A stretch of 64,000 bases of DNA from Listeria monocytogenes (lineage in GTDB: Bacteria > Bacillota > Bacilli > Lactobacillales > Listeriaceae), in contig NZ_LT906436.1 in assembly GCF_900187225.1 (NCBI RefSeq), forward strand, positions 1,612,001-1,676,000. The letters run 5' to 3'. The notes beneath the pieces were generated by a model that made no database searches, had not been told where the DNA came from, and worked only from the letters and a program-made list of their open reading frames with translations. This document shows positions 1 to 64,000 of the stretch, piece by piece (positions within the stretch are counted from its first letter, which is position 1; every line of letters begins with the position of its first letter). A program made the translations under genes and the position numbers.

Positions 1-348
1 CGTTTCAGCTGTATGATCATCCGTTAACAGTACTTCTCCAGCTTTTGTTTCACCAGGGAAAGAAGTTGCACGCACAACAGGATAAACGTTCGCTTTATTA
101 TTTTCCAGCTCAACATTTCCCGCTGCTGCTCGAAAACCCTCTTCCACATAATAAACAATTTTTTCCACCGCTGCATCACCATCATTTTCATAGTTTGCGA
201 TGATTTGCGGGATGGTCAGTGTTACCTTTTTGCCACTTTGCACTACCGTTAGCGCGTCATTGTCTCGATTATATGAAAATTGCCGATTCGGCGCTTGCAA
301 CTCTTTTTCAAGTCTTTCTTTCATTTTTAACGTAGTCATTTTAGCCAT
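1..348 (-). CDS. ytpQ: DUF1444 family protein (YtpQ-like), 3' end beyond window
   Basis: The first 116 codons of a reading frame that runs off the left edge of the window. The start ATG at 348 follows a strong ribosome site (GGGGAGG, about 8 nt upstream). The visible part matches what I remember of the DUF1444/YtpQ family: an Arg/Lys-rich start, then a segment with [10 protein letters not shown], then [11 protein letters not shown]. No biochemical function is established for the family. It lies 34 bp downstream of the thioredoxin-like gene on the same strand, the order ytpP-ytpQ seen in Bacillus, so the two are probably one operon. The family assignment rests on synteny plus sequence resemblance. 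Confidence 0.75.
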
Positions 349-382
349 AAGTGCCTCCCCTTCCATAAAAAGCAGTCACTTT

Positions 383-694
383 TTATATCGCAGCTAGAAA
401 ATCATTAATTTCTTCTTTTGTTTTTCTGTCTTTACTTACGAAACGTCCTACTTCTTCACCGTCTTCAAACGCTAAAAAGCTTGGAATGCCAAAAATCGCT
501 AAATCAGCACATAAATCAATAAATTCATCTCGATCAACATGATAAAAGGAAAAATCCTCGTTTTCAGCTTCGATTTCAGGCATTACTGGTTCGATGAATT
601 TGCAATCGCCACACCAATCGGCACTAAACATAAAAACGGATTTGCCTTCTGATTTAATAGCATTAAATTGTTCAACTGATTCTAAGTTTTTCAT
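383..694 (-). CDS. ytpP: Thioredoxin-like protein YtpP
   Basis: A 103-residue single-domain thioredoxin fold with the redox motif WCGDC at residues 27-31 and a cis-proline segment (FGIPSF) near residue 72. The unusual active-site pair GD between the cysteines sets it apart from canonical thioredoxin (CGPC). It probably acts as a cytosolic thiol-disulfide reductant, but the substrate is unknown. I chose ATG at 694 over GTG at 700 because the AAGGAG site is 9 nt from the ATG but only 3 nt from the GTG. It sits just upstream of ytpQ, and a terminator separates it from the membrane-protein gene before it. Confidence 0.9.
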   Translation of the reverse strand: MKNLESVEQFNAIKSEGKSVFMFSADWCGDCKFIEPVMPEIEAENEDFSFYHVDRDEFIDLCADLAIFGIPSFLAFEDGEEVGRFVSKDRKTKEEINDFLAAI

Positions 695-771
695 TTCCAC
701 ACGCTCCTTCTTATCTCATACTAGTTAAATCCTAACGCCTAACAACACTTTCGTCCAGAATAACGCTCATG

Positions 772-805
772 AAAAAAGCCCAGCTCTAGTAAGGAGCTAA
801 ACTTT
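772..805 (-). terminator. Intrinsic terminator of the M42 peptidase/membrane-protein unit
   Basis: On the minus strand a 12-bp stem (arms 794-805 and 775-786, three G-U pairs) with a 7-nt loop is followed by a U run (complement of 772-777). It starts immediately after the stop codon of the small membrane protein. Confidence 0.8.
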
Positions 806-1042
806 TTACCGAACTTTCGAGCGCGCTTTTTTCTTTTCTAAAAAATCATTGAAAAAGGTGAAAAATAGCGTAATAATCCCCGCAATCAAAGTAGTCCATA
901 TCCAACCAATCTCCGAATCACGAAAATACGGCATGCTTGTAGCGTATCCTAACAAGAACACTAAGCTCGCTACCAAAAGCAGCACCCCAACTACAAAAAC
1001 CGGTTTCTTCATTATTTTATGCATTATTTTTAATTGTTTCAT
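806..1042 (-). CDS. Small two-helix membrane protein
   Basis: Up to 78 residues with two predicted transmembrane helices (about residues 14-34 and 48-66) joined by a short acidic/aromatic loop, and a strongly basic C-terminus (KKKARSK), so both ends are probably cytoplasmic. I do not recognise a named family. The start is uncertain: ATGs at 1042, 1024 and 1012 are all in frame and none has a clear ribosome site. The longest form overlaps the 3' end of the aminopeptidase gene by 26 nt, so translation is probably coupled to it. The terminator just downstream shows it is the last gene of that unit. Confidence 0.6.
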
Positions 1043-2090
1043 AGGTTGTTTTATCTAAACCACGAATAAGCGTTGTAATCATTTCTTTCGCAGCAGCATA
1101 GTCATCTACGTGTAAAATCGAATTAGATGAGTGAATATATCGAGCCGGAACACCGATTACCGCACTTGGAATACCACTCAGTGACGTATGCACTTTCCCA
1201 GCATCTGTTCCTCCTGGCGAAACAAAATATTGATAAGGAATTTTATTTGTTTCCGCAGTATCTAGTAAAAACTCACGCATACCACGATGCATAATCATCG
1301 TCCGGTCAAAAATACGCAATAAGAAACCTTGACCAATTTGGCCAAATTGCGATTTATTACCAGTCGTATCATTGGCAGGGCTAGCATCTAGTGCAAAAAA
1401 CAAATCTGGTTTAATCATGTTGGCACTAACACCTGCACCGCGCAACCCTACTTCTTCTTGCACATTCGCCCCAGCAAAAAGTGTATTTGGTAACGATTCG
1501 CCTTTCAATTCTTTCATAAGTTCAATCGCAAGTCCGACACCATAACGATTGTCCCATGCTTTTGCTAAAATTTTCTTCGGATTTGCAAGCGGTGTAAATT
1601 CAGCCACAGGAACAATGAATTGTCCTGGTTTAATGCCGATTTTTTCCGCATCCGCTTTATCATCTGCACCAATATCAATAAGCAAATTTTTAGGATCCGT
1701 CGGTTTACTCCGTTCAGCTTCTGATAACAAATGCGGTGGAACAGAGGCAACCACGCCAATTACAGGACCAATTGGAGTCATAATTTGCACTCGTTGCGCC
1801 TGTAAAACTTGCGGATTCCAACCACCAATTGTTTGAAAACGAAGCAAGCCGTTGTCCGTAATTTGCGTTACCATAAAGCCAACTTCATCCATATGAGCTG
1901 CAACAAGTACACGCGGGCCTTCTTCCGCTCCGTGGCGCACACCAAAAATGCCACCTAGCCCATCTTGGATAATTTCATCGGAAACTGGTTCAAGTTCTTT
2001 TCGCATAAATGCACGAATTCTATGTTCGTCACCCGAAGTACCTTGAAGTTCCGTCAATTCTTTAAACATCGCTAACGTTTCTTTTTCCAT
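1017..2090 (-). CDS. M42 family metallo-aminopeptidase (YtoP-like)
   Basis: A 357-residue cytosolic dinuclear-metal aminopeptidase of the M42 (glutamyl aminopeptidase/FrvX) family, releasing N-terminal residues from peptides. Metal-site motifs are visible in order: AAHMDEVGF (His66, Asp68), AWDNRYG (bridging Asp179), QEEVGLRGA (catalytic Glu211 with Glu212), ALDASPA (Asp234) and the last His in PARYIHSS near residue 319. The length is normal for the family. The ribosome site AAAGAGATGAT precedes the ATG. It forms a unit with the small membrane protein downstream. The divergent neighbour is the PepSY protein gene, as at the Bacillus ytoP-ytzB locus. Confidence 0.9.
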
Positions 2091-2287
2091 TAATAATCAT
2101 CTCTTTCCGTCTGAAATCTCTTTTATTATAGCAAATATTATCCGTTTCCGCTCGCCTCACTTCTCTCTTTTACCGAAAGCGCGTTCAAAAATCCTTTTAT
2201 AATCAAAAATTTGTAGTATAATGATTAAAAGAGATGTTCGTAGTAGCATCCTTTAAAAAGAATAGGAAACACTAGGGAGGAAAAGCG

Positions 2288-2599
2288 ATGAACTGGAAAG
2301 CTTTCATTGCAGGCGTTGGAGCAGGAGCAGCGGCTGGACACCTTGTTTATCATTATTTACTTAGCGATAAAACAATTTCTGGGGACGTCATCTTAGAAAA
2401 GGTAAAAGATGCATTCAAGCAAGAAGGACCAATCGAAGGTTCTTGGATTCAACTTAAAAAACAACATTACAAAAAATTCGCGATTGATACTTTCGTTTAC
2501 CACGGCGGAATCACTTGTATTCGCGAAGGCGAGAAGAAGCAATTCGAATTTATCGCAGACGCCAACACAGGAACAATCATCGACGTATATTTAGCTTAA
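2288..2599 (+). CDS. PepSY-domain membrane-anchored small protein (YtzB-like)
   Basis: A 103-residue protein with a Gly/Ala-rich N-terminal helix (residues 3-25) that could be an uncleaved anchor, then a single PepSY-like module ending in the typical FEFIADANTGTIIDVYL. PepSY domains are thought to modulate peptidases or to act outside the membrane. A role linked to the divergent aminopeptidase is only suggested by position. The ribosome site GGGAGG lies 7 nt before the ATG, and a TATAAT element stands at about 2217-2222. A strong bidirectional terminator follows. Confidence 0.75.
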   Translation: MNWKAFIAGVGAGAAAGHLVYHYLLSDKTISGDVILEKVKDAFKQEGPIEGSWIQLKKQHYKKFAIDTFVYHGGITCIREGEKKQFEFIADANTGTIIDVYLA

Positions 2600-2606
2600 A
2601 AAATAA

Positions 2607-2637
2607 AACGATTCCCCATGCGGGGAGTCGTTTTTTT
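2607..2637. terminator. Bidirectional terminator between ytzB-like gene and csoR-like gene
   Basis: An 11-bp stem (2607-2617 with 2622-2632, loop ATGC) flanked by seven T on the plus side and an A-rich stretch on the other, so it can end both converging genes. Confidence 0.9.
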
Positions 2638-2884
2638 AGCGGATAAAACTATCTATTTTCTTTTTAATTACTGCTTCGTCCGTTTCGCCTTGTTCAATTA
2701 ACTCCTTCATTTGTTCAGTGTAGATTAATTTTGCGGCAGCATCCATCGCTTTTTTCACCGCTGCTATTTGTTGCATAATAGTTTCTAAATCACGCTCTTC
2801 TTCTGTCATCGTTTTTATAGAACGTACATGTCCTTCTATCTTAGCGAATCGCGTTACCAGCGCCTTCTTTTGCTCGATATCCAT
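2636..2884 (-). CDS. CsoR/FrmR-family (DUF156) regulator lacking metal-ligand residues
   Basis: An 82-residue all-helical protein of the CsoR/RcnR/FrmR family: RFAKIEGHVRSIKTM at residues 10-24, a central QQIAAVKKAMD helix and a charged tail. The Cys-His-Cys ligands of copper-type CsoR are absent. The helix-2 cysteine position is Leu (RDLETIMQQ), the His/Cys pair of helix 3 is replaced (YTEQMKEL), and the protein has no cysteine at all, so it cannot sense Cu(I) or persulfide in the usual way. I chose ATG at 2884 because GGGGG lies 5-8 nt upstream. Longer in-frame starts have no ribosome site. It appears to be alone in its transcription unit; the target gene is unknown. Confidence 0.8.
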   Translation of the reverse strand: MDIEQKKALVTRFAKIEGHVRSIKTMTEEERDLETIMQQIAAVKKAMDAAAKLIYTEQMKELIEQGETDEAVIKKKIDSFIR

Positions 2885-2912
2885 ATATACCCCCTTATAG
2901 TATACCATGCGA

Positions 2913-2994
2913 TAACCCCCTACCCAGGATATCATATTGGCTATTTTAAAGTATTTATAAATATAATTATACCACAAAATAAAAATACCCTCAA
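2913..2994 (-). promoter_or_regulatory. Promoter and G-rich element ahead of the csoR-like gene
   Basis: -35 TTGAGG (2989-2994), 17-bp spacer, -10 TATAAT (2966-2971) on the minus strand. Downstream of the predicted start, around 2913-2932, lies CCTGGGTAGGGGG, which resembles the G-tract operators bound by CsoR/FrmR proteins, so autoregulation is plausible. The -35 overlaps the U-tract of the upstream gene's terminator. Confidence 0.6.
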
Positions 2995-3017
2995 AAAAAG
3001 AAGTGATTTCTCACTTC
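2993..3017 (-). terminator. Terminator of the ytnP-like gene
   Basis: A 7-bp stem GAAGTGA/TCACTTC (3011-3017 with 3000-3006), 4-nt loop, then seven U on the minus strand. Confidence 0.8.
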
Positions 3018-3869
3018 CTAATTCCGATGTTCTATTTTTAATTCAGCCTTAACATTTCCATTTTCAGCAATTTGAACTGCTCGGAATCTGGAATCATGGT
3101 AAGATAAAAACCAATAATTCGCACCGAAAGTTTGCTTGAAAATTGCTTGTTTAGCAGAGATGGAAGTCATTGGATAATCATCATACGCAGTCACCCAAAG
3201 TACATTTTGATGAGCAAAAGTTGGGAAAATATCCGCCATATGAATTGCTTTTTCTCCATCTGATTCTAGCCAAATAACCGAATGCCCATTGCTATGTCCA
3301 CCAGTGTGCGTCATTTTAATTGCATCGTTGAATTCTTTTTCTTTGGTAAATGTATGGATTTGTCCTTCTATCCTTAGCCAGTTTTCTTGCCAGTAAGTTG
3401 CTTTGGAACGAATGTTGGGGTGTTGCATCTCTTCCCATTCTGTTTCCGAAGTCCAAATTTCCGCGTTTGGAAAGATGGAGTAATCATTCCCTTCTTCCGA
3501 AATGCCTGTCAGACCTAACACGTGATCGAAGTGCAAATGCGTCATCAAAACATAATCAATGTCTTCTGGAGCGATGGATAATTGCGCCAAATCTTCTAGC
3601 ACGAATGATTCTTCCGTCACTCCATAATTACGTTTTTGTTTTTCTGTAAGTCGTCTGTTCCCTAACCCACTATCTATTAAATAATTTTTGCCTAAGTACT
3701 GAAAAAACATCGGATCGGTTACGTTAGCCAATTGATTTTTGTCGTTTACTGGATATTTTTTCTCCCATAAAGGTTTTGGTACAACGCCAAACATTGCTCC
3801 GCCGTCGAAATGAGTATATCCTCCACGTAACCAATAAATCTTTATTTTACCAATTTGAATGGAATCCAC
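3018..3869 (-). CDS. ytnP: Metallo-beta-lactamase-fold hydrolase, YtnP/lactonase-like
   Basis: A 283-residue metallo-beta-lactamase-fold enzyme with the zinc motif THLHFDHVLG, further ligands in THTGGHSNGH and an Asp in HMADIFPT. The closest family I know is YtnP, a lactonase-like enzyme reported in Bacillus to interfere with Streptomyces signalling. The acyl-homoserine-lactone lactonases are cousins. The actual substrate here is unknown. I chose GTG at 3869 because GGAGG lies 8 nt upstream; the alternative TTG at 3884 overlaps that ribosome site. The neighbours trmB and the APH-like kinase lie upstream on the same strand, as in Bacillus, but a terminator separates trmB from this gene. Confidence 0.85.
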   Translation of the reverse strand: MDSIQIGKIKIYWLRGGYTHFDGGAMFGVVPKPLWEKKYPVNDKNQLANVTDPMFFQYLGKNYLIDSGLGNRRLTEKQKRNYGVTEESFVLEDLAQLSIAPEDIDYVLMTHLHFDHVLGLTGISEEGNDYSIFPNAEIWTSETEWEEMQHPNIRSKATYWQENWLRIEGQIHTFTKEKEFNDAIKMTHTGGHSNGHSVIWLESDGEKAIHMADIFPTFAHQNVLWVTAYDDYPMTSISAKQAIFKQTFGANYWFLSYHDSRFRAVQIAENGNVKAELKIEHRN

Positions 3870-3886
3870 TTTTAACACCTCCAATT

Positions 3887-3922
3887 AAAAATAAAAACCA
3901 GATGCAGCAGATGCATCTGGTT
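3887..3922 (-). terminator. Terminator after trmB
   Basis: An 11-bp perfect stem (3912-3922 with 3896-3906, 5-nt loop) followed on the minus strand by a UUUUAUUUUU tail. Confidence 0.9.
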
Positions 3923-3929
3923 ATCTTAG

Positions 3930-4574
3930 TTAATTTCTATCAAATTTTGCTTCAAGACGATAGATGGGGAATCCTTTAGCTGAAAATTTTTCTTCGTATT
4001 CAGTTTTGATATTCCCTTCGTAATCGCTATTATGCAAATCAAGCGACACAAATGTTAATAACATATTGTATTCCGAAAAAGCTACTAGCGAATATTCAAA
4101 CAAACTGCGATTATCTGTTTTGAAATGAATCTCCCCTGCTTTCGGCAACAGTCTCTCATAAATAGTTAAGAACGTCGGGTTTGTTAGCCTACGTTTTGTA
4201 TGGCGTTTTTTCGGCCATGGATCGGAGAAATTTAAATAAATTTGCGCTATTTCTCCTTTTTCAAAACAATCTTCTAATAGTTTAGCATCTCTAGCAACTA
4301 AGCGTAAATTAGGAACATCTACTTCAATTGCTTTATCAAGTGCCGAAACGAGAACACTTTCAATCATTTCGATGCCGATATAGTTAATTTCTGGATTTGC
4401 TTTTGCCATACCACTAATAAACTGCCCTTTGCCAGAACCAATTTCGATATGGATTGGATTGTCATTTCCGAATACTTCATGCCACTGACCTTTGAAATCT
4501 TCTGGGTTTTTGATGTAAATTGCTGGAAATTCTTCCAATCTATCTTTTGCCCACGGTTTATGTTTTACGCGCAT
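3930..4574 (-). CDS. trmB: tRNA (guanine-N7-)-methyltransferase
   Basis: A 214-residue SAM-dependent methyltransferase forming m7G46 in the variable loop of tRNAs. Family marks: [11 protein letters not shown] (SAM loop, about residues 40-50), GIEMIESVL, and the hallmark [16 protein letters not shown] with the catalytic Asp, followed by [13 protein letters not shown]. The length is standard. The ATG follows GAGGTG, which overlaps the stop of the kinase gene upstream, so the two are translationally linked. A strong terminator follows. Confidence 0.95.
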
Positions 4575-4580
4575 CTTTCT

Positions 4581-5363
4581 TTACACCTCATCATCTTCTA
4601 TTGCATTTTGAAAAATTTGTTTTGCTCGTTCATTCGCTTCGTCTGTTTGATTAGTCGTGAGTTGCATAACCGTTTGACAAATCGTATACCATTTTAATTT
4701 GCGATGTAATTCTTCGGTTAATGTGGTGCCGTAATTAGACAGCCAACTTACCCAATCTTCGCGTGGGATATATTGGTATAAAATCATCCCGATATCATTC
4801 GCAGGGTCTGCAAGCATTGCTCCATCCCAATCAACTAGAAACAGTTCGTTTTCTTCAGAAATAATCCAATTATTATGGTTAACATCTCCGTGACAAACCA
4901 CATAATTGTTCGTCTGAGCAGCAGAGAGATTCTGTTCTAAATAGTGGACTGCTTCAATTATTTCTTTTGATAGATTGTTATTAGCTCTTGTGTTTACTTT
5001 TACGAGACTCAAAAGTTGATCTGCAGAGAAATAGCAGTTTTCGATTTTCGCTAGCATGTGTTGTAAATTTTCTGAACGATGGATTTTCGCTAATAGTTTT
5101 GCCACTCGCGGTCCAACCATTTCTTCACGTGTCAAAATGTGACAATTCACCCATTTTTGAGCTGTTATTACGTCCCCATTCTCCACGCGTCTCGTCCAAA
5201 CTAATTTTGGAACGATATTCTCTACAGAAAGCGCAGCTAAAAAAGGCGAAGAATTTCTTTTTAAAAAGAATTTTTCGTCTTCATGTGTTGCAACGAATGC
5301 TTGGCCAGTTTCCCCTCCGGCCGGGGCTATGTCATATTCTCTCCCAAAAAAGTTATCTTTCAT
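4581..5363 (-). CDS. ytmP: APH/choline-kinase-like phosphotransferase (YtmP-like)
   Basis: A 260-residue protein-kinase-fold phosphotransferase with the catalytic loop VCHGDVNHNNWII, where the Asp is the base, and the metal-binding LVDWDGAMLADPANDIG. The N-terminal lobe has FFLKRNSSP with the ATP-binding Lys. The family includes choline kinases and aminoglycoside phosphotransferases. The substrate here is unknown, and I would not call it a resistance gene. It is the first gene before trmB, as in Bacillus. The ATG at 5363 follows AAAGGTG at a slightly long spacing. About 200 bp of non-coding DNA lies upstream, with no confident promoter. Confidence 0.85.
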   Translation of the reverse strand: MKDNFFGREYDIAPAGGETGQAFVATHEDEKFFLKRNSSPFLAALSVENIVPKLVWTRRVENGDVITAQKWVNCHILTREEMVGPRVAKLLAKIHRSENLQHMLAKIENCYFSADQLLSLVKVNTRANNNLSKEIIEAVHYLEQNLSAAQTNNYVVCHGDVNHNNWIISEENELFLVDWDGAMLADPANDIGMILYQYIPREDWVSWLSNYGTTLTEELHRKLKWYTICQTVMQLTTNQTDEANERAKQIFQNAIEDDEV

Positions 5364-5529
5364 TTACATGCACACCTTTTATTAGCTCTTTGCAACTTCA
5401 TTATCCCTCGTTTATTTCACTTCCGAACAAATAGGTAACTATTCATGATTTTACTTCTCTTAGCCCCACTAGTCAAGTCAACATATGTTCGTTATACGTT
5501 TTTTTTTACAAATTTACTTCATTTATGCC

Positions 5530-5567
5530 AAAAAAGCGCATTCCACAAAAATGGAACGCGCTTTTTC
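5530..5567 (-). terminator. Terminator of the MarR-MFS operon
   Basis: A 15-bp stem (5552-5566 with 5531-5545, one G-U pair) and 6-nt loop. U-rich on both sides, so it may work in both directions, but the only gene reaching it is the MFS transporter on the minus strand. Confidence 0.85.
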
Positions 5568-5571
5568 GTGA

Positions 5572-7041
5572 TTATGCTTTTTCCGTTTTAGTAACAATTG
5601 GATCCATGGCACTTCTATTTTTTTGTATAAATAGTGCTAGAACACAAGCGACTACAGAAAGAATTCCCGCTACTAAAAAGGCGGTTTCTATTCCGTGGAT
5701 GAGGACATGGTTGGCAATATCAGTTTTAGTTTTGCCAATGACATCAGCTGGTCCGAGTTTAGTGGCAAAACTTGCTGCGCTCTTAGACATGACGGTTATA
5801 AGTGCAGCTGTCCCGATTGAACCAGCAACTTGACGCATAGTGTTAAACATCGCTGAACCGTGGGATGCTAGTTTTAATGGAAGTGAATTAAGGGCAGCTG
5901 TTTGTAGCGGCATCATGACCATCGCCATCCCTGCAGAACGAATCGTTTGTACGATAATAATAAAAGTTAACGTAGTGGATTCATCCAAATTTGTAAACAT
6001 GAAAGTCGATCCCGCCATAATAATCAAGCCGACAAGTGATAAATATTTAGCCCCAAAACGGTCAAACATTACCCCTGTTACAGGCGAAAGTATCGCCGTG
6101 ACGAGTGCACCTGGCAAGAGAACTAATCCAGATTCCAAAGGTGAAAATCCTCTAACTGTTTGTAAGAAAATTGGTAGTAATAACATGCCGCCAAAAAGTC
6201 CCATTACCACAAAGAAACTAATTGCTGTTGTAAGTGCAAATGTAGGATATTTAAATACTCTAAAGTTAAGCAGTGGCGCTTTGTTGCTTGTTTGATAACG
6301 GATAAATATTCCTAGCACTACTAGACCAAGAATAATAAATCCAGCTACTTTCCAAGTTAACCAATCATGGTCTCCAGCATTACTAAATCCTAGTAATAAA
6401 CTACCAAACCCAACTGTTGACATGATAACCCCAAGGACGTCGAGTTTCGGGAAAGTTCTTTTTCCGACATTTTTAAGTAAGAAAATCGCTACGACAATAT
6501 CAAGAATCGCGAACGGAATAATAATAAAGAATAAATTGCGCCAATCATATTGTTGAACAATCCAACCTGAAAGTGTCGGACCAATTGCTGGGGCAAAGTT
6601 CATAGCAAGACCAATTAAGCCCATCGCTCGCCCTCTTCGTTCCATCGGGAATAAGTTTAATACCACAACTGTAAGAAGTGGCATAACAATCCCAGCACCA
6701 ATTGCTTGTACCATACGCCCAGCAATCAGCATGGTATAATCTGTGGCGAATCCGCCAATTGCTGTACCAATCGCAAAGGTAATCATCGCGAATAAGTAAA
6801 GCTGACGCGTTGTAAATCGTTCAATTAAAAAGGCCGTCATTGGAATCATGACACCATTAACTAACATAAATCCAGTTGATAACCATTGTCCTTGACTGGC
6901 TGTAATTCCAAAATCTTTCATAATACTTGGTAGCGCGACATTCATCAACGTTTGGTTGAGAATGGTAACAAAGGCGCCCATAAGCATAACAATCAAAATA
7001 CCGTTACGCTTCACTGATGTACTTGCTGCTTTCATATTCAA
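5572..7041 (-). CDS. MFS drug efflux transporter, DHA2 (EmrB/QacA) family
   Basis: A 489-residue integral membrane protein with about 14 hydrophobic segments, typical of DHA2 proton-coupled drug exporters. Motif A-like and motif C-like stretches are visible (GRMVQAIGAGIVMPL and NFAPAIGPTLSGWIV), and the N-terminus reads LNQTLMNVALPSI as in EmrB. It probably expels amphipathic drugs. The likely start is TTG at 7041, with GGGAAGG 7 nt upstream; it overlaps the marR stop in a TTGA arrangement, so translation is coupled to the regulator. ATG at 7035 is an alternative. The MarR protein encoded just upstream is its likely local repressor. Confidence 0.9.
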   Translation of the reverse strand: MNMKAASTSVKRNGILIVMLMGAFVTILNQTLMNVALPSIMKDFGITASQGQWLSTGFMLVNGVMIPMTAFLIERFTTRQLYLFAMITFAIGTAIGGFATDYTMLIAGRMVQAIGAGIVMPLLTVVVLNLFPMERRGRAMGLIGLAMNFAPAIGPTLSGWIVQQYDWRNLFFIIIPFAILDIVVAIFLLKNVGKRTFPKLDVLGVIMSTVGFGSLLLGFSNAGDHDWLTWKVAGFIILGLVVLGIFIRYQTSNKAPLLNFRVFKYPTFALTTAISFFVVMGLFGGMLLLPIFLQTVRGFSPLESGLVLLPGALVTAILSPVTGVMFDRFGAKYLSLVGLIIMAGSTFMFTNLDESTTLTFIIIVQTIRSAGMAMVMMPLQTAALNSLPLKLASHGSAMFNTMRQVAGSIGTAALITVMSKSAASFATKLGPADVIGKTKTDIANHVLIHGIETAFLVAGILSVVACVLALFIQKNRSAMDPIVTKTEKA

Positions 7042-7478
7042 TCTCGTGCACCTTCCCTTTCCAAAATGGTAATAATTTCTTGGTGCATTTTTAGCATTTC
7101 TTTTAACCGATCCTCGCCAATCTCTAAGATAGGTTCTAAACGGTTGAAGAATACATGATACGTTTCTGCTGCTTTTGTAGCTCCTTTTTCAGTTAATTCT
7201 AAGCTGAGTGCGCGACGATTATTTTCATTTCTTGTACGCTTTAAAAATCCCGCTTTTACTAATCGATCTACAATACCAGATACAGTACTTTTACCAAGCT
7301 TCATTCGTTCTGCTAATTCGCCAAGTGTTAATTCTGATTCTCTTTGTAATTCTCTGATTGCAAGTAATTGGGTTGTAGTAATCTCTCGGTTCGCAGCTTC
7401 TTCAGCTAGCACGTGATGTGTTTTTCGTTGTACTTCGCGAAAAGAGAAAATGACCTCTTTCACCAATTTTTCATCCAT
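7038..7478 (-). CDS. MarR-family transcriptional regulator
   Basis: A 146-residue winged-helix regulator. The recognition-helix region LTLGELAERMKLGKSTVSGIVDRL and the wing FLKRTRNENNRR fit MarR/SlyA. It sits at the head of a two-gene operon with an MFS efflux pump, the classical arrangement of a ligand-responsive autorepressor and its pump. The ATG follows GGAGGG with 5-nt spacing. A consensus promoter and an inverted repeat lie directly upstream. The ligand cannot be read from the sequence. Confidence 0.9.
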   Translation of the reverse strand: MDEKLVKEVIFSFREVQRKTHHVLAEEAANREITTTQLLAIRELQRESELTLGELAERMKLGKSTVSGIVDRLVKAGFLKRTRNENNRRALSLELTEKGATKAAETYHVFFNRLEPILEIGEDRLKEMLKMHQEIITILEREGARD

Positions 7479-7494
7479 GACTTCCCTCCATATT

Positions 7495-7565
7495 GTTCGC
7501 TCTCAAATATTTCGTATGCGAACTATTAGCCTTTTGAATTATACACCCTGTAAAAAATTTGTCAA
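7495..7565 (-). promoter_or_regulatory. marR promoter with palindromic operator
   Basis: Minus-strand promoter: -35 TTGACA (7560-7565), 16-bp spacer, -10 TATAAT (7538-7543). Just downstream, TTCGCATACGAA (7511-7522) has dyad symmetry (TTCG N4 CGAA), and a larger repeat GTTCGC...GCGAAC spans 7495-7523. The position at +8 to +36 suits autorepression by the adjacent MarR protein. Confidence 0.75.
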
Positions 7566-7663
7566 TCGCTTTAAATGGCACTTTTAAGTATGAAAGCGAC
7601 ACCAATTGAGTATTTTCAACGAATAAAAAAGTTATATAAATTTTTACATAGGTATCAAAGCAC

Positions 7664-7692
7664 AAAAAACCTTCCTGAAATAGGAAGGTTTT
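7664..7692 (-). terminator. Terminator of the D-amino-acid aminotransferase gene
   Basis: An 11-bp stem (7682-7692 with 7666-7676), 5-nt loop, U run on the minus strand. Confidence 0.9.
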
Positions 7693-7700
7693 CTACTATG

Positions 7701-8570
7701 TTATTTTGCAAACTCTAATTCGCCACATGCACGAGTGATTTCTTCTACAAAATATTGATGAAGTTGCGCTGTAATTGGTCCACGTTTTCCGTCAGCTACT
7801 TGAACTCCGTCAATATGCGTAATAGGTGTAATTTCAATAGTTGTACTTGAAATGAACACTTCATCCGCTTCACGAAGGTCTGTTAAAGTGAAATCCGCTT
7901 CTTTAACAGGAATGCCATTCTTTTTCGCAACATCAATGATAACTTGACGAGTGATACCATTTAAGATTAAGTTATCTGCCGCATGCGTCCATAATACACC
8001 ATCTTTAATAATAGAAACGTTTGAAGCAGAACATTCTGTTACTTGTTCCCCGCGATGTAAAATAGCTTCCAAAGCATTTTGTTGATGTGCTTTATTTTTT
8101 GCTAGAATATTTCCTAAAAGGTTTAAGCTCTTAATATCACAGCGTAACCAGCGCACATCTTCTTCTGTAATCGCCGTTCCACCTTCAACGAATTGACGCT
8201 CGTTTCTAGGTACTTCACGAGCTGCTGCTGTTAAAACGCCTTCTAGAGGGAAATCATCAGGGATTACATGATTACGTGGGTTTTGAACACCACGAGTCAC
8301 TTGTAAATAGACATTCCCTGTATTGATATTATTTTCGGCAACTAATTTTTCAAGTAATTCACGTAGCTCTTCTTTGGAATAAGGAATAACTAAGTCAATT
8401 TTTGCTGCACTAGCATATAAGCGATCAATGTGTTCATTATAAGTAAAGAATTTTCCATTATATAGACGAACTACTTCATATACACCATCACCAAACTGAT
8501 ATCCGCGGTCTTCAATGTCAACTGTGGCATCTTCTCTTTCAACTAAATGGTTATTTACTAATACTTTCAT
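7701..8570 (-). CDS. dat: D-amino-acid (D-alanine) aminotransferase
   Basis: A 289-residue class IV PLP aminotransferase interconverting D-alanine and 2-oxoglutarate with pyruvate and D-glutamate, supplying D-Glu for peptidoglycan. The catalytic lysine lies in RCDIKSLNLLGNIL (about residue 146). VTECSASNVSII and SSTTIEITPI are further cofactor and substrate contacts. D-specific features include RGYQFGDGVYEV near the N-terminus. The length equals that of the Bacillus enzyme. AAGGAG lies 11 nt before the ATG. It follows pepV on the same strand, a pairing also common in Listeria and staphylococci. Confidence 0.95.
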   Translation of the reverse strand: MKVLVNNHLVEREDATVDIEDRGYQFGDGVYEVVRLYNGKFFTYNEHIDRLYASAAKIDLVIPYSKEELRELLEKLVAENNINTGNVYLQVTRGVQNPRNHVIPDDFPLEGVLTAAAREVPRNERQFVEGGTAITEEDVRWLRCDIKSLNLLGNILAKNKAHQQNALEAILHRGEQVTECSASNVSIIKDGVLWTHAADNLILNGITRQVIIDVAKKNGIPVKEADFTLTDLREADEVFISSTTIEITPITHIDGVQVADGKRGPITAQLHQYFVEEITRACGELEFAK

Positions 8571-8631
8571 CTCGAGTCTCTCCTTGCATAGTTAATTTTT
8601 GGAACTATCTAAAAACTTAATGAAACAAAGA

Positions 8632-8662
8632 AACTGCCGCAAAACTAAGCTTTGCAGCAGTT
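8632..8662. terminator. Hairpin between pepV and dat, probable terminator
   Basis: A 12-bp stem (8632-8643 with 8651-8662). The tail on the minus strand is only moderately U-rich (UCUUUGUUUC); a better T run lies on the plus side, where no gene ends. Confidence 0.55.
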
Positions 8663-8682
8663 AATTTTTTCAATTATAACCC

Positions 8683-10095
8683 TTACTTCGCTAATTTGTA
8701 AAGCGCTTCTGCGTAAATTGCTGTAGCTTTTAACAAATCATCAAAATAGCTGAATTCGTCTTTTTGGTGCATCGTGTCTTCACGGCCTGGGAATAGCGCT
8801 CCGAACGCTACGCCAGTCTCCATATGACGTGCATAAGTTCCGCCACCTATTGCTAGTAAAGTAGCCTCTTCACCTGTTTGTTTTGTATATACTTCTTGTA
8901 AAACTTGAATAAGTGGGTGATCTTTTGGTACGAAAAGTGGTTTGGAATCTTCATAATGTGTATATTGCGCATTATACTCATATACGACTGTTTGCATTTT
9001 ATTTTTAAGTTTGTCCATGCTAGCAGTAACTGGATAACGGAAATTAAGTCCATATTTGCCACCTTCTGCAACATCATAACGGATAACGCCAACGTTCATT
9101 GTTAGTTCGCCGCTTTCTGCATCTTCATAGCTAATGCCTAGTTTAACAGCACGAGAATCACCAAACAGATAGTCACGACCAAATGTTACGAAATCATTCG
9201 CTGCTCCAGTCAGCTTGAATTTACCAAGGAAAGCGACTAAATGTAGACCAGCGTTCACACCGTTATTTGGTTCCATTGCATGGGCAGATTTGCCGACAAT
9301 ATTAATTTTAACGGACTTGCCATTTTCTTCTAGTGTTCCTTCTACTGGATGATTTGCTAGGAAGGTTTTGAAGGCACTCGCTACTTTATCAAAGTCTTTT
9401 ACATCTTCTAAAATAGCTGTTGCGTGATCTGGAACCATGTTGTAGCGTTCGCCTGATTCTACGCTAAGTAAACGGAATGCTGCTTCCCCGCCTGCTTCAC
9501 CGTCTTTAAATGATACATCTAGTTCTGAGATACCTTTTTCCGCGTGAATGATTGGAAATTCTGCATCAGGAACAAAACCAAGCGTTGGTTGCTCTTCTGT
9601 TTCAAAATAACGCTCCACACAACTCATACCGCTTTCCTCATCAGAACCAATAATAATTCTAACTCGGCGAGAAAGTGGTAATCCTAGTTCTTTAATAATT
9701 TTTAGTGCATAGTAACCAGCGATTGTTGGGCCTTTATCGTCCGCAACTCCACGAGCATATAATTTACCGTCGCGTAAAGTTGGTTCGAATGGTCCGTTTG
9801 TCCAGCCGTCACCAACTGGCACTACATCCACATGCCCTAAAACGCCAACTAGCTCCTCGCCTTGGCCGTATTCAAGGTGTCCCGCTACGTTTCCAACTTC
9901 TTTCGCTGTGAAGCCGTCTTTTTTACCAAGCTCCATCATATAATCGAGTGCGCGTTTTACGTCCGGTCCAAACGGCGCATCTTCTGTTTTTTTACTATCA
10001 TCGCGAACACTTGGAATGCGAAGAAGCCCTTTTAAATCTTCTAGGAAATCATCTTTGCGTGCTTCCACTTCTTTTTGCCAATTAATTTCTGTCAT
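8683..10095 (-). CDS. pepV: Xaa-His/beta-Ala dipeptidase, M20 family
   Basis: A 470-residue cytosolic zinc dipeptidase of the PepV type. Motifs: GHVDVVPVGDGW (metal His/Asp), YARGVADDKGP (bridging Asp), SDEESGMSC (catalytic Glu pair), and a lid domain in the middle with KSAHAMEPNNG. The C-terminal metal His is in GREDTMHQKDEF. I chose ATG at 10095, with AAGGAGGG 10 nt upstream, rather than the in-frame TTG that overlaps this ribosome site. Peptide turnover fits the downstream dat gene only loosely. Confidence 0.95.
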   Translation of the reverse strand: MTEINWQKEVEARKDDFLEDLKGLLRIPSVRDDSKKTEDAPFGPDVKRALDYMMELGKKDGFTAKEVGNVAGHLEYGQGEELVGVLGHVDVVPVGDGWTNGPFEPTLRDGKLYARGVADDKGPTIAGYYALKIIKELGLPLSRRVRIIIGSDEESGMSCVERYFETEEQPTLGFVPDAEFPIIHAEKGISELDVSFKDGEAGGEAAFRLLSVESGERYNMVPDHATAILEDVKDFDKVASAFKTFLANHPVEGTLEENGKSVKINIVGKSAHAMEPNNGVNAGLHLVAFLGKFKLTGAANDFVTFGRDYLFGDSRAVKLGISYEDAESGELTMNVGVIRYDVAEGGKYGLNFRYPVTASMDKLKNKMQTVVYEYNAQYTHYEDSKPLFVPKDHPLIQVLQEVYTKQTGEEATLLAIGGGTYARHMETGVAFGALFPGREDTMHQKDEFSYFDDLLKATAIYAEALYKLAK

Positions 10096-10169
10096 AATTG
10101 TTATTCCCTCCTTCAAACTTATCTTCTCTATTGTAAACTGTTTTTACGTAGCTTGGAAGCCGGAACTCC

Positions 10170-10583
10170 CTATTTTCTCATAAAACCTTTAATTGCTTCA
10201 AAATCCCAACGTTCCATACGCGAAGAAAAAACGATATCCATGACGTTTAAGCTTTCTTTTTCTAGTGGTAAAAAGCGATACTCTTCGTGTTCATCGGATA
10301 ATTCGATTTCGCCACCTTCTGGCATTTCCACTAAATAAATAACGCCGGTAATTTGGAAGTCCTCATGGAAAAATTCCCACGTATCATATAAAATAAATGG
10401 CTGTACTTGTAATTTGGTTTCTTCATAAACTTCTCTAAAAAGAGCTTCCCCGTGTGTTTCACCGTAATTCATGCGGCCACCAGGAAGTTCAAAAACTTCT
10501 CCTTCTACCCCTTTTTTCTTTAGTGCTAAAAATTTTCCGTCTTTTACGATAACTGCTTTCACTGCAGGATATATAGGTTTCAT
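10170..10583 (-). CDS. Nudix hydrolase
   Basis: A 137-residue Nudix-fold hydrolase. The Nudix box runs from GGRMNYGETHGE through ALFREVYEETK (about residues 36-58). The G-x5-E and REVxEE core is intact, but the Gly that normally follows EEx is Lys (EETKLQV). The metal-binding glutamates remain, so activity on a nucleoside-diphosphate-linked substrate is likely; the substrate is not predictable. AAGGAGG precedes the ATG. It is divergent from the NAD(P)HX dehydratase gene, about 100 bp away, consistent with nucleotide-repair neighbours. Confidence 0.85.
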   Translation of the reverse strand: MKPIYPAVKAVIVKDGKFLALKKKGVEGEVFELPGGRMNYGETHGEALFREVYEETKLQVQPFILYDTWEFFHEDFQITGVIYLVEMPEGGEIELSDEHEEYRFLPLEKESLNVMDIVFSSRMERWDFEAIKGFMRK

Positions 10584-10687
10584 TTTACAAAAGCCTCCTT
10601 ATCATTTAAGATAAACATGATTTATCTGTTCTTTATTTTACCCGGTTGAGTAGATAAAAGCCAGTGTCATAAGGAGGTTTTACAAAA

Positions 10688-11518
10688 TTGAAAAAAATAA
10701 CACCAAAAGCAATGTGCGCATGGATTCCAAAACGTGAAGACGAAACACATAAGGGTGACTATGGGCGCGTTCTGATTGTCGCTGGAAATAAACAATTTGG
10801 CGGTGCTGCTATTATGGCCGCAGAAGCTTGTGTCAAAAGTGGGGCTGGTTTAACAACCGTTGCTTCCGATAGCGTCAACCGTCCTGCTCTCCAAACAAGA
10901 ATACCTGAATGTATGTTTATTGATTACGAAAACATCACAAGTCTAAGTGAACAAATCAGCCAATTTGATACAATATTAATCGGCCCTGGACTTGGACTTG
11001 ATGCCTATGCGGAAGAAATTTTTCGTTTAGTTTTACAAAAATCAACCGAACATCAGCAAGTAATTATTGATGGTGACGGCATTACTATCTATGCTAAAGG
11101 AGAAAATCCTCACCCTGCCGCAAAACTAACCTTTACGCCCCATGCAGGAGAATGGGAACGACTTAAAGTACTAGCACCAGATGCTGTTACGCCAACTGAT
11201 GTAGCCCTTGCTATTGACGCAACAATCGTACTTAAAGGTCATCGTACGAAAGTGTATTCCGGCGAGTCTGCTTGGCAAAATATGTATGGCACCCCAGCCA
11301 TGGCCACTGGCGGTATGGGAGATACGCTTGCAGGCACGATTTGCGGATTAATGGCGCAAACAGAAAAGCCGATTACTGGCACACTAGCTGCGGTCTTTCT
11401 TCACAGCTATATCGGCGAAATTTTAGCAAAAAAACGTTATGTAGTACTTCCAACCGAAATCGCCGAAGAATTACCAACTTACTTGAAAATTTTTAGCGAA
11501 ACTGACGAACATGCCTAA
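10688..11518 (+). CDS. nnrD: ADP/ATP-dependent (S)-NAD(P)H-hydrate dehydratase
   Basis: A 276-residue ribokinase-fold enzyme that restores NADH/NADPH from their damaged hydrated forms. Signature stretches: KGDYGRVLIVAGNKQFGGAA near the N-terminus, GPGLGLD, the TFTPHAGEWERL loop, and the catalytic GGMGDTLAGTICGLM near the C-terminus. The epimerase (NnrE) domain found in fused versions is absent, so only the dehydratase is here. The start is TTG at 10688 with AAGGAGG 9-10 nt upstream; no nearer ATG is available. A bidirectional terminator follows. Confidence 0.9.
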   Translation: MKKITPKAMCAWIPKREDETHKGDYGRVLIVAGNKQFGGAAIMAAEACVKSGAGLTTVASDSVNRPALQTRIPECMFIDYENITSLSEQISQFDTILIGPGLGLDAYAEEIFRLVLQKSTEHQQVIIDGDGITIYAKGENPHPAAKLTFTPHAGEWERLKVLAPDAVTPTDVALAIDATIVLKGHRTKVYSGESAWQNMYGTPAMATGGMGDTLAGTICGLMAQTEKPITGTLAAVFLHSYIGEILAKKRYVVLPTEIAEELPTYLKIFSETDEHA

Positions 11519-11520
11519 TA

Positions 11521-11557
11521 AAAAAATCCTCCCTTTTTGAAAGAGAGGATTTTTTTC
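11521..11557. terminator. Bidirectional terminator, nnrD and PAP2 phosphatase
   Basis: An 11-bp A/T-ended stem (11521-11531 with 11545-11555) with a T run on the plus side and a U run on the minus side, between converging genes. Confidence 0.85.
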
Positions 11558-12210
11558 TATGCTTTTTTAAATTTATTAGCCCATAATGCTAATTTTTCAT
11601 TCCAAATGAAGTAACATCCGATTCCGCTGAAAAGCGCTGCGTTACCAATTAAGAACCCTGCAACCACATCACTTGGAAAATGAACCCCTAAGTAAACACG
11701 CGAATACATGACGAAGATAACAATACCAAGAGCTAGAATACCAATTGTAAATCGAAGCCATCTGCGGCTCACGTATAGAATTAACAAGAAAGCAAGCATG
11801 CCATAAAATACCGTAGAACCGGTCGAATGTCCACTTGGAAAACTAAAACCACCTTGTTCGATTAATTTATAGGTAGGTCTTGGACGTTGAACGATATTTT
11901 TAATAATTGAAGGAATGAGTGCTCCACCAATTAAAACGATGCTGCCAAACCAAATCGCTGTATCTACTTTTCGCATAAATACAAATACAATGATAATGAT
12001 TGCCGTTAAAATACAAATGGTAGCTACTCCACCAATATCCGTTAGATAAGAAATCACGGTTGTTTTAGTATCCGTTATACCTACACGGATAACACTATTC
12101 CAATAATGGTCAAAACGTTGAATCCACTTTGCCCCAGTCATAACGCCCGTCATAAAGAAAATAAATCCAAGGAGGCCGATACCGCTAATAATAAATGGTG
12201 TTTTTTTCAT
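11557..12210 (-). CDS. PAP2-family membrane phosphatase
   Basis: A 217-residue polytopic membrane protein with six hydrophobic segments and the three acid-phosphatase motifs: KNIVQRPRP, SFPSGHSTG (catalytic His) and SRVYLGVHFPSDV (nucleophilic His). Such enzymes dephosphorylate lipid phosphates, for example undecaprenyl pyrophosphate or phosphatidylglycerol phosphate. The position directly after a MurJ-like flippase, with the ribosome site AGGAGG overlapping that gene's stop, suggests a role in lipid-carrier recycling for wall synthesis, but that is an inference. The ATG at 12210 is well placed. Confidence 0.88.
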   Translation of the reverse strand: MKKTPFIISGIGLLGFIFFMTGVMTGAKWIQRFDHYWNSVIRVGITDTKTTVISYLTDIGGVATICILTAIIIIVFVFMRKVDTAIWFGSIVLIGGALIPSIIKNIVQRPRPTYKLIEQGGFSFPSGHSTGSTVFYGMLAFLLILYVSRRWLRFTIGILALGIVIFVMYSRVYLGVHFPSDVVAGFLIGNAALFSGIGCYFIWNEKLALWANKFKKA

Positions 12211-12219
12211 ACAATCCTC

Positions 12220-13833
12220 CTAGCGAATTCTTAATTTTTCACGTAATCTCGTTCCACGTGGTCCAAATAATTTATCGGATAAGTGGAGTTTAAATGCCAT
12301 GTAACCGTAGAAAATCGCACCTACTCCACCGCAAACGATGGTAATTATTAATGCAGGGATTTTCCGGTCCGTTGTTACAAAATTAGACATCATGATATAA
12401 AGCGCAATAACTACAAGTCCCATTATAGCTGTCATTACAAAGAAAAGTACCGTTCGCCTCAAAATAACTTTGAACGAAAAACGAACATATTTCTTAATAA
12501 TAAGAAGCATGAAAATACACGATACAGCATAGCCAATCCCAGTTGCAATAATGGATCCTTTTGCTTCAAATAACATAATGAGTGGCATTTGAAGAACTGA
12601 TTTAGCTAGTAAACCTAGTAATAAGCCAAGTACCGTAAATCGTTGTTCGTCAATCCCTTGAAGGACTGCAGCTGATACGCTAAATAACGAGAACAAAATA
12701 GCAATTGGCGCAAAAAGTTGCAGTAACTCTGTACCATTATCACTAGGTGAGAAAAACACCGTAAATAGCGGTCTTGCTAACATCGCAATCCCAAAACAAG
12801 CTGGAATTGTTAAAAATAATAAAATTTGAAAAACATCATTGAGTTGACGTTTTACTTGTGCGTATTCTTTTCTAACATAAGCCCCCGTCACAAGTGGGAC
12901 AAGCGCCATCGAAAACGCAATCGCGAGTGTACCAGGAATCATAATCAATTTCTGTACATCAAAGTTAATAATTGCCACATACGAATTCACTAGTTCCGGA
13001 GTAATACCAATATATTCTAATACCCGCCCTAATGTAAACTGGTCAATCAATTGGTAAAGCGACGTTGCTGATCCAACAATAATAAATGGAATCGCCGAAA
13101 GAATAATATCTTTATAAAGCGTCGGGATTGAAATTTTCACAGTCCCTCTGTCTTCCAAAAGCATTCGATCAAGACCAGGTTTCCGTTTGTAAAAATACCA
13201 AAGTAGTAAAAGCAGACTTGCAAAAGCGCCGACAAAAGCAGAGAAAGTAGCGATACTAATAGCTGTTACTACATTTCCATCAAGTACATACATGACAATA
13301 AATGTTCCAGCAAGTAAGAACATAATTCGTACAACTTGTTCTAAAACTTGTGATACAGCAGAAGGCCCCATCGAATTATATCCTTGGAAAAAGCCTCGAA
13401 GTAAACTCATGACTGGAATAATTAGTAAGGCAAAACTAACGGCACGAATAACTTGAATCCCATCTGCTAAACTATAACCACCCTCCAGTTGTTGCATGCG
13501 AGCAAGCGTTGGGGCAAGTCCATACATTGCTAAGAAACAGACAATACCGGAGAAAATCATTAAATATACACCGGTTTTAAATAAACGTCTACCTACAGCA
13601 TACTCTTCCATCGCATTATATTTTGCTATATATTTAGCAACAGCTAGCGGAATCCCGGCAGTCGCAATGCTTAAGAATAATTGATACGGCACATAACCGA
13701 AATTATATAGTAGCGCTGGTTCATCTCCTCCAATAATCGCATAAAACGGAATCACATACAATATTCCGAGCACTTTAGAGATTAATGTCCCTAGCGTCAG
13801 AATAAATGTTCCTCTGAGCAGTTTTGAACCCAT
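12220..13833 (-). CDS. MurJ/YtgP-like polysaccharide flippase, copy 2
   Basis: A 537-residue MOP-superfamily membrane protein with about 14 transmembrane helices. The N-terminus GSKLLRGTFILTLGTLISK and the central LLRGFFQGYNSMGPSAVSQ mark the SpoVB/YtgP group, which includes the Bacillus lipid II flippase MurJ. It is a close paralogue of the protein encoded just upstream: same length, and the same motif ILQGIDEQRFTVLGLLLG. The ATG follows AAAGGAAG. It forms a unit with the PAP2 phosphatase. Which of the two copies is the essential lipid II flippase cannot be told from sequence. Confidence 0.88.
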   Translation of the reverse strand: MGSKLLRGTFILTLGTLISKVLGILYVIPFYAIIGGDEPALLYNFGYVPYQLFLSIATAGIPLAVAKYIAKYNAMEEYAVGRRLFKTGVYLMIFSGIVCFLAMYGLAPTLARMQQLEGGYSLADGIQVIRAVSFALLIIPVMSLLRGFFQGYNSMGPSAVSQVLEQVVRIMFLLAGTFIVMYVLDGNVVTAISIATFSAFVGAFASLLLLLWYFYKRKPGLDRMLLEDRGTVKISIPTLYKDIILSAIPFIIVGSATSLYQLIDQFTLGRVLEYIGITPELVNSYVAIINFDVQKLIMIPGTLAIAFSMALVPLVTGAYVRKEYAQVKRQLNDVFQILLFLTIPACFGIAMLARPLFTVFFSPSDNGTELLQLFAPIAILFSLFSVSAAVLQGIDEQRFTVLGLLLGLLAKSVLQMPLIMLFEAKGSIIATGIGYAVSCIFMLLIIKKYVRFSFKVILRRTVLFFVMTAIMGLVVIALYIMMSNFVTTDRKIPALIITIVCGGVGAIFYGYMAFKLHLSDKLFGPRGTRLREKLRIR

Positions 13834-13892
13834 CGTCTAACTTCCTTTACATTAAATTATATATCCTTGTTTACTTTACCATTAACTCTTTT

Positions 13893-13934
13893 AAAAAAAA
13901 AGAACAAACCCAAATAAATATCGGCTTGTTCTTT
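13893..13934 (-). terminator. Terminator between the two MurJ-like genes
   Basis: A 9-bp stem AAAGAACAA/UUGUUCUUU extended by G-C pairs, then eight or more U on the minus strand. Confidence 0.75.
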
Positions 13935-13943
13935 ACAAAAAGT

Positions 13944-15557
13944 TTAAATCAAATGAAGTTTTTTACGAATTTTATACATTCGGTCCCCTAAAATATAGTT
14001 TAACAGTCCTGCTTTTGCAGCTAAAAACGCATAAATATAGGCACCAAATCCAGCTGAAACAAAAACAATGACTAGTGCTGATAATCTTGCATGCGGATTT
14101 AAAAATAAAATCAGCCCATGATATATCAACCAAACACTAAGAAGCATCACCGCGCTAATTCCTAAAATAAGGATAAGTCGTCTAAATAAATATTTAAAGG
14201 AGTACTTCGCATATTTTTTAATAATAAAAATGGTGAATACTACGGAAACAATATATCCAAGTCCCGTAGCTAATGCCCCACCTTTTGCCCCAAAAAGTAA
14301 AATTAATGGCATTTGCAAAACCGATTTTGTCAGTAAACCGAGTAGCAAACTGAGAACCGTATATCGTTGCTCATCAATTCCTTGCAAAATAGCTGCTGTT
14401 ACACTAAATAACGAAAAGAATATGGCAAATGGTGCAAAAAACTGTAGTAACATCGAACCATCTGTATTATAACCATAAAAAATTGTATAAAGCGGATCAG
14501 CTAAAAGGGCAATTCCTAAACAAGCTGGCACCACCAAAAATAGTAACACTTGGAAAACGGCTGTCAAATGATGATGAACTTCACGGATTTGTCCTTTATG
14601 GAAAGATGCCGCCACTAAAGGCACAAGAGTCATCGAAAACGCCAAAGCTAAAGTTCCCGGTATCATAATAATTTTTTGAACGGAAAAGTTGAAAATAGAA
14701 AGCAAATCTTCCGCTGTTTTCCCGTCCATACCATCGTAGGTTAAAATTCGTGCAAACGTAAATAAATCAATTTGTTGATAAAGTGACATCGCCATTCCAA
14801 CAATAATAAATGGCACCGCAGATATTGAAATTTCTTTTAATAGATGAAAAGTCGAAACGCGCAACTTATTGTCACTGCCATCAATCATTTTTTGAATGCC
14901 CGGCTTCCGTTTCCGGTAATACCAAATGAGACAAATTAAGCTGAAAAATGCGCCTACAAAAGCCGCGAATGTAGCTAAACTCATTGCTGTTACAAGGCTT
15001 CCACCAATTAAATGAAGAACAATATACGTACTAGCTAGTAAAAATACAATTCTCGCTATTTGTTCAATTACTTGCGATACGGCAGAAGGTCCCATCGAAT
15101 GAAACCCCTGAAAATAACCTCGTAGCAAGCTCATTACTGGAATAATCAGTAACGCAAAACTCACCGCACGAATAACGGTTGTAATATCTTCAATACTCGT
15201 CCCACCACTAACCTCTTGCATTCCGGCGAGTATCGGAGCAAAAATATACATAATTAAAAAACTAGCAATTCCTGTAAATATCATTAAATAGGTACTTGAT
15301 CTATACAATCTTTGACTTAAAGCATATTCATTTAACGAATTATACTTCGAAATATATTTGGCAACTGCTAATGGCACTCCAGCTGTCGCAATATTTAAGA
15401 AAATTTGGTAAGGAACATACCCATATTGATAGAGAATGGTTGCTTGTTCCCCGCCGGCAATCCAGTAAAATGGAATGACATATAATATTCCTAAAATCTT
15501 TGACAACAATGTTCCTGCAGTAAGTACAGCCGTCCCTCGCATTAATTTTGAACTCAT
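13944..15557 (-). CDS. MurJ/YtgP-like polysaccharide flippase, copy 1
   Basis: A 537-residue, roughly 14-helix MOP-superfamily protein, a tandem paralogue of the next gene downstream. Shared landmarks are SSKLMRGTAVLTAGTLLSK at the N-terminus, LLRGYFQGFHSMGPSAVSQ near residue 145 and ILQGIDEQRYTVLSLLLGL near residue 390. Bacillus has one YtgP (MurJ) at the equivalent locus, so a duplication in the Listeria lineage is likely. Function: export of lipid-linked wall precursor (lipid II) or a related polysaccharide unit. The ATG at 15557 follows TTGAGG at a long spacing (about 11 nt). A terminator separates the two copies, so they can be expressed differently. Confidence 0.88.
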   Translation of the reverse strand: MSSKLMRGTAVLTAGTLLSKILGILYVIPFYWIAGGEQATILYQYGYVPYQIFLNIATAGVPLAVAKYISKYNSLNEYALSQRLYRSSTYLMIFTGIASFLIMYIFAPILAGMQEVSGGTSIEDITTVIRAVSFALLIIPVMSLLRGYFQGFHSMGPSAVSQVIEQIARIVFLLASTYIVLHLIGGSLVTAMSLATFAAFVGAFFSLICLIWYYRKRKPGIQKMIDGSDNKLRVSTFHLLKEISISAVPFIIVGMAMSLYQQIDLFTFARILTYDGMDGKTAEDLLSIFNFSVQKIIMIPGTLALAFSMTLVPLVAASFHKGQIREVHHHLTAVFQVLLFLVVPACLGIALLADPLYTIFYGYNTDGSMLLQFFAPFAIFFSLFSVTAAILQGIDEQRYTVLSLLLGLLTKSVLQMPLILLFGAKGGALATGLGYIVSVVFTIFIIKKYAKYSFKYLFRRLILILGISAVMLLSVWLIYHGLILFLNPHARLSALVIVFVSAGFGAYIYAFLAAKAGLLNYILGDRMYKIRKKLHLI

Positions 15558-15641
15558 AATTTCTGTTACCTCAATTGATTTTTTCTTTTAAGTCTGTCTG
15601 TTTGATAGGGTTATGTAAAAATCATTCTTACATTACTACTT

Positions 15642-16079
15642 TTATCGCATTCTTCTAAGATTTAAAATACAAGTAACACTCAACGCAAGTAGTACTGCTG
15701 GTAAAACAAGCGAAACAAAGTTCACACCACTATTAATCATTGACAAAATAACACCAAGAATAGTAAATGCAGCGTATAAATAATAAACAAGTGGCGTAAT
15801 TATAATGCCTTTTCTAAGTTTGTTAAAAGAAAGAAATAACATAATCGTAAATGCAATACAAATAACTGCCATAATCGTTGTCGTCATAATCGTGTTTTGA
15901 ACGACCGCAGTGGCATGCGCATTAGCAAGTACTTCTTTTCTTTGTTGTAACGCAAAAAGACCTACAATAGAGACTGCACTTAATACTGCTTGAATAGTCG
16001 ATACAATCGCTATTCCAAGTGTGACATTCTTCGTGTTATTGAGCATTCTAGCATGCTCTGGTTTAACTTCAACGGACAT
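15642..16079 (-). CDS. Four-helix membrane protein of unknown function
   Basis: A 145-residue protein with four hydrophobic helices (about residues 21-44, 62-85, 93-113 and 119-139), a polar N-terminal tail (VKPEHARMLNNTKN) and a basic C-terminus. I do not recognise a family. AGAGGAG stands 9 nt before the ATG. No terminator is visible between trpA and this gene, so trp transcripts may read into it; a weak promoter (TTTAAA, 17 bp, TATAGA) lies just upstream. Confidence 0.7.
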   Translation of the reverse strand: MSVEVKPEHARMLNNTKNVTLGIAIVSTIQAVLSAVSIVGLFALQQRKEVLANAHATAVVQNTIMTTTIMAVICIAFTIMLFLSFNKLRKGIIITPLVYYLYAAFTILGVILSMINSGVNFVSLVLPAVLLALSVTCILNLRRMR

Positions 16080-16149
16080 CCTTACAACTCCTCTTTAACA
16101 TTCTATACACCAGACTTTACCATATTTAAAGAGAAATTGTAAGTAGTAA

Positions 16150-16923
16150 TTAGTTTTTGATTCGAACTTCAGCAGCCTTTTGTAAAAACGCTCCTAGCTC
16201 TGCCGTTTTTTCTTCATGCAACATTTGCACGACTTTACTACCGATTATCACACCATCACATACGTGCGCAAATTTTTCTACATGTTCAATAGAAGAAACA
16301 CCAAAACCTGCGAGAACTGGAACAGGGCTAATGCTTTTCAAATAAGCTAAATGGCTATCAATATGGGCATCAAATTCACTCCTCACACCAGTAGTTCCGT
16401 TAACTGTTACTGCATATATAAATCCTTCTGCCTGTTTCGCAATTTCTTCAAGGCGCTCTTTCGGGCTAGTCAATGAAACGAGTGGAATGAGTGCGATATC
16501 TGTCCCCTGAAGTTCTGGTGTAATCAGTTTTTGGTGCTCATAAGGTAAATCCGGAATAATAAGCCCTTTCACCGGCGTTTTCTGCACCAATTCAACAAAT
16601 TTTGGAATACCTAAATGAAAAATCGGATTAATATAACTCATAATAATTAGCGGAATTTGCACTTTACTCATAGCCAATTTATTTAAAATGGCTTCTAAAC
16701 TCACTTGCTCCTTTAAAGCACGTAACCCAGCAAGTTGAATAATTGGTCCGTCAGCAACCGGATCAGAAAAAGGAATGCCAATTTCAATCGCGCTTACGCC
16801 AGATTTTTCTAGAAACAATAACTGTTCTTCTAAATTATCTAAACCACCATCTCCACCCATAATATAAGTAACGACAGCAGCATGCTCTTTTTCCGCTAGT
16901 TTATTCGTTAATGTTTTAGTCAT
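16150..16923 (-). CDS. trpA: Tryptophan synthase alpha chain
   Basis: A 257-residue TIM-barrel subunit that cleaves indole-3-glycerol phosphate to indole, passed to TrpB through the tunnel. The catalytic Glu lies in [16 protein letters not shown], which also holds the catalytic Asp. Loop GTTGVRSEF and the phosphate site [10 protein letters not shown] are present. The ATG at 16923 overlaps the trpB 3' end by 8 nt, with GGAGGG upstream. It is the last trp gene, and no terminator follows it. Confidence 0.97.
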
Positions 16924-18118
16924 TTGTTTGTCCCTCCAAACGTTCTTTTAGTTGGTTAACGTCTTTGTCTCCGCGACCAGATAAACAAACAACCATACTT
17001 TCTTCTGGACGCATTTTACTTGCAAGTTTAACCGCATAGCTAATTGCGTGAGAACTTTCGAGCGCTGGAATAATTCCTTCCGTACGACATAAAAGTTGAA
17101 AGGCTTCGACTGCTTCATCATCAGTAACAGAATGATACGCTGCGCGACCTAAATCACGGAAAAAGCTATGCTCTGGACCAATACCCGGATAATCTAAGCC
17201 AGCAGAAATCGAAAATGCTTCCAAAATTTGCCCATTCTCATCTTGTAATACATCCATCATCGCTCCGTGTAAAATCCCAATTTCTCCTTTGGAAATGGTT
17301 GCTGCGTGGAATTCTGTCTCTAAACCGTGACCAGCTGCTTCCACACCGTGCATTTGAACAGAAGCATCGTCTACAAATGGATAAAATAAGCCCATCGCAT
17401 TACTCCCGCCTCCAACACAAGCTACAATTGCATCAGGAAGCTTACCTTCTTTTTCCAAGTGTTGTTTGCGTGCTTCTATTCCTATTACACTTTGGTAATC
17501 ACGAACGATTTCTGGAAATGGGTGTGGTCCAAGAACAGATCCCATAATGTAATGCGTATCTTCCACATTTGCAACCCAGAACCTAAGCGCTTCATTTACT
17601 GCATCTTTTAATGTTCTGCTTCCTGCTTTCACGCTCACTACTTTTGCACCAAGAAGTTCCATTCTAAATACATTGAGTGATTGACGTTTTACATCTTCTT
17701 CTCCCATAAAAATAGTACATTTCATATTAAAAAGCGCTGCAACAGTTGCTGTTGCCACGCCGTGTTGACCCGCACCAGTTTCTGCCACTACTTTTTGTTT
17801 GCCCATTTGACGTGCGAGTAAGGCTTGACCAATAGTATTGTTGATTTTATGTGCGCCAGTATGATTTAAATCTTCGCGTTTTAAATAAATTTTTGCTCCG
17901 CCCGCATGTGCTGTTAGTTGTTCGGCAAAATAAAGTGGTGTTTCTCGGCCCACATATTCTTTTAAATAATAGTTTAATTCTTTTTGAAAAGCAGGATCTG
18001 TTTTGGAAGCTTGGTACGCCTCATCTAATTCTTTCACTGCTTTCATTAATGTTTCTGGTACAAATCTACCGCCAAATTTTCCGTAAAAGCCATTTTCGTC
18101 AGGTGCTTGATAAGTCAT
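16916..18118 (-). CDS. trpB: Tryptophan synthase beta chain
   Basis: A 400-residue PLP enzyme condensing indole with serine. The PLP lysine lies in [16 protein letters not shown], the COMM-domain [13 protein letters not shown] loop is intact, and the phosphate cradle GGGSNAMG is present. The length is standard for TrpB1. AAAGGAG precedes the ATG. It starts 2 bp after the trpF stop. Confidence 0.97.
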
Positions 18119-18120
18119 TA

Positions 18121-18729
18121 TTATTCCACTCCTTTTGCTGTTTTAATGAAGCATTTAATTTTCTGCGGATCTTTTTCCCCGTTTGTTTCTACGCCAGAGG
18201 AAATATCTACTGCATATGGTTCAAAGCGTTTAATGGCTTCTTGTACATTCTGAGCATTTAATCCGCCAGCTATAATTAATTTATTTTTCGTAAGTAAGTC
18301 TCTATCTATTTTATCCCAATCAAAAGTTTTTCCACTGCCACCTTCATATTCTTCTGCTGGTGCATCAAGCAAGATGTATGCATTTGGATAGTCATTTATA
18401 TTGTCTGGGAGTTTTCCATCTTTCACAGGAAAGGCTTTAATTACTTCCGCATCCGTTCGATTTGCTTGTTCAGCTGGTTCTTGTCCGTGAAGTTGAACAA
18501 TGTCTAATGGCACACCTTTGATTGCTGCCGTTAACTCTTCTTCGGTAGGATTAACGAATACTCCGACCTTTTTGACGCCAGCAGGAATATTTTTGGCTAA
18601 TTCATGTGCCTCATCCACCGTGACTTGGCGCTTACTTTTCGCAAAAACAAAACCAATCATATCTGCGCCATTTTCAACTGCTGCCGCTACATCTACTGCT
18701 TTTTTCAATCCACAAATTTTTACAATCAT
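18121..18729 (-). CDS. trpF: Phosphoribosylanthranilate isomerase
   Basis: A 202-residue TIM barrel performing the Amadori rearrangement of PRA. The catalytic Cys is in VKICGLKK at the N-terminus, and the catalytic Asp is in [21 protein letters not shown]. The phosphate site reads AGGLNAQNV. The 4-nt ATGA overlap with trpC indicates coupled translation. Confidence 0.96.
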
Positions 18730-19484
18730 CGTGTCACCTTCAAACTCTTCGCTGCCACTTCTGGAGTCGCTTCTCGCATTAACGCTTCTCCAACAAGTAC
18801 CGCATCATATTTTTGACTCACGCGAGCCACATCTTCTGCTGTTCGAAAACCTGATTCGCTTATAAAACAAGCATCCGACGAAAAATCACTCGCCAGTCTT
18901 TCGCTTACTGCAATATCCACTTCAAATGTGTGCAAATTCCGATTGTTTACACCAATGAGTTGAGCTCCGATTTTTTGAGCAACAGCTAATTCTTCCTGGT
19001 CATGTACTTCCACTAACACTTCCAAATCAAGCGCCAGAGCTTGTTCAAACAGGGTGATTAGCTTCTCTTCTGTAAGTGCCGAAATAATTAACAACACAAC
19101 CGTCGCTCCCGCATTTCGAGCGCGAATCAATTGTTTTTCACTAATAATGAAATCTTTACAGAGTACAGGAATTCCCACATTTTTCGCTACTTCTCGCAAA
19201 TCTTCAATCGAGCCTTTGAAAAAAACAGGATCTGTCAAAACAGAAATCATTCCCGCACCCGCGGCTTGATAAGACTTGGCTTGCAGAACTGGATTCACGC
19301 CCATATTGATTTCCCCTTTAGAAGGAGAGGCGCGTTTTACTTCTGCAATAAGTTGCATCGTGTTTGTATTTGCTTTTAAAAATTCATAAAACGAATAAGT
19401 TTTCCGTTTTTCTGCTACTTGTTCTAAGGGCATTTTTGCAACTTCTACTTCTTTTTGCGCTAAAATTTCTTCTAAAAATGTCAT
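18726..19484 (-). CDS. trpC: Indole-3-glycerol phosphate synthase
   Basis: A 252-residue TIM barrel closing the indole ring. Landmarks are [12 protein letters not shown] (catalytic Lys/Glu), [16 protein letters not shown] and [13 protein letters not shown], with SESGF before the phosphate loop. ATG 19484 overlaps the trpD stop, and GAGGTG lies upstream. It is separate from trpF, unlike the enterobacterial fusion. Confidence 0.97.
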
Positions 19485-20500
19485 TTTGCTAGCACCTCTT
19501 TTTGATAAGTAATTAAATCTGCCAATTTTTGTTTGGCTAGGCCACTACTAATTAAGTCCTTTGCTAAATCCACGCCTTCTTGCACCGTTTCCACTTTGCC
19601 ATTTGCGAATAAACCAAAACCGGCATTTAAAAGCACCGTATCTAAGTAAGCTCCAGGTTCTCCTTCAAGCACACTACGCAAAATTGCTGCATTTTCTTTA
19701 GCATCTCCTCCCGTAATTGCTTCGAGTGGATAACTAGTTAAACCAACATCTTCTGGACGGAGTGTATATAAGTGAACTTCGCCGTTTTCATATAACGCAT
19801 AGTGATTTTCTCCAGCTAGAGAAGCTTCGTCCATAAAACCAGCGCCATTTAAAACGACTGCGCGTTTTCGCCCGAGTTGTCCGAGTACTTCTGCTGTTTG
19901 CTCTAACAAATCACGGCGATAAATTCCCATCAATTGCGTTTCTAGGTGAACCGGATTCGTGAGTGGCCCAATCAAATTAAAAATTGTTGGCGTTCCGAGC
20001 TCTTTTCGGACATCCATAACGTACTTCATATTCGGGTGAACATGTGGCGCAAACAAAAAGGCAATCCCGACTTTTTCGAGTAAATAAGTCATATCTTCTG
20101 GGCGCAAATTAATATCGATCCCTAATTCCTGACAAACATCCGCACTACCAGAACGACTAGAAATGCTTCTATTCCCGTGTTTCGCAACCGGAATCCCCGC
20201 TGCTGCAAGAACAAAAGCTGACGTTGTACTAATATTAAAACTATTGGATTTATCTCCGCCTGTCCCACAATTATCCATCGCCGTACCAGCTGGAAAAGCC
20301 ACTTGAATGGCTACTTGCTGCATCGCCTGCGCGATTCCCGCCATTTCTTCTGCCGTTTCCCCTTTCACTTTGAGCGCCATTAAAAAAGCAGCCATTTTGG
20401 TTTTCGAAAGTCGTCCTTCAAAGATTTCTGTTGCGATAATATTCATTTCTTCTTTGGATAAATTTTCTTGGTCATATACTTTTTGTAGTAAGATTTCCAT
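19481..20500 (-). CDS. trpD: Anthranilate phosphoribosyltransferase
   Basis: A 339-residue enzyme joining anthranilate to PRPP. The PRPP-binding [17 protein letters not shown] stretch, [16 protein letters not shown], the metal site DEAS and the NLIGPLTNP segment are all present. It overlaps the end of trpG by 29 nt, so the two are translated in close coupling. Confidence 0.97.
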
Positions 20501-21077
20501 TTTCTCGCGCCCCTTCCACTATATGAATAAAGTTTTCCATCATTTGTTTTCCGTCATTCGTACCAATTGATTCAGGATGAAATTGTAAACCATAAACCGG
20601 ATAATCTTTTACTTTCATCGCCATCACTTCCGAATCGTCCGTCGCTATCGCTAACACTTCTAAAACATCCGGCAATGTGTTTTTATCTACTATTAAAGAA
20701 TGATAACGCATCACAGGCATTTCTTCTGGCAAATTAGCGAAGATTGCTCCAGCGGTTTGACGCATAGTAGAAACTTTCCCATGTCGGATTTTGGCAGCTC
20801 GTTTTACTTCTCCGCCAAACACTTCACCAATTGCCTGATGACCTAAACAAATCCCAAGTAATGGCTTTTCTTTCGCAAACTTAGCCACCACTTCTTCTAA
20901 AAGACCAGCATCACTTGGTTTTCCAGGTCCCGGTGAAAGAACTATCCCATCAGCCAAAGCCGCTATTTTTATTAAATCAGCCGCATCATTCCGTTTCACT
21001 ACCACTTCACTAAATTCTGCTAAATACTGCTCTAAATTAAATGTAAAAGAATCATAGTTATCAATTAATAGAATCAT
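20472..21077 (-). CDS. trpG: Anthranilate synthase glutamine amidotransferase subunit
   Basis: A 201-residue class I amidotransferase providing ammonia to TrpE. The nucleophile is in LLGICLGHQAIGE, the His/Glu pair in GLQFHPESIGT, and the oxyanion loop in LSPGPGKPSDAG. Because it lies in the trp operon, it is trpG; a shared pabA role is possible if no second copy exists. It has a 4-nt overlap with trpE. Confidence 0.95.
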   Translation of the reverse strand: MILLIDNYDSFTFNLEQYLAEFSEVVVKRNDAADLIKIAALADGIVLSPGPGKPSDAGLLEEVVAKFAKEKPLLGICLGHQAIGEVFGGEVKRAAKIRHGKVSTMRQTAGAIFANLPEEMPVMRYHSLIVDKNTLPDVLEVLAIATDDSEVMAMKVKDYPVYGLQFHPESIGTNDGKQMMENFIHIVEGARENGNLTTKSI

Positions 21078-22438
21078 TCTCCCACCTCCAAAAGTGCCTT
21101 CGCTTTTTGTAATGTTTCTAAGTATTCGCTTTCTGGATCGGAATCATAGACAATTCCCGCACCGGCTTGAACATAAGCTTTTCCGTTATGAAGTACCATC
21201 GTTCTAATCGAAAGTGCGAAATCCGAATCACCATTTTTAGTTAAATAACCAACCGCACCAGCATATGGACCACGTTTTACATTTTCCCATTCATAGATTC
21301 GCTCCATGGCTCTTATTTTCGGTGCTCCACTAACAGTCCCGGCAGGTAGCGTCGAGCGGAGAGCATCGATTGCAGTAAGTCCAGTTTTTAAGGTTCCTTC
21401 TACTACTGAAACTAAATGCATTAAGAAACGGTATCTTTCAATAGTAAGGTAAACAGGAACATGAACTGATCCAGTTTCTGCAATTTTCCCAATATCATTT
21501 CGCCCTAAGTCAACCAACATCCGGTGCTCTGCCAATTCTTTTTCATCCGATAACAATTCCGAAGCAAGTAGTTCATCTTCTTGTTTCGTTGCCCCGCGCC
21601 GTCTAGTTCCTGCGATAGGATTTGTAATCACCGTCCGCCCTTTCGTTTTAATTAAACTTTCTGGAGAAGAGCCAATTAGCACCGTATCACCAAAATCAAT
21701 GAAATATAGATACGGAGAAGGATTTAACAATCGTAATTTCCGATAGTAATCAAATGGCTTCACAGTAAAATCTGCTTCTAATCGTTGAGAGAGAACTATT
21801 TGAAAGAAGTCGCCCTCTTGGATATATGTTTTTGCTTTTTTCACTAGCCCCATATATTCATCTTTCGTATAGTTGCTCTTATATGACATTTTTGGAACAT
21901 GAACAGCCTTATGCTCGTCTTTTTTCGGTGTAGTAAGTTCGGTAAGCATCGACTCAAGCGCCTTATCCAAGTCTGCTTCACTTCTGCCTGAGTAACAATT
22001 ATCTTGCACTAAAATAAGTTCTTCCGCTTGATGGTCCATAATGACAAAACTTTCATATACATAAAAACGAATATCTGGTATATCCCTAGTTTCTACTGGA
22101 ATTTCGCCTAAATCTTCATAAAGCGCAATAACGTCATATCCAACATAGCCAATTGCACCTGAATCAAGTGGCAATTCAAGTTCATCTTCTCTTGCTTTTT
22201 CAATAAATAATTCAATTTCTTTTAAGGGATCTGCTACAACTTGATGTGTTCCGTCTATATAATAATCATGTTGATATACTTTAATTTCATGTACAGGATT
22301 AATGGCAATGATCGAATAACGTCCAGCCTCCGCATCTTTCGCCGCACCTTCAAGTAAGCTTTTACCTGTACCAGAAAGTCTTTGAAACGCCAAAATTGCG
22401 GTTAATGTATCTGCATCCATTTTTTTCATTTTCCTCAT
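21074..22438 (-). CDS. trpE: Anthranilate synthase component I
   Basis: A 454-residue chorismate-utilising enzyme and the first gene of the operon. The C-terminal catalytic half carries IVLSQRLEA, IGSSPESLIK, NPIAGTRRRGAT, ELLSDEKELAEHRMLVDLGRNDIG and TVSGAPKIRAME. The N-terminal domain is about 50 residues shorter than many TrpE proteins and begins directly at the ILAFQRLSGTGKS region, so the tryptophan-feedback pocket is partly reshaped. The start at 22438 follows AAGGG; further in-frame ATGs stand 3 and 6 codons on. Its leader holds two T-boxes. Confidence 0.96.
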   Translation of the reverse strand: MRKMKKMDADTLTAILAFQRLSGTGKSLLEGAAKDAEAGRYSIIAINPVHEIKVYQHDYYIDGTHQVVADPLKEIELFIEKAREDELELPLDSGAIGYVGYDVIALYEDLGEIPVETRDIPDIRFYVYESFVIMDHQAEELILVQDNCYSGRSEADLDKALESMLTELTTPKKDEHKAVHVPKMSYKSNYTKDEYMGLVKKAKTYIQEGDFFQIVLSQRLEADFTVKPFDYYRKLRLLNPSPYLYFIDFGDTVLIGSSPESLIKTKGRTVITNPIAGTRRRGATKQEDELLASELLSDEKELAEHRMLVDLGRNDIGKIAETGSVHVPVYLTIERYRFLMHLVSVVEGTLKTGLTAIDALRSTLPAGTVSGAPKIRAMERIYEWENVKRGPYAGAVGYLTKNGDSDFALSIRTMVLHNGKAYVQAGAGIVYDSDPESEYLETLQKAKALLEVGE

Positions 22439-22465
22439 CTAAATCATCCCTTCTTCTTCACTAAA

Positions 22466-22687
22466 ATAAAAAAATCCTCTGAAAAAGCGCAGAATCATGC
22501 TTTCTCAGAGGACGAGTTATCGCGGTGCCACCTCATTTTAGGGATAAACCCTATCTCCGTGCTGCAATATTTGCAGCTGCTCTATAACGGGAGCACCCGT
22601 TCACCCCTACTAAATTTCAAGGTATCACGCACAAGGCCCATTCCTGAATCATCTATTTATTAGCTCCCACCAACCGCTAACTCTCTT
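22466..22687 (-). promoter_or_regulatory. Proximal tryptophan T-box leader with terminator
   Basis: RNA reads from about 22687 (AGAGAG, start of stem I) to 22466. The specifier in the GAAUGG context is UGG (complement 22638-22640), i.e. Trp. The T-box core UGGCACC (22524-22530) lies in AGGTGGCACCGCG and should pair with uncharged tRNA-Trp ends. The terminator is a 14-bp stem (22499-22512 with 22475-22488) followed by a U run at 22468-22474. It is the second of two tandem T-boxes. Confidence 0.93.
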
Positions 22688-22741
22688 TAAAAATCGATGA
22701 AAAAGTACTATTCTTGTTTGATGTTTTCATTTTATAAAATT

Positions 22742-22980
22742 AAAAAAGGGCCTCTCTCCAAGCCTAGCAAATATACTAGACAAGGACGAGAGACCCGTGG
22801 TACCACCTTGATTAACTGTAAAAACAGTTCACTTAATCCATCCAAATTTCGAATGGGCGCCTTGTGTAACGATAAGGCCTAATCGCTGTATCCTACTAAG
22901 AAAATCCTTTCAGATCAGAGCTCAGAAGTCCATTCACATCATGTCCGCTACTGACTTTCACCAAACGTCAGCTCTCTAAA
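22742..22980 (-). promoter_or_regulatory. Distal tryptophan T-box leader with terminator
   Basis: Stem I begins at AGAGAGCUGACG (22977 downward). The specifier UGG in GAAUGGAC is at 22930-22932. The T-box core UGGUACC is at 22799-22805. The terminator stem GGGUCUCUC/GAGAGAGGCCC spans 22748-22796, with a U run at 22742-22747. It is complete and independent of the proximal one. Confidence 0.93.
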
Positions 22981-23035
22981 AACTTTCATCATGCTACTTA
23001 CTCTTCTTCAATGCTATCATTTTTTACTTGTGTTT

Positions 23036-23064
23036 ATCTTACATAAGAAAATCACGAAAGTCAA
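23036..23064 (-). promoter_or_regulatory. trp operon promoter
   Basis: -35 TTGACT (23059-23064), 17-bp spacer, -10 TAAGAT (23036-23041). The predicted start near 23029 is about 50 nt upstream of the distal T-box. Confidence 0.75.
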
Positions 23065-23338
23065 GAAAATAAAACTACTTTATACTAAAAAGGTTTCAAA
23101 ACGATAATTAATAAACAAGTAAGAAAAAAGAACTACCCATCTAAAATATATTTCACTTCAGAAAAAGCATGCTATTCTCTCTATTATAATGAACACTAAC
23201 TTCCTTAAAAACCCTATAAAATATATGTTTTCAAATGATAATTCGCTTAAATCCCAATGATAAAAACACTCATATAAACTATGCCTAATTAACTACAATA
23301 CAACTTTACAAAAGGACTTTTCAACCATCTTTATCAAT

Positions 23339-23360
23339 TTGTGAAGTTTTTCACGTGAAA
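23339..23360 (+). promoter_or_regulatory. Rex-type operator upstream of adhE
   Basis: TTGTGAAGTTTTTCACGT (23339-23356) matches 12 of 14 defined positions of the Rex site TTGTGAA-N4-TTCACAA. The overlapping TTTCACGTGAAA (23349-23360) is a perfect palindrome. Rex releases DNA when NADH is high, which suits an NADH-consuming ethanol pathway. Confidence 0.75.
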
Positions 23361-23363
23361 CAC

Positions 23364-23392
23364 TGGACAAACTTTTATTGATGGATTATACT
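23364..23392 (+). promoter_or_regulatory. adhE/lap promoter
   Basis: -35 TGGACA (23364-23369), 17-bp spacer, -10 TATACT (23387-23392). Predicted start near 23399, which leaves a leader of about 120 nt containing a hairpin next to the ribosome site. Confidence 0.65.
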
Positions 23393-23458
23393 AACGGTGT
23401 AATCAAATAAAACAAAAGAATACGGCAAAGCAACAAGCTAAATTTTTTTGGATTATCA

Positions 23459-23495
23459 GGGACGTCAAAAGTCTACTATGGACGTTTTGAGTCCC
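23459..23495 (+). promoter_or_regulatory. Hairpin in the adhE 5' leader
   Basis: GGGACGTCAAAAGTC and GACGTTTTGAGTCCC form a long imperfect stem around a 7-nt loop, ending about 12 nt before the AGGAGG of adhE. There is no U run, so it is more likely a translation or stability element than a terminator. Confidence 0.6.
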
Positions 23496-23521
23496 GGACA
23501 AATATTAGGAGGTTCTGGAAA

Positions 23522-26122
23522 ATGGCAATTAAAGAAAATGCGGCCCAAGAAGTATTAGAAGTTCAAAAAGTGATTGACAGATTAGCAGACAATGGACAAA
23601 AAGCATTGAAAGCATTTGAAAGTTACAACCAAGAACAAGTAGACAATATCGTTCACGCAATGGCACTTGCCGGACTTGACCAACATATGCCCCTTGCAAA
23701 ATTAGCAGTAGAAGAAACTGGACGTGGATTATACGAAGATAAATGTATTAAAAACATCTTCGCGACAGAATATATTTGGAACAACATTAAAAACAATAAA
23801 ACAGTCGGAGTTATTAACGAAGACGTACAAACTGGTGTGATTGAAATTGCTGAACCAGTTGGCGTTGTTGCCGGTGTTACACCTGTAACTAACCCAACAT
23901 CTACTACTCTTTTCAAAGCAATTATCGCGATTAAAACGCGTAACCCAATCATCTTTGCTTTCCATCCAAGTGCACAACGTTGTTCATCAGCAGCAGCGAA
24001 AGTTGTATATGATGCAGCAATTGCAGCTGGAGCTCCAGAACATTGTATTCAATGGGTAGAAAAACCTTCCCTAGAAGCAACAAAACAATTAATGAACCAT
24101 GATAAAGTTGCACTTGTACTTGCAACTGGTGGTGCTGGAATGGTTAAATCAGCATACTCTACTGGTAAACCTGCACTAGGTGTTGGACCAGGTAACGTAC
24201 CAGCTTACATTGACAAAACAGCTAAAATCAAACGTTCTGTTAATGACATCATTCTTTCTAAATCTTTTGACCAAGGTATGATTTGTGCTTCTGAACAAGC
24301 AGTAATCGTAGACAAAGAAGTGGCTAAAGAAGTAAAAGCAGAAATGGAAGCAAACAACTGCTACTTCGTTAAAGGAGCTGAATTCAAAAAATTAGAAAGC
24401 TATGTTATCAACCCTGAAAAAGGAACACTTAACCCAGATGTAGTTGGTAAATCCCCTGCATGGATTGCAAACCAAGCTGGCTTCAAAGTTCCAGAAGATA
24501 CAAAAATTCTTGTAGCTGAAATTAAAGGTGTTGGCGACAAATACCCACTATCTCACGAAAAATTAAGCCCAGTTCTTGCATTTATCGAAGCTGCTAACCA
24601 AGCAGAAGCATTCGATCGTTGTGAAGAAATGTTAGTATATGGAGGACTTGGACACTCCGCAGTTATTCACTCTACTGATAAAGAAGTTCAAAAAGCATTT
24701 GGTATCCGTATGAAAGCTTGCCGTATCATTGTAAACGCACCAAGCGCACAAGGCGGTATCGGTGACATTTATAACGGCTTCATCCCTTCCCTAACACTTG
24801 GTTGTGGATCTTATGGTAAAAACTCTGTATCACAAAATGTAAGTGCGACTAACTTGCTGAACGTTAAACGTATCGCGGATCGGAGAAATAATATGCAATG
24901 GTTCAAACTTCCACCAAAAATTTTCTTTGAAAAATATTCCACTCAATACCTTCAAAAAATGGAAGGCGTTGAACGCGTATTTATCGTAACTGACCCAGGA
25001 ATGGTTCAATTCAAATATGTTGATGTTGTAATCGAACACTTGAAAAAACGTGGCAATGACGTATCTTACCAAGTATTTGCTGACGTTGAACCAGATCCAT
25101 CTGACGTAACAGTTTATAAAGGTGCAGAACTAATGAAAGACTTCAAACCGGACACAATTATCGCTCTTGGTGGTGGTTCCGCAATGGATGCTGCCAAAGG
25201 TATGTGGTTATTCTATGAACACCCAGAAGCTTCATTCTTCGGCTTGAAACAAAAATTCTTAGATATTCGTAAACGTACTTTCAAATATCCTAAACTTGGT
25301 GGAAAAGCAAAATTCGTCGCAATTCCAACAACAAGTGGTACAGGTTCTGAAGTAACACCTTTTGCGGTTATTACAGACAAAGAAAATAACATTAAATACC
25401 CTCTTGCTGACTACGAATTAACTCCAGACGTTGCGATTGTCGATGCACAATATGTAACTACTGTTCCAGCACACATTACTGCTGATACTGGTATGGACGT
25501 TTTAACTCACGCAATTGAATCTTATGTATCCGTAATGGCAAGCGATTATACTCGTGGATTATCTATCCGCGCAATCGAACTTGTTTTTGAAAACTTACGT
25601 GAATCTGTTCTTACTGGTGATCCAGATGCGCGCGAAAAAATGCATAATGCTTCTGCCCTAGCTGGTATGGCGTTTGCAAATGCGTTCCTAGGAATCAACC
25701 ACAGCTTGGCACACAAAATTGGACCTGAATTCCACATTCCTCACGGTCGTGCGAATGCAATCCTTATGCCACATGTTATTCGTTATAACGCACTTAAACC
25801 TAAAAAACATGCGTTATTCCCAAGATATGAAAGTTTCCGTGCTGATGAAGATTATGCTCGTATCTCTCGTATTATCGGCTTCCCTGCTGCAACTACAGAA
25901 GAAGGCGTTAAATCACTTGTAGATGAAATCATCAAACTTGGTAAAGATGTTGGTATCGACATGAGTCTTAAAGGACAAAATGTTGCTAAAAAAGATTTGG
26001 ATGCTGTTGTAGATACTCTTGCAGATCGCGCATTCATGGACCAATGTACTACAGCCAACCCTAAACAACCTCTTGTAAGTGAACTAAAAGAAATCTACCT
26101 TGAAGCTTACAAAGGTGTTTGA
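23522..26122 (+). CDS. adhE: Bifunctional acetaldehyde-CoA/alcohol dehydrogenase (Listeria adhesion protein Lap)
   Basis: An 866-residue fusion of an N-terminal CoA-acylating aldehyde dehydrogenase (about 1-440) and a C-terminal iron-dependent alcohol dehydrogenase (about 455-866), turning acetyl-CoA into ethanol and regenerating NAD+. The catalytic Cys lies in QGMICASEQAV, the iron ligands in the MDVLTHAIESY and NHSLAHKIGPEFHIPHGRANA stretches, and GGGSAMDAAKG binds NAD(P). In L. monocytogenes this protein is known as Lap (lmo1634), also found on the surface as an adhesin for host Hsp60, although no signal peptide is visible. AGGAGG precedes the ATG. Codon use is strongly biased, as in highly expressed genes. 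A Rex-like site lies upstream. Confidence 0.97.
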   Translation: MAIKENAAQEVLEVQKVIDRLADNGQKALKAFESYNQEQVDNIVHAMALAGLDQHMPLAKLAVEETGRGLYEDKCIKNIFATEYIWNNIKNNKTVGVINEDVQTGVIEIAEPVGVVAGVTPVTNPTSTTLFKAIIAIKTRNPIIFAFHPSAQRCSSAAAKVVYDAAIAAGAPEHCIQWVEKPSLEATKQLMNHDKVALVLATGGAGMVKSAYSTGKPALGVGPGNVPAYIDKTAKIKRSVNDIILSKSFDQGMICASEQAVIVDKEVAKEVKAEMEANNCYFVKGAEFKKLESYVINPEKGTLNPDVVGKSPAWIANQAGFKVPEDTKILVAEIKGVGDKYPLSHEKLSPVLAFIEAANQAEAFDRCEEMLVYGGLGHSAVIHSTDKEVQKAFGIRMKACRIIVNAPSAQGGIGDIYNGFIPSLTLGCGSYGKNSVSQNVSATNLLNVKRIADRRNNMQWFKLPPKIFFEKYSTQYLQKMEGVERVFIVTDPGMVQFKYVDVVIEHLKKRGNDVSYQVFADVEPDPSDVTVYKGAELMKDFKPDTIIALGGGSAMDAAKGMWLFYEHPEASFFGLKQKFLDIRKRTFKYPKLGGKAKFVAIPTTSGTGSEVTPFAVITDKENNIKYPLADYELTPDVAIVDAQYVTTVPAHITADTGMDVLTHAIESYVSVMASDYTRGLSIRAIELVFENLRESVLTGDPDAREKMHNASALAGMAFANAFLGINHSLAHKIGPEFHIPHGRANAILMPHVIRYNALKPKKHALFPRYESFRADEDYARISRIIGFPAATTEEGVKSLVDEIIKLGKDVGIDMSLKGQNVAKKDLDAVVDTLADRAFMDQCTTANPKQPLVSELKEIYLEAYKGV

Positions 26123-26161
26123 AACTAGCTAACTTGTCCACCATTAATATATAAAGTTAGA

Positions 26162-26200
26162 AGAAAGCGCAAGTCCATCCCAGGGCTTGCGCTTTCGCTT
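26162..26200 (+). terminator. Terminator of adhE
   Basis: A 14-bp G/C-rich stem (26162-26175 with 26082+100 i.e. 26182-26195) and 6-nt loop, followed by only a short U tail (GCUUU). Confidence 0.75.
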
Positions 26201-26244
26201 TAGTACTAAAATTAGTATAATGGAACAAGAATGGAGTTGATTCA

Positions 26245-26673
26245 ATGATACAAGCAACGGTTCCCTACTTTACTTTTGACGGGGAGGCCACAGAAGCACT
26301 AGATTTTTATAAAAAAGTGTTTCAAGCAGAAATTACGCAAATGCATTATTTTCACGAAACGGAAGGATTCTCTGGAGATAAAAAACAAGGAGAACGAATC
26401 CTCCATGCAAGACTGGCGAAAGATGAGAAAGATTTATTTTATTTCTCTGATACGGTTGAAGGCGAAACAGACGCGGGCAATCGCCTAGCACTTGCGGTGA
26501 ATTTTAGTTCCGAGGCAGAATTTGTACAGGCTTTTGTCCTACTTTCCAAAACTGGAACCGTCGAAATTCCGATTCAAAATACATTTTGGGGAGCAAAATA
26601 CGCGAAAGTAATCGACCACTACAGCATCGACTGGCATCTCAACTTAGAAAACGAGTCTACTACTAAAGTATGA
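26245..26673 (+). CDS. VOC-superfamily (PhnB/glyoxalase-like) protein
   Basis: A 142-residue vicinal-oxygen-chelate-fold protein of the PhnB-like group. It starts with TVPYFTFDGEATEALDFYKKVF, has ILHARL in the middle and ends with FWGAKYAKVIDHYSIDWHLNL, the usual pattern of this family. These are small cytosolic proteins, often annotated as glyoxalase or bleomycin-resistance-like; the substrate is unknown. A moderate ribosome site (GGAG) stands 8 nt before the ATG. It is a single gene between adhE and the ABC exporter genes. Confidence 0.8.
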   Translation: MIQATVPYFTFDGEATEALDFYKKVFQAEITQMHYFHETEGFSGDKKQGERILHARLAKDEKDLFYFSDTVEGETDAGNRLALAVNFSSEAEFVQAFVLLSKTGTVEIPIQNTFWGAKYAKVIDHYSIDWHLNLENESTTKV

Positions 26674-26756
26674 TTTTTTCCCGTCCTCTAGCCGAATGTA
26701 ATTAGAACTAAAAAATAGTACAATTTTAGTAGTGAGAGAAAAAAAGGAGTGAGTTC

Positions 26757-27677
26757 ATGACTGAGACAGTTTTAAAATTAGAACATGTCACGAAAAAAAT
26801 CGGACAAAAAAATATTGTCCACGATATCAGCTTTGACATACATAAAGGAGAAGTATTTGGTTTACTCGGCCCAAACGGTGCTGGTAAAACAACTATTATC
26901 CGCTCTATCGTTGGCTTAATTCGTCGATCAGAAGGTACCGTTTTTATTAATGGTAAAAATGTCGACACAGAATATAAAGCAGCGATTTCAGAAGTAGGTG
27001 CTATTATTGAAAATCCAGAATTTTATATGTATATGTCTGGATGGGCAAACTTAAAGCAATTCGCACGCATGAGTCAAAAAAACATTACCGACGAACACAT
27101 TCGTGAAATCGTTGAACTTGTAAAGCTTACTGGCGCAATTAATCAGAAAGTAAAAACGTATTCTCTCGGTATGCGTCAACGTTTAGGTGTTGCGCAAGCT
27201 TTAATTCATAGTCCTGCTTTACTTATCTTAGATGAACCAACAAACGGACTTGATCCACAAGGTATGGCCGAATTCAGAACGCTGATTCGCGATTTAGCAA
27301 CAAACGGCACTTCTGTTTTAATTTCCAGCCATTTACTTAGCGAGATCCAACAAATCACAGATCGATTCGCTATTATTAACAAAGGTGTTTTAACGCACAT
27401 CGAAAAAATGAGCGACCTTATTGAAAATCATGTTGCCGCTTATAAACTAAAAGTCAGCGATCCCGTAGCAACTACAACCGTTCTCGCTACACTCCCAGTC
27501 AAGCTTGTTGCTCAAAATGAGGATCTATTCAAAATCGAAGTAGCTCACGAAGATGTACATCTAATTGCTCGTGCACTTATCCAAGCAAATATTGATTTAT
27601 TAGAAATGGTTCCACTTCAAGCCTCCCTTGAAGAACGATTCCTCGAATTAACTAAAGGTGGAGGTGCAGAAGTATGA
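26757..27677 (+). CDS. ABC transporter ATP-binding protein (BcrA/CcmA-like)
   Basis: A 306-residue ABC ATPase. Walker A is GLLGPNGAGKTTIIRS (about residues 36-51), the signature is YSLGMRQRLGVAQAL (LSGGQ variant SLGMR, as in BcrA/NatA-type exporters), Walker B is LLILDEPTNGLD and the switch is SSHLLSEI. A C-terminal extension after residue 220 is typical of bacitracin or peptide-exporter ATPases. It overlaps the permease gene by 4 nt (ATGA), so they form one exporter. The ATG follows AAAGGAG. Confidence 0.93.
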   Translation: MTETVLKLEHVTKKIGQKNIVHDISFDIHKGEVFGLLGPNGAGKTTIIRSIVGLIRRSEGTVFINGKNVDTEYKAAISEVGAIIENPEFYMYMSGWANLKQFARMSQKNITDEHIREIVELVKLTGAINQKVKTYSLGMRQRLGVAQALIHSPALLILDEPTNGLDPQGMAEFRTLIRDLATNGTSVLISSHLLSEIQQITDRFAIINKGVLTHIEKMSDLIENHVAAYKLKVSDPVATTTVLATLPVKLVAQNEDLFKIEVAHEDVHLIARALIQANIDLLEMVPLQASLEERFLELTKGGGAEV

Positions 27678-28741
27678 TAGCATTAGTAAAAAATGAATTT
27701 ACCAAATTATTTTCCAGAAAATCAAGTTGGATTATGCAAATCGTCTTATTTGTAGCAGTTTTAGCTCTTGCTCTTCTAATGTTTTTTGTTAGTAAAATAG
27801 ATACTAGTGGTGTTGAAGGCGGCGATGCAAGCAATGCCGGAATTACTGCTTATTACGATGATAAAGGTGCCCCGGTTAGCGAAGAAGAATATTGGAACTC
27901 CGCAGATAAAGATGGTACTCCTACGTATAAATCCGAAACGTTATCATTAACTGATTCCGTTGCTTACTTAAAAACACAAGAACAAGCGGCTCCAACAAAA
28001 GAAGCCAAAGAAACTATCCAAAAACAAATAGATTTTTACCAGGCTTATGTTGATGCAGATGAAAAACCTGCTAGTAATTCTGCTGGTATTTCAAGCGCAG
28101 ATTTCTTCGCTTCATTAGGTAGCTCTGGAGCCGTTGCGACAATGCTCGTTGTTGTTGTAGCAAGTATCATCGTTGCAACAGAGTTTTCCGGTGGGACAAT
28201 CAAACTTTTACTGACACGTCCTTATTCTAGAAGTCAGATACTATTTTCAAAATACGTAATGTGCATCGTTTACAGCATTATTAGCTCTATCACATTACTT
28301 GTAGCTAGCTTTATCTTTTCATTTATTCTACCAAAACAATCTATTTTCATGCCGCTCTCCCCTTCAACGGGTGCAATGACTGCTTTCGAACATGCGTGGA
28401 TGCTACTTGGTACGAACTTCTTACTGATGATCGTATACGCAACTATTGCTTTCTTCTTCTCATCTGTCGTTCGTTCACAAGCACTTGCAGTTGGTGTCGG
28501 CGTTGGTGTACTATTCTCTGGTGGAATTATTCGCCAATTACTACCTCTCGCTATCGAAAAATACGATTGGATGAAATGGATTATCTTCAACTTGCTTAGC
28601 CTAAACGACACAGTTGGCGGTTCTAAAATCGCTGGTGGCCTAGCAGATTGGCAAATAATCGCCGGTCTAGGTGTTTATACAGCGATTATCCTTTTCTTCA
28701 CTTTCTTCTTATTCAAAAAACGAGATGTCGCTTTAAGTTAA
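27674..28741 (+). CDS. ABC-2 type permease with large extracytoplasmic loop
   Basis: A 355-residue membrane partner of the ATPase just upstream. One helix (about residues 19-39) is followed by a polar domain of about 110 residues with many Lys/Glu, then five more helices, as in ABC-2/NatB or BcrB-like permeases. The first residues ALVKNEFTKLFSRKSSW are the usual amphipathic start. Probable role: export of a peptide or lipid-active compound; the substrate is unknown. Confidence 0.88.
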   Translation: MIALVKNEFTKLFSRKSSWIMQIVLFVAVLALALLMFFVSKIDTSGVEGGDASNAGITAYYDDKGAPVSEEEYWNSADKDGTPTYKSETLSLTDSVAYLKTQEQAAPTKEAKETIQKQIDFYQAYVDADEKPASNSAGISSADFFASLGSSGAVATMLVVVVASIIVATEFSGGTIKLLLTRPYSRSQILFSKYVMCIVYSIISSITLLVASFIFSFILPKQSIFMPLSPSTGAMTAFEHAWMLLGTNFLLMIVYATIAFFFSSVVRSQALAVGVGVGVLFSGGIIRQLLPLAIEKYDWMKWIIFNLLSLNDTVGGSKIAGGLADWQIIAGLGVYTAIILFFTFFLFKKRDVALS

Positions 28742-28745
28742 TATT

Positions 28746-28778
28746 AAAAAGGCTGTCCGCATTGGACAGCCTTTTTTT
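28746..28778. terminator. Bidirectional terminator, ABC permease and LD-carboxypeptidase
   Basis: A 13-bp stem (28746-28758 with 28764-28776), loop GCATT, T run on both strands. Confidence 0.92.
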
Positions 28779-29751
28779 AATGCCTAATAATTTGAATTTT
28801 ATCGGTCTGATTTGTATCAATTCTTGCAGTTCCACCGATTGGGAATGTTGCAATTGGCTGTGTATGCCCAAAATCTGCACCAGATATAACAGGAATTTTT
28901 TGTAATGCTGTTTTTGTTTCAATAATATACGCTAATTTCTCCGCCGTCATCGCTGTCTTTTGTTGGAAACGACCGATTACCATCCCTTCTATCTCATCTG
29001 CACCAGGTTGACTAAGCAGCGATTCCAAATCGCGATCGAATGTTTCTGGAATAGTCATAAAATCATCTTCAATAAATAAAATTGTCCCCGCCAAGTTAGG
29101 CATGTATTCGGTTCCTTGGAGTAAATTAAGCGTGCATAAGTTCCCGCCAATGATGATTCCTTCTGCCACTCCAGGTTGCATAACGACTAGTCCTTCATTC
29201 GGGATGAAATTTCGATTCTCTTGGTCCAAATACCATTCGTCGTCACTCCATGTAGCACTTTCTTTTAACGCAAATGGTTCTTTTTGTAATAAACAATCAC
29301 TAAATGATTCCATTACATAATCCAGACCTTTTTCCATGGAAAAACTTGAAAAATGCGCACCAGAATAAGTAATGAGTTCCGTTTGTGTATAAATAGCCGT
29401 TGCTAAGGCCGTGATATCGGAAAAGCCACATAAAATTTTAGGATTTTCCGAAATTAAATCATAATCCAAATACGGCAACAATTGATTGCTATTAAAACCG
29501 CCAATAATCGTCAAAATCGCTTTTACACTCGAATCATTAAAGGCTTCATGGATATCAGCAACTCGCGAACGAATGCTTGAACTCATCATGCAATCCATTT
29601 CTGCCACATGTTCGCCAAAAGTGACTTTAAAACCCATATCAGTTAGGCGGTTAACGGCAATTTCCACTTGATTGTCAGCCATAATGCCTATAGAACGACT
29701 TGGTGCAATAATCCGAATTTCATCACCTTGTTTTAATTTTGCTGGAATCAC
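28777..29751 (-). CDS. S66-family LD-carboxypeptidase (MccF-like)
   Basis: A 324-residue serine peptidase of family S66. The nucleophile lies in ILCGFSDITALATAIY, and the upstream IIGGFNSNQLLPYLDYDLI, the FIEDDF metal/acid region and the C-terminal GADFGHTQPIATFPIG (His) match the family. Members trim tetrapeptides of peptidoglycan or inactivate microcin C-like compounds; the sequence alone does not decide which. The start is GTG at 29751 with GGGAGG 7 nt upstream; its GTGA overlaps the tag stop codon. Confidence 0.88.
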   Translation of the reverse strand: MIPAKLKQGDEIRIIAPSRSIGIMADNQVEIAVNRLTDMGFKVTFGEHVAEMDCMMSSSIRSRVADIHEAFNDSSVKAILTIIGGFNSNQLLPYLDYDLISENPKILCGFSDITALATAIYTQTELITYSGAHFSSFSMEKGLDYVMESFSDCLLQKEPFALKESATWSDDEWYLDQENRNFIPNEGLVVMQPGVAEGIIIGGNLCTLNLLQGTEYMPNLAGTILFIEDDFMTIPETFDRDLESLLSQPGADEIEGMVIGRFQQKTAMTAEKLAYIIETKTALQKIPVISGADFGHTQPIATFPIGGTARIDTNQTDKIQIIRH

Positions 29752-30329
29752 TTAGTAGCCTCCCTATTTAACGTATGGAATGGACACGAAAGCAAATGGT
29801 CGTCAAGAATGCCAATTGCTTGTAAATAAGAATAAATAATCACGGGGCCCACAAACTTAAAACCACGTTTTTTTAAATCTTTACTAATTTTTTCCGATAG
29901 TTCTGTGCTAGCAGGTACTTGTCCCATGCCTTGCCATTTATTAATAATACGCTCATTATTTGTAAAACCCCAAATATAGTTTGCAAATGAGCCGAATTCA
30001 GCTTGGACTTTTTGCGTAGCTAGGGCATTTGTACGAACTGCTTTTACTTTAAGACGATTCTTCACAATAGCCGCTTCTTCGACAATCGTCGCCAGCTCAT
30101 CGTCCGTTAAGAGTGCACATTTATCAATATCAAAGTGAAAAAAAGCTTCTTGATAGGCTTTTCTTTTATGTAAAATTAATCTCCATGAGAGTCCAGCTTG
30201 TGCTCCCTCTAAATTGAGCATTTCAAATAAATATGTGTCGTCTTTACTCGGGACACACCATTCTGTATCATGATATTCTAATTCAAACGGGTCATTAATC
30301 GACCAAGGGCAACGTAATTCTTCAGACAA
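29748..30329 (-). CDS. tag: DNA-3-methyladenine glycosylase I
   Basis: A 193-residue base-excision enzyme of the Tag family. Landmarks: RCPWSINDPFELEYHDTEWC at the N-terminus (zinc Cys and the Tag pocket), GAQAGLSWRLILHKR, IVKNRLKVKAVRTNA and the C-terminal LLSCPFH with the zinc Cys and His. It removes 3-methyladenine from alkylated DNA. The start is TTG at 30329 with AGGAGG 8 nt upstream. It overlaps the carboxypeptidase gene by 4 nt. Confidence 0.95.
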   Translation of the reverse strand: MSEELRCPWSINDPFELEYHDTEWCVPSKDDTYLFEMLNLEGAQAGLSWRLILHKRKAYQEAFFHFDIDKCALLTDDELATIVEEAAIVKNRLKVKAVRTNALATQKVQAEFGSFANYIWGFTNNERIINKWQGMGQVPASTELSEKISKDLKKRGFKFVGPVIIYSYLQAIGILDDHLLSCPFHTLNREATK

Positions 30330-30341
30330 AGCGAGTTCCTC

Positions 30342-30575
30342 CTATATAGTTAAAATGTAATGCACACTGATTAAAACAGCCACAAATAGGCCAATACAAC
30401 TCCAAATTAGCCTTTTTTCTCTCCATTGACTAACTGCTACTGCAATACTAAGTGCCAAAAATAAAAAGAGCAGCCAGTTCGGGACATCAGGTCGATAGTT
30501 GCTCGTGAAAATAAGATACCCTACTACTACTGCAATTATTCCAGTCACTATAAAACTGATCTTCTGATACCTCAT
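30342..30575 (-). CDS. Small three-helix membrane protein
   Basis: 77 residues with three hydrophobic helices (about residues 6-23, 33-51 and 58-76), separated by short polar turns (SNYRPDVPN and REKR). I do not recognise a named family. I chose ATG at 30575, with AGGAGG 9 nt upstream; longer in-frame starts overlap that site. It precedes tag by 12 bp and is probably cotranscribed with it. Confidence 0.65.
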   Translation of the reverse strand: MRYQKISFIVTGIIAVVVGYLIFTSNYRPDVPNWLLFLFLALSIAVAVSQWREKRLIWSCIGLFVAVLISVHYILTI

Positions 30576-30629
30576 TCGCTCAAGCCTCCTATAAACCAAT
30601 GATAAAACATACGTTCTGTTTTTGCAAGT

Positions 30630-30669
30630 AAAAATAAAAAGAGGCGAACTTTTTTGCCCGCCTCTTTTT
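30630..30669 (-). terminator. Terminator of citB
   Basis: An 11-bp stem (30659-30669 with 30636-30646), 12-nt loop, UUUUUAUUUU tail on the minus strand. Confidence 0.9.
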
Positions 30670-30674
30670 ACAAG

Positions 30675-33377
30675 TTATTTCAATTTGCCACGTAGGACCA
30701 TTGGTAAAATCCCGCCGTGACGGTAATAATCGATTTCTACTTCTGAGTCAAAGCGTGCAAGCGCATCGAAAGTAATACTTGAGCCGTCTTCACGGATAGC
30801 TGTTACTTTTACAAGGTCTCTTGGAGCTACATCTTCACCAATTTCCACTTGTAAGCTTTCTGAGCCAGTTAGGCCTAAGGTTTCTGCATCTTCTCCTGGT
30901 TGGAATTGGAGCGGTAAAACACCCATCATAACGAGGTTAGAACGATGAATCCGCTCGTAGCTTTTCGCAATAACTGTTTTAATTCCTAGTAAGTTCGTTC
31001 CTTTGGCAGCCCAGTCACGTGATGATCCCATCCCGTAATCGTCACCAGCAAGAATGACTAAACCAGTGTTATTTTCGATATATTTTCTAGATGCGTCATA
31101 AATCGACATCACTTCGCCAGTTGGCCAGTAAGTCGTATAGCCGCCTTCAGTTCCTGGTGCGATTTGGTTTTTGATTCGAATATTCGCAAATGTTCCGCGC
31201 ATCATAACATCGTGATGACCACGACGAGAGCCATAAGAGTTAAAATCGCGAATCGCTACGCCTTGTTCTTGCAGGAATTTTCCAGCTGGCGTATCTTTGC
31301 CGATTGCTCCGGCTGGTGAAATATGGTCGGTTGTAACGGAATCACCAAATTTACCAATAATACGTAGTCCAGATAATGCTTCCACTTTACCAGCTTCTTT
31401 TGCTAAATTGTCAAAGAATGGCGGATTCGCGATATACGTAGAATTTTCATCCCATTTGTATAGGGCGTCTTCCGTTATTTCGATTGCATTCCAAGCTTCG
31501 TTTTCATCAAAAACATGGGCATATTGTTCACGGAAAAGTTCTGGAGTTACAGTTTCTTCTACAAGAGCCTTCACTTCTTCTGAACTTGGCCAAATATCGT
31601 CTAAGAAGACTTCTTCGCCATTATTACCGCGTCCGATTGGTTCGGTTAGCATGTCGACATTTGTTGTCCCAGCAAGCGCATAGGCAACGACTAGTGGTGG
31701 TGAAGCTAAGAAGTTTGCTTTCACAAGGGCATGAATTCGTCCTTCAAAGTTACGGTTACCACTTAATACTGCAGAAACGAGTAAATCGCTATCTTGGATT
31801 GCTTCTTCAATTTCCTCTTTTAATGGACCAGAGTTACCGATACACGTCGTACAACCATAGCCAACAAGGTCAAACCCAAGTTTTTCTAAATATGGAAGTA
31901 AGCCGGCTTTTTCCAAGTAGCCTGTTACAACTTTGGAGCCTGGCGCCAAGGAAGTTTTTACGAATTTTGGTACTTCTAAGCCTTTTTCGACTGCTTTTTT
32001 AGCAACTAAACCAGCGCTTAACATAACGTATGGGTTAGAAGTATTCGTACAACTTGTAATAGCCGCGATTGCAACCGAACCAGTTTTCATAGTGGATTGA
32101 TCGCCATTGCCAAAAGTAACGGTTACTTCTTTGTCTAAGGCTGATTTATCTAGTCCGAAACCTTGGTTGCCTGCTTTGGCAGTAATCGATTCGCGGAATG
32201 TTTCTTTCATTTTCGAAAGAGGGATCAAATCTTGGGGACGTTTTGGCCCCGCCAAGTTTGGTTCAATCGCAGAAAGATCGATTTCCACTGTTTGCGTGTA
32301 GTTTGGTTCTACTTTTTCCGGAGTGAAGAATAAATCATTTGCTTCTAAATAAGCTTCTACTAATTCGATTTGTTCTTTGTCACGGCCAGTTAGTTTTAGG
32401 TAGTTAAGCGCTTCTTTATCGACTGGGAAAAATCCACAAGTTGCGCCGTATTCTGGAGCCATATTCGCAACGGTTGCGCGGTCAGCAAGTGGTAGTGTCG
32501 CAACACCCGGACCATAAAATTCAACAAATTTACCTACTACTTTTTGTTCCCGTAAGACTTGGGTTACTTTTAAAGCAAAATCAGTTGCTGTTGCGCCGTT
32601 TGGTAAAGCACCTAGCAATTTCACACCGATAACTTCTGGAATTGGGAAGTAAGAAGGTTGACCGAGCATGCCAGCTTCTGCTTCAATACCGCCAACGCCC
32701 CAACCTAAAACGCCAATACCGTTAATCATCGTTGTATGGCTATCTGTTCCGACAAGCGAGTCTGGGAAAGCTACAAATTCGCCGTCTGCTACTTCATTCG
32801 CAATCACGACGTTTGCTAAATACTCTAAGTTAACTTGGTGAACAATACCCGTTGCAGGTGGAACAGCACGATAGTTATCAAATGCTTTTTGCGCCCAATT
32901 TAAAAACTGGTAACGTTCCATGTTACGTTTGAATTCAAGTTCCATGTTGATTTTAAGTGCTTCTGGATTCGCATAGCTATCCACTTGTACCGAGTGATCG
33001 ACTACTAAGTCAACTGGGATTTCCGGATTGATTTTTTCTGGATTGCCGCCAAGGTCCGCCATTGCTTTACGTAAAGAAGCTAAATCAACGACTGCTGGAA
33101 CGCCTGTGAAATCTTGTAAAATAACACGGGCTGGTTTGAATGGTACTTCGCCTTCGTTGCCATCTTTAGACCAATGGGCTAAGTCTTCTACGTGTGAGTC
33201 CTTAATTACTCGGCCATCTGCTTGCCTTAATACTGATTCAAGTAAAACACGTACAGAATAAGGTAATTTCTCGATGTTTGTAAGCTTGTCCTCTTCTAAG
33301 GTTTTAAGTTTGTAATAATGATACGTTTTGTCGTTCAGCTGAAATGATGCTCTTGCTTTTTCTTTCCAATTAGTCAT
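30675..33377 (-). CDS. citB: Aconitate hydratase (aconitase A)
   Basis: A 900-residue [4Fe-4S] TCA enzyme converting citrate to isocitrate. Cluster cysteines are in [12 protein letters not shown] and [34 protein letters not shown] and the swivel domain with [16 protein letters not shown] (here [18 protein letters not shown]) and [15 protein letters not shown] are intact. I chose ATG at 33377 (AAGGAGG 8 nt upstream); a 54-codon upstream extension covers the promoter and is not coding. In Bacillus the apo-form also binds RNA. The promoter carries a CcpC-like dyad. Confidence 0.97.
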
Positions 33378-33423
33378 CCACGTTTCCTCCTTCAATTCTT
33401 GAAACGATTGGTCTCTCTCATCT

Positions 33424-33490
33424 ATTGTACTTAAAAACAAGCGATAAGTAAACAAAGAGAATCTGCTATAATTTGATAACTTTTTCTTAT
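33424..33490 (-). promoter_or_regulatory. citB promoter with CcpC-like sites
   Basis: -35 TTTACT (33447-33452), 17-bp spacer, -10 TACAAT (33424-33429), predicted start near 33417. The dyad ATAA-N7-TTAT (33476-33490) is centred near -66, and a half-site ATAA (33444-33447) lies near -28. This spacing agrees with what I recall of CcpC sites at Bacillus citB. Confidence 0.75.
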
Positions 33491-33493
33491 AAT

Positions 33494-33524
33494 AAAAAAA
33501 TGAATGACAACGAGTGCCATTCAT
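33494..33524 (-). terminator. Terminator of the rsbR-paralogue operon
   Basis: A 10-bp stem (33515-33524 with 33500-33509, one G-U pair), 5-nt loop, then seven U on the minus strand. Confidence 0.88.
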
Positions 33525-33531
33525 CTGTACT

Positions 33532-34335
33532 TTAAACACCTAAATTGGTTAACGCTTGTTCTAAAGAGCCAAATGATTCGAGTTTGGAAATGTTTGAACC
33601 AACTTGGATTGTGCGCTGAGCGAAACTTGGTTGCATACCAGAAAGTATTGGTACTAAGCCAATTAATTTAAAAGATTGAATCATATCCTCCATATGTTTG
33701 GTTGCGAAATCATCTTTTAATACTGCACTTGAAAAATCAATGACAATCGTATCTAAATTCAGCTTATCCGCAGATTCTACTGCTTTCTCTTTCATAAAAT
33801 AGCCTCTATCATCATCTAAACTACCAACAATTGGTAAAACGCCAATAGAATCATTTATTGGAATAATTCGCGTGGATAATTGAATGATTTCTTTTCGCTG
33901 AGCCGCTACTTGATTTCTATTTTCTTGCATAAATCCTTCTAACAATTGTTGTTGAATCGACGAAAGCGTATCTTTTATAGCAAGCATAAATTGGATAATG
34001 TCAGCATCTGAATAGAAAACATTCTCTGTTTCTTTCCATTTGACTAAGCTAGTGATAATATATTTTTCGACTTCACTCATATGTTGATGGATTTTTCTAA
34101 TATCGGTTTTATCATTGAAACGCCTTTTACCGATACTTTCAAAGTCGCGTTCCTTCACACCAGTTATTACATCAATAATCATCCCACATGATGCGGTACT
34201 CAGCGCACGAATGGAGACTTCCTCTTCCCCGCTACTAAGTCTTAATTTAAATTCATCCGTTTCAATATAATAATTTTCATAAAACATATTCACTAATTCT
34301 GAACGACGACTAATCAAAAATTCCTTAATTTGCAT
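33532..34335 (-). CDS. RsbR-like STAS-domain stressosome protein
   Basis: A 267-residue protein with an N-terminal globin-like sensory half (about 1-135) and a C-terminal STAS domain (about 150-265). It fits the RsbR paralogues of the stressosome, which releases the RsbT kinase to activate sigma B; I recall it as lmo1642. Of the two RsbT phosphorylation sites, the first is Ser (VGSLDDD, Ser172) and the second aligns with Asp209 (LKDDFATKH), so it is built differently from RsbRA. AAAGGAG precedes the ATG. It is the last gene of an operon with a general stress protein and a SNF2 helicase. Confidence 0.85.
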
Positions 34336-34359
34336 AAACTTCTCCTTTTTTCACCGATA

Positions 34360-34782
34360 TTATCTCGCAAAAATTAAGATGTTATCTGCATGTAAATTTT
34401 CAATCATTTTATCTACTTGTTTTTCTGTTAAATCAAAGTCTTCCAATAATCTTTTTACAGATTTATCGTCTGTTTTTGAGAACCATTTGGCAAAGGGACC
34501 GGCAGCATACAAAGCACCGTATTTGGGATTGTAAGCTTGTGGAATAACAATGGCTCCACTTAGGGATTGGAGGATTCCAGAAATAATACCGAAAGCCTCT
34601 TCATTAACAGGGCGTTCGATTTCGATATTTTCTTTTTCTGCTAAAGTTTCTAAGTTTTTGTTGTGTTTTGATTTAGCTAGAACAGAAATATCTTCTTTTT
34701 CATATCCCTCACTTACTAATTTGTTGATGATTTCCTCTGCTGCCTCGACGTTTTGAACTGCGAATACTTCCCACTTTTTCAT
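34360..34782 (-). CDS. General stress protein 17M-like (YflT-domain) protein
   Basis: A 140-residue protein. The start KKWEVFAVQNVEAAEEIINKLVSEGYEKEDISVLA is the general-stress-protein 17M/YflT fold, followed by a Gly/Ala-rich hydrophobic centre (about residues 65-95) that may touch membranes, and an acidic helical tail. No enzymatic function is known for the family, which is often controlled by sigma B. Its ATG overlaps the helicase stop by one base (TAATG). The location beside an RsbR paralogue fits a stress theme. Confidence 0.8.
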   Translation of the reverse strand: MKKWEVFAVQNVEAAEEIINKLVSEGYEKEDISVLAKSKHNKNLETLAEKENIEIERPVNEEAFGIISGILQSLSGAIVIPQAYNPKYGALYAAGPFAKWFSKTDDKSVKRLLEDFDLTEKQVDKMIENLHADNILIFAR

Positions 34783-37700
34783 TATTTGTCATCCCTTCCA
34801 TTATCCAATTGTAAGATTTGTTTTATTTCTTCTGTGCTTAATTTCCCTAGCATTTGTTCGCCTGGTTGAATTAGTTCGTCTACTAGCGCTTGTTTTTTCT
34901 TTTGCAATTCAAAAATTCGTTCTTCTATCGTTCCTTTAGTGATCATTCGGAACACTTGGACGACGCGTTTTTGGCCGATTCGATGTGCGCGTCCGGTAGC
35001 TTGTTCTTCTACGGCCGGATTCCACCATAAATCGTATAAAATCACGGTATCCGCGCCAACAAGATTGAGTCCGGTTCCGCCAGCTTTTAAGGAAATCAAG
35101 AAAATATCATTCTCCCCTTCGTTAAAAGCATTAACCATATCAAGCCTTGTTTTCGATGGAGTTTTACCATCCATGTAAAATAAGGGCTGCCCCTCTTCTT
35201 CTAATTTTTGGCGAATAATTCCAAGCATACCTGTGAACTGGGAGAATAGGAGAATACGTTTACCATTTTCTCTTGCTGTCTGTATTGTATCAAATAACTG
35301 TAGTAATTTACCAGATTCACCTTGATAATTTTCCACAAAAAGGCTCGGATCACAACAAATTTGACGTAAACGGGTTAACCCTGCGAGTAATTTGATTCGT
35401 TCTTCCCCAGCATTACCGTTGCTTGCTTCTAAATCAGCTTGAATTTTTTCTAAATAAGCTAAGTATATTGTTTTTTGTTCATCGGTTAATTCAGAATAAA
35501 GGTTGGTTTCAATTTTATCAGGTAGTTCTTTGACGACATCTTGTTTTAGTCGACGTAGTAAGAATGGACGAATCATTTTAGCAATGTTGTCGTAAGGTAT
35601 TTCTTTAAATTTGCGTAATGATGGGAAAAATCCTGGCATTAACGTTTGGAAAATCGCCCATAATTCATCGATGCTGTTTTCAAGCGGCGTTCCACTGAGA
35701 GCAAATACATGATTGCGTTTGAGCGCGCGCACAGCTTGAGATGCCTTCGTATGATAATTCTTGATAGCTTGAGATTCGTCAATAATAACACTTGAAAAAG
35801 CGACATCTGCAAAATGGACAATATCTTGGCGTAACGATGGATACGAAATCAAGTAAACATGGCCACGCTTCATTTCTTCCATTTCGGCCATCCGGGATTG
35901 TTTCGTTCCATGTAAAACGGTCACTGGAATAGCTGGCGCAAATTTTTCTAATTCGCTTTGCCAGTTATACAGTAGTGATGCTGGTGTAATAATTAAGACC
36001 GGTTTTAAGTTAGGATTATCCTCTAACTCAGATGCTAGAAAACTAATCGTTTGCACGGTTTTCCCAAGCCCCATATCATCTGCTAAAATGCCACCTAGAT
36101 TATATTTCGCAAGGGATTTCATCCATTCAAAACCAGTTAGTTGATAATCACGTAACTCTGCTTTTAATCCTTTTGGTAACGCAAAACTGTCTTCGGATTG
36201 CGTTGTGATATCTGTGAGCAATTCTCGGAAAGAACGACTAAATTTATGATGTTCATCCTGTGTTCCCGCTCCTAAAATATCATAAATTTGCATCCCACGA
36301 TAAAGTGGTACTTGCATATTTGCTTGGACATCTTTTTTACGTACTTCTAACATTTGGAGTACGTCTTCCATTTGTTTGTAGTTTTCTGACTCAAGCGATA
36401 AGAAACGACCACTTTTTAGTCGATGATAACTACGTTTTTCGCGCAAAGATTCCAGGACATTTTGCACTTCTTCTTCCGGAATACCTTTGAAATCAAACGA
36501 AACAGAAAGATAATCGTTATCACCAGAAACATCTAACGTCGTTACTGGGCGCACATTCTCTTCTACCATTTCTTCGAGGCCATCTTCCATATAAATCTCT
36601 GCATACTCAGCAAGTTTTGGAATGGTGCGATAGTAAAATTGATATAAATCTTTCTCTTGTTTATTGACGACCATTTTTGTACCTGAAAAATGAACAGGTG
36701 CGCTTTCGATAATATTCATCACACGAGCTTCTTTTTCGACATCGCGTATCATGATTTTTTCGTTTTCTTCTTCAGATGTTGCAAACGGATCGAATAGTTG
36801 ATTGCCATAATGGTATTCAAGGCGCAACGTGTGCTCCCCGTATTCGAGGGCAATAAATAATTTGCAATCAAGCGGTTGCTGCGTAATCCGGTCTTCAATC
36901 GAGTCATCTAGTTTTAATTTGCCGCTTTTTTGTAAAGCGGGTAAAACGTAAGAAATGACTTCACTTAATTGTGACTCCGAAAATTGTACCACTTCATTTT
37001 TCGTTACTTTATGAAATTCCATCAATGGTTTCAACGATTCCCATACTTCTTTTGCCGGTATGAAAAAGGTACCGTCAAAGAAAAGAAGTTGGTAGGCTTC
37101 AAAAAAGATTGCTTGTTGTAAGTCTTCCATTTCTAGTTGGTATTTATCATCTGCACTTTTTTTGAGTTCAAAAATGAAATCAAGGTTGTCGTGGCGCACA
37201 TTGATACCGCGATATTTAATATCTTCCACACGTTCTTTCATAATAATACAAGTCGTATCGCGCTCAGTAAGTAGTTCTAACAAGTCGCTCGCCATACTCG
37301 GTGGAATCGTTAGGTTTTTCTCTTCTGCGTAAGATTTGGACCAATAAAAAGAATCTGTATCATACATTTTGGCAATTTCACTGATTTGCAGTAGTTTATC
37401 CAAAATTTGTTTATCTTCTTCAAGAAAGAAATGCTCATTTGGATCGTAAGCAAAATTCTTAGTGAAAACAAGCCACTGCCTGTCGCGAATTGCTGCTAAA
37501 AATGTATTCATATTTTTTACTACGTAGGTACGTTCTGTCCCAACCTTGACTTCAATTGTCATGATATAGCTAGAATCATCGGGTTTTAAACGGATAATAT
37601 ACTGCGTTTGAAGTGGCGTTTTATTTGTATTGTCCTCTTCCACTTCAAGTTGTTGTGCCATATTTTGTTGAAAAAGGGAAAGAAGTGTATTTGATTCTTG

Positions 37701-38000
37701 CGTGAGAATTCGATTTTTAAAATCTTGTTTGGCTGCTTTTTGCTTTTCTTTTTCCATTTTTAAATGGGTTGCGTAGATGTGTTTGCAAATCGCGTTCAAC
37801 TGAAAATCAGCACAGCTACACGCATAATTTTCATTACCTGCATCTTCTACGACATTTTGATCAATAAAATACGTTGAAAAATGGTCTGCTGCATCTTTTT
37901 CACGAAACTGAATGATTTCTCCGTCTTCCATCAGTTTCTTTCCAGCCTGCTTCACACTATATGGGATCATTTTATTTTGAATTGCTGTAAAGTGCTCCAT
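34782..38000 (-). CDS. SWIM zinc-finger SNF2-family helicase
   Basis: A 1072-residue SWI2/SNF2 ATPase. A SWIM zinc motif stands near residues 58-80 (CSCADFQLNAICKH). A long central region of about 450 residues precedes the motor: Walker A LADDMGLGKTVQTI (about 640), the box II variant DESQ instead of DEAH, SGTPLENSIDELWA, and helicase-C with GTGLNLVGADTVILYDLWWN and the terminal ATGRAHRIGQ. It is a DNA translocase, probably remodelling nucleoprotein complexes; the target is unknown. I chose ATG at 38000, with GGGAGG upstream; a 9-codon extension covers this site. Confidence 0.9.
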   Translation of the reverse strand: MEHFTAIQNKMIPYSVKQAGKKLMEDGEIIQFREKDAADHFSTYFIDQNVVEDAGNENYACSCADFQLNAICKHIYATHLKMEKEKQKAAKQDFKNRILTQESNTLLSLFQQNMAQQLEVEEDNTNKTPLQTQYIIRLKPDDSSYIMTIEVKVGTERTYVVKNMNTFLAAIRDRQWLVFTKNFAYDPNEHFFLEEDKQILDKLLQISEIAKMYDTDSFYWSKSYAEEKNLTIPPSMASDLLELLTERDTTCIIMKERVEDIKYRGINVRHDNLDFIFELKKSADDKYQLEMEDLQQAIFFEAYQLLFFDGTFFIPAKEVWESLKPLMEFHKVTKNEVVQFSESQLSEVISYVLPALQKSGKLKLDDSIEDRITQQPLDCKLFIALEYGEHTLRLEYHYGNQLFDPFATSEEENEKIMIRDVEKEARVMNIIESAPVHFSGTKMVVNKQEKDLYQFYYRTIPKLAEYAEIYMEDGLEEMVEENVRPVTTLDVSGDNDYLSVSFDFKGIPEEEVQNVLESLREKRSYHRLKSGRFLSLESENYKQMEDVLQMLEVRKKDVQANMQVPLYRGMQIYDILGAGTQDEHHKFSRSFRELLTDITTQSEDSFALPKGLKAELRDYQLTGFEWMKSLAKYNLGGILADDMGLGKTVQTISFLASELEDNPNLKPVLIITPASLLYNWQSELEKFAPAIPVTVLHGTKQSRMAEMEEMKRGHVYLISYPSLRQDIVHFADVAFSSVIIDESQAIKNYHTKASQAVRALKRNHVFALSGTPLENSIDELWAIFQTLMPGFFPSLRKFKEIPYDNIAKMIRPFLLRRLKQDVVKELPDKIETNLYSELTDEQKTIYLAYLEKIQADLEASNGNAGEERIKLLAGLTRLRQICCDPSLFVENYQGESGKLLQLFDTIQTARENGKRILLFSQFTGMLGIIRQKLEEEGQPLFYMDGKTPSKTRLDMVNAFNEGENDIFLISLKAGGTGLNLVGADTVILYDLWWNPAVEEQATGRAHRIGQKRVVQVFRMITKGTIEERIFELQKKKQALVDELIQPGEQMLGKLSTEEIKQILQLDNGRDDK

Positions 38001-38083
38001 TACTTTCTTCCTCCCAAAACCGTCCATTACTCTAAACTACTATTATATAGGAAAAGACGAGGGACGGCAACGCATGCGGTCTT

Positions 38084-41000
38084 TTAGCTACTAGCTGTAA
38101 TAAATTTAGTGGTACTTCCGTGATTTGTTGCGGTTACCTCTAGCCTTGCGGAAATTCGTTCTTTTAGTTCTGGTACATGGGAAATAATCCCAACTAAGCG
38201 TCCATTTTCTTGTGTTTCCAGTAAACATTCCACCGCGGCTTCAAGTGATTCAGGATCAAGTGTCCCGAATCCTTCATCAATAAACATGGTTTCAAGCGAA
38301 ATTCCACCAGCCATTTCTTGAACGACTTCTGCGAGTGATAAAGCAAGGGCTAACGAGGTTTTAAAGCTTTCGCCCCCCGAAAGTGTTTTTACATGTCGTG
38401 TTAATCCCGTGTATTCATCAAAAACTTCAAGTTCTAACCCACTTTGGACGTTTCCTTTTGCTTTTTCCATTTTCCTCTGGAGTTCAAAACGGCCACTTGT
38501 CATTTTCGATAAACGATGATTGGCTCGGTGGATAATCGTATCTAAAAACATCGCTAAAATGTAACGTTCAAAGGTTAATCTCCGAGCGTTTTTGCCGCGT
38601 GCTGCATCCGCTAATAAACCAATATCCGCATAATTTTCCTCAGCTTGTTCCACTATTTGAATACTATTTTGATAATTTTCCACAAGTTCTTTTCTTTTTG
38701 TAACGAATTCGCGTTGTTTAATTGTATTTTCTTCTGATTGGCTAAGTTCGAGCTGTTTTTCTTTCATGATAAATTCTAGTTGTTCGATATTTGGTTTTTG
38801 TTTATTTTGGAGTTTTTCTTTTAAATCTGCTTGGCGTGATACGGCTAAATGGCGTTTCCGCTCATAATCAGCCACTTTTTCTTCTTGGATTTTTTGTTCT
38901 TCTGCTGACATGAAGGCTTGCTTATACGCATCATAGGATAAAAAATCATTTTGTTTCATGGCTTCTTTGAAAATTTCGCGCTGTACTTGTAAAGCTTCTT
39001 TCGCATCCACCGTTGTTTTTTGCGCAGATTGTAAAGTAGACTCTAATCTAGTTGTTTCTTTTTCTGTTTGTCTAAACAGTGCATCCACTTGATTGGCTTG
39101 CTTGATATGTGCTTCTATTTTTTCGCTTAGTTCTTTCTTTTTACTTTCGAAAACTACTTTATCACGAAATTCGGTTGGAATCGATTGTTCTAAATAACTT
39201 AATTTTCCTGAAACCATTTGCACTTGCTGATGTAACTTTTCTACTTCGAGAGCCACCTTATTTTTTTCGGTTATCGTTTCATTTTGTTTGTTATTCAATG
39301 ATTCAAGTGTCGCTTGAATGGTTTCTTTTTGTGCTACCTTGGCTTGCAATTGTGCTATTTGTTCTGCCAGATTATTAGCTAGTTGAATGTTTTCAGTTAA
39401 TGTTTGCTGTACTTCCGTTAAACTAAGTTCTTTAATACCTGCCCATTCATTTAGTTGCCACTCGAGTTGACTGATAGTTTTTTCAGTGGTAGTGATTGCT
39501 AATAGTTTTTCGTGTAGTTTTCCCTTTGCAACTTCTAGCGTTTCTAAGTTGGCTGTTTCTCCAAATTTTGCGAGTGCTGGATGGGAATACGAACCACAGA
39601 CAGGGCAAGCCTCACCGTCATGTATATGAGCTGCGATTGTTGCAGCTTGTTCTTTTTGCAGTTTTGTTTCTTCTTGTTCAATGGTTGTTTCTATTTCCGC
39701 TTTCTCCGCTAACAATTGGACCAGCTTTTGTTCTTCTGTTTGTTTCTCGGAATCCCAAGCTACCATCTTCATCCGTTTACTAACCAGTTCTTGCTCTTTC
39801 TCAATGATTGCTTCTACAGTTGTTCGTTTATTAATGACTTCTAAATACGTGAGTTCCGCTTGGTTAATTTCAACCAATCGTGATTCTACCGATTGCAGCT
39901 CCGCGATTATTTTTTGCTCGCTATTCACTATTTCTTCCAAAAGCGTCGTTGCTTCTTTCCACTCTAATTCGGCGCGTCGTTTTTGGATGGATATCATTTC
40001 TAATTCCAAGATTTTCGGTTCCATTTCTTCTAATTGGAAAAGTGTCCGTTTGTTTATTTCTAATTCTGCTTCTTTTTCAGCGAGTGCTTCTTTTTGTTTT
40101 TTCACATGTGAAAATTGGACTTTCACCTCTTCTGCCTCAAATGCTACTTGTTTTTCTGTTTGTTCTGCTGTTTCTAATTGTTCTTTCAAACGGATACAAA
40201 GTGCGTCTTGAGAGCGGAGATTACTTGCTCTTTTGGCAGCTTCCAATCGAACTTCTATCGCTTGATAAAAATCCTTCTCTATTTCTAGTGTCGCTATTTC
40301 TTCTGTGTACTTATCCAAATTTTGCCAATCAAGTAGTTGTTCTTTAGCAAGCGTCACTTTTTCGACAGCTTCACTTGTTTGTTTGCGAATAATGCTTAAT
40401 TTATTTTCTAATTCCGTTAAAATCATTTGCTCGCTTTGAATTGCCTCGGCTTGTAAAACACTGATTTCACTTGTCGTCTTCCCTGAAACTTCCACACCCG
40501 GCAAACTCAGTTCAGCGAGTTCTGCCACTTTTTTACGCGCTTCTACAACCAAGATTTCGGCTTGTTTCTGCTTTTCCCATAGCAAATTTTCCACTTTTTC
40601 ATAGTAAACAGTATGCGCTAACCGTTGCAATATGACTTCCTTTTCTTTACTATCCGATACGAGTAGCTCTCTAAACTCGCCTTGAGGAATCATCAAAATT
40701 TGTCTAAATTGGTCCACATTAAGTTGTATTAATTCTTCCATTTTCGTATTAACATCGCGAACAGAACTCGCAAGCAACTTCATTTCATCATTAATCAACT
40801 CATATAATTCTGCTTTTTGCGGCGAAGTGGTTGTTCCATTTCCACGTTGTTTGGCAATTTCCTGCTGAGGAATACGACTAATTTGGTAAATCTTGTCTTT
40901 CAATCTAAAAGCAAGCGTTACTTCAGTAATTTCTTTATCTGTCGCAAAATGACTCCGCATCGAAAAACTTTCCCGATCAAATGTGTTTGCTTTCCCAAAA

Positions 41001-41155
41001 ATCGCAAAACTAATCGCATCAAAAATAGTCGATTTTCCTGCCCCAGTTTTACCAGAAATGACAAAAATCTGCTCTGTTCCAAGCTTTTCAAAATCAATTA
41101 CTTCTTTTTTCGCATAGGCTCCGAAAGCTTGCATCGTTAATTTAATTGGTCTCAT
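38084..41155 (-). CDS. sbcC: Exonuclease SbcC (Rad50-like ATPase)
   Basis: A 1023-residue SMC-type ATPase working with SbcD to cut hairpins and protein-blocked ends. Walker A is SGKTGAGKSTIFDAI near residue 36. Two long coiled coils flank a zinc hook CPVCGS near residue 515. The signature is TLSGGESFKTSLALALSLAE, and Walker B is MFIDEGFGTLDPESLEA. It overlaps sbcD by 4 nt (ATGA). AGGAGG stands before the ATG. The tail ATNHGSTTKFITASS is short and polar. Confidence 0.95.
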   Translation of the reverse strand: MRPIKLTMQAFGAYAKKEVIDFEKLGTEQIFVISGKTGAGKSTIFDAISFAIFGKANTFDRESFSMRSHFATDKEITEVTLAFRLKDKIYQISRIPQQEIAKQRGNGTTTSPQKAELYELINDEMKLLASSVRDVNTKMEELIQLNVDQFRQILMIPQGEFRELLVSDSKEKEVILQRLAHTVYYEKVENLLWEKQKQAEILVVEARKKVAELAELSLPGVEVSGKTTSEISVLQAEAIQSEQMILTELENKLSIIRKQTSEAVEKVTLAKEQLLDWQNLDKYTEEIATLEIEKDFYQAIEVRLEAAKRASNLRSQDALCIRLKEQLETAEQTEKQVAFEAEEVKVQFSHVKKQKEALAEKEAELEINKRTLFQLEEMEPKILELEMISIQKRRAELEWKEATTLLEEIVNSEQKIIAELQSVESRLVEINQAELTYLEVINKRTTVEAIIEKEQELVSKRMKMVAWDSEKQTEEQKLVQLLAEKAEIETTIEQEETKLQKEQAATIAAHIHDGEACPVCGSYSHPALAKFGETANLETLEVAKGKLHEKLLAITTTEKTISQLEWQLNEWAGIKELSLTEVQQTLTENIQLANNLAEQIAQLQAKVAQKETIQATLESLNNKQNETITEKNKVALEVEKLHQQVQMVSGKLSYLEQSIPTEFRDKVVFESKKKELSEKIEAHIKQANQVDALFRQTEKETTRLESTLQSAQKTTVDAKEALQVQREIFKEAMKQNDFLSYDAYKQAFMSAEEQKIQEEKVADYERKRHLAVSRQADLKEKLQNKQKPNIEQLEFIMKEKQLELSQSEENTIKQREFVTKRKELVENYQNSIQIVEQAEENYADIGLLADAARGKNARRLTFERYILAMFLDTIIHRANHRLSKMTSGRFELQRKMEKAKGNVQSGLELEVFDEYTGLTRHVKTLSGGESFKTSLALALSLAEVVQEMAGGISLETMFIDEGFGTLDPESLEAAVECLLETQENGRLVGIISHVPELKERISARLEVTATNHGSTTKFITASS

Positions 41156-42276
41156 TCCGCATCCTCCTTTCTTGCTTGTTCAAAAACATCCGCTAACTTT
41201 TGTTTTTGTGTTTCCGTTAATTCTGTTCCATTGACATGTTCAAAAAATTGACCAAATAACTCTAAATCATCTTTTTTCATTATTTCTTCAAAGCTATCTT
41301 GCGTTTCTTTTAATGTTTGTTTTTTACGCTCTAAATGTAAAATATTTGGATAAAATTGGCGTAATTTCCCCATTGGATCAATTAAAGCCCCTTCATCCAT
41401 TAAATTCACTTGAAAAAAGTCATCAGGATTTTCTACTAAGTTTTCCGTCAGTTCCGCTAGTGTCCCAGAAATAATGCGCATATCATGTTTTGGCGTTAGA
41501 AAGCGCTCCGTCACACTAATTAGCTCTTTCCCTTCCAGTTCCACAATCCGCACACTTTTATGATCATTTGCTTCTGAAAATGAATATTTTAAAGGAGATC
41601 CACTATAAAAGATAGACGGGTGGCGAATCGCATGTGGATGGTGCAAGTGCCCAAGTGCAGTATACGTAAAACCATCAAAACAATCAGTAGAAACTCGGTC
41701 CACATTCCCAATTGCTAGTTGTCGTTCGGAATCACTCGGAATACCTCCAGAAACAAACGCATGCCCAACCAAAATTTGCGCCTTGCTTGTATCCCATTTG
41801 GACCGGATTTGTTTCGTCACGGCTTGCATAGCGTCTTCAAAACTGCGAATCGAATTATCTGCAAAAGCTTGCCGAATGATTGCTGGTTCGTGATATGGGA
41901 CAAGCCATACTTCAGCATCCATAAAAGGAATCCCGTCAAACTGCGAAGTGCATTTTCCCTTCATATATAGCTTACTACTTTCATACCACTGACTTCCAAA
42001 AGCAAGCCGCTCAGCACTGTCATGATTCCCGCTGATGGCAAATATCGGAATACCCAGTTCTACATTCCACTTTACTAAAATATCATTTAGCACTTTCACC
42101 GCATCCGCAGGCGGCACGGCGCGGTCATATAAATCTCCTGCTAAAATAAGCGCGTCGACTTGTTCTTCCTCGGCAATATTCGTTATTTGTGCCAAAATAT
42201 ATTCTTGCTCTGCTAGCATCGATACGCCAGATACAATTTTTCCTAAATGCAAATCAGCTGTATGTAAAAATTTCAT
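41152..42276 (-). CDS. sbcD: Exonuclease SbcD (Mre11-like nuclease)
   Basis: A 374-residue metallophosphoesterase, the nuclease subunit of SbcCD. Metal motifs are HTADLHLGK (1), AGDLYDRAVPP (2), AISGNHDSAERL (3), GHAFVSGG and ALGHLHHPH (5). A C-terminal capping region follows. GAGGTAACCG precedes the ATG. It is divergent from plsC. Confidence 0.96.
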   Translation of the reverse strand: MKFLHTADLHLGKIVSGVSMLAEQEYILAQITNIAEEEQVDALILAGDLYDRAVPPADAVKVLNDILVKWNVELGIPIFAISGNHDSAERLAFGSQWYESSKLYMKGKCTSQFDGIPFMDAEVWLVPYHEPAIIRQAFADNSIRSFEDAMQAVTKQIRSKWDTSKAQILVGHAFVSGGIPSDSERQLAIGNVDRVSTDCFDGFTYTALGHLHHPHAIRHPSIFYSGSPLKYSFSEANDHKSVRIVELEGKELISVTERFLTPKHDMRIISGTLAELTENLVENPDDFFQVNLMDEGALIDPMGKLRQFYPNILHLERKKQTLKETQDSFEEIMKKDDLELFGQFFEHVNGTELTETQKQKLADVFEQARKEDAE

Positions 42277-42391
42277 CGGTTACCTCATTTCTTTTTCTCA
42301 GAGATTATTTATTTTTAATGCAAAACTCGTCAATTTTAAGTATACTAGATATAGTTTAAAAAAATAACTAGCAATACTGGGAGTGAAGAAG

Positions 42392-43000
42392 TTGTTTTAT
42401 CATTTCGCAAAAAACCTCGTTCATTTTATTTTAATTATTATTGGTGGACGATTTCAAGTACAAAACAAAGACAAAATCATTGAAGCACCATATGTTGTTG
42501 TGTCCACGCATACGTCATGGATTGAAATCTTATACCTTGGTTTCGCCCTATCGCCAACACCAGTCCATTATATGGCCAAACAAGAGCTATTCAAAGGTAA
42601 ATTTCTTAACTGGCTAATGACACACCTTAACGCCTTTCCAGTCAACCGTGACAATCCTGGACCAAGCGCCATTAAAGCCCCAATCCGGATGCTAAAATCC
42701 GGTAAAGTAGTTGGGATTTTCCCGAGTGGAACTAGAAAAACGACCAACCTTCATTTAAAACGCGGTGCAGTAACTATCGCTCATAAAGCAAAAGTTCCAA
42801 TGCTACCTGCCGTTTATGATGGGCCAAAAACATTTGGAGAAATTTTAAAACGCAAAAAAATCATTATTCGTTTTGGCGACCCGGTACTATTCAATGATAC
42901 CGAACTTGACCAAAAAGAGCTACTAGAAGTTAAGTCTCAAGAATTAATGGCGACTTTTGAACAACTTCAAAATGAAATTAATCAAACAAAAAACAAATAA
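42392..43000 (+). CDS. plsC: 1-acyl-sn-glycerol-3-phosphate acyltransferase
   Basis: A 202-residue membrane-associated acyltransferase making phosphatidic acid. An N-terminal hydrophobic helix precedes the acyltransferase block. Motif I reads STHTSWIEI, that is H-x4-E, where the family has H-x4-D. Motif II/III are AFPVNRDNPGP and GIFPSGTRKT, and motif IV reads VPMLPAVYDGP. I chose TTG at 42392, with GGAG 8 nt upstream; the in-frame GTG at 42383 overlaps that ribosome site. A strong terminator follows. The Glu substitution is conservative, so activity is likely but should not be assumed. Confidence 0.9.
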   Translation: MFYHFAKNLVHFILIIIGGRFQVQNKDKIIEAPYVVVSTHTSWIEILYLGFALSPTPVHYMAKQELFKGKFLNWLMTHLNAFPVNRDNPGPSAIKAPIRMLKSGKVVGIFPSGTRKTTNLHLKRGAVTIAHKAKVPMLPAVYDGPKTFGEILKRKKIIIRFGDPVLFNDTELDQKELLEVKSQELMATFEQLQNEINQTKNK

Positions 43001-43001
43001 T

Positions 43002-43037
43002 AAAAAAGACAGCTTCCACGTGGGAGCTGTCTTTTTT
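43002..43037. terminator. Bidirectional terminator, plsC and lipoprotein gene
   Basis: A stem of about 16 bp (43002-43017 with 43022-43037, loop ACGT) with A and T runs on both sides. Confidence 0.93.
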
Positions 43038-43041
43038 ATTA

Positions 43042-43557
43042 TCAGGAAGCTGTATCAGTTGTAATGCTTGAAGGATTAAGTCCAGCATCTTTTAATACGC
43101 TAGCAATTGCTTCGTCCGCTTTTGCCATCGCTTCGTCTGCTTTTGTTGTATCACGACCACTAACTTTAAGTGCGTCTGCTTCTAATTTGTAAGCATCACT
43201 TAATTGTTTCACAGCTGCTTTGAAATCATCTGTGGATTTACCAAGGTCTGGTGTTTTTTCACTAGCAAGTGCTTCAGATACTTTAAGTGCTGATTCACTA
43301 GCTGGTTTCGCAAGAGCTGCAAGGTCTGCTTCAGATGGTTTAGGATCTGCACCAACTGCTCCTACATAAGCGTTGTAATCGCCATTGTTTTCATTAACAA
43401 CGTCTACCAAGTCCATGTAATAATTTAATACTTTGTCTTTATCACTTGTTGTTTCTTTTTTTGTGTCTTCTTTTTTGTCAGAACTGCTAGAACCGGAACA
43501 AGCCGCAAGCGACAATCCTAGTGCTAAAGTTAAAACTACTAATAACCATTTTTTCAA
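43042..43557 (-). CDS. Small lysine/alanine-rich lipoprotein
   Basis: A 171-residue exported lipoprotein: signal peptide with lipobox LAAC (Cys20), a Ser/Lys/Asp-rich linker to about residue 42, then an all-helical domain with many Ala, Asp and Lys (KADEAMAKADEAIASV). I do not recognise a characterised family; it resembles DUF3829-type helical lipoproteins only in general shape. The start is TTG at 43557 with AAGGAGG 9 nt upstream. It has its own promoter and an unusual structured leader. Confidence 0.8.
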   Translation of the reverse strand: MKKWLLVVLTLALGLSLAACSGSSSSDKKEDTKKETTSDKDKVLNYYMDLVDVVNENNGDYNAYVGAVGADPKPSEADLAALAKPASESALKVSEALASEKTPDLGKSTDDFKAAVKQLSDAYKLEADALKVSGRDTTKADEAMAKADEAIASVLKDAGLNPSSITTDTAS

Positions 43558-43705
43558 GATGATGTCCTCCTTTTTTTCAAGCCAAACTCGGAAGCCCTTT
43601 TGTAACTGGCCGCGTCAGTCTCGGATATGCTTCACCCATCCGGCAAGTAACATTACTCACGATGTAACATTATTCATTATAAGCTATTCATACTGAATAA
43701 TTCAA
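43558..43705 (-). promoter_or_regulatory. Promoter and structured leader of the lipoprotein gene
   Basis: Promoter: -35 TTGAAT (43700-43705), 18-bp spacer, -10 TATAAT (43676-43681). The ~112-nt leader contains nested helices: GCCG/CGGC around GGAU...AUCC, ACUG/CAGU, and GGGCUUCC/GGCUU-like pairing just before the ribosome site. It is GC-richer than its surroundings and matches no riboswitch class I can name. Confidence 0.55.
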
Positions 43706-43730
43706 GCTGTTTTGGAAAATGCTTTCACTA

Positions 43731-44219
43731 TTATTCGTACTCTCCGCTAACTTCTACTTTATTAAGCTCTTTTTCGGTATTTTTATATTGGAAATACATT
43801 ACAATTCGCCACGGTACAATCATTGCAAATGCCATTATCCAAAACATACCAGACAACTCGCCCACTTCTAAACTACCGCTAATCCAGTACTTAATGAAGA
43901 TTCGAATGAGTAACAGTCCCATCAAAATAACCGGAAAAGCTTTTGTGCGTTTAATAAATACATACTTGTGACGAATTTCGAATTTCGTTGTCCAAATTAA
44001 AATAACTGAAAACACAAGCCCCATTGCTATAGCTTCTAAAATATCTACCCACGAAACACGGAAAAAAGGAATAACAAACATGAGAGCGCCTGTTGACATC
44101 ATAATTGGCGGTATGATAATCCCTTTCACACTTGCTGGACGCTTCGATGCTTTCATTCTTATCATGATAATTCCAGCTCCAAAAACAAGTGTAATGATAA
44201 TTGAAATGATTAATGACAC
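43731..44219 (-). CDS. CcdC-like (DUF1453) membrane protein
   Basis: A 162-residue protein with four or five hydrophobic helices and the RMKASKRPASVKGIIIPPIMMSTGALMF stretch (residues about 21-48) typical of the CcdC/DUF1453 family, named after the Bacillus cytochrome-c maturation locus, although CcdC itself has no proven function. The start is GTG at 44219 with GGGGAA upstream. It is monocistronic between the lipoprotein and ABC exporter genes. Confidence 0.75.
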   Translation of the reverse strand: MSLIISIIITLVFGAGIIMIRMKASKRPASVKGIIIPPIMMSTGALMFVIPFFRVSWVDILEAIAMGLVFSVILIWTTKFEIRHKYVFIKRTKAFPVILMGLLLIRIFIKYWISGSLEVGELSGMFWIMAFAMIVPWRIVMYFQYKNTEKELNKVEVSGEYE

Positions 44220-44299
44220 TTTTAATTCCCCCTACTAATCTGCTGTAACACTTCGCTCCTCATTATATTCCTTTTACCGTTTGAAATAAACTTCTCTGC

Positions 44300-46105
44300 T
44301 TAAAGCGCTTCGTCTAAATCCATTCCACTATTTTGTAATTGATACATCGAATGATATACCCCTTCTTCTGCAATCAAACTGTCATGTGTACCACGCTCAA
44401 TAATTCTTCCTTTGGATAAAACTAAAATTAAATCGGCATCCTTAATTGTCGAAAGTCGATGCGCAATCGCAATTGTCGTGCGTCCTTCTCGCATTCGTTT
44501 TAACCCCGTTTGAATTAAGCTTTCTGTTTCTGTATCAATATTTGCCGTTGCTTCGTCTAAAACGAGAATTTGTGGATTGGTTACAACCGTTCTTGCAAAT
44601 GAAATCAGCTGTCTTTGTCCACTTGAAAACGAAGCGCCTCGCTCGATTACTTTATGTTTGTACTGATCGGACAAAGTTTGAATAAAGCCGTCCGCTTGAA
44701 CAAATTTCGCAGCATCTATAATTTGTTCATCTGTAATGTTTTTATCATACAAGCGAATGTTTGTATTAATATCGCCGTAAAACATAAAACTATCTTGTAA
44801 AACTAGTCCAGTTTTCTTACGCAGTTCTGTAATTTCATGAGACTTAATCGACTTACCATCAATTAAAATATCGCCACGTTCAAATTCATAAAAACGCATC
44901 ATTAAATTGATAATCGAGCTTTTCCCGCTTCCTGTATGACCAACAAGTGCCACTGTTTGTCCAGGTTCAGCCGTAAAGCTAATATTTTTAAGAACGTCAC
45001 GCCCACCTTCATAAGCAAACGAAACATCTTTAAACTCAATTTTAGCACGCGTGATTTTCGCCTCTGGATCGTTTAATTGGGCTGGCACTTCTTCCGTTTC
45101 ATCCATAATACGAAATACTCGGGAAGCCGCCGTAATCGCCTCTTGGTACATCGCCAGCCGCTCCATTACGTTATAAATCGCTTCTAAAAAACGATCAAAG
45201 TAACTAATAAAGGCATAAATCGTCCCAATCGCTACCGGTCCTATTAATGACTCTGCACCAAAGAAACTAAGAATAATCACTACAGCCAACGCGTAAATCA
45301 AATCAATTGCCGGTCCAAGTAATAGCGCATTAAATTTGATATTTTTCATTCCGACGTCATAGTAATCTTTATTGATTTTCTCAAATTCTTTTACTAACCG
45401 ACGCTCTTGATTAAATTGTTGAACAATCGACATTCCTGAAATCGACTCAGCAATTTTTGCATTTAATTGACTTAATTTTTCTCGTCGTGCCCGGTAAAAC
45501 TGCGAACTGTATTTCCGGTAAACAAAAATAATAAAGACAATAAGCGGGAATAAAAGTAAACTATATAACGCTAATTGAACATTGAGCGCAAACATCGCTG
45601 CATAAATCCCAACGAGCATAAACAAACTTTGAATCGCTGTTGAAAGCACATTAATAAACATATCTTTCACCGCTTCGGTATCATTTGTCACGCGCGACAC
45701 AATGCTTCCTGCAGGCGTTTTGTCGAAGTAGCGCATTCCTAGCAAATGAAGTTTTGTAAAAATATCAATCCGCATTTGTTGCACAATTTCAAGCGCGATT
45801 TTTTGGAAGAACAGCAATTGGAAATACCAAACAACTGATTTCCCAATCGTAAGTCCCAAATATCCCGCACCAAGAATTAGCAAAGCCTGCATTTCCAAAT
45901 TCATCGGTGTTAAATAATCATCCAAAAATATTTTAATCAAGATTGGTGCAAACACATCCGCAAGCGTTACGAGAAGAACAAGCACACCGGTCCAAATTAA
46001 ACTCGGAATATGATATTTGGTATAACTAAGCATTCTTTTTAAAACCTCGCGATGTTCCTTACCGGACATCACTAACATTTCATCTTGTTCATTCATCGCT
46101 TCCAT
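44300..46105 (-). CDS. Heterodimeric ABC exporter, subunit with canonical Walker B
   Basis: A 601-residue half-transporter: six transmembrane helices (about 35-320), then the ATPase. Walker A is ALVGHTGSGKSSIINL, Walker B is ILVLDEATANID with the catalytic Glu, and the H-loop is IAIAHRLSTI. The signature is degenerate: FSSGQ instead of LSGGQ. It should pair with the product of the gene upstream, whose signature is canonical, so the active ATP site combines this protein's Walker motifs with the partner's signature. Overall it resembles LmrD/BmrD-type multidrug exporters. It overlaps the upstream gene by 17 nt, with GAAGGGGG as ribosome site. Confidence 0.92.
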   Translation of the reverse strand: MEAMNEQDEMLVMSGKEHREVLKRMLSYTKYHIPSLIWTGVLVLLVTLADVFAPILIKIFLDDYLTPMNLEMQALLILGAGYLGLTIGKSVVWYFQLLFFQKIALEIVQQMRIDIFTKLHLLGMRYFDKTPAGSIVSRVTNDTEAVKDMFINVLSTAIQSLFMLVGIYAAMFALNVQLALYSLLLFPLIVFIIFVYRKYSSQFYRARREKLSQLNAKIAESISGMSIVQQFNQERRLVKEFEKINKDYYDVGMKNIKFNALLLGPAIDLIYALAVVIILSFFGAESLIGPVAIGTIYAFISYFDRFLEAIYNVMERLAMYQEAITAASRVFRIMDETEEVPAQLNDPEAKITRAKIEFKDVSFAYEGGRDVLKNISFTAEPGQTVALVGHTGSGKSSIINLMMRFYEFERGDILIDGKSIKSHEITELRKKTGLVLQDSFMFYGDINTNIRLYDKNITDEQIIDAAKFVQADGFIQTLSDQYKHKVIERGASFSSGQRQLISFARTVVTNPQILVLDEATANIDTETESLIQTGLKRMREGRTTIAIAHRLSTIKDADLILVLSKGRIIERGTHDSLIAEEGVYHSMYQLQNSGMDLDEAL

Positions 46106-47858
46106 CTGCTACACCCCCTTCTTCTAGCGCTTCCTCCAATTGTTGCTCACGGAACATTTCTGCATACCAGCCATCTAACGCCATTAGTTCCATGTGGGTT
46201 CCACGTTCCACGATTCGGCCTTTATCGATTACGATAATTAAATTCGCATGTTCGACTGAGCTAAGTCTATGTGCGCTGATGATCGTTGTTTTATCCGAAC
46301 GATTCTCTTTTAAATTAGCTAAAATTTGTTCTTCTGTTTTCGCATCTACCGCCGAAAGTGCATCATCTAAAATAAGCAATTCGGGGTTCATAATTAGTGC
46401 ACGTGCGATGGCAAGACGCTGCTTCTGACCACCAGAGAGCGAAACCCCACGCTCACCAACAATCGTATCATAGCCATTTTCAAAACCAAGAATATCTTCA
46501 TCTACAGACACAAGTTTTGCAATCTTCGTCACTTCTTCTTGCGGTGCATCTGGTTTCCCAAAACGAATATTATCTCGTACCGATGTTGAGAATAAAAATT
46601 GATCTTGCGGCACATAGCCAATTGCTTCTCGTAAAGCTCGAACCGTATAGTCTTGAATTTTCACATTAGCGAAAGCAATCTTACCTTCATACGTATCATA
46701 TTCACGCATTAAAAGCTTTAATAAAGATGTTTTTCCAGAACCAGTTCGACCAACAATACCTAGTGTTTCTCCAGCTTTTAAATTAAAATGAATATCTGCC
46801 AAGACTGGTTCACTCTCATCAGGATAGGTAAATTTATCCATTGTAACTTGTAAGTCCCCAACTGGAACCGTATCTAGCGCGCCCTCCTGGTCAAGTACAT
46901 CTTCTTTTTCGGCGAGTAAATGTTGCACACGATCATAAGAAGCATTCCCGCGTTGAATAATATTGTACAAAAATCCAAATGCTAACATCGGCCAAATTAA
47001 TAAAAATAAATAGTTCGAAAATGCAATCACTTGTCCAATAGTCAACTCTCCATCCACAACGAATTTCGCGCCAAATCCCAATGAAAGAACAAATGAAACC
47101 CCCACAATAATTGAAATCATCGGATCAAACATCGCATCCACTTTAGCGACGGAAATATTTTTTTGAACGACTTCTTTGGTTTGTTTTGCAAAATCTTGAA
47201 TATCTTCTTTCTCTTGTCCAAATGTTCGTGTTACTTTTATACCAGAAATACTCTCTTGCGTTTTATCATTCAACATCGAAAAAGCGGCTTGTGCTCCGTG
47301 GAAACGATCGTGTAACTTTTTACCTAAAATCGAACTTCCGAGTACCATAAACGGCATTGGAAGTAACGCAATCAAGGTTAGGCGCCAATCAATCGTTATT
47401 GCCATTGTCGCAATAACCGTTCCCCCTGTTAGAACAGAATCTGATAAGGTCAAAACGCCAATCCCCGCTACTTGTTGAATAGCTGTAATATCATTCGTCG
47501 CATGGGCCATTAAATCCCCAGTACGATAACGTTGAAAGAAAAATGGCGACATCTTGGTAAAATGTTCAAATAATCGTAAACGCAAAGTGCGTTGTAATTT
47601 ATTATCAGAACCAAAAATTAACATCCGCCAAACATAGCGACCGCCGTATGCAAGAATCGCTGCTACAACTAGAATAATCATCCATTTAATCAATTTGTCT
47701 TTTGTCAGTGAGTCGTTCGTTACGGCATCTACCGTATAGCCAATAATTTGCGGCGGAACTAACTGTAAAAGCGCAATCGTGAATAAAATGGTTACTCCAA
47801 ATGCATAAGATTTCCAATTTTCTTTAAAAAACCAACCCAATGCTTTATAAATTTTCAA
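46089..47858 (-). CDS. Heterodimeric ABC exporter, subunit with degenerate Walker B
   Basis: A 589-residue half-transporter with six transmembrane helices and an ATPase: Walker A GIVGRTGSGKTSLLKL, signature VSLSGGQKQRLAIARAL, Walker B LLILDDALSAVD with Asp in place of the catalytic Glu, and H-loop ISAHRLSSV. The Asp marks the non-catalytic site of heterodimeric exporters such as BmrC/LmrC. I chose TTG at 47858, with AAGGGAGGGA about 7 nt upstream; the longer in-frame start runs through this site. A leader peptide and intrinsic terminator lie upstream, as in the Bacillus bmrBCD operon. Confidence 0.9.
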   Translation of the reverse strand: MKIYKALGWFFKENWKSYAFGVTILFTIALLQLVPPQIIGYTVDAVTNDSLTKDKLIKWMIILVVAAILAYGGRYVWRMLIFGSDNKLQRTLRLRLFEHFTKMSPFFFQRYRTGDLMAHATNDITAIQQVAGIGVLTLSDSVLTGGTVIATMAITIDWRLTLIALLPMPFMVLGSSILGKKLHDRFHGAQAAFSMLNDKTQESISGIKVTRTFGQEKEDIQDFAKQTKEVVQKNISVAKVDAMFDPMISIIVGVSFVLSLGFGAKFVVDGELTIGQVIAFSNYLFLLIWPMLAFGFLYNIIQRGNASYDRVQHLLAEKEDVLDQEGALDTVPVGDLQVTMDKFTYPDESEPVLADIHFNLKAGETLGIVGRTGSGKTSLLKLLMREYDTYEGKIAFANVKIQDYTVRALREAIGYVPQDQFLFSTSVRDNIRFGKPDAPQEEVTKIAKLVSVDEDILGFENGYDTIVGERGVSLSGGQKQRLAIARALIMNPELLILDDALSAVDAKTEEQILANLKENRSDKTTIISAHRLSSVEHANLIIVIDKGRIVERGTHMELMALDGWYAEMFREQQLEEALEEGGVADGSDE

Positions 47859-47892
47859 ACAACAATCCCTCCCTTTTCTCCTTAAAATTGGA

Positions 47893-47928
47893 CAAATAAA
47901 AATAATGGACCTATTTCTGCCCATTATT
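47893..47928 (-). terminator. Leader terminator (putative attenuator) before the ABC exporter genes
   Basis: An 8-bp stem AAUAAUGG/CCAUUAUU (47921-47928 with 47901-47908) with a 12-nt loop, then UUUAUUUG, between the leader peptide and the exporter start. Part of its loop and 3' arm (47907-47916) can instead pair with leader codons at 48005-48013. Confidence 0.75.
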
Positions 47929-47979
47929 ACCCGAAAAAATATATTTATTTGTCACCACTTTGTATAAAATAAAACCAAA

Positions 47980-48078
47980 TTAAAGGAGAGTTCCCTTGCT
48001 CGCGAAATGGTCCGGTGAAATAAATTCTATTTTTAAGCGCAATAATGCCTTGTTTGAAGTCTTCATATAATTATTCAT
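47980..48078 (-). CDS. 32-residue leader peptide upstream of the ABC exporter
   Basis: A short ORF: ATG at 48078, stop at 47980, with an excellent ribosome site (AAAGGAGG, 8-9 nt spacing). The peptide begins MNNYMKTSNKALLRLK and ends SKGTLL; no signal sequence. It precedes an intrinsic terminator and the exporter genes, so it is most likely a translated sensor for ribosome-targeting drugs rather than a functional protein. The mechanism is inferred from Bacillus bmrB and similar systems. Confidence 0.7.
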   Translation of the reverse strand: MNNYMKTSNKALLRLKIEFISPDHFASKGTLL

Positions 48079-48115
48079 CGTCCATTCCTCCTTTGTTTTA
48101 TTATGCAACGTTATT

Positions 48116-48144
48116 AGTTTAACCGATTTTTTTTGAAAGCGCAA
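48116..48144 (-). promoter_or_regulatory. Promoter of the leader peptide-ABC exporter unit
   Basis: -35 TTGCGC (48139-48144), 17-bp spacer, -10 TAAACT (48116-48121). TGAAAGCG across the -35 resembles one half of a catabolite-responsive element, but the other half is poor. Confidence 0.55.
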
Positions 48145-48213
48145 CAAATAATTGCAAATTGTTTAAAAATTATTTTTATTAGGCTTTTTTCACGATCAAC
48201 TAATCATATAAAC

Positions 48214-48245
48214 AGCATAACGATTCTTGTATGAATCGTTATGCT
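48214..48245 (-). terminator. Hairpin after the NTR-like secreted protein gene
   Basis: A perfect 13-bp stem AGCAUAACGAUUC/GAAUCGUUAUGCU (48214-48226 with 48233-48245). The tail is not U-rich, so termination efficiency is uncertain. Confidence 0.6.
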
Positions 48246-48260
48246 TAATGACTAGCTTAT

Positions 48261-48881
48261 TTAATTTTCTTCTGTAGTAACTTGATTTTCAACAGCCTCT
48301 TCATATAGTTCAAACTCTTCTGTCTTGCTCACTTCTTTTTCTGTATCTATTTTTTTGGTTTTTTCATCGAAAGAAATAGTGGAATTCCCCCCTGCTACAA
48401 GTAAAGATCCATCGTCTTGCGTATAAGCAGTAAATATGTAGATATTGCCTACTTCCGGGAGCTGATCGTCTTCAAAAACGTCATAAGCAGATCCATCTTC
48501 CCGAATTCCACCTTGTTTTTGAAGTACAATTTCTTTATCCATTGCTAATTCATTTTTTAAATTCGAAATTACTTCTACCTTATAATTTGTATATGCTTCA
48601 CCAATATATTTAATTGAATCATCTTCTTGTTCAATTGGTGTTTCATTTTTGTAATCTGTTCCAGTTTCTTGCGTTACTTTCCCTACAAACACATAATCCG
48701 CATCGCCAACAACTTCATTCGGATTATCTATATCCAGTGTATAATCGGAATGAATAGCATATGTTGGTACTTCTTTTTTCTCAGGTTTAGTCTTTTCGGC
48801 ATGCGTGTTTACAGTTAAGAAACAGCCGATACCTATAATACTAATTGTTGAAACGATGATTCCCATAGTTGTTTTTTTCAA
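48261..48881 (-). CDS. Secreted protein with NTR/TIMP-like pattern
   Basis: 206 residues with a signal peptide (SPase I site after THA, about residue 28), a charged linker, and a core that alternates as in OB-fold NTR/TIMP domains: VVGDADYVFVGKV (about 57-69), NYKVEVISNLKNEL (about 100-113), then IYIFTAYTQDDGSLLVAGG (about 148-166), and an acidic tail. I do not recognise a named family with certainty, and the cysteines of animal TIMPs are absent. The gene follows a secreted matrixin-like protease by 14 bp, so it may bind or inhibit it. The start is TTG at 48881 after AAAAGGGG. Confidence 0.6.
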   Translation of the reverse strand: MKKTTMGIIVSTISIIGIGCFLTVNTHAEKTKPEKKEVPTYAIHSDYTLDIDNPNEVVGDADYVFVGKVTQETGTDYKNETPIEQEDDSIKYIGEAYTNYKVEVISNLKNELAMDKEIVLQKQGGIREDGSAYDVFEDDQLPEVGNIYIFTAYTQDDGSLLVAGGNSTISFDEKTKKIDTEKEVSKTEEFELYEEAVENQVTTEEN

Positions 48882-48895
48882 TTTAAGTACCCCTT

Positions 48896-49390
48896 TTAAT
48901 ATTTTTTATATGCTGCATCATAGGATTGTTTATCATTCGTAGATAAAGTTGTTTTGGATGTGCTATATTGATACATTACGTCACTAGAAGCATTATGCCC
49001 GAGTCGCAAGCCATGTCCAAGCTCATGTGTAGCAACATTTTGTTTTCCAGCATTATTTTTTTTATCCATATTTTTCTTGTTAAAAGTGATTTTCCCGTTA
49101 CTATAAGTCGTTGCATTGATATTATTATTCGCTGAAATATCACTACAATATACGTCTGATTTATTCGCTCCTGAAGCTGGTCTAATAACCCCTTTTTTAT
49201 AAGCATTCCAAGTATTAGCACCAGATTGAATAAATGACATATACTTTGAATTCCCCGAGTAATCTAGGTGTTTACTAGAATCTACTAAGTCCCAGCTATT
49301 GATTTTTGCCGCAGCATCCGCTTCTTGTCCTGGAAGTAAAATACTCCACAAACATACAAATGCTACTAATAATGATAAAATTTTCTTCAT
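48896..49390 (-). CDS. Secreted matrixin-like zinc metalloprotease
   Basis: 164 residues: signal peptide cleaved near ADA (residue 26), then a compact metzincin domain. The zinc motif is THELGHGLRLGHN (His122, Glu123, His126, His132), followed by the Met-turn SDVMYQYS (Met139). The usual Gly of HExxHxxGxxH is Arg129, an odd change at a tight turn. There is no propeptide cysteine switch and no extra domain, so it is a minimal protease. Likely secreted; substrate unknown. GAGGGAG stands before the ATG. It is cotranscribed with the NTR-like gene downstream and preceded by a 180-nt leader and a promoter module shared with another operon. Confidence 0.8.
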   Translation of the reverse strand: MKKILSLLVAFVCLWSILLPGQEADAAAKINSWDLVDSSKHLDYSGNSKYMSFIQSGANTWNAYKKGVIRPASGANKSDVYCSDISANNNINATTYSNGKITFNKKNMDKKNNAGKQNVATHELGHGLRLGHNASSDVMYQYSTSKTTLSTNDKQSYDAAYKKY

Positions 49391-49419
49391 TCTACGCTCT
49401 CCCTCTTTGTATGTAATAA

Positions 49420-49473
49420 TTAATAAAATGTAGCCTCAAACATATTGTCATAAAACAAACTACTATCTTTCAA
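49420..49473 (-). CDS. Possible 17-codon leader ORF before the metalloprotease gene
   Basis: TTG at 49473 preceded by AAGGGAG, then 17 codons (starting KDSSLFYDN after the initiator) and a stop 27 bp before the protease ATG region. Very short; could be chance. It is the only ORF with a ribosome site in this leader. Confidence 0.25.
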   Translation of the reverse strand: MKDSSLFYDNMFEATFY

Positions 49474-49575
49474 ACTCACTCCCTTTTTGTATTCACCTCA
49501 CTTTAAAAGATACAATCGCCCATCATTTTCCCGTAGTAGACTGTGATTTTTTATTATCTTTCATCGAACAAAAAA

Positions 49576-49675
49576 AGTGTAACATGAAAATGAAATGTAT
49601 AACCAAAAATGTAATGAAATGTCTGTTTCATGTCGTGAATGACTAAAAAGCATTCTTATTTAGAATTATTCTTAC
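49576..49675 (-). promoter_or_regulatory. Shared promoter module, copy A (metalloprotease operon)
   Basis: Reading the minus strand: near-palindrome GTCATTCACGAC, then ACATTT repeats spaced 10 bp apart (ACATTTCATT, ACATTTTTGG), TTATAC, and an extended -10 TGTTACACT (-10 at 49576-49581). 27 bp are identical to copy B at 51234-51334. No good -35, suggesting an activator. Confidence 0.65.
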
Positions 49676-49877
49676 TCTTTCTGAAATAACTTTGCCTAAA
49701 AAGGCGTATTTCCACTCGTTTTAGAGCGATTATTAGTTTTTTATTCATTTTATGACATATACTTCACCAAATGTTCATCTAATAGGAACTACCCATCAAT
49801 ATTTAATACAATTATCTCTCTCAATATATAAAATATTATATTTTTATCGCATAAATATTCATGAGCGGTATATTAAC
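49676..49877. other. AT-rich gap without a gene
   Basis: About 200 bp of AT-rich DNA between promoter module A and the 33-residue peptide ORF. I see no ORF with a ribosome site, no repeat and no terminator in it. Confidence 0.6.
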
Positions 49878-49979
49878 TTAGTAAAACAATGGAAGCCAGA
49901 GCGGTGAATCCACCCCTTCTTTTGTTTGAATCATTGTCCATAATGTATCCAATAAAAATAATCTTGATGTTTTTTTCAT
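49878..49979 (-). CDS. Putative 33-residue peptide
   Basis: ATG at 49979 with AAAGGGAG 7-8 nt upstream and an extended -10-like TGCTACACT about 30 nt before that. The peptide starts MKKTSRLFLLDTLWTMIQ, a basic start and a hydrophobic stretch, and ends in a hydrophobic SPLWLPLFY. The shape would suit a small membrane or signalling peptide, or the remnant of a longer gene. No family recognised. Confidence 0.45.
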   Translation of the reverse strand: MKKTSRLFLLDTLWTMIQTKEGVDSPLWLPLFY

Positions 49980-50140
49980 GTTGTACTCCCTTTGTGTTAA
50001 TATCTATTTAAGTGTAGCAAATACGGGGTTAAATTATTAATAGATTTATTTCACTTGGAACAAATAATAAGTTTTTAAACGCGTTGATATGACAATAGTT
50101 CTGAAGTTGTGTGATGTGTACTTTACAACAATACTATAAT
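49980..50140. other. Non-coding gap upstream of the peptide ORF
   Basis: About 160 bp with only the weak promoter-like TGCTACACT of the peptide ORF; otherwise nothing recognisable. Confidence 0.5.
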
Positions 50141-50176
50141 AAAAAAGACATCTAATAATTTTACTTAGATGTCTTT
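50141..50176 (-). terminator. Terminator of the VanZ-family gene
   Basis: A 12-bp perfect stem (50165-50176 with 50144-50155), 9-nt loop, UUUUUUAUUAU tail on the minus strand. Confidence 0.88.
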
Positions 50177-50182
50177 AATTTT

Positions 50183-50746
50183 TTATACATTTGGGTATAA
50201 TCCCATTTTCCTTAACGAAGGCCTAAACATAACAAAAATCATATATCCAATAATGCCCCCAGAAAAGTTCAGTATTACATCATCAATATCGACAAACTTA
50301 AAGGGTGATTGATAAATAAGATCCTGTAATAATTGAGCAAGTTCAATCCCGACAGTTGCTATAAAACTTATAGCAAAAACACTTTTCCATTTTAATTTTG
50401 GATAACATAATGGTAAAAGCATTCCAAGGGGAACAAACATAATAATATTTGCAACTATTTGAAAAGCAGCAGATTCTCTTCCTGCAATAAACATTTCACT
50501 TATTGAATTAAAAGGAATTAAATTCATATAAGGGCCTGTTACAAATATTTTTGTATCTTCTATCAAGAAAGCATTTAACATAAGGGGAAAAATCGCATAC
50601 TTGATTACACCACAAGCATATACATATAAACATGTTTTAAAGATAATCATCTCTAATTTTTCTCGTCTTTTCAACCATCTTAATAAGAAAAAGACAATAT
50701 ATACAATTAAAGCGATTGTCATTACTAATCCAGAAAATCTAAGCAT
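50183..50746 (-). CDS. VanZ-family membrane protein
   Basis: A 187-residue protein with about five hydrophobic helices and VanZ hallmarks: YMNLIPFNSI, NIIMFVPLGMLLPL, GIELAQLLQ and FVDIDDVILNFSGGIIGY. VanZ proteins are linked to teicoplanin or lipopeptide tolerance, but most family members have no tested role. AGGAGAG precedes the ATG. It lies 17 bp downstream of the secreted-protein gene, so the two are probably cotranscribed from module B and end at a strong terminator. Confidence 0.88.
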   Translation of the reverse strand: MLRFSGLVMTIALIVYIVFFLLRWLKRREKLEMIIFKTCLYVYACGVIKYAIFPLMLNAFLIEDTKIFVTGPYMNLIPFNSISEMFIAGRESAAFQIVANIIMFVPLGMLLPLCYPKLKWKSVFAISFIATVGIELAQLLQDLIYQSPFKFVDIDDVILNFSGGIIGYMIFVMFRPSLRKMGLYPNV

Positions 50747-50763
50747 GTTAACTCTCCTAATTC

Positions 50764-51195
50764 TTAGTTACTAATGGTTCCTTCGATTTTCACTGTGTAC
50801 CAATCCATCGCTTTTTCAGCTTTTAAATAGTATTTACTTGATTTCGCATTTGCTTTTGTTGGAAATTCTTTTGTCTTATTTTTATAAAAATAATTCTTTC
50901 CTGAAGGAATACTGACTCTGCCAAAGTAATCATCTATTCCAAATTTCTCTTTGTGCAAAGTTACCGTCGAGTTGGGGTTACTATTCCCGAAACCTTTAGC
51001 CGAAACGTTCAATTTAACCGTTCCTTTGTTCAATGAATGATATTTTCCATTTGTAGCACCATTTACAGCTCGACGGTTCATCGAAATGGCTACTTTATTA
51101 CTTGCTGCATAGACTGTAATGATTGGGGTTGCTATAATGCTTACACCTACAATGAAAGCCATTAGTCCTTTTAATAATCTCATCTTTCTGTTCAT
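50764..51195 (-). CDS. Secreted basic protein of unknown function
   Basis: 143 residues: signal peptide cleaved near VYA/A (about residue 30), then a basic, probably all-beta domain of about 110 residues (KVAISMNRRAV, TVKLNVSAKGF, KNYFYKNKTKEF, WYTVKIEGTI), with no cysteine. From its position beside tsf it may be the Listeria secreted factor reported as Lmo1656 (sorting nexin 6 binder), but I cannot confirm that from sequence. AAGGAGG stands before the ATG, and the promoter module shared with the metalloprotease operon lies just upstream. Confidence 0.7.
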   Translation of the reverse strand: MNRKMRLLKGLMAFIVGVSIIATPIITVYAASNKVAISMNRRAVNGATNGKYHSLNKGTVKLNVSAKGFGNSNPNSTVTLHKEKFGIDDYFGRVSIPSGKNYFYKNKTKEFPTKANAKSSKYYLKAEKAMDWYTVKIEGTISN

Positions 51196-51233
51196 CTTGT
51201 TGCCTCCTTTTTGTAATCAATAGTTGCAATGCA

Positions 51234-51334
51234 AGAGTATCATAAAAAAGCGATGTATAACCAAAAATGTAATGAAATGTCCGATTCTTGTCGTGAACGA
51301 CTAGAAAATGGAGCTTATTTAGAGATATTCTTAC
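51234..51334 (-). promoter_or_regulatory. Shared promoter module, copy B (secreted protein-VanZ operon)
   Basis: Minus-strand order: palindrome GTCGTTCACGAC, ACATTT repeats 10 bp apart, TTATAC, extended -10 TGATACTCT (51234-51239). Predicted start near 51227, 32 nt before the ATG. Homologous to copy A over about 100 bp. Confidence 0.65.
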
Positions 51335-51530
51335 ACAACGTGAGTATCATTAAGTTTTTTGGTCATAAGATAATACTCATTATGAGTTACTATTCACATT
51401 TTAAACATTCCTGTTTCTATTTATCACAAAAAATACATATCAATCCAAGATATGCGTTATTTCACTTATGGATATTCCTTATTTATTTAATTATTTATCA
51501 GTTTTATTTATTACTAGGTGAATAATATAA

Positions 51531-51608
51531 TATAATTATTCACCTACGACAGACGAGACACGAGAAAAATTAATGAATACGATGAAAGACAGATTGTCAG
51601 GAATCTAG
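51531..51608 (+). pseudogene. Tyrosine recombinase (integrase) C-terminal remnant
   Basis: In one frame the bases encode YNYSPTTDETREKLMNTM followed by KDRLSGI and a stop. This matches the extreme C-terminus of phage-type tyrosine recombinases (Y-S-H-x-T-x-E-x-R-E-K). An in-frame stop at 51528 and no catalytic domain upstream show that only the tail survives. It lies just beyond the 3' end of tsf, the reported attachment region of Listeria phage B054 as I recall. Confidence 0.6.
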
Positions 51609-51613
51609 AAAAT

Positions 51614-51660
51614 TGTGGGATAAAAATTAAATATAAAAATATCCCACAAAAAATCCCACA
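51614..51660. repeat. Three copies of ATCCCACA, att-arm-like
   Basis: TGTGGGAT at 51614-51621 (inverted) and ATCCCACA at 51641-51648 and 51653-51660, right after the recombinase remnant. Short spaced repeats like these are usual for integrase arm-binding sites. Confidence 0.5.
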
Positions 51661-51692
51661 ATAATTTGATATTGTATGATATTCAAATGAAA

Positions 51693-51741
51693 TCAAAAAA
51701 ATCAAAACCCCGCATTTCCTAAGAAAATACGGGGTTTTGAT
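51693..51741 (-). terminator. Terminator of the rpsB-tsf operon
   Basis: A 19-bp stem (51723-51741 with 51701-51719, few wobble pairs), 3-nt loop, then six or more U on the minus strand. Confidence 0.93.
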
Positions 51742-51768
51742 ATCATATAAAATCGATTTAAAATGGAC

Positions 51769-52653
51769 TTATTTTTTCACTTGGCTCATTACTTCTTCAA
51801 CAAAGTTATCTTCTTTTTTCTCGATTCCTTCGCCTACTTCGAAACGTACGAATGATACAACTTTACCACCGCTTTGTTTCACATATTCACCTACAGTGAT
51901 GTCTGGATTTTTAACGAAAGGTTGGTCTTCTAAGGAAATTTCGCTTAGATATTTTTTCAAACGGCCTTCTACCATTTTTTCAACGATATTAGCTGGTTTG
52001 CCTTCGTTTAATGCTTGTTGAGTTAATACTTCTTTTTCGTGTGCAACTTCTTCAGAAGAAACATCTTCACGAGAAATGTATTTAGGGTTGATTGCAGCAA
52101 TGTGCATTGCAACGTCTTTTGCAACAGTAGTATCAGTAGTTCCTTCAAGAAGTGTAAGAACACCAATACGTCCGTTCATGTGGATGTATTCACCGAAAGC
52201 AGAGTTGTCTGCTTTTTCTTTTACTTCAAAACGACGAAGGGAAATGTTTTCACCGATTTTTGTAATTGCTTCAGTGATGTAATCTTGAACAGTTTGGCCA
52301 TTAGGCATTTCTGTTTTAAGTGCGTCTTCTAAACTATCTGGACGAACTGCAAGAATTTGTTTAGCTAAAGCGTCAACTAATTGTTGGAAGTTATCGTTTT
52401 TAGCAACGAAATCTGTTTCAGCATTAACTTCAAGTACTACGGCATGTTTTTCATTGCTGATTACATGAGTCATACCTTCAGAAGCTACACGATCAGATTT
52501 TTTCGCAGCTTTAGCGATTCCTTTTTCACGAAGATAGTCAATTGCTTTTTCCATATCTCCTTCTGTTTCTACAAGTGCTTTTTTACAATCCATCATACCA
52601 GCACCAGTTTTTTCACGTAATTCTTTTACCATTTGAGCTGTAATGTTAGCCAT
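51769..52653 (-). CDS. tsf: Elongation factor Ts
   Basis: A 294-residue nucleotide exchange factor for EF-Tu. N-terminal [26 protein letters not shown] (UBA-like plus the [12 protein letters not shown] motif), then KNDNFQQLV and two coiled regions, with the second core including [11 protein letters not shown]. The length is standard. It follows rpsB with a partial terminator between. The 3' end borders the recombinase remnant but appears intact. Confidence 0.98.
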
Positions 52654-52679
52654 TTATTTTCCCTCCAATTTTTCTCTTT

Positions 52680-52714
52680 AAAAAAGGTGATAAGAATAGT
52701 GCCTTATCACCTTG
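52680..52714 (-). terminator. Partial terminator between rpsB and tsf
   Basis: An 11-bp perfect stem (52704-52714 with 52685-52695), 8-nt loop, six to seven U. It probably lowers tsf relative to rpsB expression. Confidence 0.85.
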
Positions 52715-52732
52715 AAAGTTTCAAATAAAATC

Positions 52733-53482
52733 TTATGCTTCAGTAGTTTCTTCTGTAGCTTTTTCTTCTACAGGAGCAACTTCCGCTTCCGTTAACTCTT
52801 CCCCTTGGTTCACTTCAATGATAGCGTCAGCCATTTTAGCAGTTAAAAGTTTAACCGCGCGGATAGCGTCATCATTTGCAGGGATTACGTAGTCGATTTC
52901 ATCCGGATCACAGTTTGTATCAACAATACCGATGATAGGAATATGAAGTTTACGAGCTTCTGCAACCGCAATACGTTCTTTGCGTGGGTCAACGATGAAT
53001 AATGCATCAGGAAGACCTTTCATGTCTTTGATTCCGCCTAAGAAGCGTTCTAATTTTTCTTGTTCTTTTTTAAGAAGGACAACTTCTTTTTTAGGAAGGA
53101 CTTCAAAAGTTCCATCTGCTTCCATTCTTTCGATTTTTTTAAGGTGTTGAATACGTTTTTGAATAGTTTCAAAGTTAGTTAAAGTACCACCTAACCAACG
53201 ATGATTCACGAAATATTGTCCAGAACGGATAGCTTCGTCGCGAACGGATTCTTGAGCTTGTTTTTTAGTTCCTACGAACAGGATAGTTCCGTTGTCGCTA
53301 GCTACTTCACGCATGAAGTTGAAAGCTTCGTCTACTTTTTTCACTGTTTTTTGTAGGTCAATGATATAAATACCATTTCTTTCTGTGAAGATATATTTCT
53401 TCATTTTTGGGTTCCAACGGCGAGTTTGGTGGCCGAAGTGAACTCCTGCTTCGAGTAATTGTTTCATTGAAATAACAGGCAT
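52733..53482 (-). CDS. rpsB: Ribosomal protein S2
   Basis: A 249-residue 30S protein. It starts [19 protein letters not shown], has [23 protein letters not shown] and the [16 protein letters not shown] stretch, and ends in an acidic Glu/Thr-rich tail (about residue 227 on). GGAGGG precedes the ATG. It is the first gene of the rpsB-tsf operon. Confidence 0.98.
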
Positions 53483-53651
53483 GTGTTATTCCCTCCTATT
53501 GGTTTATTTTTTGCGGATAACCGCCCTCCGCATGGATCAACCAGCTGAAAAACTTAAGCGAACAAGTCGTTAAGCACCTTCTCAGTCTGTCACCGTGCGT
53601 GTGTGATTTAACACTAACAATAAATATAGCATAATAGAGTTAAAGTTGCAA
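53483..53651 (-). promoter_or_regulatory. rpsB promoter and leader
   Basis: -35 TTGCAA (53646-53651), 17-bp spacer, -10 TATATT (53623-53628) with an upstream TGC. The ~130-nt leader contains GC-rich helices around GGTGACAGACTGAGAAGG and GCGGAGGGCGGTTATCCGC, a possible S2 autoregulatory structure. Confidence 0.65.
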
Positions 53652-53716
53652 GTTATTGCGTTAAACTTCCTAAAATCTATACTAGTGTAAATTGAAGATT
53701 ATTACAACTGAATATT

Positions 53717-53780
53717 GCCGGAACACCGAACGCCATTTTCGTTATTAACACGATAGCGTTCGGTGTACAAACTTTCTGGC
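53717..53780. repeat. Isolated large inverted repeat
   Basis: ACACCGAACGC (53723-53733) pairs perfectly with GCGTTCGGTGT (53756-53766), extended outward by GCC/GGC-type pairing to about 53717-53780 with an inner TCGT/ACGA. There is no U run and it lies far from any stop codon, in a stretch with no gene from 53652 to 53969. Confidence 0.65.
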
Positions 53781-53969
53781 GATATCCCTAACATTCTTAA
53801 CTACGCATCCCAAATATATATCCTCTACAACTTACTTTGTAAAAATAATCTCTATATACTCACCTATAGTTAGAACAGCATATTCTTTATATTGCACCAT
53901 TTCCTAAAACAACTTAGTAATCATGATATCCTCTTGCATATTTAAAAAATTCTACTTAACGATGTTTTA

Positions 53970-54392
53970 TCAATCTATAAATAAAAATGGTTTTTCTTTT
54001 CTGAATTTGTTGTAATCTTTTCCATTTAAAAGCAAATGCTTATTTTTGAACAGGAAAGCTTTATTTTTTAATAATATTTTCTTATTTGGGCTTAGAGATT
54101 CTAATAATAAAATATCATTTTCTATGTGCTTTAATATATAAATTTTACCAGATAATATATAGTAAACATCGCAACTTTCTCTGATATTCTTTGTAATCAT
54201 CACAACTATACTTATAAGAAACATTAAACCAAATAACATAGCCATAAAAATCATAAACACTTGTTCCCAAATATTATTTACTTTATTGCTAGCATCAATT
54301 GAATACGCTATACATATAAGAAAAATTAAAAATATGATTACATTACTTAAACTCAATTTCACTTTATTTTCAATTGAAACAAAGCCTTTCAT
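53970..54392 (-). CDS. Two-helix membrane protein, unknown function
   Basis: 140 residues: short basic N-terminus, two adjacent hydrophobic helices (about residues 16-34 and 45-68), then a cytoplasmic basic domain of about 70 residues (YYILSGKIYILKHIE, LLLNGKDYNKF). No family recognised. AT-rich, with poor ribosome sites (GTGGG about 8 nt before ATG at 54392; GTG at 54404 is an alternative). It stands alone between rpsB and leuS and looks like an accessory gene. Confidence 0.6.
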   Translation of the reverse strand: MKGFVSIENKVKLSLSNVIIFLIFLICIAYSIDASNKVNNIWEQVFMIFMAMLFGLMFLISIVVMITKNIRESCDVYYILSGKIYILKHIENDILLLESLSPNKKILLKNKAFLFKNKHLLLNGKDYNKFRKEKPFLFID

Positions 54393-54569
54393 CTTTAAAC
54401 CCACTGCTTCCCATGTATAGAAGCTATTAATAACTGTGTAGCATAATCCTAAAAACCTATAACTAATGTAATTACCTCTGCCACTTTGTTTTCTCCTTTT
54501 TCAATCCACTATAACAGGTAAGAATTGTTTGCTCCATTAAAAACATTATTTACAAAGAAATTAAACAAA

Positions 54570-54619
54570 TATAAAACCGCTCCAAAAATTAGCAACAGTG
54601 CTAATTTTTGGAGCGGTTT
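54570..54619 (-). terminator. Terminator of leuS
   Basis: A 20-21-bp stem (54599-54619 with 54574-54594), loop ACAG, then UUUUAUAU on the minus strand. Confidence 0.92.
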
Positions 54620-54624
54620 CTTTA

Positions 54625-57045
54625 TCAATTCGCAACAATATTTACAAGTTTCCCTGGAACGACAATCACTTTACGGATTGTTTTGCCTTCTAGGTTTTCT
54701 TTCATTTTGTTGTCTTCTTGTGCGATTTTTTCTAGTTCTTCTTTTCCAAGAGATTTGGCAACGGTGATTTTGCTTTTCACTTTGCCATTTACTTGAAGTA
54801 CGATTTCTACTTCATCTTCTACTAGTTTGGCTTCGTCGTATGTTGGCCAAGCTACGTAGCTGATTGTTTCGGTGTGACCTAGGATTTCCCATAATTCTTC
54901 TGCAAGGTGTGGTGCGATTGGTGACAAGAGTTGAACGAAACCTTCGACATATTGTTTTGGAATCGTATCTTGTTTATATGCTTCATTGATGAAAATCATT
55001 AGTTGCGAAATCCCAGTATTGAAACGCAGGTTTTCGTAATGGTTCGTAACTGTTTTCACCATATGATGATACGCTTTTTCTAAGTTAGCATTCGCATCAG
55101 TTGTCACTTTTTCAGCGAGTGTGCCTTCTTCAGTTACTAGCAAGCGCCAGATGCGGTCTAAGAATTTACGCGCACCTTCTAGTCCATTTTCATTCCAAGC
55201 AATCGAAGCTTCGAGTGGTCCCATGAACATTTCATACAAGCGAAGTGTGTCTGCGCCGTATTTTTCTACTACTTCATCAGGGTTAACGACATTGCCTCTT
55301 GATTTGGACATTTTTTCGTTATTTTCACCAAGAATCATTCCTTGGTTAAACAGTTTTTGGAAAGGTTCTTTTGTTGGAACTACACCGATATCGTACAAGA
55401 ATTTATGCCAGAAACGTGCGTAAAGAAGATGAAGCACAGCATGCTCTGCCCCGCCGATATAAACGTCAACTGGAAGCCATTCTGCTAGTTTTTCTTTGTC
55501 AGCAATTGCTTCGCTGTTTTTTGGATCGATATAGCGCAAGAAATACCAGCTTGAGCCAGCCCATTGTGGCATGGTATTTGTTTCACGACGACCTTTACGT
55601 CCATTTTCGTCTGTTACGTTTACCCAGTCATGCAAGTTGGCAAGTGGTGATTCGCCTGTTCCTGATGGTTTGATTTCTGTTGCTTTTGGCAGAAGTAGTG
55701 GTAGTTCTTCTTCTGGTACAAGCGTTGTTTCCCCGTCTTCCCAGTGGATAACTGGAATTGGTTCACCCCAATAACGTTGTCTACTGAACAACCAGTCGCG
55801 CAAACGATACGTGATTTTACGGCTACCGATGCCTTCTTTTTCTAGCCAATCAATTGCAGCGGTAATCGCTTCTGCTTTAGCTAGTCCGTTCAAGAAATCG
55901 GAGTTAATATGTGGTCCATCGCCAGTGAATGCTTCTTTTGTAACGTCGCCGCCTTCAAGAACAGGACGAATATTCAAACCAAATTGTTGCGCAAATTCAA
56001 AGTCGCGTTCATCATGGGCTGGTACGGCCATAATTGCGCCCGTTCCATATTGAATCAACACGTAGTCCGCAATCCAAATTGGCACTTCTTCGCCATTGAT
56101 TGGATTAATTGCGTAAGCTCCTGTGAAGACACCTGTTTTATCTTTTGCAAGGTCGGTTCTTTCTAGTTCGCTTTTTAGTTCTACTTGTTTTTTATATGCT
56201 TCAACTGCTTCTTTTTGTTCAGGTGTTGTGATTTTTTCGATAAGTTCGTGTTCTGGTGCAAAAACTGTATAGGTTGCCCCAAAAAGTGTATCCGGACGTG
56301 TTGTAAAGACGTTAAACGTTTCATCGCTATCTTTAATTTTAAAAGTAACTTCTGCTCCTTCTGAACGACCAATCCAGTTACGTTGCATATCTTTAATATT
56401 TTCAGGCCAATCCACTAGATCAAGATCATCTAGCAAACGATCTGCGTATGCGGTAATTTTAAGCATCCATTGACGCATTGGTTTACGGAAAACCGGGAAG
56501 CCACCGCGTTCACTTTTGCCATCGATAACTTCTTCATTGGCTAAAACTGTACCAAGTGCCGGACACCAGTTTACAGCGATTTCGGCTTCATAAGCTAAAC
56601 CTTTTTCATATAGTTTTTCAAAAATCCATTGTGTCCATTTATAATATTCAGGGTCTGTTGTATTGATTTCACGATCCCAATCGTAGGAAAAACCAAGTGA
56701 TTTAATTTGGCGAGTAAAGTTCGCAATATTCAGCGCGGTGAATTCTTCTGGATCATTCCCAGTATCAATCGCATATTGCTCTGCAGGAAGTCCAAAGGCA
56801 TCCCAACCAATTGGATGAAGGACGTTCTTCCCTTGCATCCGTTTCATACGAGACAAAATATCAGTTGCTGTATAACCTTCTGGATGTCCTACGTGAAGAC
56901 CTGCTCCAGATGGGTAAGGGAACATATCTAGTGCATAGAAGTTTTCTTTATTTTTATCTTCTGTTGTTTTGAAAGTGTTGTGTTCACTCCAATATTGTTG
57001 CCATTTCGGTTCCATTTTTTTATGATTAAATGTCACTTTACTCAT
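54625..57045 (-). CDS. leuS: Leucyl-tRNA synthetase
   Basis: An 806-residue class I synthetase. The HIGH motif is [13 protein letters not shown] near residue 50, the editing domain carries [11 protein letters not shown], the KMSKS loop is EKMSKSRGN, and the C-terminal tail reads [16 protein letters not shown] chose ATG at 57045, where AAGGA lies 7 nt upstream; a 41-codon extension would run into the T-box terminator. Controlled by a leucine T-box. Confidence 0.97.
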
Positions 57046-57079
57046 CCTCTTTTCCTTAAAATATCGAATTTTGGCTACA

Positions 57080-57280
57080 AAAAAATCCCTACATCCCAAC
57101 GGCTTATCGCCATGGGACGAGAGATACTTCTCCCGCGGTACCACCCACATTAGTGTTTGACCACTCAACTTAACAATTCCTTAACGCGGAAAACGGGGAT
57201 ACACCCAAGCTCCATGGTAAGTTCATCCAGATTTTGTGACTGACTTGCACCAACCGTCAGCTCTCTTCACATCAAAATAT
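57080..57280 (-). promoter_or_regulatory. Leucine T-box leader of leuS
   Basis: Stem I begins at AGAGAGCUGACG (57266 downward). The specifier CUU, in GAACUUAC, is at 57219-57221 (Leu). The T-box core UGGUACC is at 57137-57143 within GGGTGGTACCGCGGG. The terminator stem GUCCCAUGGC/GCCGUUGGGAU spans 57093-57118, followed by a U run at about 57080-57085. Confidence 0.93.
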
Positions 57281-57329
57281 GCAGATTACTACTCCAATTC
57301 ATCGCTATTTCGCAAAATTCATTAGTTTT

Positions 57330-57358
57330 ATTGTAGCTGAATTTCATTTTTTTAGCAA
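57330..57358 (-). promoter_or_regulatory. leuS promoter
   Basis: -35 TTGCTA (57353-57358), 17-bp spacer, -10 TACAAT (57330-57335), about 55 nt before T-box stem I. Confidence 0.7.
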
Positions 57359-57439
57359 GCGCTCTGAAGATTTATCTAACTTTCCTAACAAAATGTGCTA
57401 AAATGAATGGAGAATTTCATTTGAAGGAGTCTAAAACTA

Positions 57440-58405
57440 TTGAAACAAACGAATCCATTTGTATATAGTAATGATAATAAAAGATATCATACATGGAACT
57501 ACTGCTTAAGAGAAGAATTTGGGCAAAAGACTTACAAAGTGGCGCTTGATGGCGGCTTTGATTGTCCAAATCGTGACGGTACTGTAGCGCATGGTGGTTG
57601 TACATTTTGTAGCGCGGCTGGTTCTGGGGACTTCGCTGGCAACCGGGCACTTGATTTAAAAATACAATTCCAGCAAGTTCGCGACAAAATGCAAACGAAA
57701 TGGAAAGACGGGAAATGTATCGCTTATTTCCAAGCTTTCACGAATACACATGCACCGGTTGCCGAATTGCGCGAAAAATTTGAAACAGTTTTGAATGAGC
57801 CTGGTGTGGTTGGACTTTCGATTGCGACACGGCCTGACTGTTTGCCAGATGATGTCGTGGAGTATTTGGCTGAATTAAATGAACGTACTTATTTATGGCT
57901 GGAGCTTGGATTGCAATCTGCTCATGATGAGACTGGCCGCTTAATCAACCGGGCGCATGACTATGATTGTTATCTAGAAGGCGTGCGCAAACTGCAAAAG
58001 CACAATATCCGGATTTGTACCCACATTATTAACGGGCTTCCAAAAGAAACACCGGAAATGATGATGGAAACAACGCGGAAAGTAGTCGAAAGTGGCGTGG
58101 ATGGTATCAAAATCCATTTGCTTCATTTATTAAAAGGAACGCCAATGGTAGAAGATTATAAAAAAGGTGACTTAGAATTTTTAACTCGGGATGGCTATGT
58201 AAACTTAGTAGCTGATCAACTAGAGATCTTACCGCCTGAGATGGTTATTCACCGGATTACTGGTGATGGCGGCGTAGATGATTTAATTGGCCCCGTTTGG
58301 AGTTTAAATAAGTTCGAAGTGTTAAATGCGATTGATGCGGAACTTGTTCGAAGAGATAGCTGGCAAGGGAAACACTATCAACCTGTGGAAGTGATTTCCG
58401 AATGA
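57440..58405 (+). CDS. mnmL: Radical SAM enzyme for tRNA wobble uridine modification (YtqA/MnmL)
   Basis: A 321-residue radical SAM protein of the YtqA group. Cluster cysteines lie in DCPNRDGTVAHGGCTFCS (residues about 40-57), followed by QAFTNTHAPV and ICTHIINGLP. In Bacillus, YtqA (MnmL) acts with YtqB (MnmM) in an alternative route to mnm5s2U34. The start is TTG at 57440 after GAAGGAG. It overlaps mnmM by 4 nt (ATGA). The functional assignment rests on literature as I recall it; the family call is firm. Confidence 0.85.
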   Translation: MKQTNPFVYSNDNKRYHTWNYCLREEFGQKTYKVALDGGFDCPNRDGTVAHGGCTFCSAAGSGDFAGNRALDLKIQFQQVRDKMQTKWKDGKCIAYFQAFTNTHAPVAELREKFETVLNEPGVVGLSIATRPDCLPDDVVEYLAELNERTYLWLELGLQSAHDETGRLINRAHDYDCYLEGVRKLQKHNIRICTHIINGLPKETPEMMMETTRKVVESGVDGIKIHLLHLLKGTPMVEDYKKGDLEFLTRDGYVNLVADQLEILPPEMVIHRITGDGGVDDLIGPVWSLNKFEVLNAIDAELVRRDSWQGKHYQPVEVISE

Positions 58406-58977
58406 ATTTAAGAGGCATTCTCCCCTTCGCTCACGATACGCTACGAAAAGTAGTTCGTCCTGGTGATTATGTGATTGACGCTACTTGTGGTAATGGACAC
58501 GATACGCTTTTATTAGCGGAACTTGTTGGTATTAATGGGCATGTACTTGGATTTGATATCCAACAAGTGGCTGTTGATGCGACGAAGGCTCGTTTAGAAA
58601 ATGCGGGTGTTTCTTCGCAAGTAGAACTCGTTTGCGCTAGCCATGCACGTATCCCTGCGTACACATCCAGACCTGTTCGCGCCGCTATTTTTAATCTTGG
58701 ATATTTACCAGGTGGCGACAAAGAAATTACAACAACCGCTGATTCGACGCTAGAAAGCATTGGCCATTTAATGGAGCTGCTCGAAGTTGGTGGCGTCATT
58801 ATTCTTGTTATTTATCACGGCCACCCTGCTGGAAAGCAAGAAAAAGATGCTGTCATGACTTTTTGCGAAGCTATCCCGCAACAAGATTTTCACGTATTAT
58901 CTTACAACTTTATTAATCAAAAAAATGATGCCCCGTTCGTTATTATCATCGAAAAAAGAAAACCTAGAAAAAGCTAG
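58402..58977 (+). CDS. mnmM: tRNA mnm5s2U34 methyltransferase (YtqB/MnmM)
   Basis: A 191-residue class I SAM methyltransferase. The SAM loop is YVIDATCGNGHDTLLLAEL (about residues 24-42), the acidic site VLGFDIQQ, and the core NLGYLPGGDKEITT; the C-terminus holds LVIYHGHPAGKQE and PFVIIIEKR. In Bacillus the orthologue YtqB methylates nm5s2U at the tRNA wobble base. Coupled to the radical SAM gene upstream, and ended by a shared terminator. Confidence 0.9.
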   Translation: MNLRGILPFAHDTLRKVVRPGDYVIDATCGNGHDTLLLAELVGINGHVLGFDIQQVAVDATKARLENAGVSSQVELVCASHARIPAYTSRPVRAAIFNLGYLPGGDKEITTTADSTLESIGHLMELLEVGGVIILVIYHGHPAGKQEKDAVMTFCEAIPQQDFHVLSYNFINQKNDAPFVIIIEKRKPRKS

Positions 58978-59007
58978 TAATTAGCCAGTCTAGGTTTTCT
59001 TTTATTT
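58955..59007. terminator. Bidirectional terminator, mnmM and asnB
   Basis: GAAAACCTAGA (58958-58968) pairs with TCTAGGTTTTC (58989-58999) around a 20-nt loop that has an inner CTAG-type pairing. U runs exist on both sides; asnB's stop is inside the tail. Confidence 0.8.
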
Positions 59008-60867
59008 TCCAAAATCGTATTTATCTGCTACGTATACATCATACCAAATCATGAAAATAACGACTGTCCAGATTTTACGACTGTAATCGAATTTACCGGC
59101 ACAGTGGTCGTCTAGTAAGTCTAGTACATATTGTTTGTTAATTAAATGATCGGTTGGTGATTCTTTAATGATGTTTTTAACCCAAGCGTTCATTTCGTCT
59201 TTTAACCAGTGACGAATTGGTACTGGGAATCCTAGTTTACGGCGGTTAAGTACGTGTTCTGGTACAAATGTTGCTGCCGCTTTACGTAAGATATATTTGG
59301 TTGTTCCATTGGTTGTTTTCATTGTATCTGGAATATTTCTTGCCACGTTGTACACTTCTTTATCAAGGAAAGGTACACGGACTTCCAGCGAATTAGCCAT
59401 CGTCATGCGGTCAGCTTTGAGAAGAATATCTCCGCGAAGCCACGTATGAATATCAATGTACTGCATTCTTTCTACAGGATGATAATTCGTTGTTTCTGCA
59501 TAAAATGGATCTGTAATGTTCGTATAGTCATGACCAGCTTGATATTTTGGAAGTAAAATTTGTTTTTCTTTTTCCGTGAACATTTTGGCGTTTCCGATAT
59601 AACGTTCTTCCATCGGCGTTGTTCCACGTTCTAAGAAACTTTTACCACGCATTCCTTCTGGCATAATACGCGCCAAGTTATTTAACATTGATTTAAATAC
59701 ACCTGGCATTTTGTTAAACATTGCAAGGGAATTTGGTTCGTTATAAATGTTATAACCACCGAAAAGTTCATCTGCGCCTTCACCTGATAATGCTACGGTT
59801 ACTTGTTTGCGCGCTTCTCTTGATAAGAAATAAAGCGGAATAGCAGCCGGGTCAGCAAGTGGATCATCCATGTGCCAAACAATTTTCGGTAGTTCTTTCA
59901 TATATTCTTCTGGTGAGATAACATAACTAATGTTTTCTACGCCAAGTTTGTCCGCTGTTTCTTTTGCTACATCGATTTCACTGAAACCATCGCGTTCAAA
60001 ACCAACTGAGAATGTTTTGATTGCTGGGTGGTATTCTTTGGCAATTGCTGCAATAATCGATGAATCAATACCGCCAGATAGGAATGAACCAACTGGTACA
60101 TCAGAGCGCATGTGCATTTTAACAGAATCATACATCACGTCACGCACTTCTTTAATCCATGCGTCTTCTGATTTAGTTACTGGTGCAAAAGATGCTTTCC
60201 AATAAGTCGTAATTTCCATCGGTTGACCAATTTTTTTCGTAAACTGATGTCCTGGCTCTAAACGTTTGACATTTTTAGTTAAGGAATCTGGTTCTGGAAC
60301 AAATTGGTAAGTCATATAGTTTTGTAATGACACTTCGTCCAATTCTTTTTCTTTTAACGCATGTAAAATGGATTTCTTTTCAGAACCCATGAACAGCTTG
60401 TCGTCTTCTTCTGCATAGAAAAATGGTTTAATGCCGAATGGGTCGCGTGCGCCGTAAACAAGTTCTTCTTGTTTGTCCCAAATAACAAAACCAAACATCC
60501 CGCGAAGGCGTTCTGCTGTTTTTTCCTTGTATTTCGCATATGTAGCGATAATTACTTCGGTATCACTTTCGGTTTCAAATGTCATTCCTTCAGCAACTAA
60601 TTGCTCGCGGAGTTCCACATAGTTATAAACTTCTCCATTAAAAATAATCCAGTAACGTTCATTTTCATACGTTAACGGTTGATGACCGTTTTCTACATCA
60701 ATAATACTTAAACGGCGGAAACCAAACTGCACGTGATCATCTGTGAAGTATCCTTCATCATCTGGCCCACGGTGCGTAATCATACTGTTCATTTGTCTAA
60801 AGGTTTCTTTATCAGCGCCAGTAATTTCTGTAATGCGGTCATGTACGCATCCTACAAATCCACACAT
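59002..60867 (-). CDS. asnB: Asparagine synthetase (glutamine-hydrolysing)
   Basis: A 621-residue class II amidotransferase. Cys2 of MCGFVGCVHD is the glutaminase nucleophile, and the FNGEVYNYVELR and RGMFGFVIWD stretches complete that domain. The synthetase domain has PVGSFLSGGIDSSIIAA (PP-motif) and ALSGEGADELFGGYN. It makes Asn from Asp, Gln and ATP. GAGGAGAAA stands before the ATG. It sits alone between terminators. Confidence 0.96.
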   Translation of the reverse strand: MCGFVGCVHDRITEITGADKETFRQMNSMITHRGPDDEGYFTDDHVQFGFRRLSIIDVENGHQPLTYENERYWIIFNGEVYNYVELREQLVAEGMTFETESDTEVIIATYAKYKEKTAERLRGMFGFVIWDKQEELVYGARDPFGIKPFFYAEEDDKLFMGSEKKSILHALKEKELDEVSLQNYMTYQFVPEPDSLTKNVKRLEPGHQFTKKIGQPMEITTYWKASFAPVTKSEDAWIKEVRDVMYDSVKMHMRSDVPVGSFLSGGIDSSIIAAIAKEYHPAIKTFSVGFERDGFSEIDVAKETADKLGVENISYVISPEEYMKELPKIVWHMDDPLADPAAIPLYFLSREARKQVTVALSGEGADELFGGYNIYNEPNSLAMFNKMPGVFKSMLNNLARIMPEGMRGKSFLERGTTPMEERYIGNAKMFTEKEKQILLPKYQAGHDYTNITDPFYAETTNYHPVERMQYIDIHTWLRGDILLKADRMTMANSLEVRVPFLDKEVYNVARNIPDTMKTTNGTTKYILRKAAATFVPEHVLNRRKLGFPVPIRHWLKDEMNAWVKNIIKESPTDHLINKQYVLDLLDDHCAGKFDYSRKIWTVVIFMIWYDVYVADKYDFGK

Positions 60868-60962
60868 GGTAACATTTCTCCTCTATATAGATAATCATTT
60901 TATCTTTTTTTCACAACGTCTATCATATCATAACTAGACTTTCTTTGCACTGTTTAGGAAAG

Positions 60963-60999
60963 AAAAAAACCGAACATTTCTGAGATGAAATGCTCGGTT
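60963..60999 (-). terminator. Terminator of metK
   Basis: A 13-bp stem (60987-60999 with 60968-60980, wobble), 6-nt loop, then seven U on the minus strand. Confidence 0.9.
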
Positions 61000-61003
61000 A
61001 GGC

Positions 61004-62203
61004 TTATTTTACGATTAATTTTTTCAATGCCTCAGCTTTGTCGGTTCTTTCCCAAGGTAAATCAAGATCGCTACGGCCAAAATGACCAAAGGCAGCTGTT
61101 TGACGATAAATTGGGCGACGCAGGTCTAGCATATGGATAATGCCAGCTGGGCGTAAATCAAATAATGCATTTACGCCATCAATTAATTCTTGTTCGGAAT
61201 AATCACTTGTTCCATATGTGTCGATAGAGATAGAAACTGGACGAGCAACTCCAATCGCATAAGCAACTTGTACTTCTACTTTTTTAGCAAGTCCTGCAGC
61301 AACGATATTTTTGGCAACATATCTTGCAGCATAAGCGCCAGAACGGTCTACTTTGGTCGGATCTTTACCGGAGAACGCTCCCCCGCCATGACGTGCATAA
61401 CCACCGTATGTATCCACGATGATTTTACGGCCAGTTAAACCAGCATCACCAAGTGGGCCACCGATAACAAAGCGGCCAGTTGGGTTGATAAAGTATTTCG
61501 TATCTTCATCTAAGAAAGAAGCATCAATCACTTCTGGGAAAAGATGCGTGTGCAAGTCTTTCGCAATTTGCTCTTGTGTGATATCAGGATGATGTTGAGT
61601 TGAAACAACAATCGTATCAATCCGAACAGGTTGATTAAACTCATCATATTCTACTGTTACTTGCGTTTTTGCATCCGGGCGCAAGTAATCTAATTTATTT
61701 GTTTTGCGTAACTCGGTTAATTTGCGAGCTAAACCATGCGCTAAGAAAATCGGTAATGGCATTAGTTCTTCCGTTTCGTCTGTTGCAAAACCGAACATTA
61801 ACCCTTGGTCTCCCGCTCCGATTGCTTCAATAGCAGCGTCAATTTCGTTGCCACTTCTGGATTCTAACGCTTCGTCTACGCCTTGTGCGATATCTGGTGA
61901 CTGCTCATCAATTGCCGTTAAAACAGCACATGTTTCTGCATCAAAGCCATATTTCGCACGGGTATAGCCGATTTCTTTAATAGTATCGCGAACGATTTTA
62001 GGAATGTCGACATAAACAGACGTCGTAATCTCACCTGCTACTAATACTAAACCCGTTGTCACAGTGGTCTCACAAGCGACACGCGCGTCGGGATCTTTTG
62101 AAATAATTGCATCTAAAATTGCATCAGATATTTGATCTGCAATTTTATCTGGATGTCCATCAGAAACCGATTCTGATGTAAATAGATGACGGTTCTTAGC
62201 CAA
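61004..62203 (-). CDS. metK: S-adenosylmethionine synthetase
   Basis: A 399-residue enzyme making SAM from Met and [19 protein letters not shown] (metal and ATP site), [10 protein letters not shown], and the phosphate loop [16 protein letters not shown] are complete. The start is TTG at 62203 with AAGGAGG upstream. A SAM-I riboswitch lies in the leader. Confidence 0.97.
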
Positions 62204-62245
62204 TTTTATTTTCCTCCTTCAATTCTCTCCAAATACGTCTCATAT

Positions 62246-62425
62246 AAAAAGCCTCTCTCTATTTTGCACAAAACGCGCACGAATAGAGAAAGGCTATAAT
62301 TATACCTTTGCTCTCATCGTTCAGAAGATAATACTCCTGCAACAGATTAGCACCTTTCACTTATATGTGTAGGTTGCTGGGCTTCAAAGGGTCAGTCCCT
62401 CTACCGCTCTGGATAAGAGATAAAT
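62246..62425 (-). promoter_or_regulatory. SAM-I riboswitch of metK
   Basis: RNA starts CUCUUAUCCAGAG (P1, near 62419) and has AGAGGGACUGACCCU and GAAGCCCAGCAACC, then GAAAGGUGCUAA with P3/P4 pairing, a classical S-box. The terminator AGCCUUUCUCUAUU/AAUAGAGAGAGGCU occupies 62246-62295 with a U run. With SAM bound, P1 forms and transcription stops. Confidence 0.96.
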
Positions 62426-62439
62426 TTTAATTCTAAGAT

Positions 62440-62468
62440 AGAATACCATAAACTGGTGTCAGATGCAA
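62440..62468 (-). promoter_or_regulatory. metK promoter
   Basis: -35 TTGCAT (62463-62468), 17-bp spacer, -10 TATTCT (62440-62445); start predicted about 8-14 nt before the riboswitch P1. Confidence 0.72.
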
Positions 62469-62625
62469 TAATAATTCGGTTATGTGTTATGATAAAGCAG
62501 TCATCTACCCGCTAAAAATGGCCGAAAATTGCCTTCCTTCATTTTTTCACTTATCATTATTTCCAACCTGTGGTATGATAGATGGATAAAAAAGATGTTT
62601 TACTTAACTAAAGGAGATTGTATCT

Positions 62626-62928
62626 ATGAGTTTAATTCCACTATCCTTGATTATTTTTCTTGGGTTTTTAGCAGTTTTATGTTTATTTGATTTTGTTTTT
62701 CGTTTATATTGGTTTAAATATTTCCTAGCAACTATGGGACTAATTGCAAGTGGTGTGGTATTTTTCATTAGTTTTTACGGCGGCGGGATGTCCCAAACAG
62801 AAATAGCTATTGCCATTTTCATCGGTTCATTTGGTGAATATGTTGTATCTCTTATTATTAGCCTCGTTCGTTTTATTTCCAGAAAGTCAAAAAAACCTAA
62901 ACAAAAGAAAAAAGCTAAAACAGCCTAA
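62626..62928 (+). CDS. Small membrane protein with Lys-rich tail
   Basis: 100 residues: three hydrophobic helices (about residues 5-25, 31-50 and 58-82) and a strongly basic C-terminal tail (RKSKKPKQKKKAKTA) that should face the cytoplasm. No family recognised. AAAGGAG stands before the ATG. A bidirectional terminator follows. Confidence 0.7.
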   Translation: MSLIPLSLIIFLGFLAVLCLFDFVFRLYWFKYFLATMGLIASGVVFFISFYGGGMSQTEIAIAIFIGSFGEYVVSLIISLVRFISRKSKKPKQKKKAKTA

Positions 62929-62963
62929 AAAGCTAGCGACAAATATGTCGCTAGCTTTTTTTA
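62927..62963. terminator. Bidirectional terminator, small membrane protein and surface protein
   Basis: A perfect 15-bp stem (62927-62941 with 62946-62960), loop AATA, with A/T runs on both sides. Confidence 0.93.
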
Positions 62964-64000
62964 TTTGCGTCTAATAAGAACGAGTGAAGTAGCTAAAAGG
63001 AACATACCAACGATAACTGGAATAGTTGATTTTGTATCACCTAATGCTGGGATGCTTTCATTTGTAGCCGTAGTATTTTGCTTGGTAGGATTTACCGTTA
63101 TATCGGTGTTACTACCATTTGTCCCATTGCTGCCATTCGTATTATTTCCGCCATCATCTGGTGTCGGTGGTTTAGGCGGCGTCACCTTCTCTTCTACTGT
63201 AAGACTTACATCGATTGTTTTAGCTTTATTCCCGTCTGCATCTACTGCATTTAAGTGGATAGTATATTTTCCTGGTGTTTTTAACATATTCGGGTCAAAA
63301 TCTGTCATGATTTTAGAACCATCGTCGGTGGCAGCATGAATGTCTTGTAAAAATCCCGTTACTGTCTTAACCGTTCCAACAGGGTAACTAATTTTTTTAT
63401 CTGCCGTAATTATTGGTGCAGTTGTATCTTTTACATGAATAGTTATTTCTACCGGTATTGCTTGATTGCCAGCAGCGTCAACAGCGTATAGATGAACTAA
63501 ATAATCTCCTGATGTGTTGACAATTGCCGGGTTATAATCAGTTGTTATTTTGGAGCCATCATCTGTATTGGCGCCAATTTTTGCGAGTAGTTGTTGTTCT
63601 GTCATTGGCGTACCACGTTCGGCCATTATTTCTCGGCTAGTTGTTTTTATGACCGGAGCGATAGTATCTTGGACTAACACGTTGATTCTAAGTGGCAATG
63701 CTTTGTTCCCACTTTGATCTGTCGCTTGGAGTAAGACTTCATAATTTCCTGTTTTTGTTAGATCAATTTTCGAAAAATCAGAGTTGATTGGGCTATTATC
63801 GCTTGTTGCGGCTTTAATATCTGTGTAGAAAGCTTGTTCTGTTTTTGTAATGCCTCTTTCGTAAGTAATTGATTGATCAGCTGTAATGATTGGAGGAATG
63901 GTATCCTCTACTTTCATCGTCACTTTTACAGGAGTGGCTTTATTACCACTTGCATCCTCTGCATTTAATGTGACTGTATAGGTTCCAACCGTATCAAGAT
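62961..64000 (-). CDS. lapB: LapB-like cell-wall surface protein, C-terminal part (5' end outside window)
   Basis: 346 codons, open to the window edge. Three complete Ig-like repeats of 79-80 residues (63669-63905, 63429-63668, 63189-63428) and part of a fourth, each starting DT-x-x-P-x-I and ending near GNKA...V, are followed by a Gly/Asn/Thr-rich linker and a wall-sorting tail: SIPALGDTKSTIPVIVG, hydrophobic helix and RRK. The sorting motif is IPALG rather than the LPxTG usual for sortase A. Position next to metK and the small membrane protein matches the LapB adhesin locus of L. monocytogenes (lmo1666), needed for adhesion and entry. Assignment is by position and repeats. Confidence 0.8.
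   Translation of the reverse strand, partial: LDTVGTYTVTLNAEDASGNKATPVKVTMKVEDTIPPIITADQSITYERGITKTEQAFYTDIKAATSDNSPINSDFSKIDLTKTGNYEVLLQATDQSGNKALPLRINVLVQDTIAPVIKTTSREIMAERGTPMTEQQLLAKIGANTDDGSKITTDYNPAIVNTSGDYLVHLYAVDAAGNQAIPVEITIHVKDTTAPIITADKKISYPVGTVKTVTGFLQDIHAATDDGSKIMTDFDPNMLKTPGKYTIHLNAVDADGNKAKTIDVSLTVEEKVTPPKPPTPDDGGNNTNGSNGTNGSNTDITVNPTKQNTTATNESIPALGDTKSTIPVIVGMFLLATSLVLIRRK
63189..63905 (-). repeat. Three tandem Ig-like repeats in the LapB-like protein
   Basis: 79, 80 and 80 residues. Conserved positions: DT-x-x-P at the start, ATDDGSK or equivalent in the middle, then TxGxYxVxLxAxDxxGNxA before the final strand. Confidence 0.85.

Follow-up and report, generated by a model that had tools for sequence, protein, structure and literature searches.

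What does a small secreted matrixin do with the exported protein encoded directly behind it on the chromosome of Listeria monocytogenes? The question arises from two minus-strand open reading frames, 14 bp apart, in a stretch of 64,000 nucleotides (the window) that belongs to a genome assembled as a single contig of 2.86 Mb. The initial annotation had described the first gene as a minimal metzincin with an HExxH zinc motif, a Met-turn and a signal peptide, followed after 14 bp by a secreted partner. Sequence, alignment and Peptidase_M10 score bear this description out (Table 1). What the two proteins do to each other is addressed here through the predicted folds, the relatives of the pair and its distribution.

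The locus and its matrixin

In the matching L. monocytogenes record, the genes run rpsB, tsf, Lmo1656 family, VanZ, matrixin family metalloprotease, hypothetical protein and two ABC transporter genes. The hypothetical protein is the partner (WP_014600888.1; 100% identity over 187 aligned residues). Gene counting that starts at the Lmo1656 family gene would make the protease lmo1654 and the partner lmo1653. The open-licence literature searched holds no mention of lmo1654 and no report of the pair, while the accessible part of a growth GWAS lists lmo1653 among genes with relevant mutations. The Lmo1656 family gene itself (50764-51195, minus strand) is annotated in the matching record as an SNX6-recruiting virulence factor, and the VanZ family gene sits between it and the pair. 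The hairpin scan that placed a terminator-like structure behind the partner found 2 hairpins against 1.2 expected in shuffles, which is weak on its own.

A phage origin of the pair finds no support in the phage-collection matches. The protease matches three records, all of them 'Listeria phage' contigs that lack annotation, 1.7-6.2 kb long and 94-99% identical, and the partner also matches three, namely two of those same records and one faecal contig of 4.7 kb labelled 'Bacteriophage sp.' (39%). Among the viral structures of BFVD there is no match at E 0.001 or better. Two records labelled Listeria phage (OR848502.1 and OR848455.1, 5-6 kb) contain this region of the chromosome and are apparently mislabelled, as is NZ_LR134401.1, an 810-kb 'plasmid 4' with rpsB and tsf.

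The protease passes the curated Pfam Peptidase_M10 score (28 bits vs 24; 27.7 in the genome search) and combines the Met-turn with the metzincin fold, as matrixins do. Read by eye, the sequence has no prodomain after the signal peptide, and structure prediction gives a complete catalytic domain for residues 27-164 (138 aa), with the confidence of the five models running from 85.5 down to 67.4. The three zinc His and the catalytic Glu of HExxHxxxxxH are H122, H126, H132 and E123, all invariant in an alignment (A6) of the window protease with 11 of the 19 loci from named genomes. C82 was considered as a cysteine switch and dropped because 7 of the 12 A6 rows lack this Cys. The initial annotation had also remarked on Arg129, where the zinc loop usually has Gly, and this holds: among 23 aligned orthologues the position is Arg in 16 and Gly in 7. 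The Gly of the HExxHxxGxxH loop is usual in matrixins, but the Pfam cut-off can be passed without it. Arg129 could alter the activity of the enzyme.

Table 1. Positions of the features discussed. Coordinates refer to the window unless a locus (L number) is given.
Feature	Position	Strand	Basis or remark
Matrixin (M10) metalloprotease, secreted, 164 aa	48896..49390	-	ORF
Signal peptide of protease, about residues 1-26, ends ADA	49313..49390	-	by eye from sequence
Zinc motif HELGHGLRLGH, residues 122-132	48995..49027	-	sequence
Met-turn DVMY, residues 137-140	48971..48982	-	sequence and alignment
Shine-Dalgarno-like AAGGGG of partner, inside the 14-bp gap	48890..48895	-	by eye from sequence
NTR-fold partner, exported, 206 aa, TTG start	48261..48881	-	ORF; predicted NTR fold; homologous to Tim via intermediates
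N-terminal hydrophobic segment of partner, residues 6-24, signal peptide or anchor	48810..48866	-	Kyte-Doolittle
Tether stretch PTYAIHS, residues 39-45, putative function	48747..48767	-	alignment with Tim, VIA-align ranges
NTR/TIMP-like domain of partner, residues 43-203	48273..48755	-	predicted fold
Terminator-like hairpin, 13 pairs, 3' of partner stop	48214..48245	-	pattern scan
Third pair type, loci	L098 1495-2654; L105 1495-2654; L106 862-2043; L107 1468-2653; L108 1477-2652
ECF-linked NTR-like ectodomain, anti-sigma-factor layout	L050 1381-2025; L051 1381-2025; L052 1345-1989		Pfam checked for L050 only
Cerasibacillus divergent gene sets	L079 695-1722; 1863-3058	-; +

The NTR-type partner and its kinship with Tim

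An NTR/TIMP OB-fold had been guessed for the partner from its sequence. Structure prediction and fold comparison support the guess, and no confident fold unrelated to OB/NTR appeared. The model, built on 19 sequences, has the NTR/OB fold of the NTR domain superfamily and resembles animal TIMPs as well as other NTR domains (agrin NtA, PCOLCE1 and complement C-terminal domains). In the Foldseek comparison, ranks 1-8 have low TM-scores (0.38-0.57), and rank 10 is taken by a different OB fold, Rpa1. In all 15 TIMP rows listed by VIA-align, TIMP residue 1 (chain numbers 301 and 1001 being counted as residue 1) aligns with model residue 15 or 16, which is residue 43 or 44 of the partner, in its tether.

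In TIMPs, the N-terminal Cys sits on the catalytic zinc, so that the chain start touches the metal, and a set of disulfides accompanies it. The window partner differs in having neither: from residue 40 on it contains no cysteine, any cysteine in the NTR part occurs in just 2 of 48 partner sequences, and there is no significant sequence similarity to TIMPs or the other NTR domains. This bears on the possibility that the partner is an inhibitor or immunity protein, which would block the protease on the surface of the cell itself, in the manner of an animal TIMP or of the Tannerella lipoprotein potempins, and would shield the envelope while the protease is active outside. The missing Cys speaks against this view, and we regard the inhibitor reading as rather unlikely. 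Potempins are lipoprotein inhibitors whose genes precede their protease gene, according to the available text of PMC7296668. The window pair differs, by description, from potempin A and karilysin of Tannerella forsythia in that its partner gene follows the protease gene and encodes no lipobox. It differs too from snapalysin of Streptomyces caespitosus, whose partner in complex 4hx3 is, by the title of the structure, sermetstatin.

Pfam and NCBIfam offer no family for the window partner. The Pfam TIMP model (PF00965) matched 2 of 17 relatives, at E 0.049 for the best, and TIMP is absent from the families listed for 18 partner sequences and from the 25 of 52 families listed for 48 partner sequences. 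A PDB sequence search returned no match for the single protein and none or unrelated weak ones for partner profiles; PHROGs gave scattered weak matches in the 48 partner sequences and none for the window partner. The partner appears to belong to a broad domain family without a Pfam model among those searched. No fusion of a matrixin with the partner domain was noticed among the printed partner frames (longest listed 343 aa), which were looked through without a dedicated search. In two loci (L140 1444-2322 and L139 952-1896), the partner resembles by eye two NTR-like domains in tandem.

The hydropathy of the partner peaks at residue 6 (Kyte-Doolittle 2.22), and THA/E is a possible signal-peptidase site. 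Its N-terminus has no lipobox, the pattern found in 14 of 39 partner N-termini (Paenibacillus, L. newyorkensis, Rhodococcus and others); three further N-termini resemble lipoboxes by eye, and the others have just a hydrophobic segment, cut or uncut. Since it combines a possible signal-peptidase site with the absence of a Tim-type lipobox, the window partner is possibly freely secreted. With an N-terminus of the hydrophobic-segment kind, its anchoring at the membrane is an inference.

The initial annotation had taken a protease-inhibitor pair in one Listeria operon to be new, a claim that fails. The secreted metzincin Mtz and the TIMP-like lipoprotein Tim of L. monocytogenes 10403S (LMRG_00713-00714), a homologous pair, were studied in 2021 (PMC8235301). 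The available text of that study reports that Mtz sets Tim free by a cut at about residues 49-55, for which the catalytic Glu of Mtz is required, and that higher sensitivity to phage lysis and wall-active agents requires both proteins and active Mtz. It further reports that mtz-tim adjoins cI/cro-like XRE genes, is confined within Listeria to the sensu stricto clade and could be deleted with no effect in the models tested there, and that the lipobox of Listeria Tim is absent from other Firmicutes homologues (PMC8235301). In this homologous pair the partner gets cut, and the phenotypes depend on the partner together with active protease (PMC8235301); a simple inhibitor would not be expected to give this. 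According to the same text, the authors came across no TIMP-like protein of bacteria in the literature, and the TIMP assignment was made with Phyre2. A confident model together with fold comparison now places a Tim homologue in the NTR/TIMP fold.

The window genome also carries a pair of the Mtz-Tim type, at 1,245,862, recognised by its Met-turn AIMLD, its lipobox LTAC and the XRE gene beside it; its protease is 87% identical to the Mtz of locus L044. The window pair is therefore a second pair in this genome, and a second pair could hide the effect of an mtz-tim deletion. Both pairs consist of a metzincin gene followed directly by a gene for an exported TIMP-like protein. However, the window pair lies between the tsf/Lmo1656-family/VanZ genes and the two ABC transporter genes and not beside cI/cro-like XRE genes, its protease is 28% identical to those of L041/L044 and has Arg129, and its partner is without a lipobox.

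Homology of the window partner to Tim rests on intermediates because a direct comparison of profiles with Tim alone fell short of significance (probabilities of 0.13% and 9.75%; 41% with P 2.9e-4 for larger sets). The direct score was 31.0, while the best of 200 column shuffles reached 20.3. Six intermediates, five of them beside a matrixin (L138 is not), match the window set with a probability of 97.6% (E 3.8e-12) and the Tim set with 98.4% (E 1e-14), and the window set joined with the intermediates matches Tim with 96.9% (E 1.9e-10). Controls with one side reversed gave 0.1-3.5%. A comparison with both profiles reversed (74.8%) was rejected as a null because its columns stay in step. Judged by these profiles, the window partner is homologous to Tim by way of the intermediates.

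Further relatives occur in the family. Mtz relatives with 56% identity are present in genomes G035 (L096 and L111) and G012 (L097), and one of them lies in a genome that the search assigns to another genus of the family, while the available text of PMC8235301 gives the sensu stricto limit for mtz-tim in Listeria. A third type of matrixin-partner pair in the genus has the zinc motif HEVGHxIGLSH and a partner related to Tim by profile (98.2%); it was not seen in the search of the window genome. Another metalloprotease gene in the genus, with HEFGHSLGLGH (L113 1057-2612), precedes a gene for an exported protein of 309 aa that has no Pfam family.

Docking and shedding as a proposed mechanism

On balance we lean towards reading the window genes as a second, chromosomal pair of the Mtz-Tim type, in which an anchored NTR domain docks on the protease, its tether is cut and the domain is released. 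Computed here were the genes and their pairing, both predicted folds, the homology to Tim via intermediates and the purifying selection, whereas cleavage near residue 50, release, and the effects on lysis and wall-active agents come from the literature on the homologous pair (the available text of PMC8235301). By analogy with Mtz-Tim, anchoring, docking and cleavage, including its site, would be alike in the window pair. The small exported matrixin, with neither prodomain nor cysteine switch, would reach the outside, where the NTR domain of the partner would be held on the outer membrane face by the hydrophobic segment together with a tether about 20 residues long. The domain would dock on the protease as TIMPs do and offer the tether to the active site; the tether would run through the cleft and be cut, and the NTR domain, freed alone or with the protease, would act on the cell envelope or the surroundings.

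The placement of the cut draws on two alignments. Across 48 partners, the Tim segment reported to be cut, GVVSYHG, aligns with the tether stretch of the window partner (Table 1), a position that was numbered on relatives and is accurate to one or two residues. The pairing of TIMP residue 1 with residue 43 or 44 falls in the same stretch, so the cut site would lie about where a TIMP chain starts. The simplest reading would be a TIMP-style dock with the tether threaded through the cleft and cut.

A bolder version, which we consider unlikely as a whole, holds that bacterial matrixins are fed, not stopped, by a TIMP-style dock. The membrane tether would take the place of the zinc-binding Cys of TIMPs and be threaded and cut, leaving the freed N-terminus at the place of TIMP Cys1; the product might be both a released signal and a product-like inhibitor. 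The matrixin-NTR partnership, which occurs in Bacilli and Actinomycetota and whose NTR domain also appears on proteins encoded behind ECF sigma factors, would then predate animal TIMPs. It can now be tested whether such a partnership arose before animals did, and whether shedding or inhibition is the way it works.

Pairing, spread and selection

Among 60 related genomes, partner and protease were both found in the same 18. Each of the 19 partner places in Listeriaceae adjoins a protease gene, two of which are interrupted (the G004 gene by a stretch of N, the G033 gene by a split into two pieces); 17 of these 19 loci enter alignment A1 (L005 and L007 were left out). The reading of the G004 protease as a pseudogene was dropped because the record has runs of N there. 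One genome, of L. farberi, carries two pairs. Several Bacilli families share the matrixin-then-partner order, and the partner domain follows a matrixin or an M57-annotated protease with HExxH on two Rhodococcus plasmids. That the two genes are neighbours by chance, with no shared function, could appeal to the genomes that have the partner domain without a matrixin. Against the pairing in 19 of 19 Listeriaceae places, the second pair within one genome, and the same order in those Bacilli families and on the Rhodococcus plasmids, it is hardly credible.

The second L. farberi pair (compared in L068 1602-3154 and L069 1378-2872) is 83% and 75% identical to a pair of Enterococcus termitis and less close, at 73% and 67%, to the window-type pair. 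Both it and the E. termitis pair have a small membrane gene in front. Because of this shared gene and the closer identity, the pair probably moved as a unit.

Beyond Listeriaceae, a wider partner profile matched 33 of 398 Bacilli genomes in 42 rows. A matrixin lies directly upstream on the same strand in 19 rows (18 M10 places picked by eye in genomes also holding partner rows underlie this adjacency count), an ECF-like sigma factor lies upstream in 3, and neither in 20, six of which had no locus to view while some of the 14 viewed are fragments. M10 matches overall occur in 95 of the 398 genomes. For the 19 loci from named genomes, 8 of which are records already counted in other locus sets, an intact matrixin is directly upstream in 11, an interrupted or masked one in 2, and none was seen in the flank in 6; alignment A5 joins 18 of them with the window, L065 being left out. 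Six plasmid loci were viewed from 11 plasmid records, with an intact matrixin directly upstream in 3, a truncated one in 1 and none in 2; the two Gordonia plasmids viewed have no matrixin at the partner domain. Since the domain also occurs without a neighbouring matrixin, it is not only a matrixin partner, and this counts against the shedding reading as well as against an inhibitor.

The rows next to sigma factors raise another alternative, namely that the NTR domain is a tethered sensor which the exported matrixin cuts or binds as a site-1 step, the window protein being a reduced form without a cytoplasmic output. Directly behind the gene for an ECF-like sigma factor, 3 of the 42 Bacilli rows encode a one-pass protein whose ectodomain is this NTR-like domain, and in Cerasibacillus a gene pair for an ECF sigma factor and an anti-sigma-like protein is divergent from a matrixin-partner operon. 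However, the window partner has only about 5 residues ahead of the hydrophobic segment and lacks an adjoining sigma factor, the anti-sigma role is read from the gene layout and a similar-looking N-terminus, with no support from Pfam, and the Cerasibacillus ectodomain is not NTR-like by eye. We judge the signalling role distinctly improbable for the window pair.

The window pair is of a kind already known from Mtz-Tim. New within the literature searched are the second Listeria pair, at the tsf locus; the structural support for the NTR fold and the profile evidence joining the window partner to Tim; and the spread across Bacilli into Actinomycetota, together with the occurrence of the domain in proteins whose genes follow those of ECF-like sigma factors.

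Purifying selection acts on both genes. In ten comparisons with the window, chosen from 22 other pairs and several of them near saturation, protease dN is 0.01-0.17 against a dS of 0.14-3.1, far below it in 10 of 10. Partner dN is 0.04-0.21 against a dS of 0.37-2.8, far below it in 9 of 10, dS being incomputable (saturated) in the remaining one. Protease and partner distances correlate (r = 0.97 over 23 pairs), for the most part an effect of shared descent. In one pair (L008 1498-2628), dS to the window is 0.14 for the protease and 0.61 for the partner, and because of this difference a recombination edge probably lies inside that operon.
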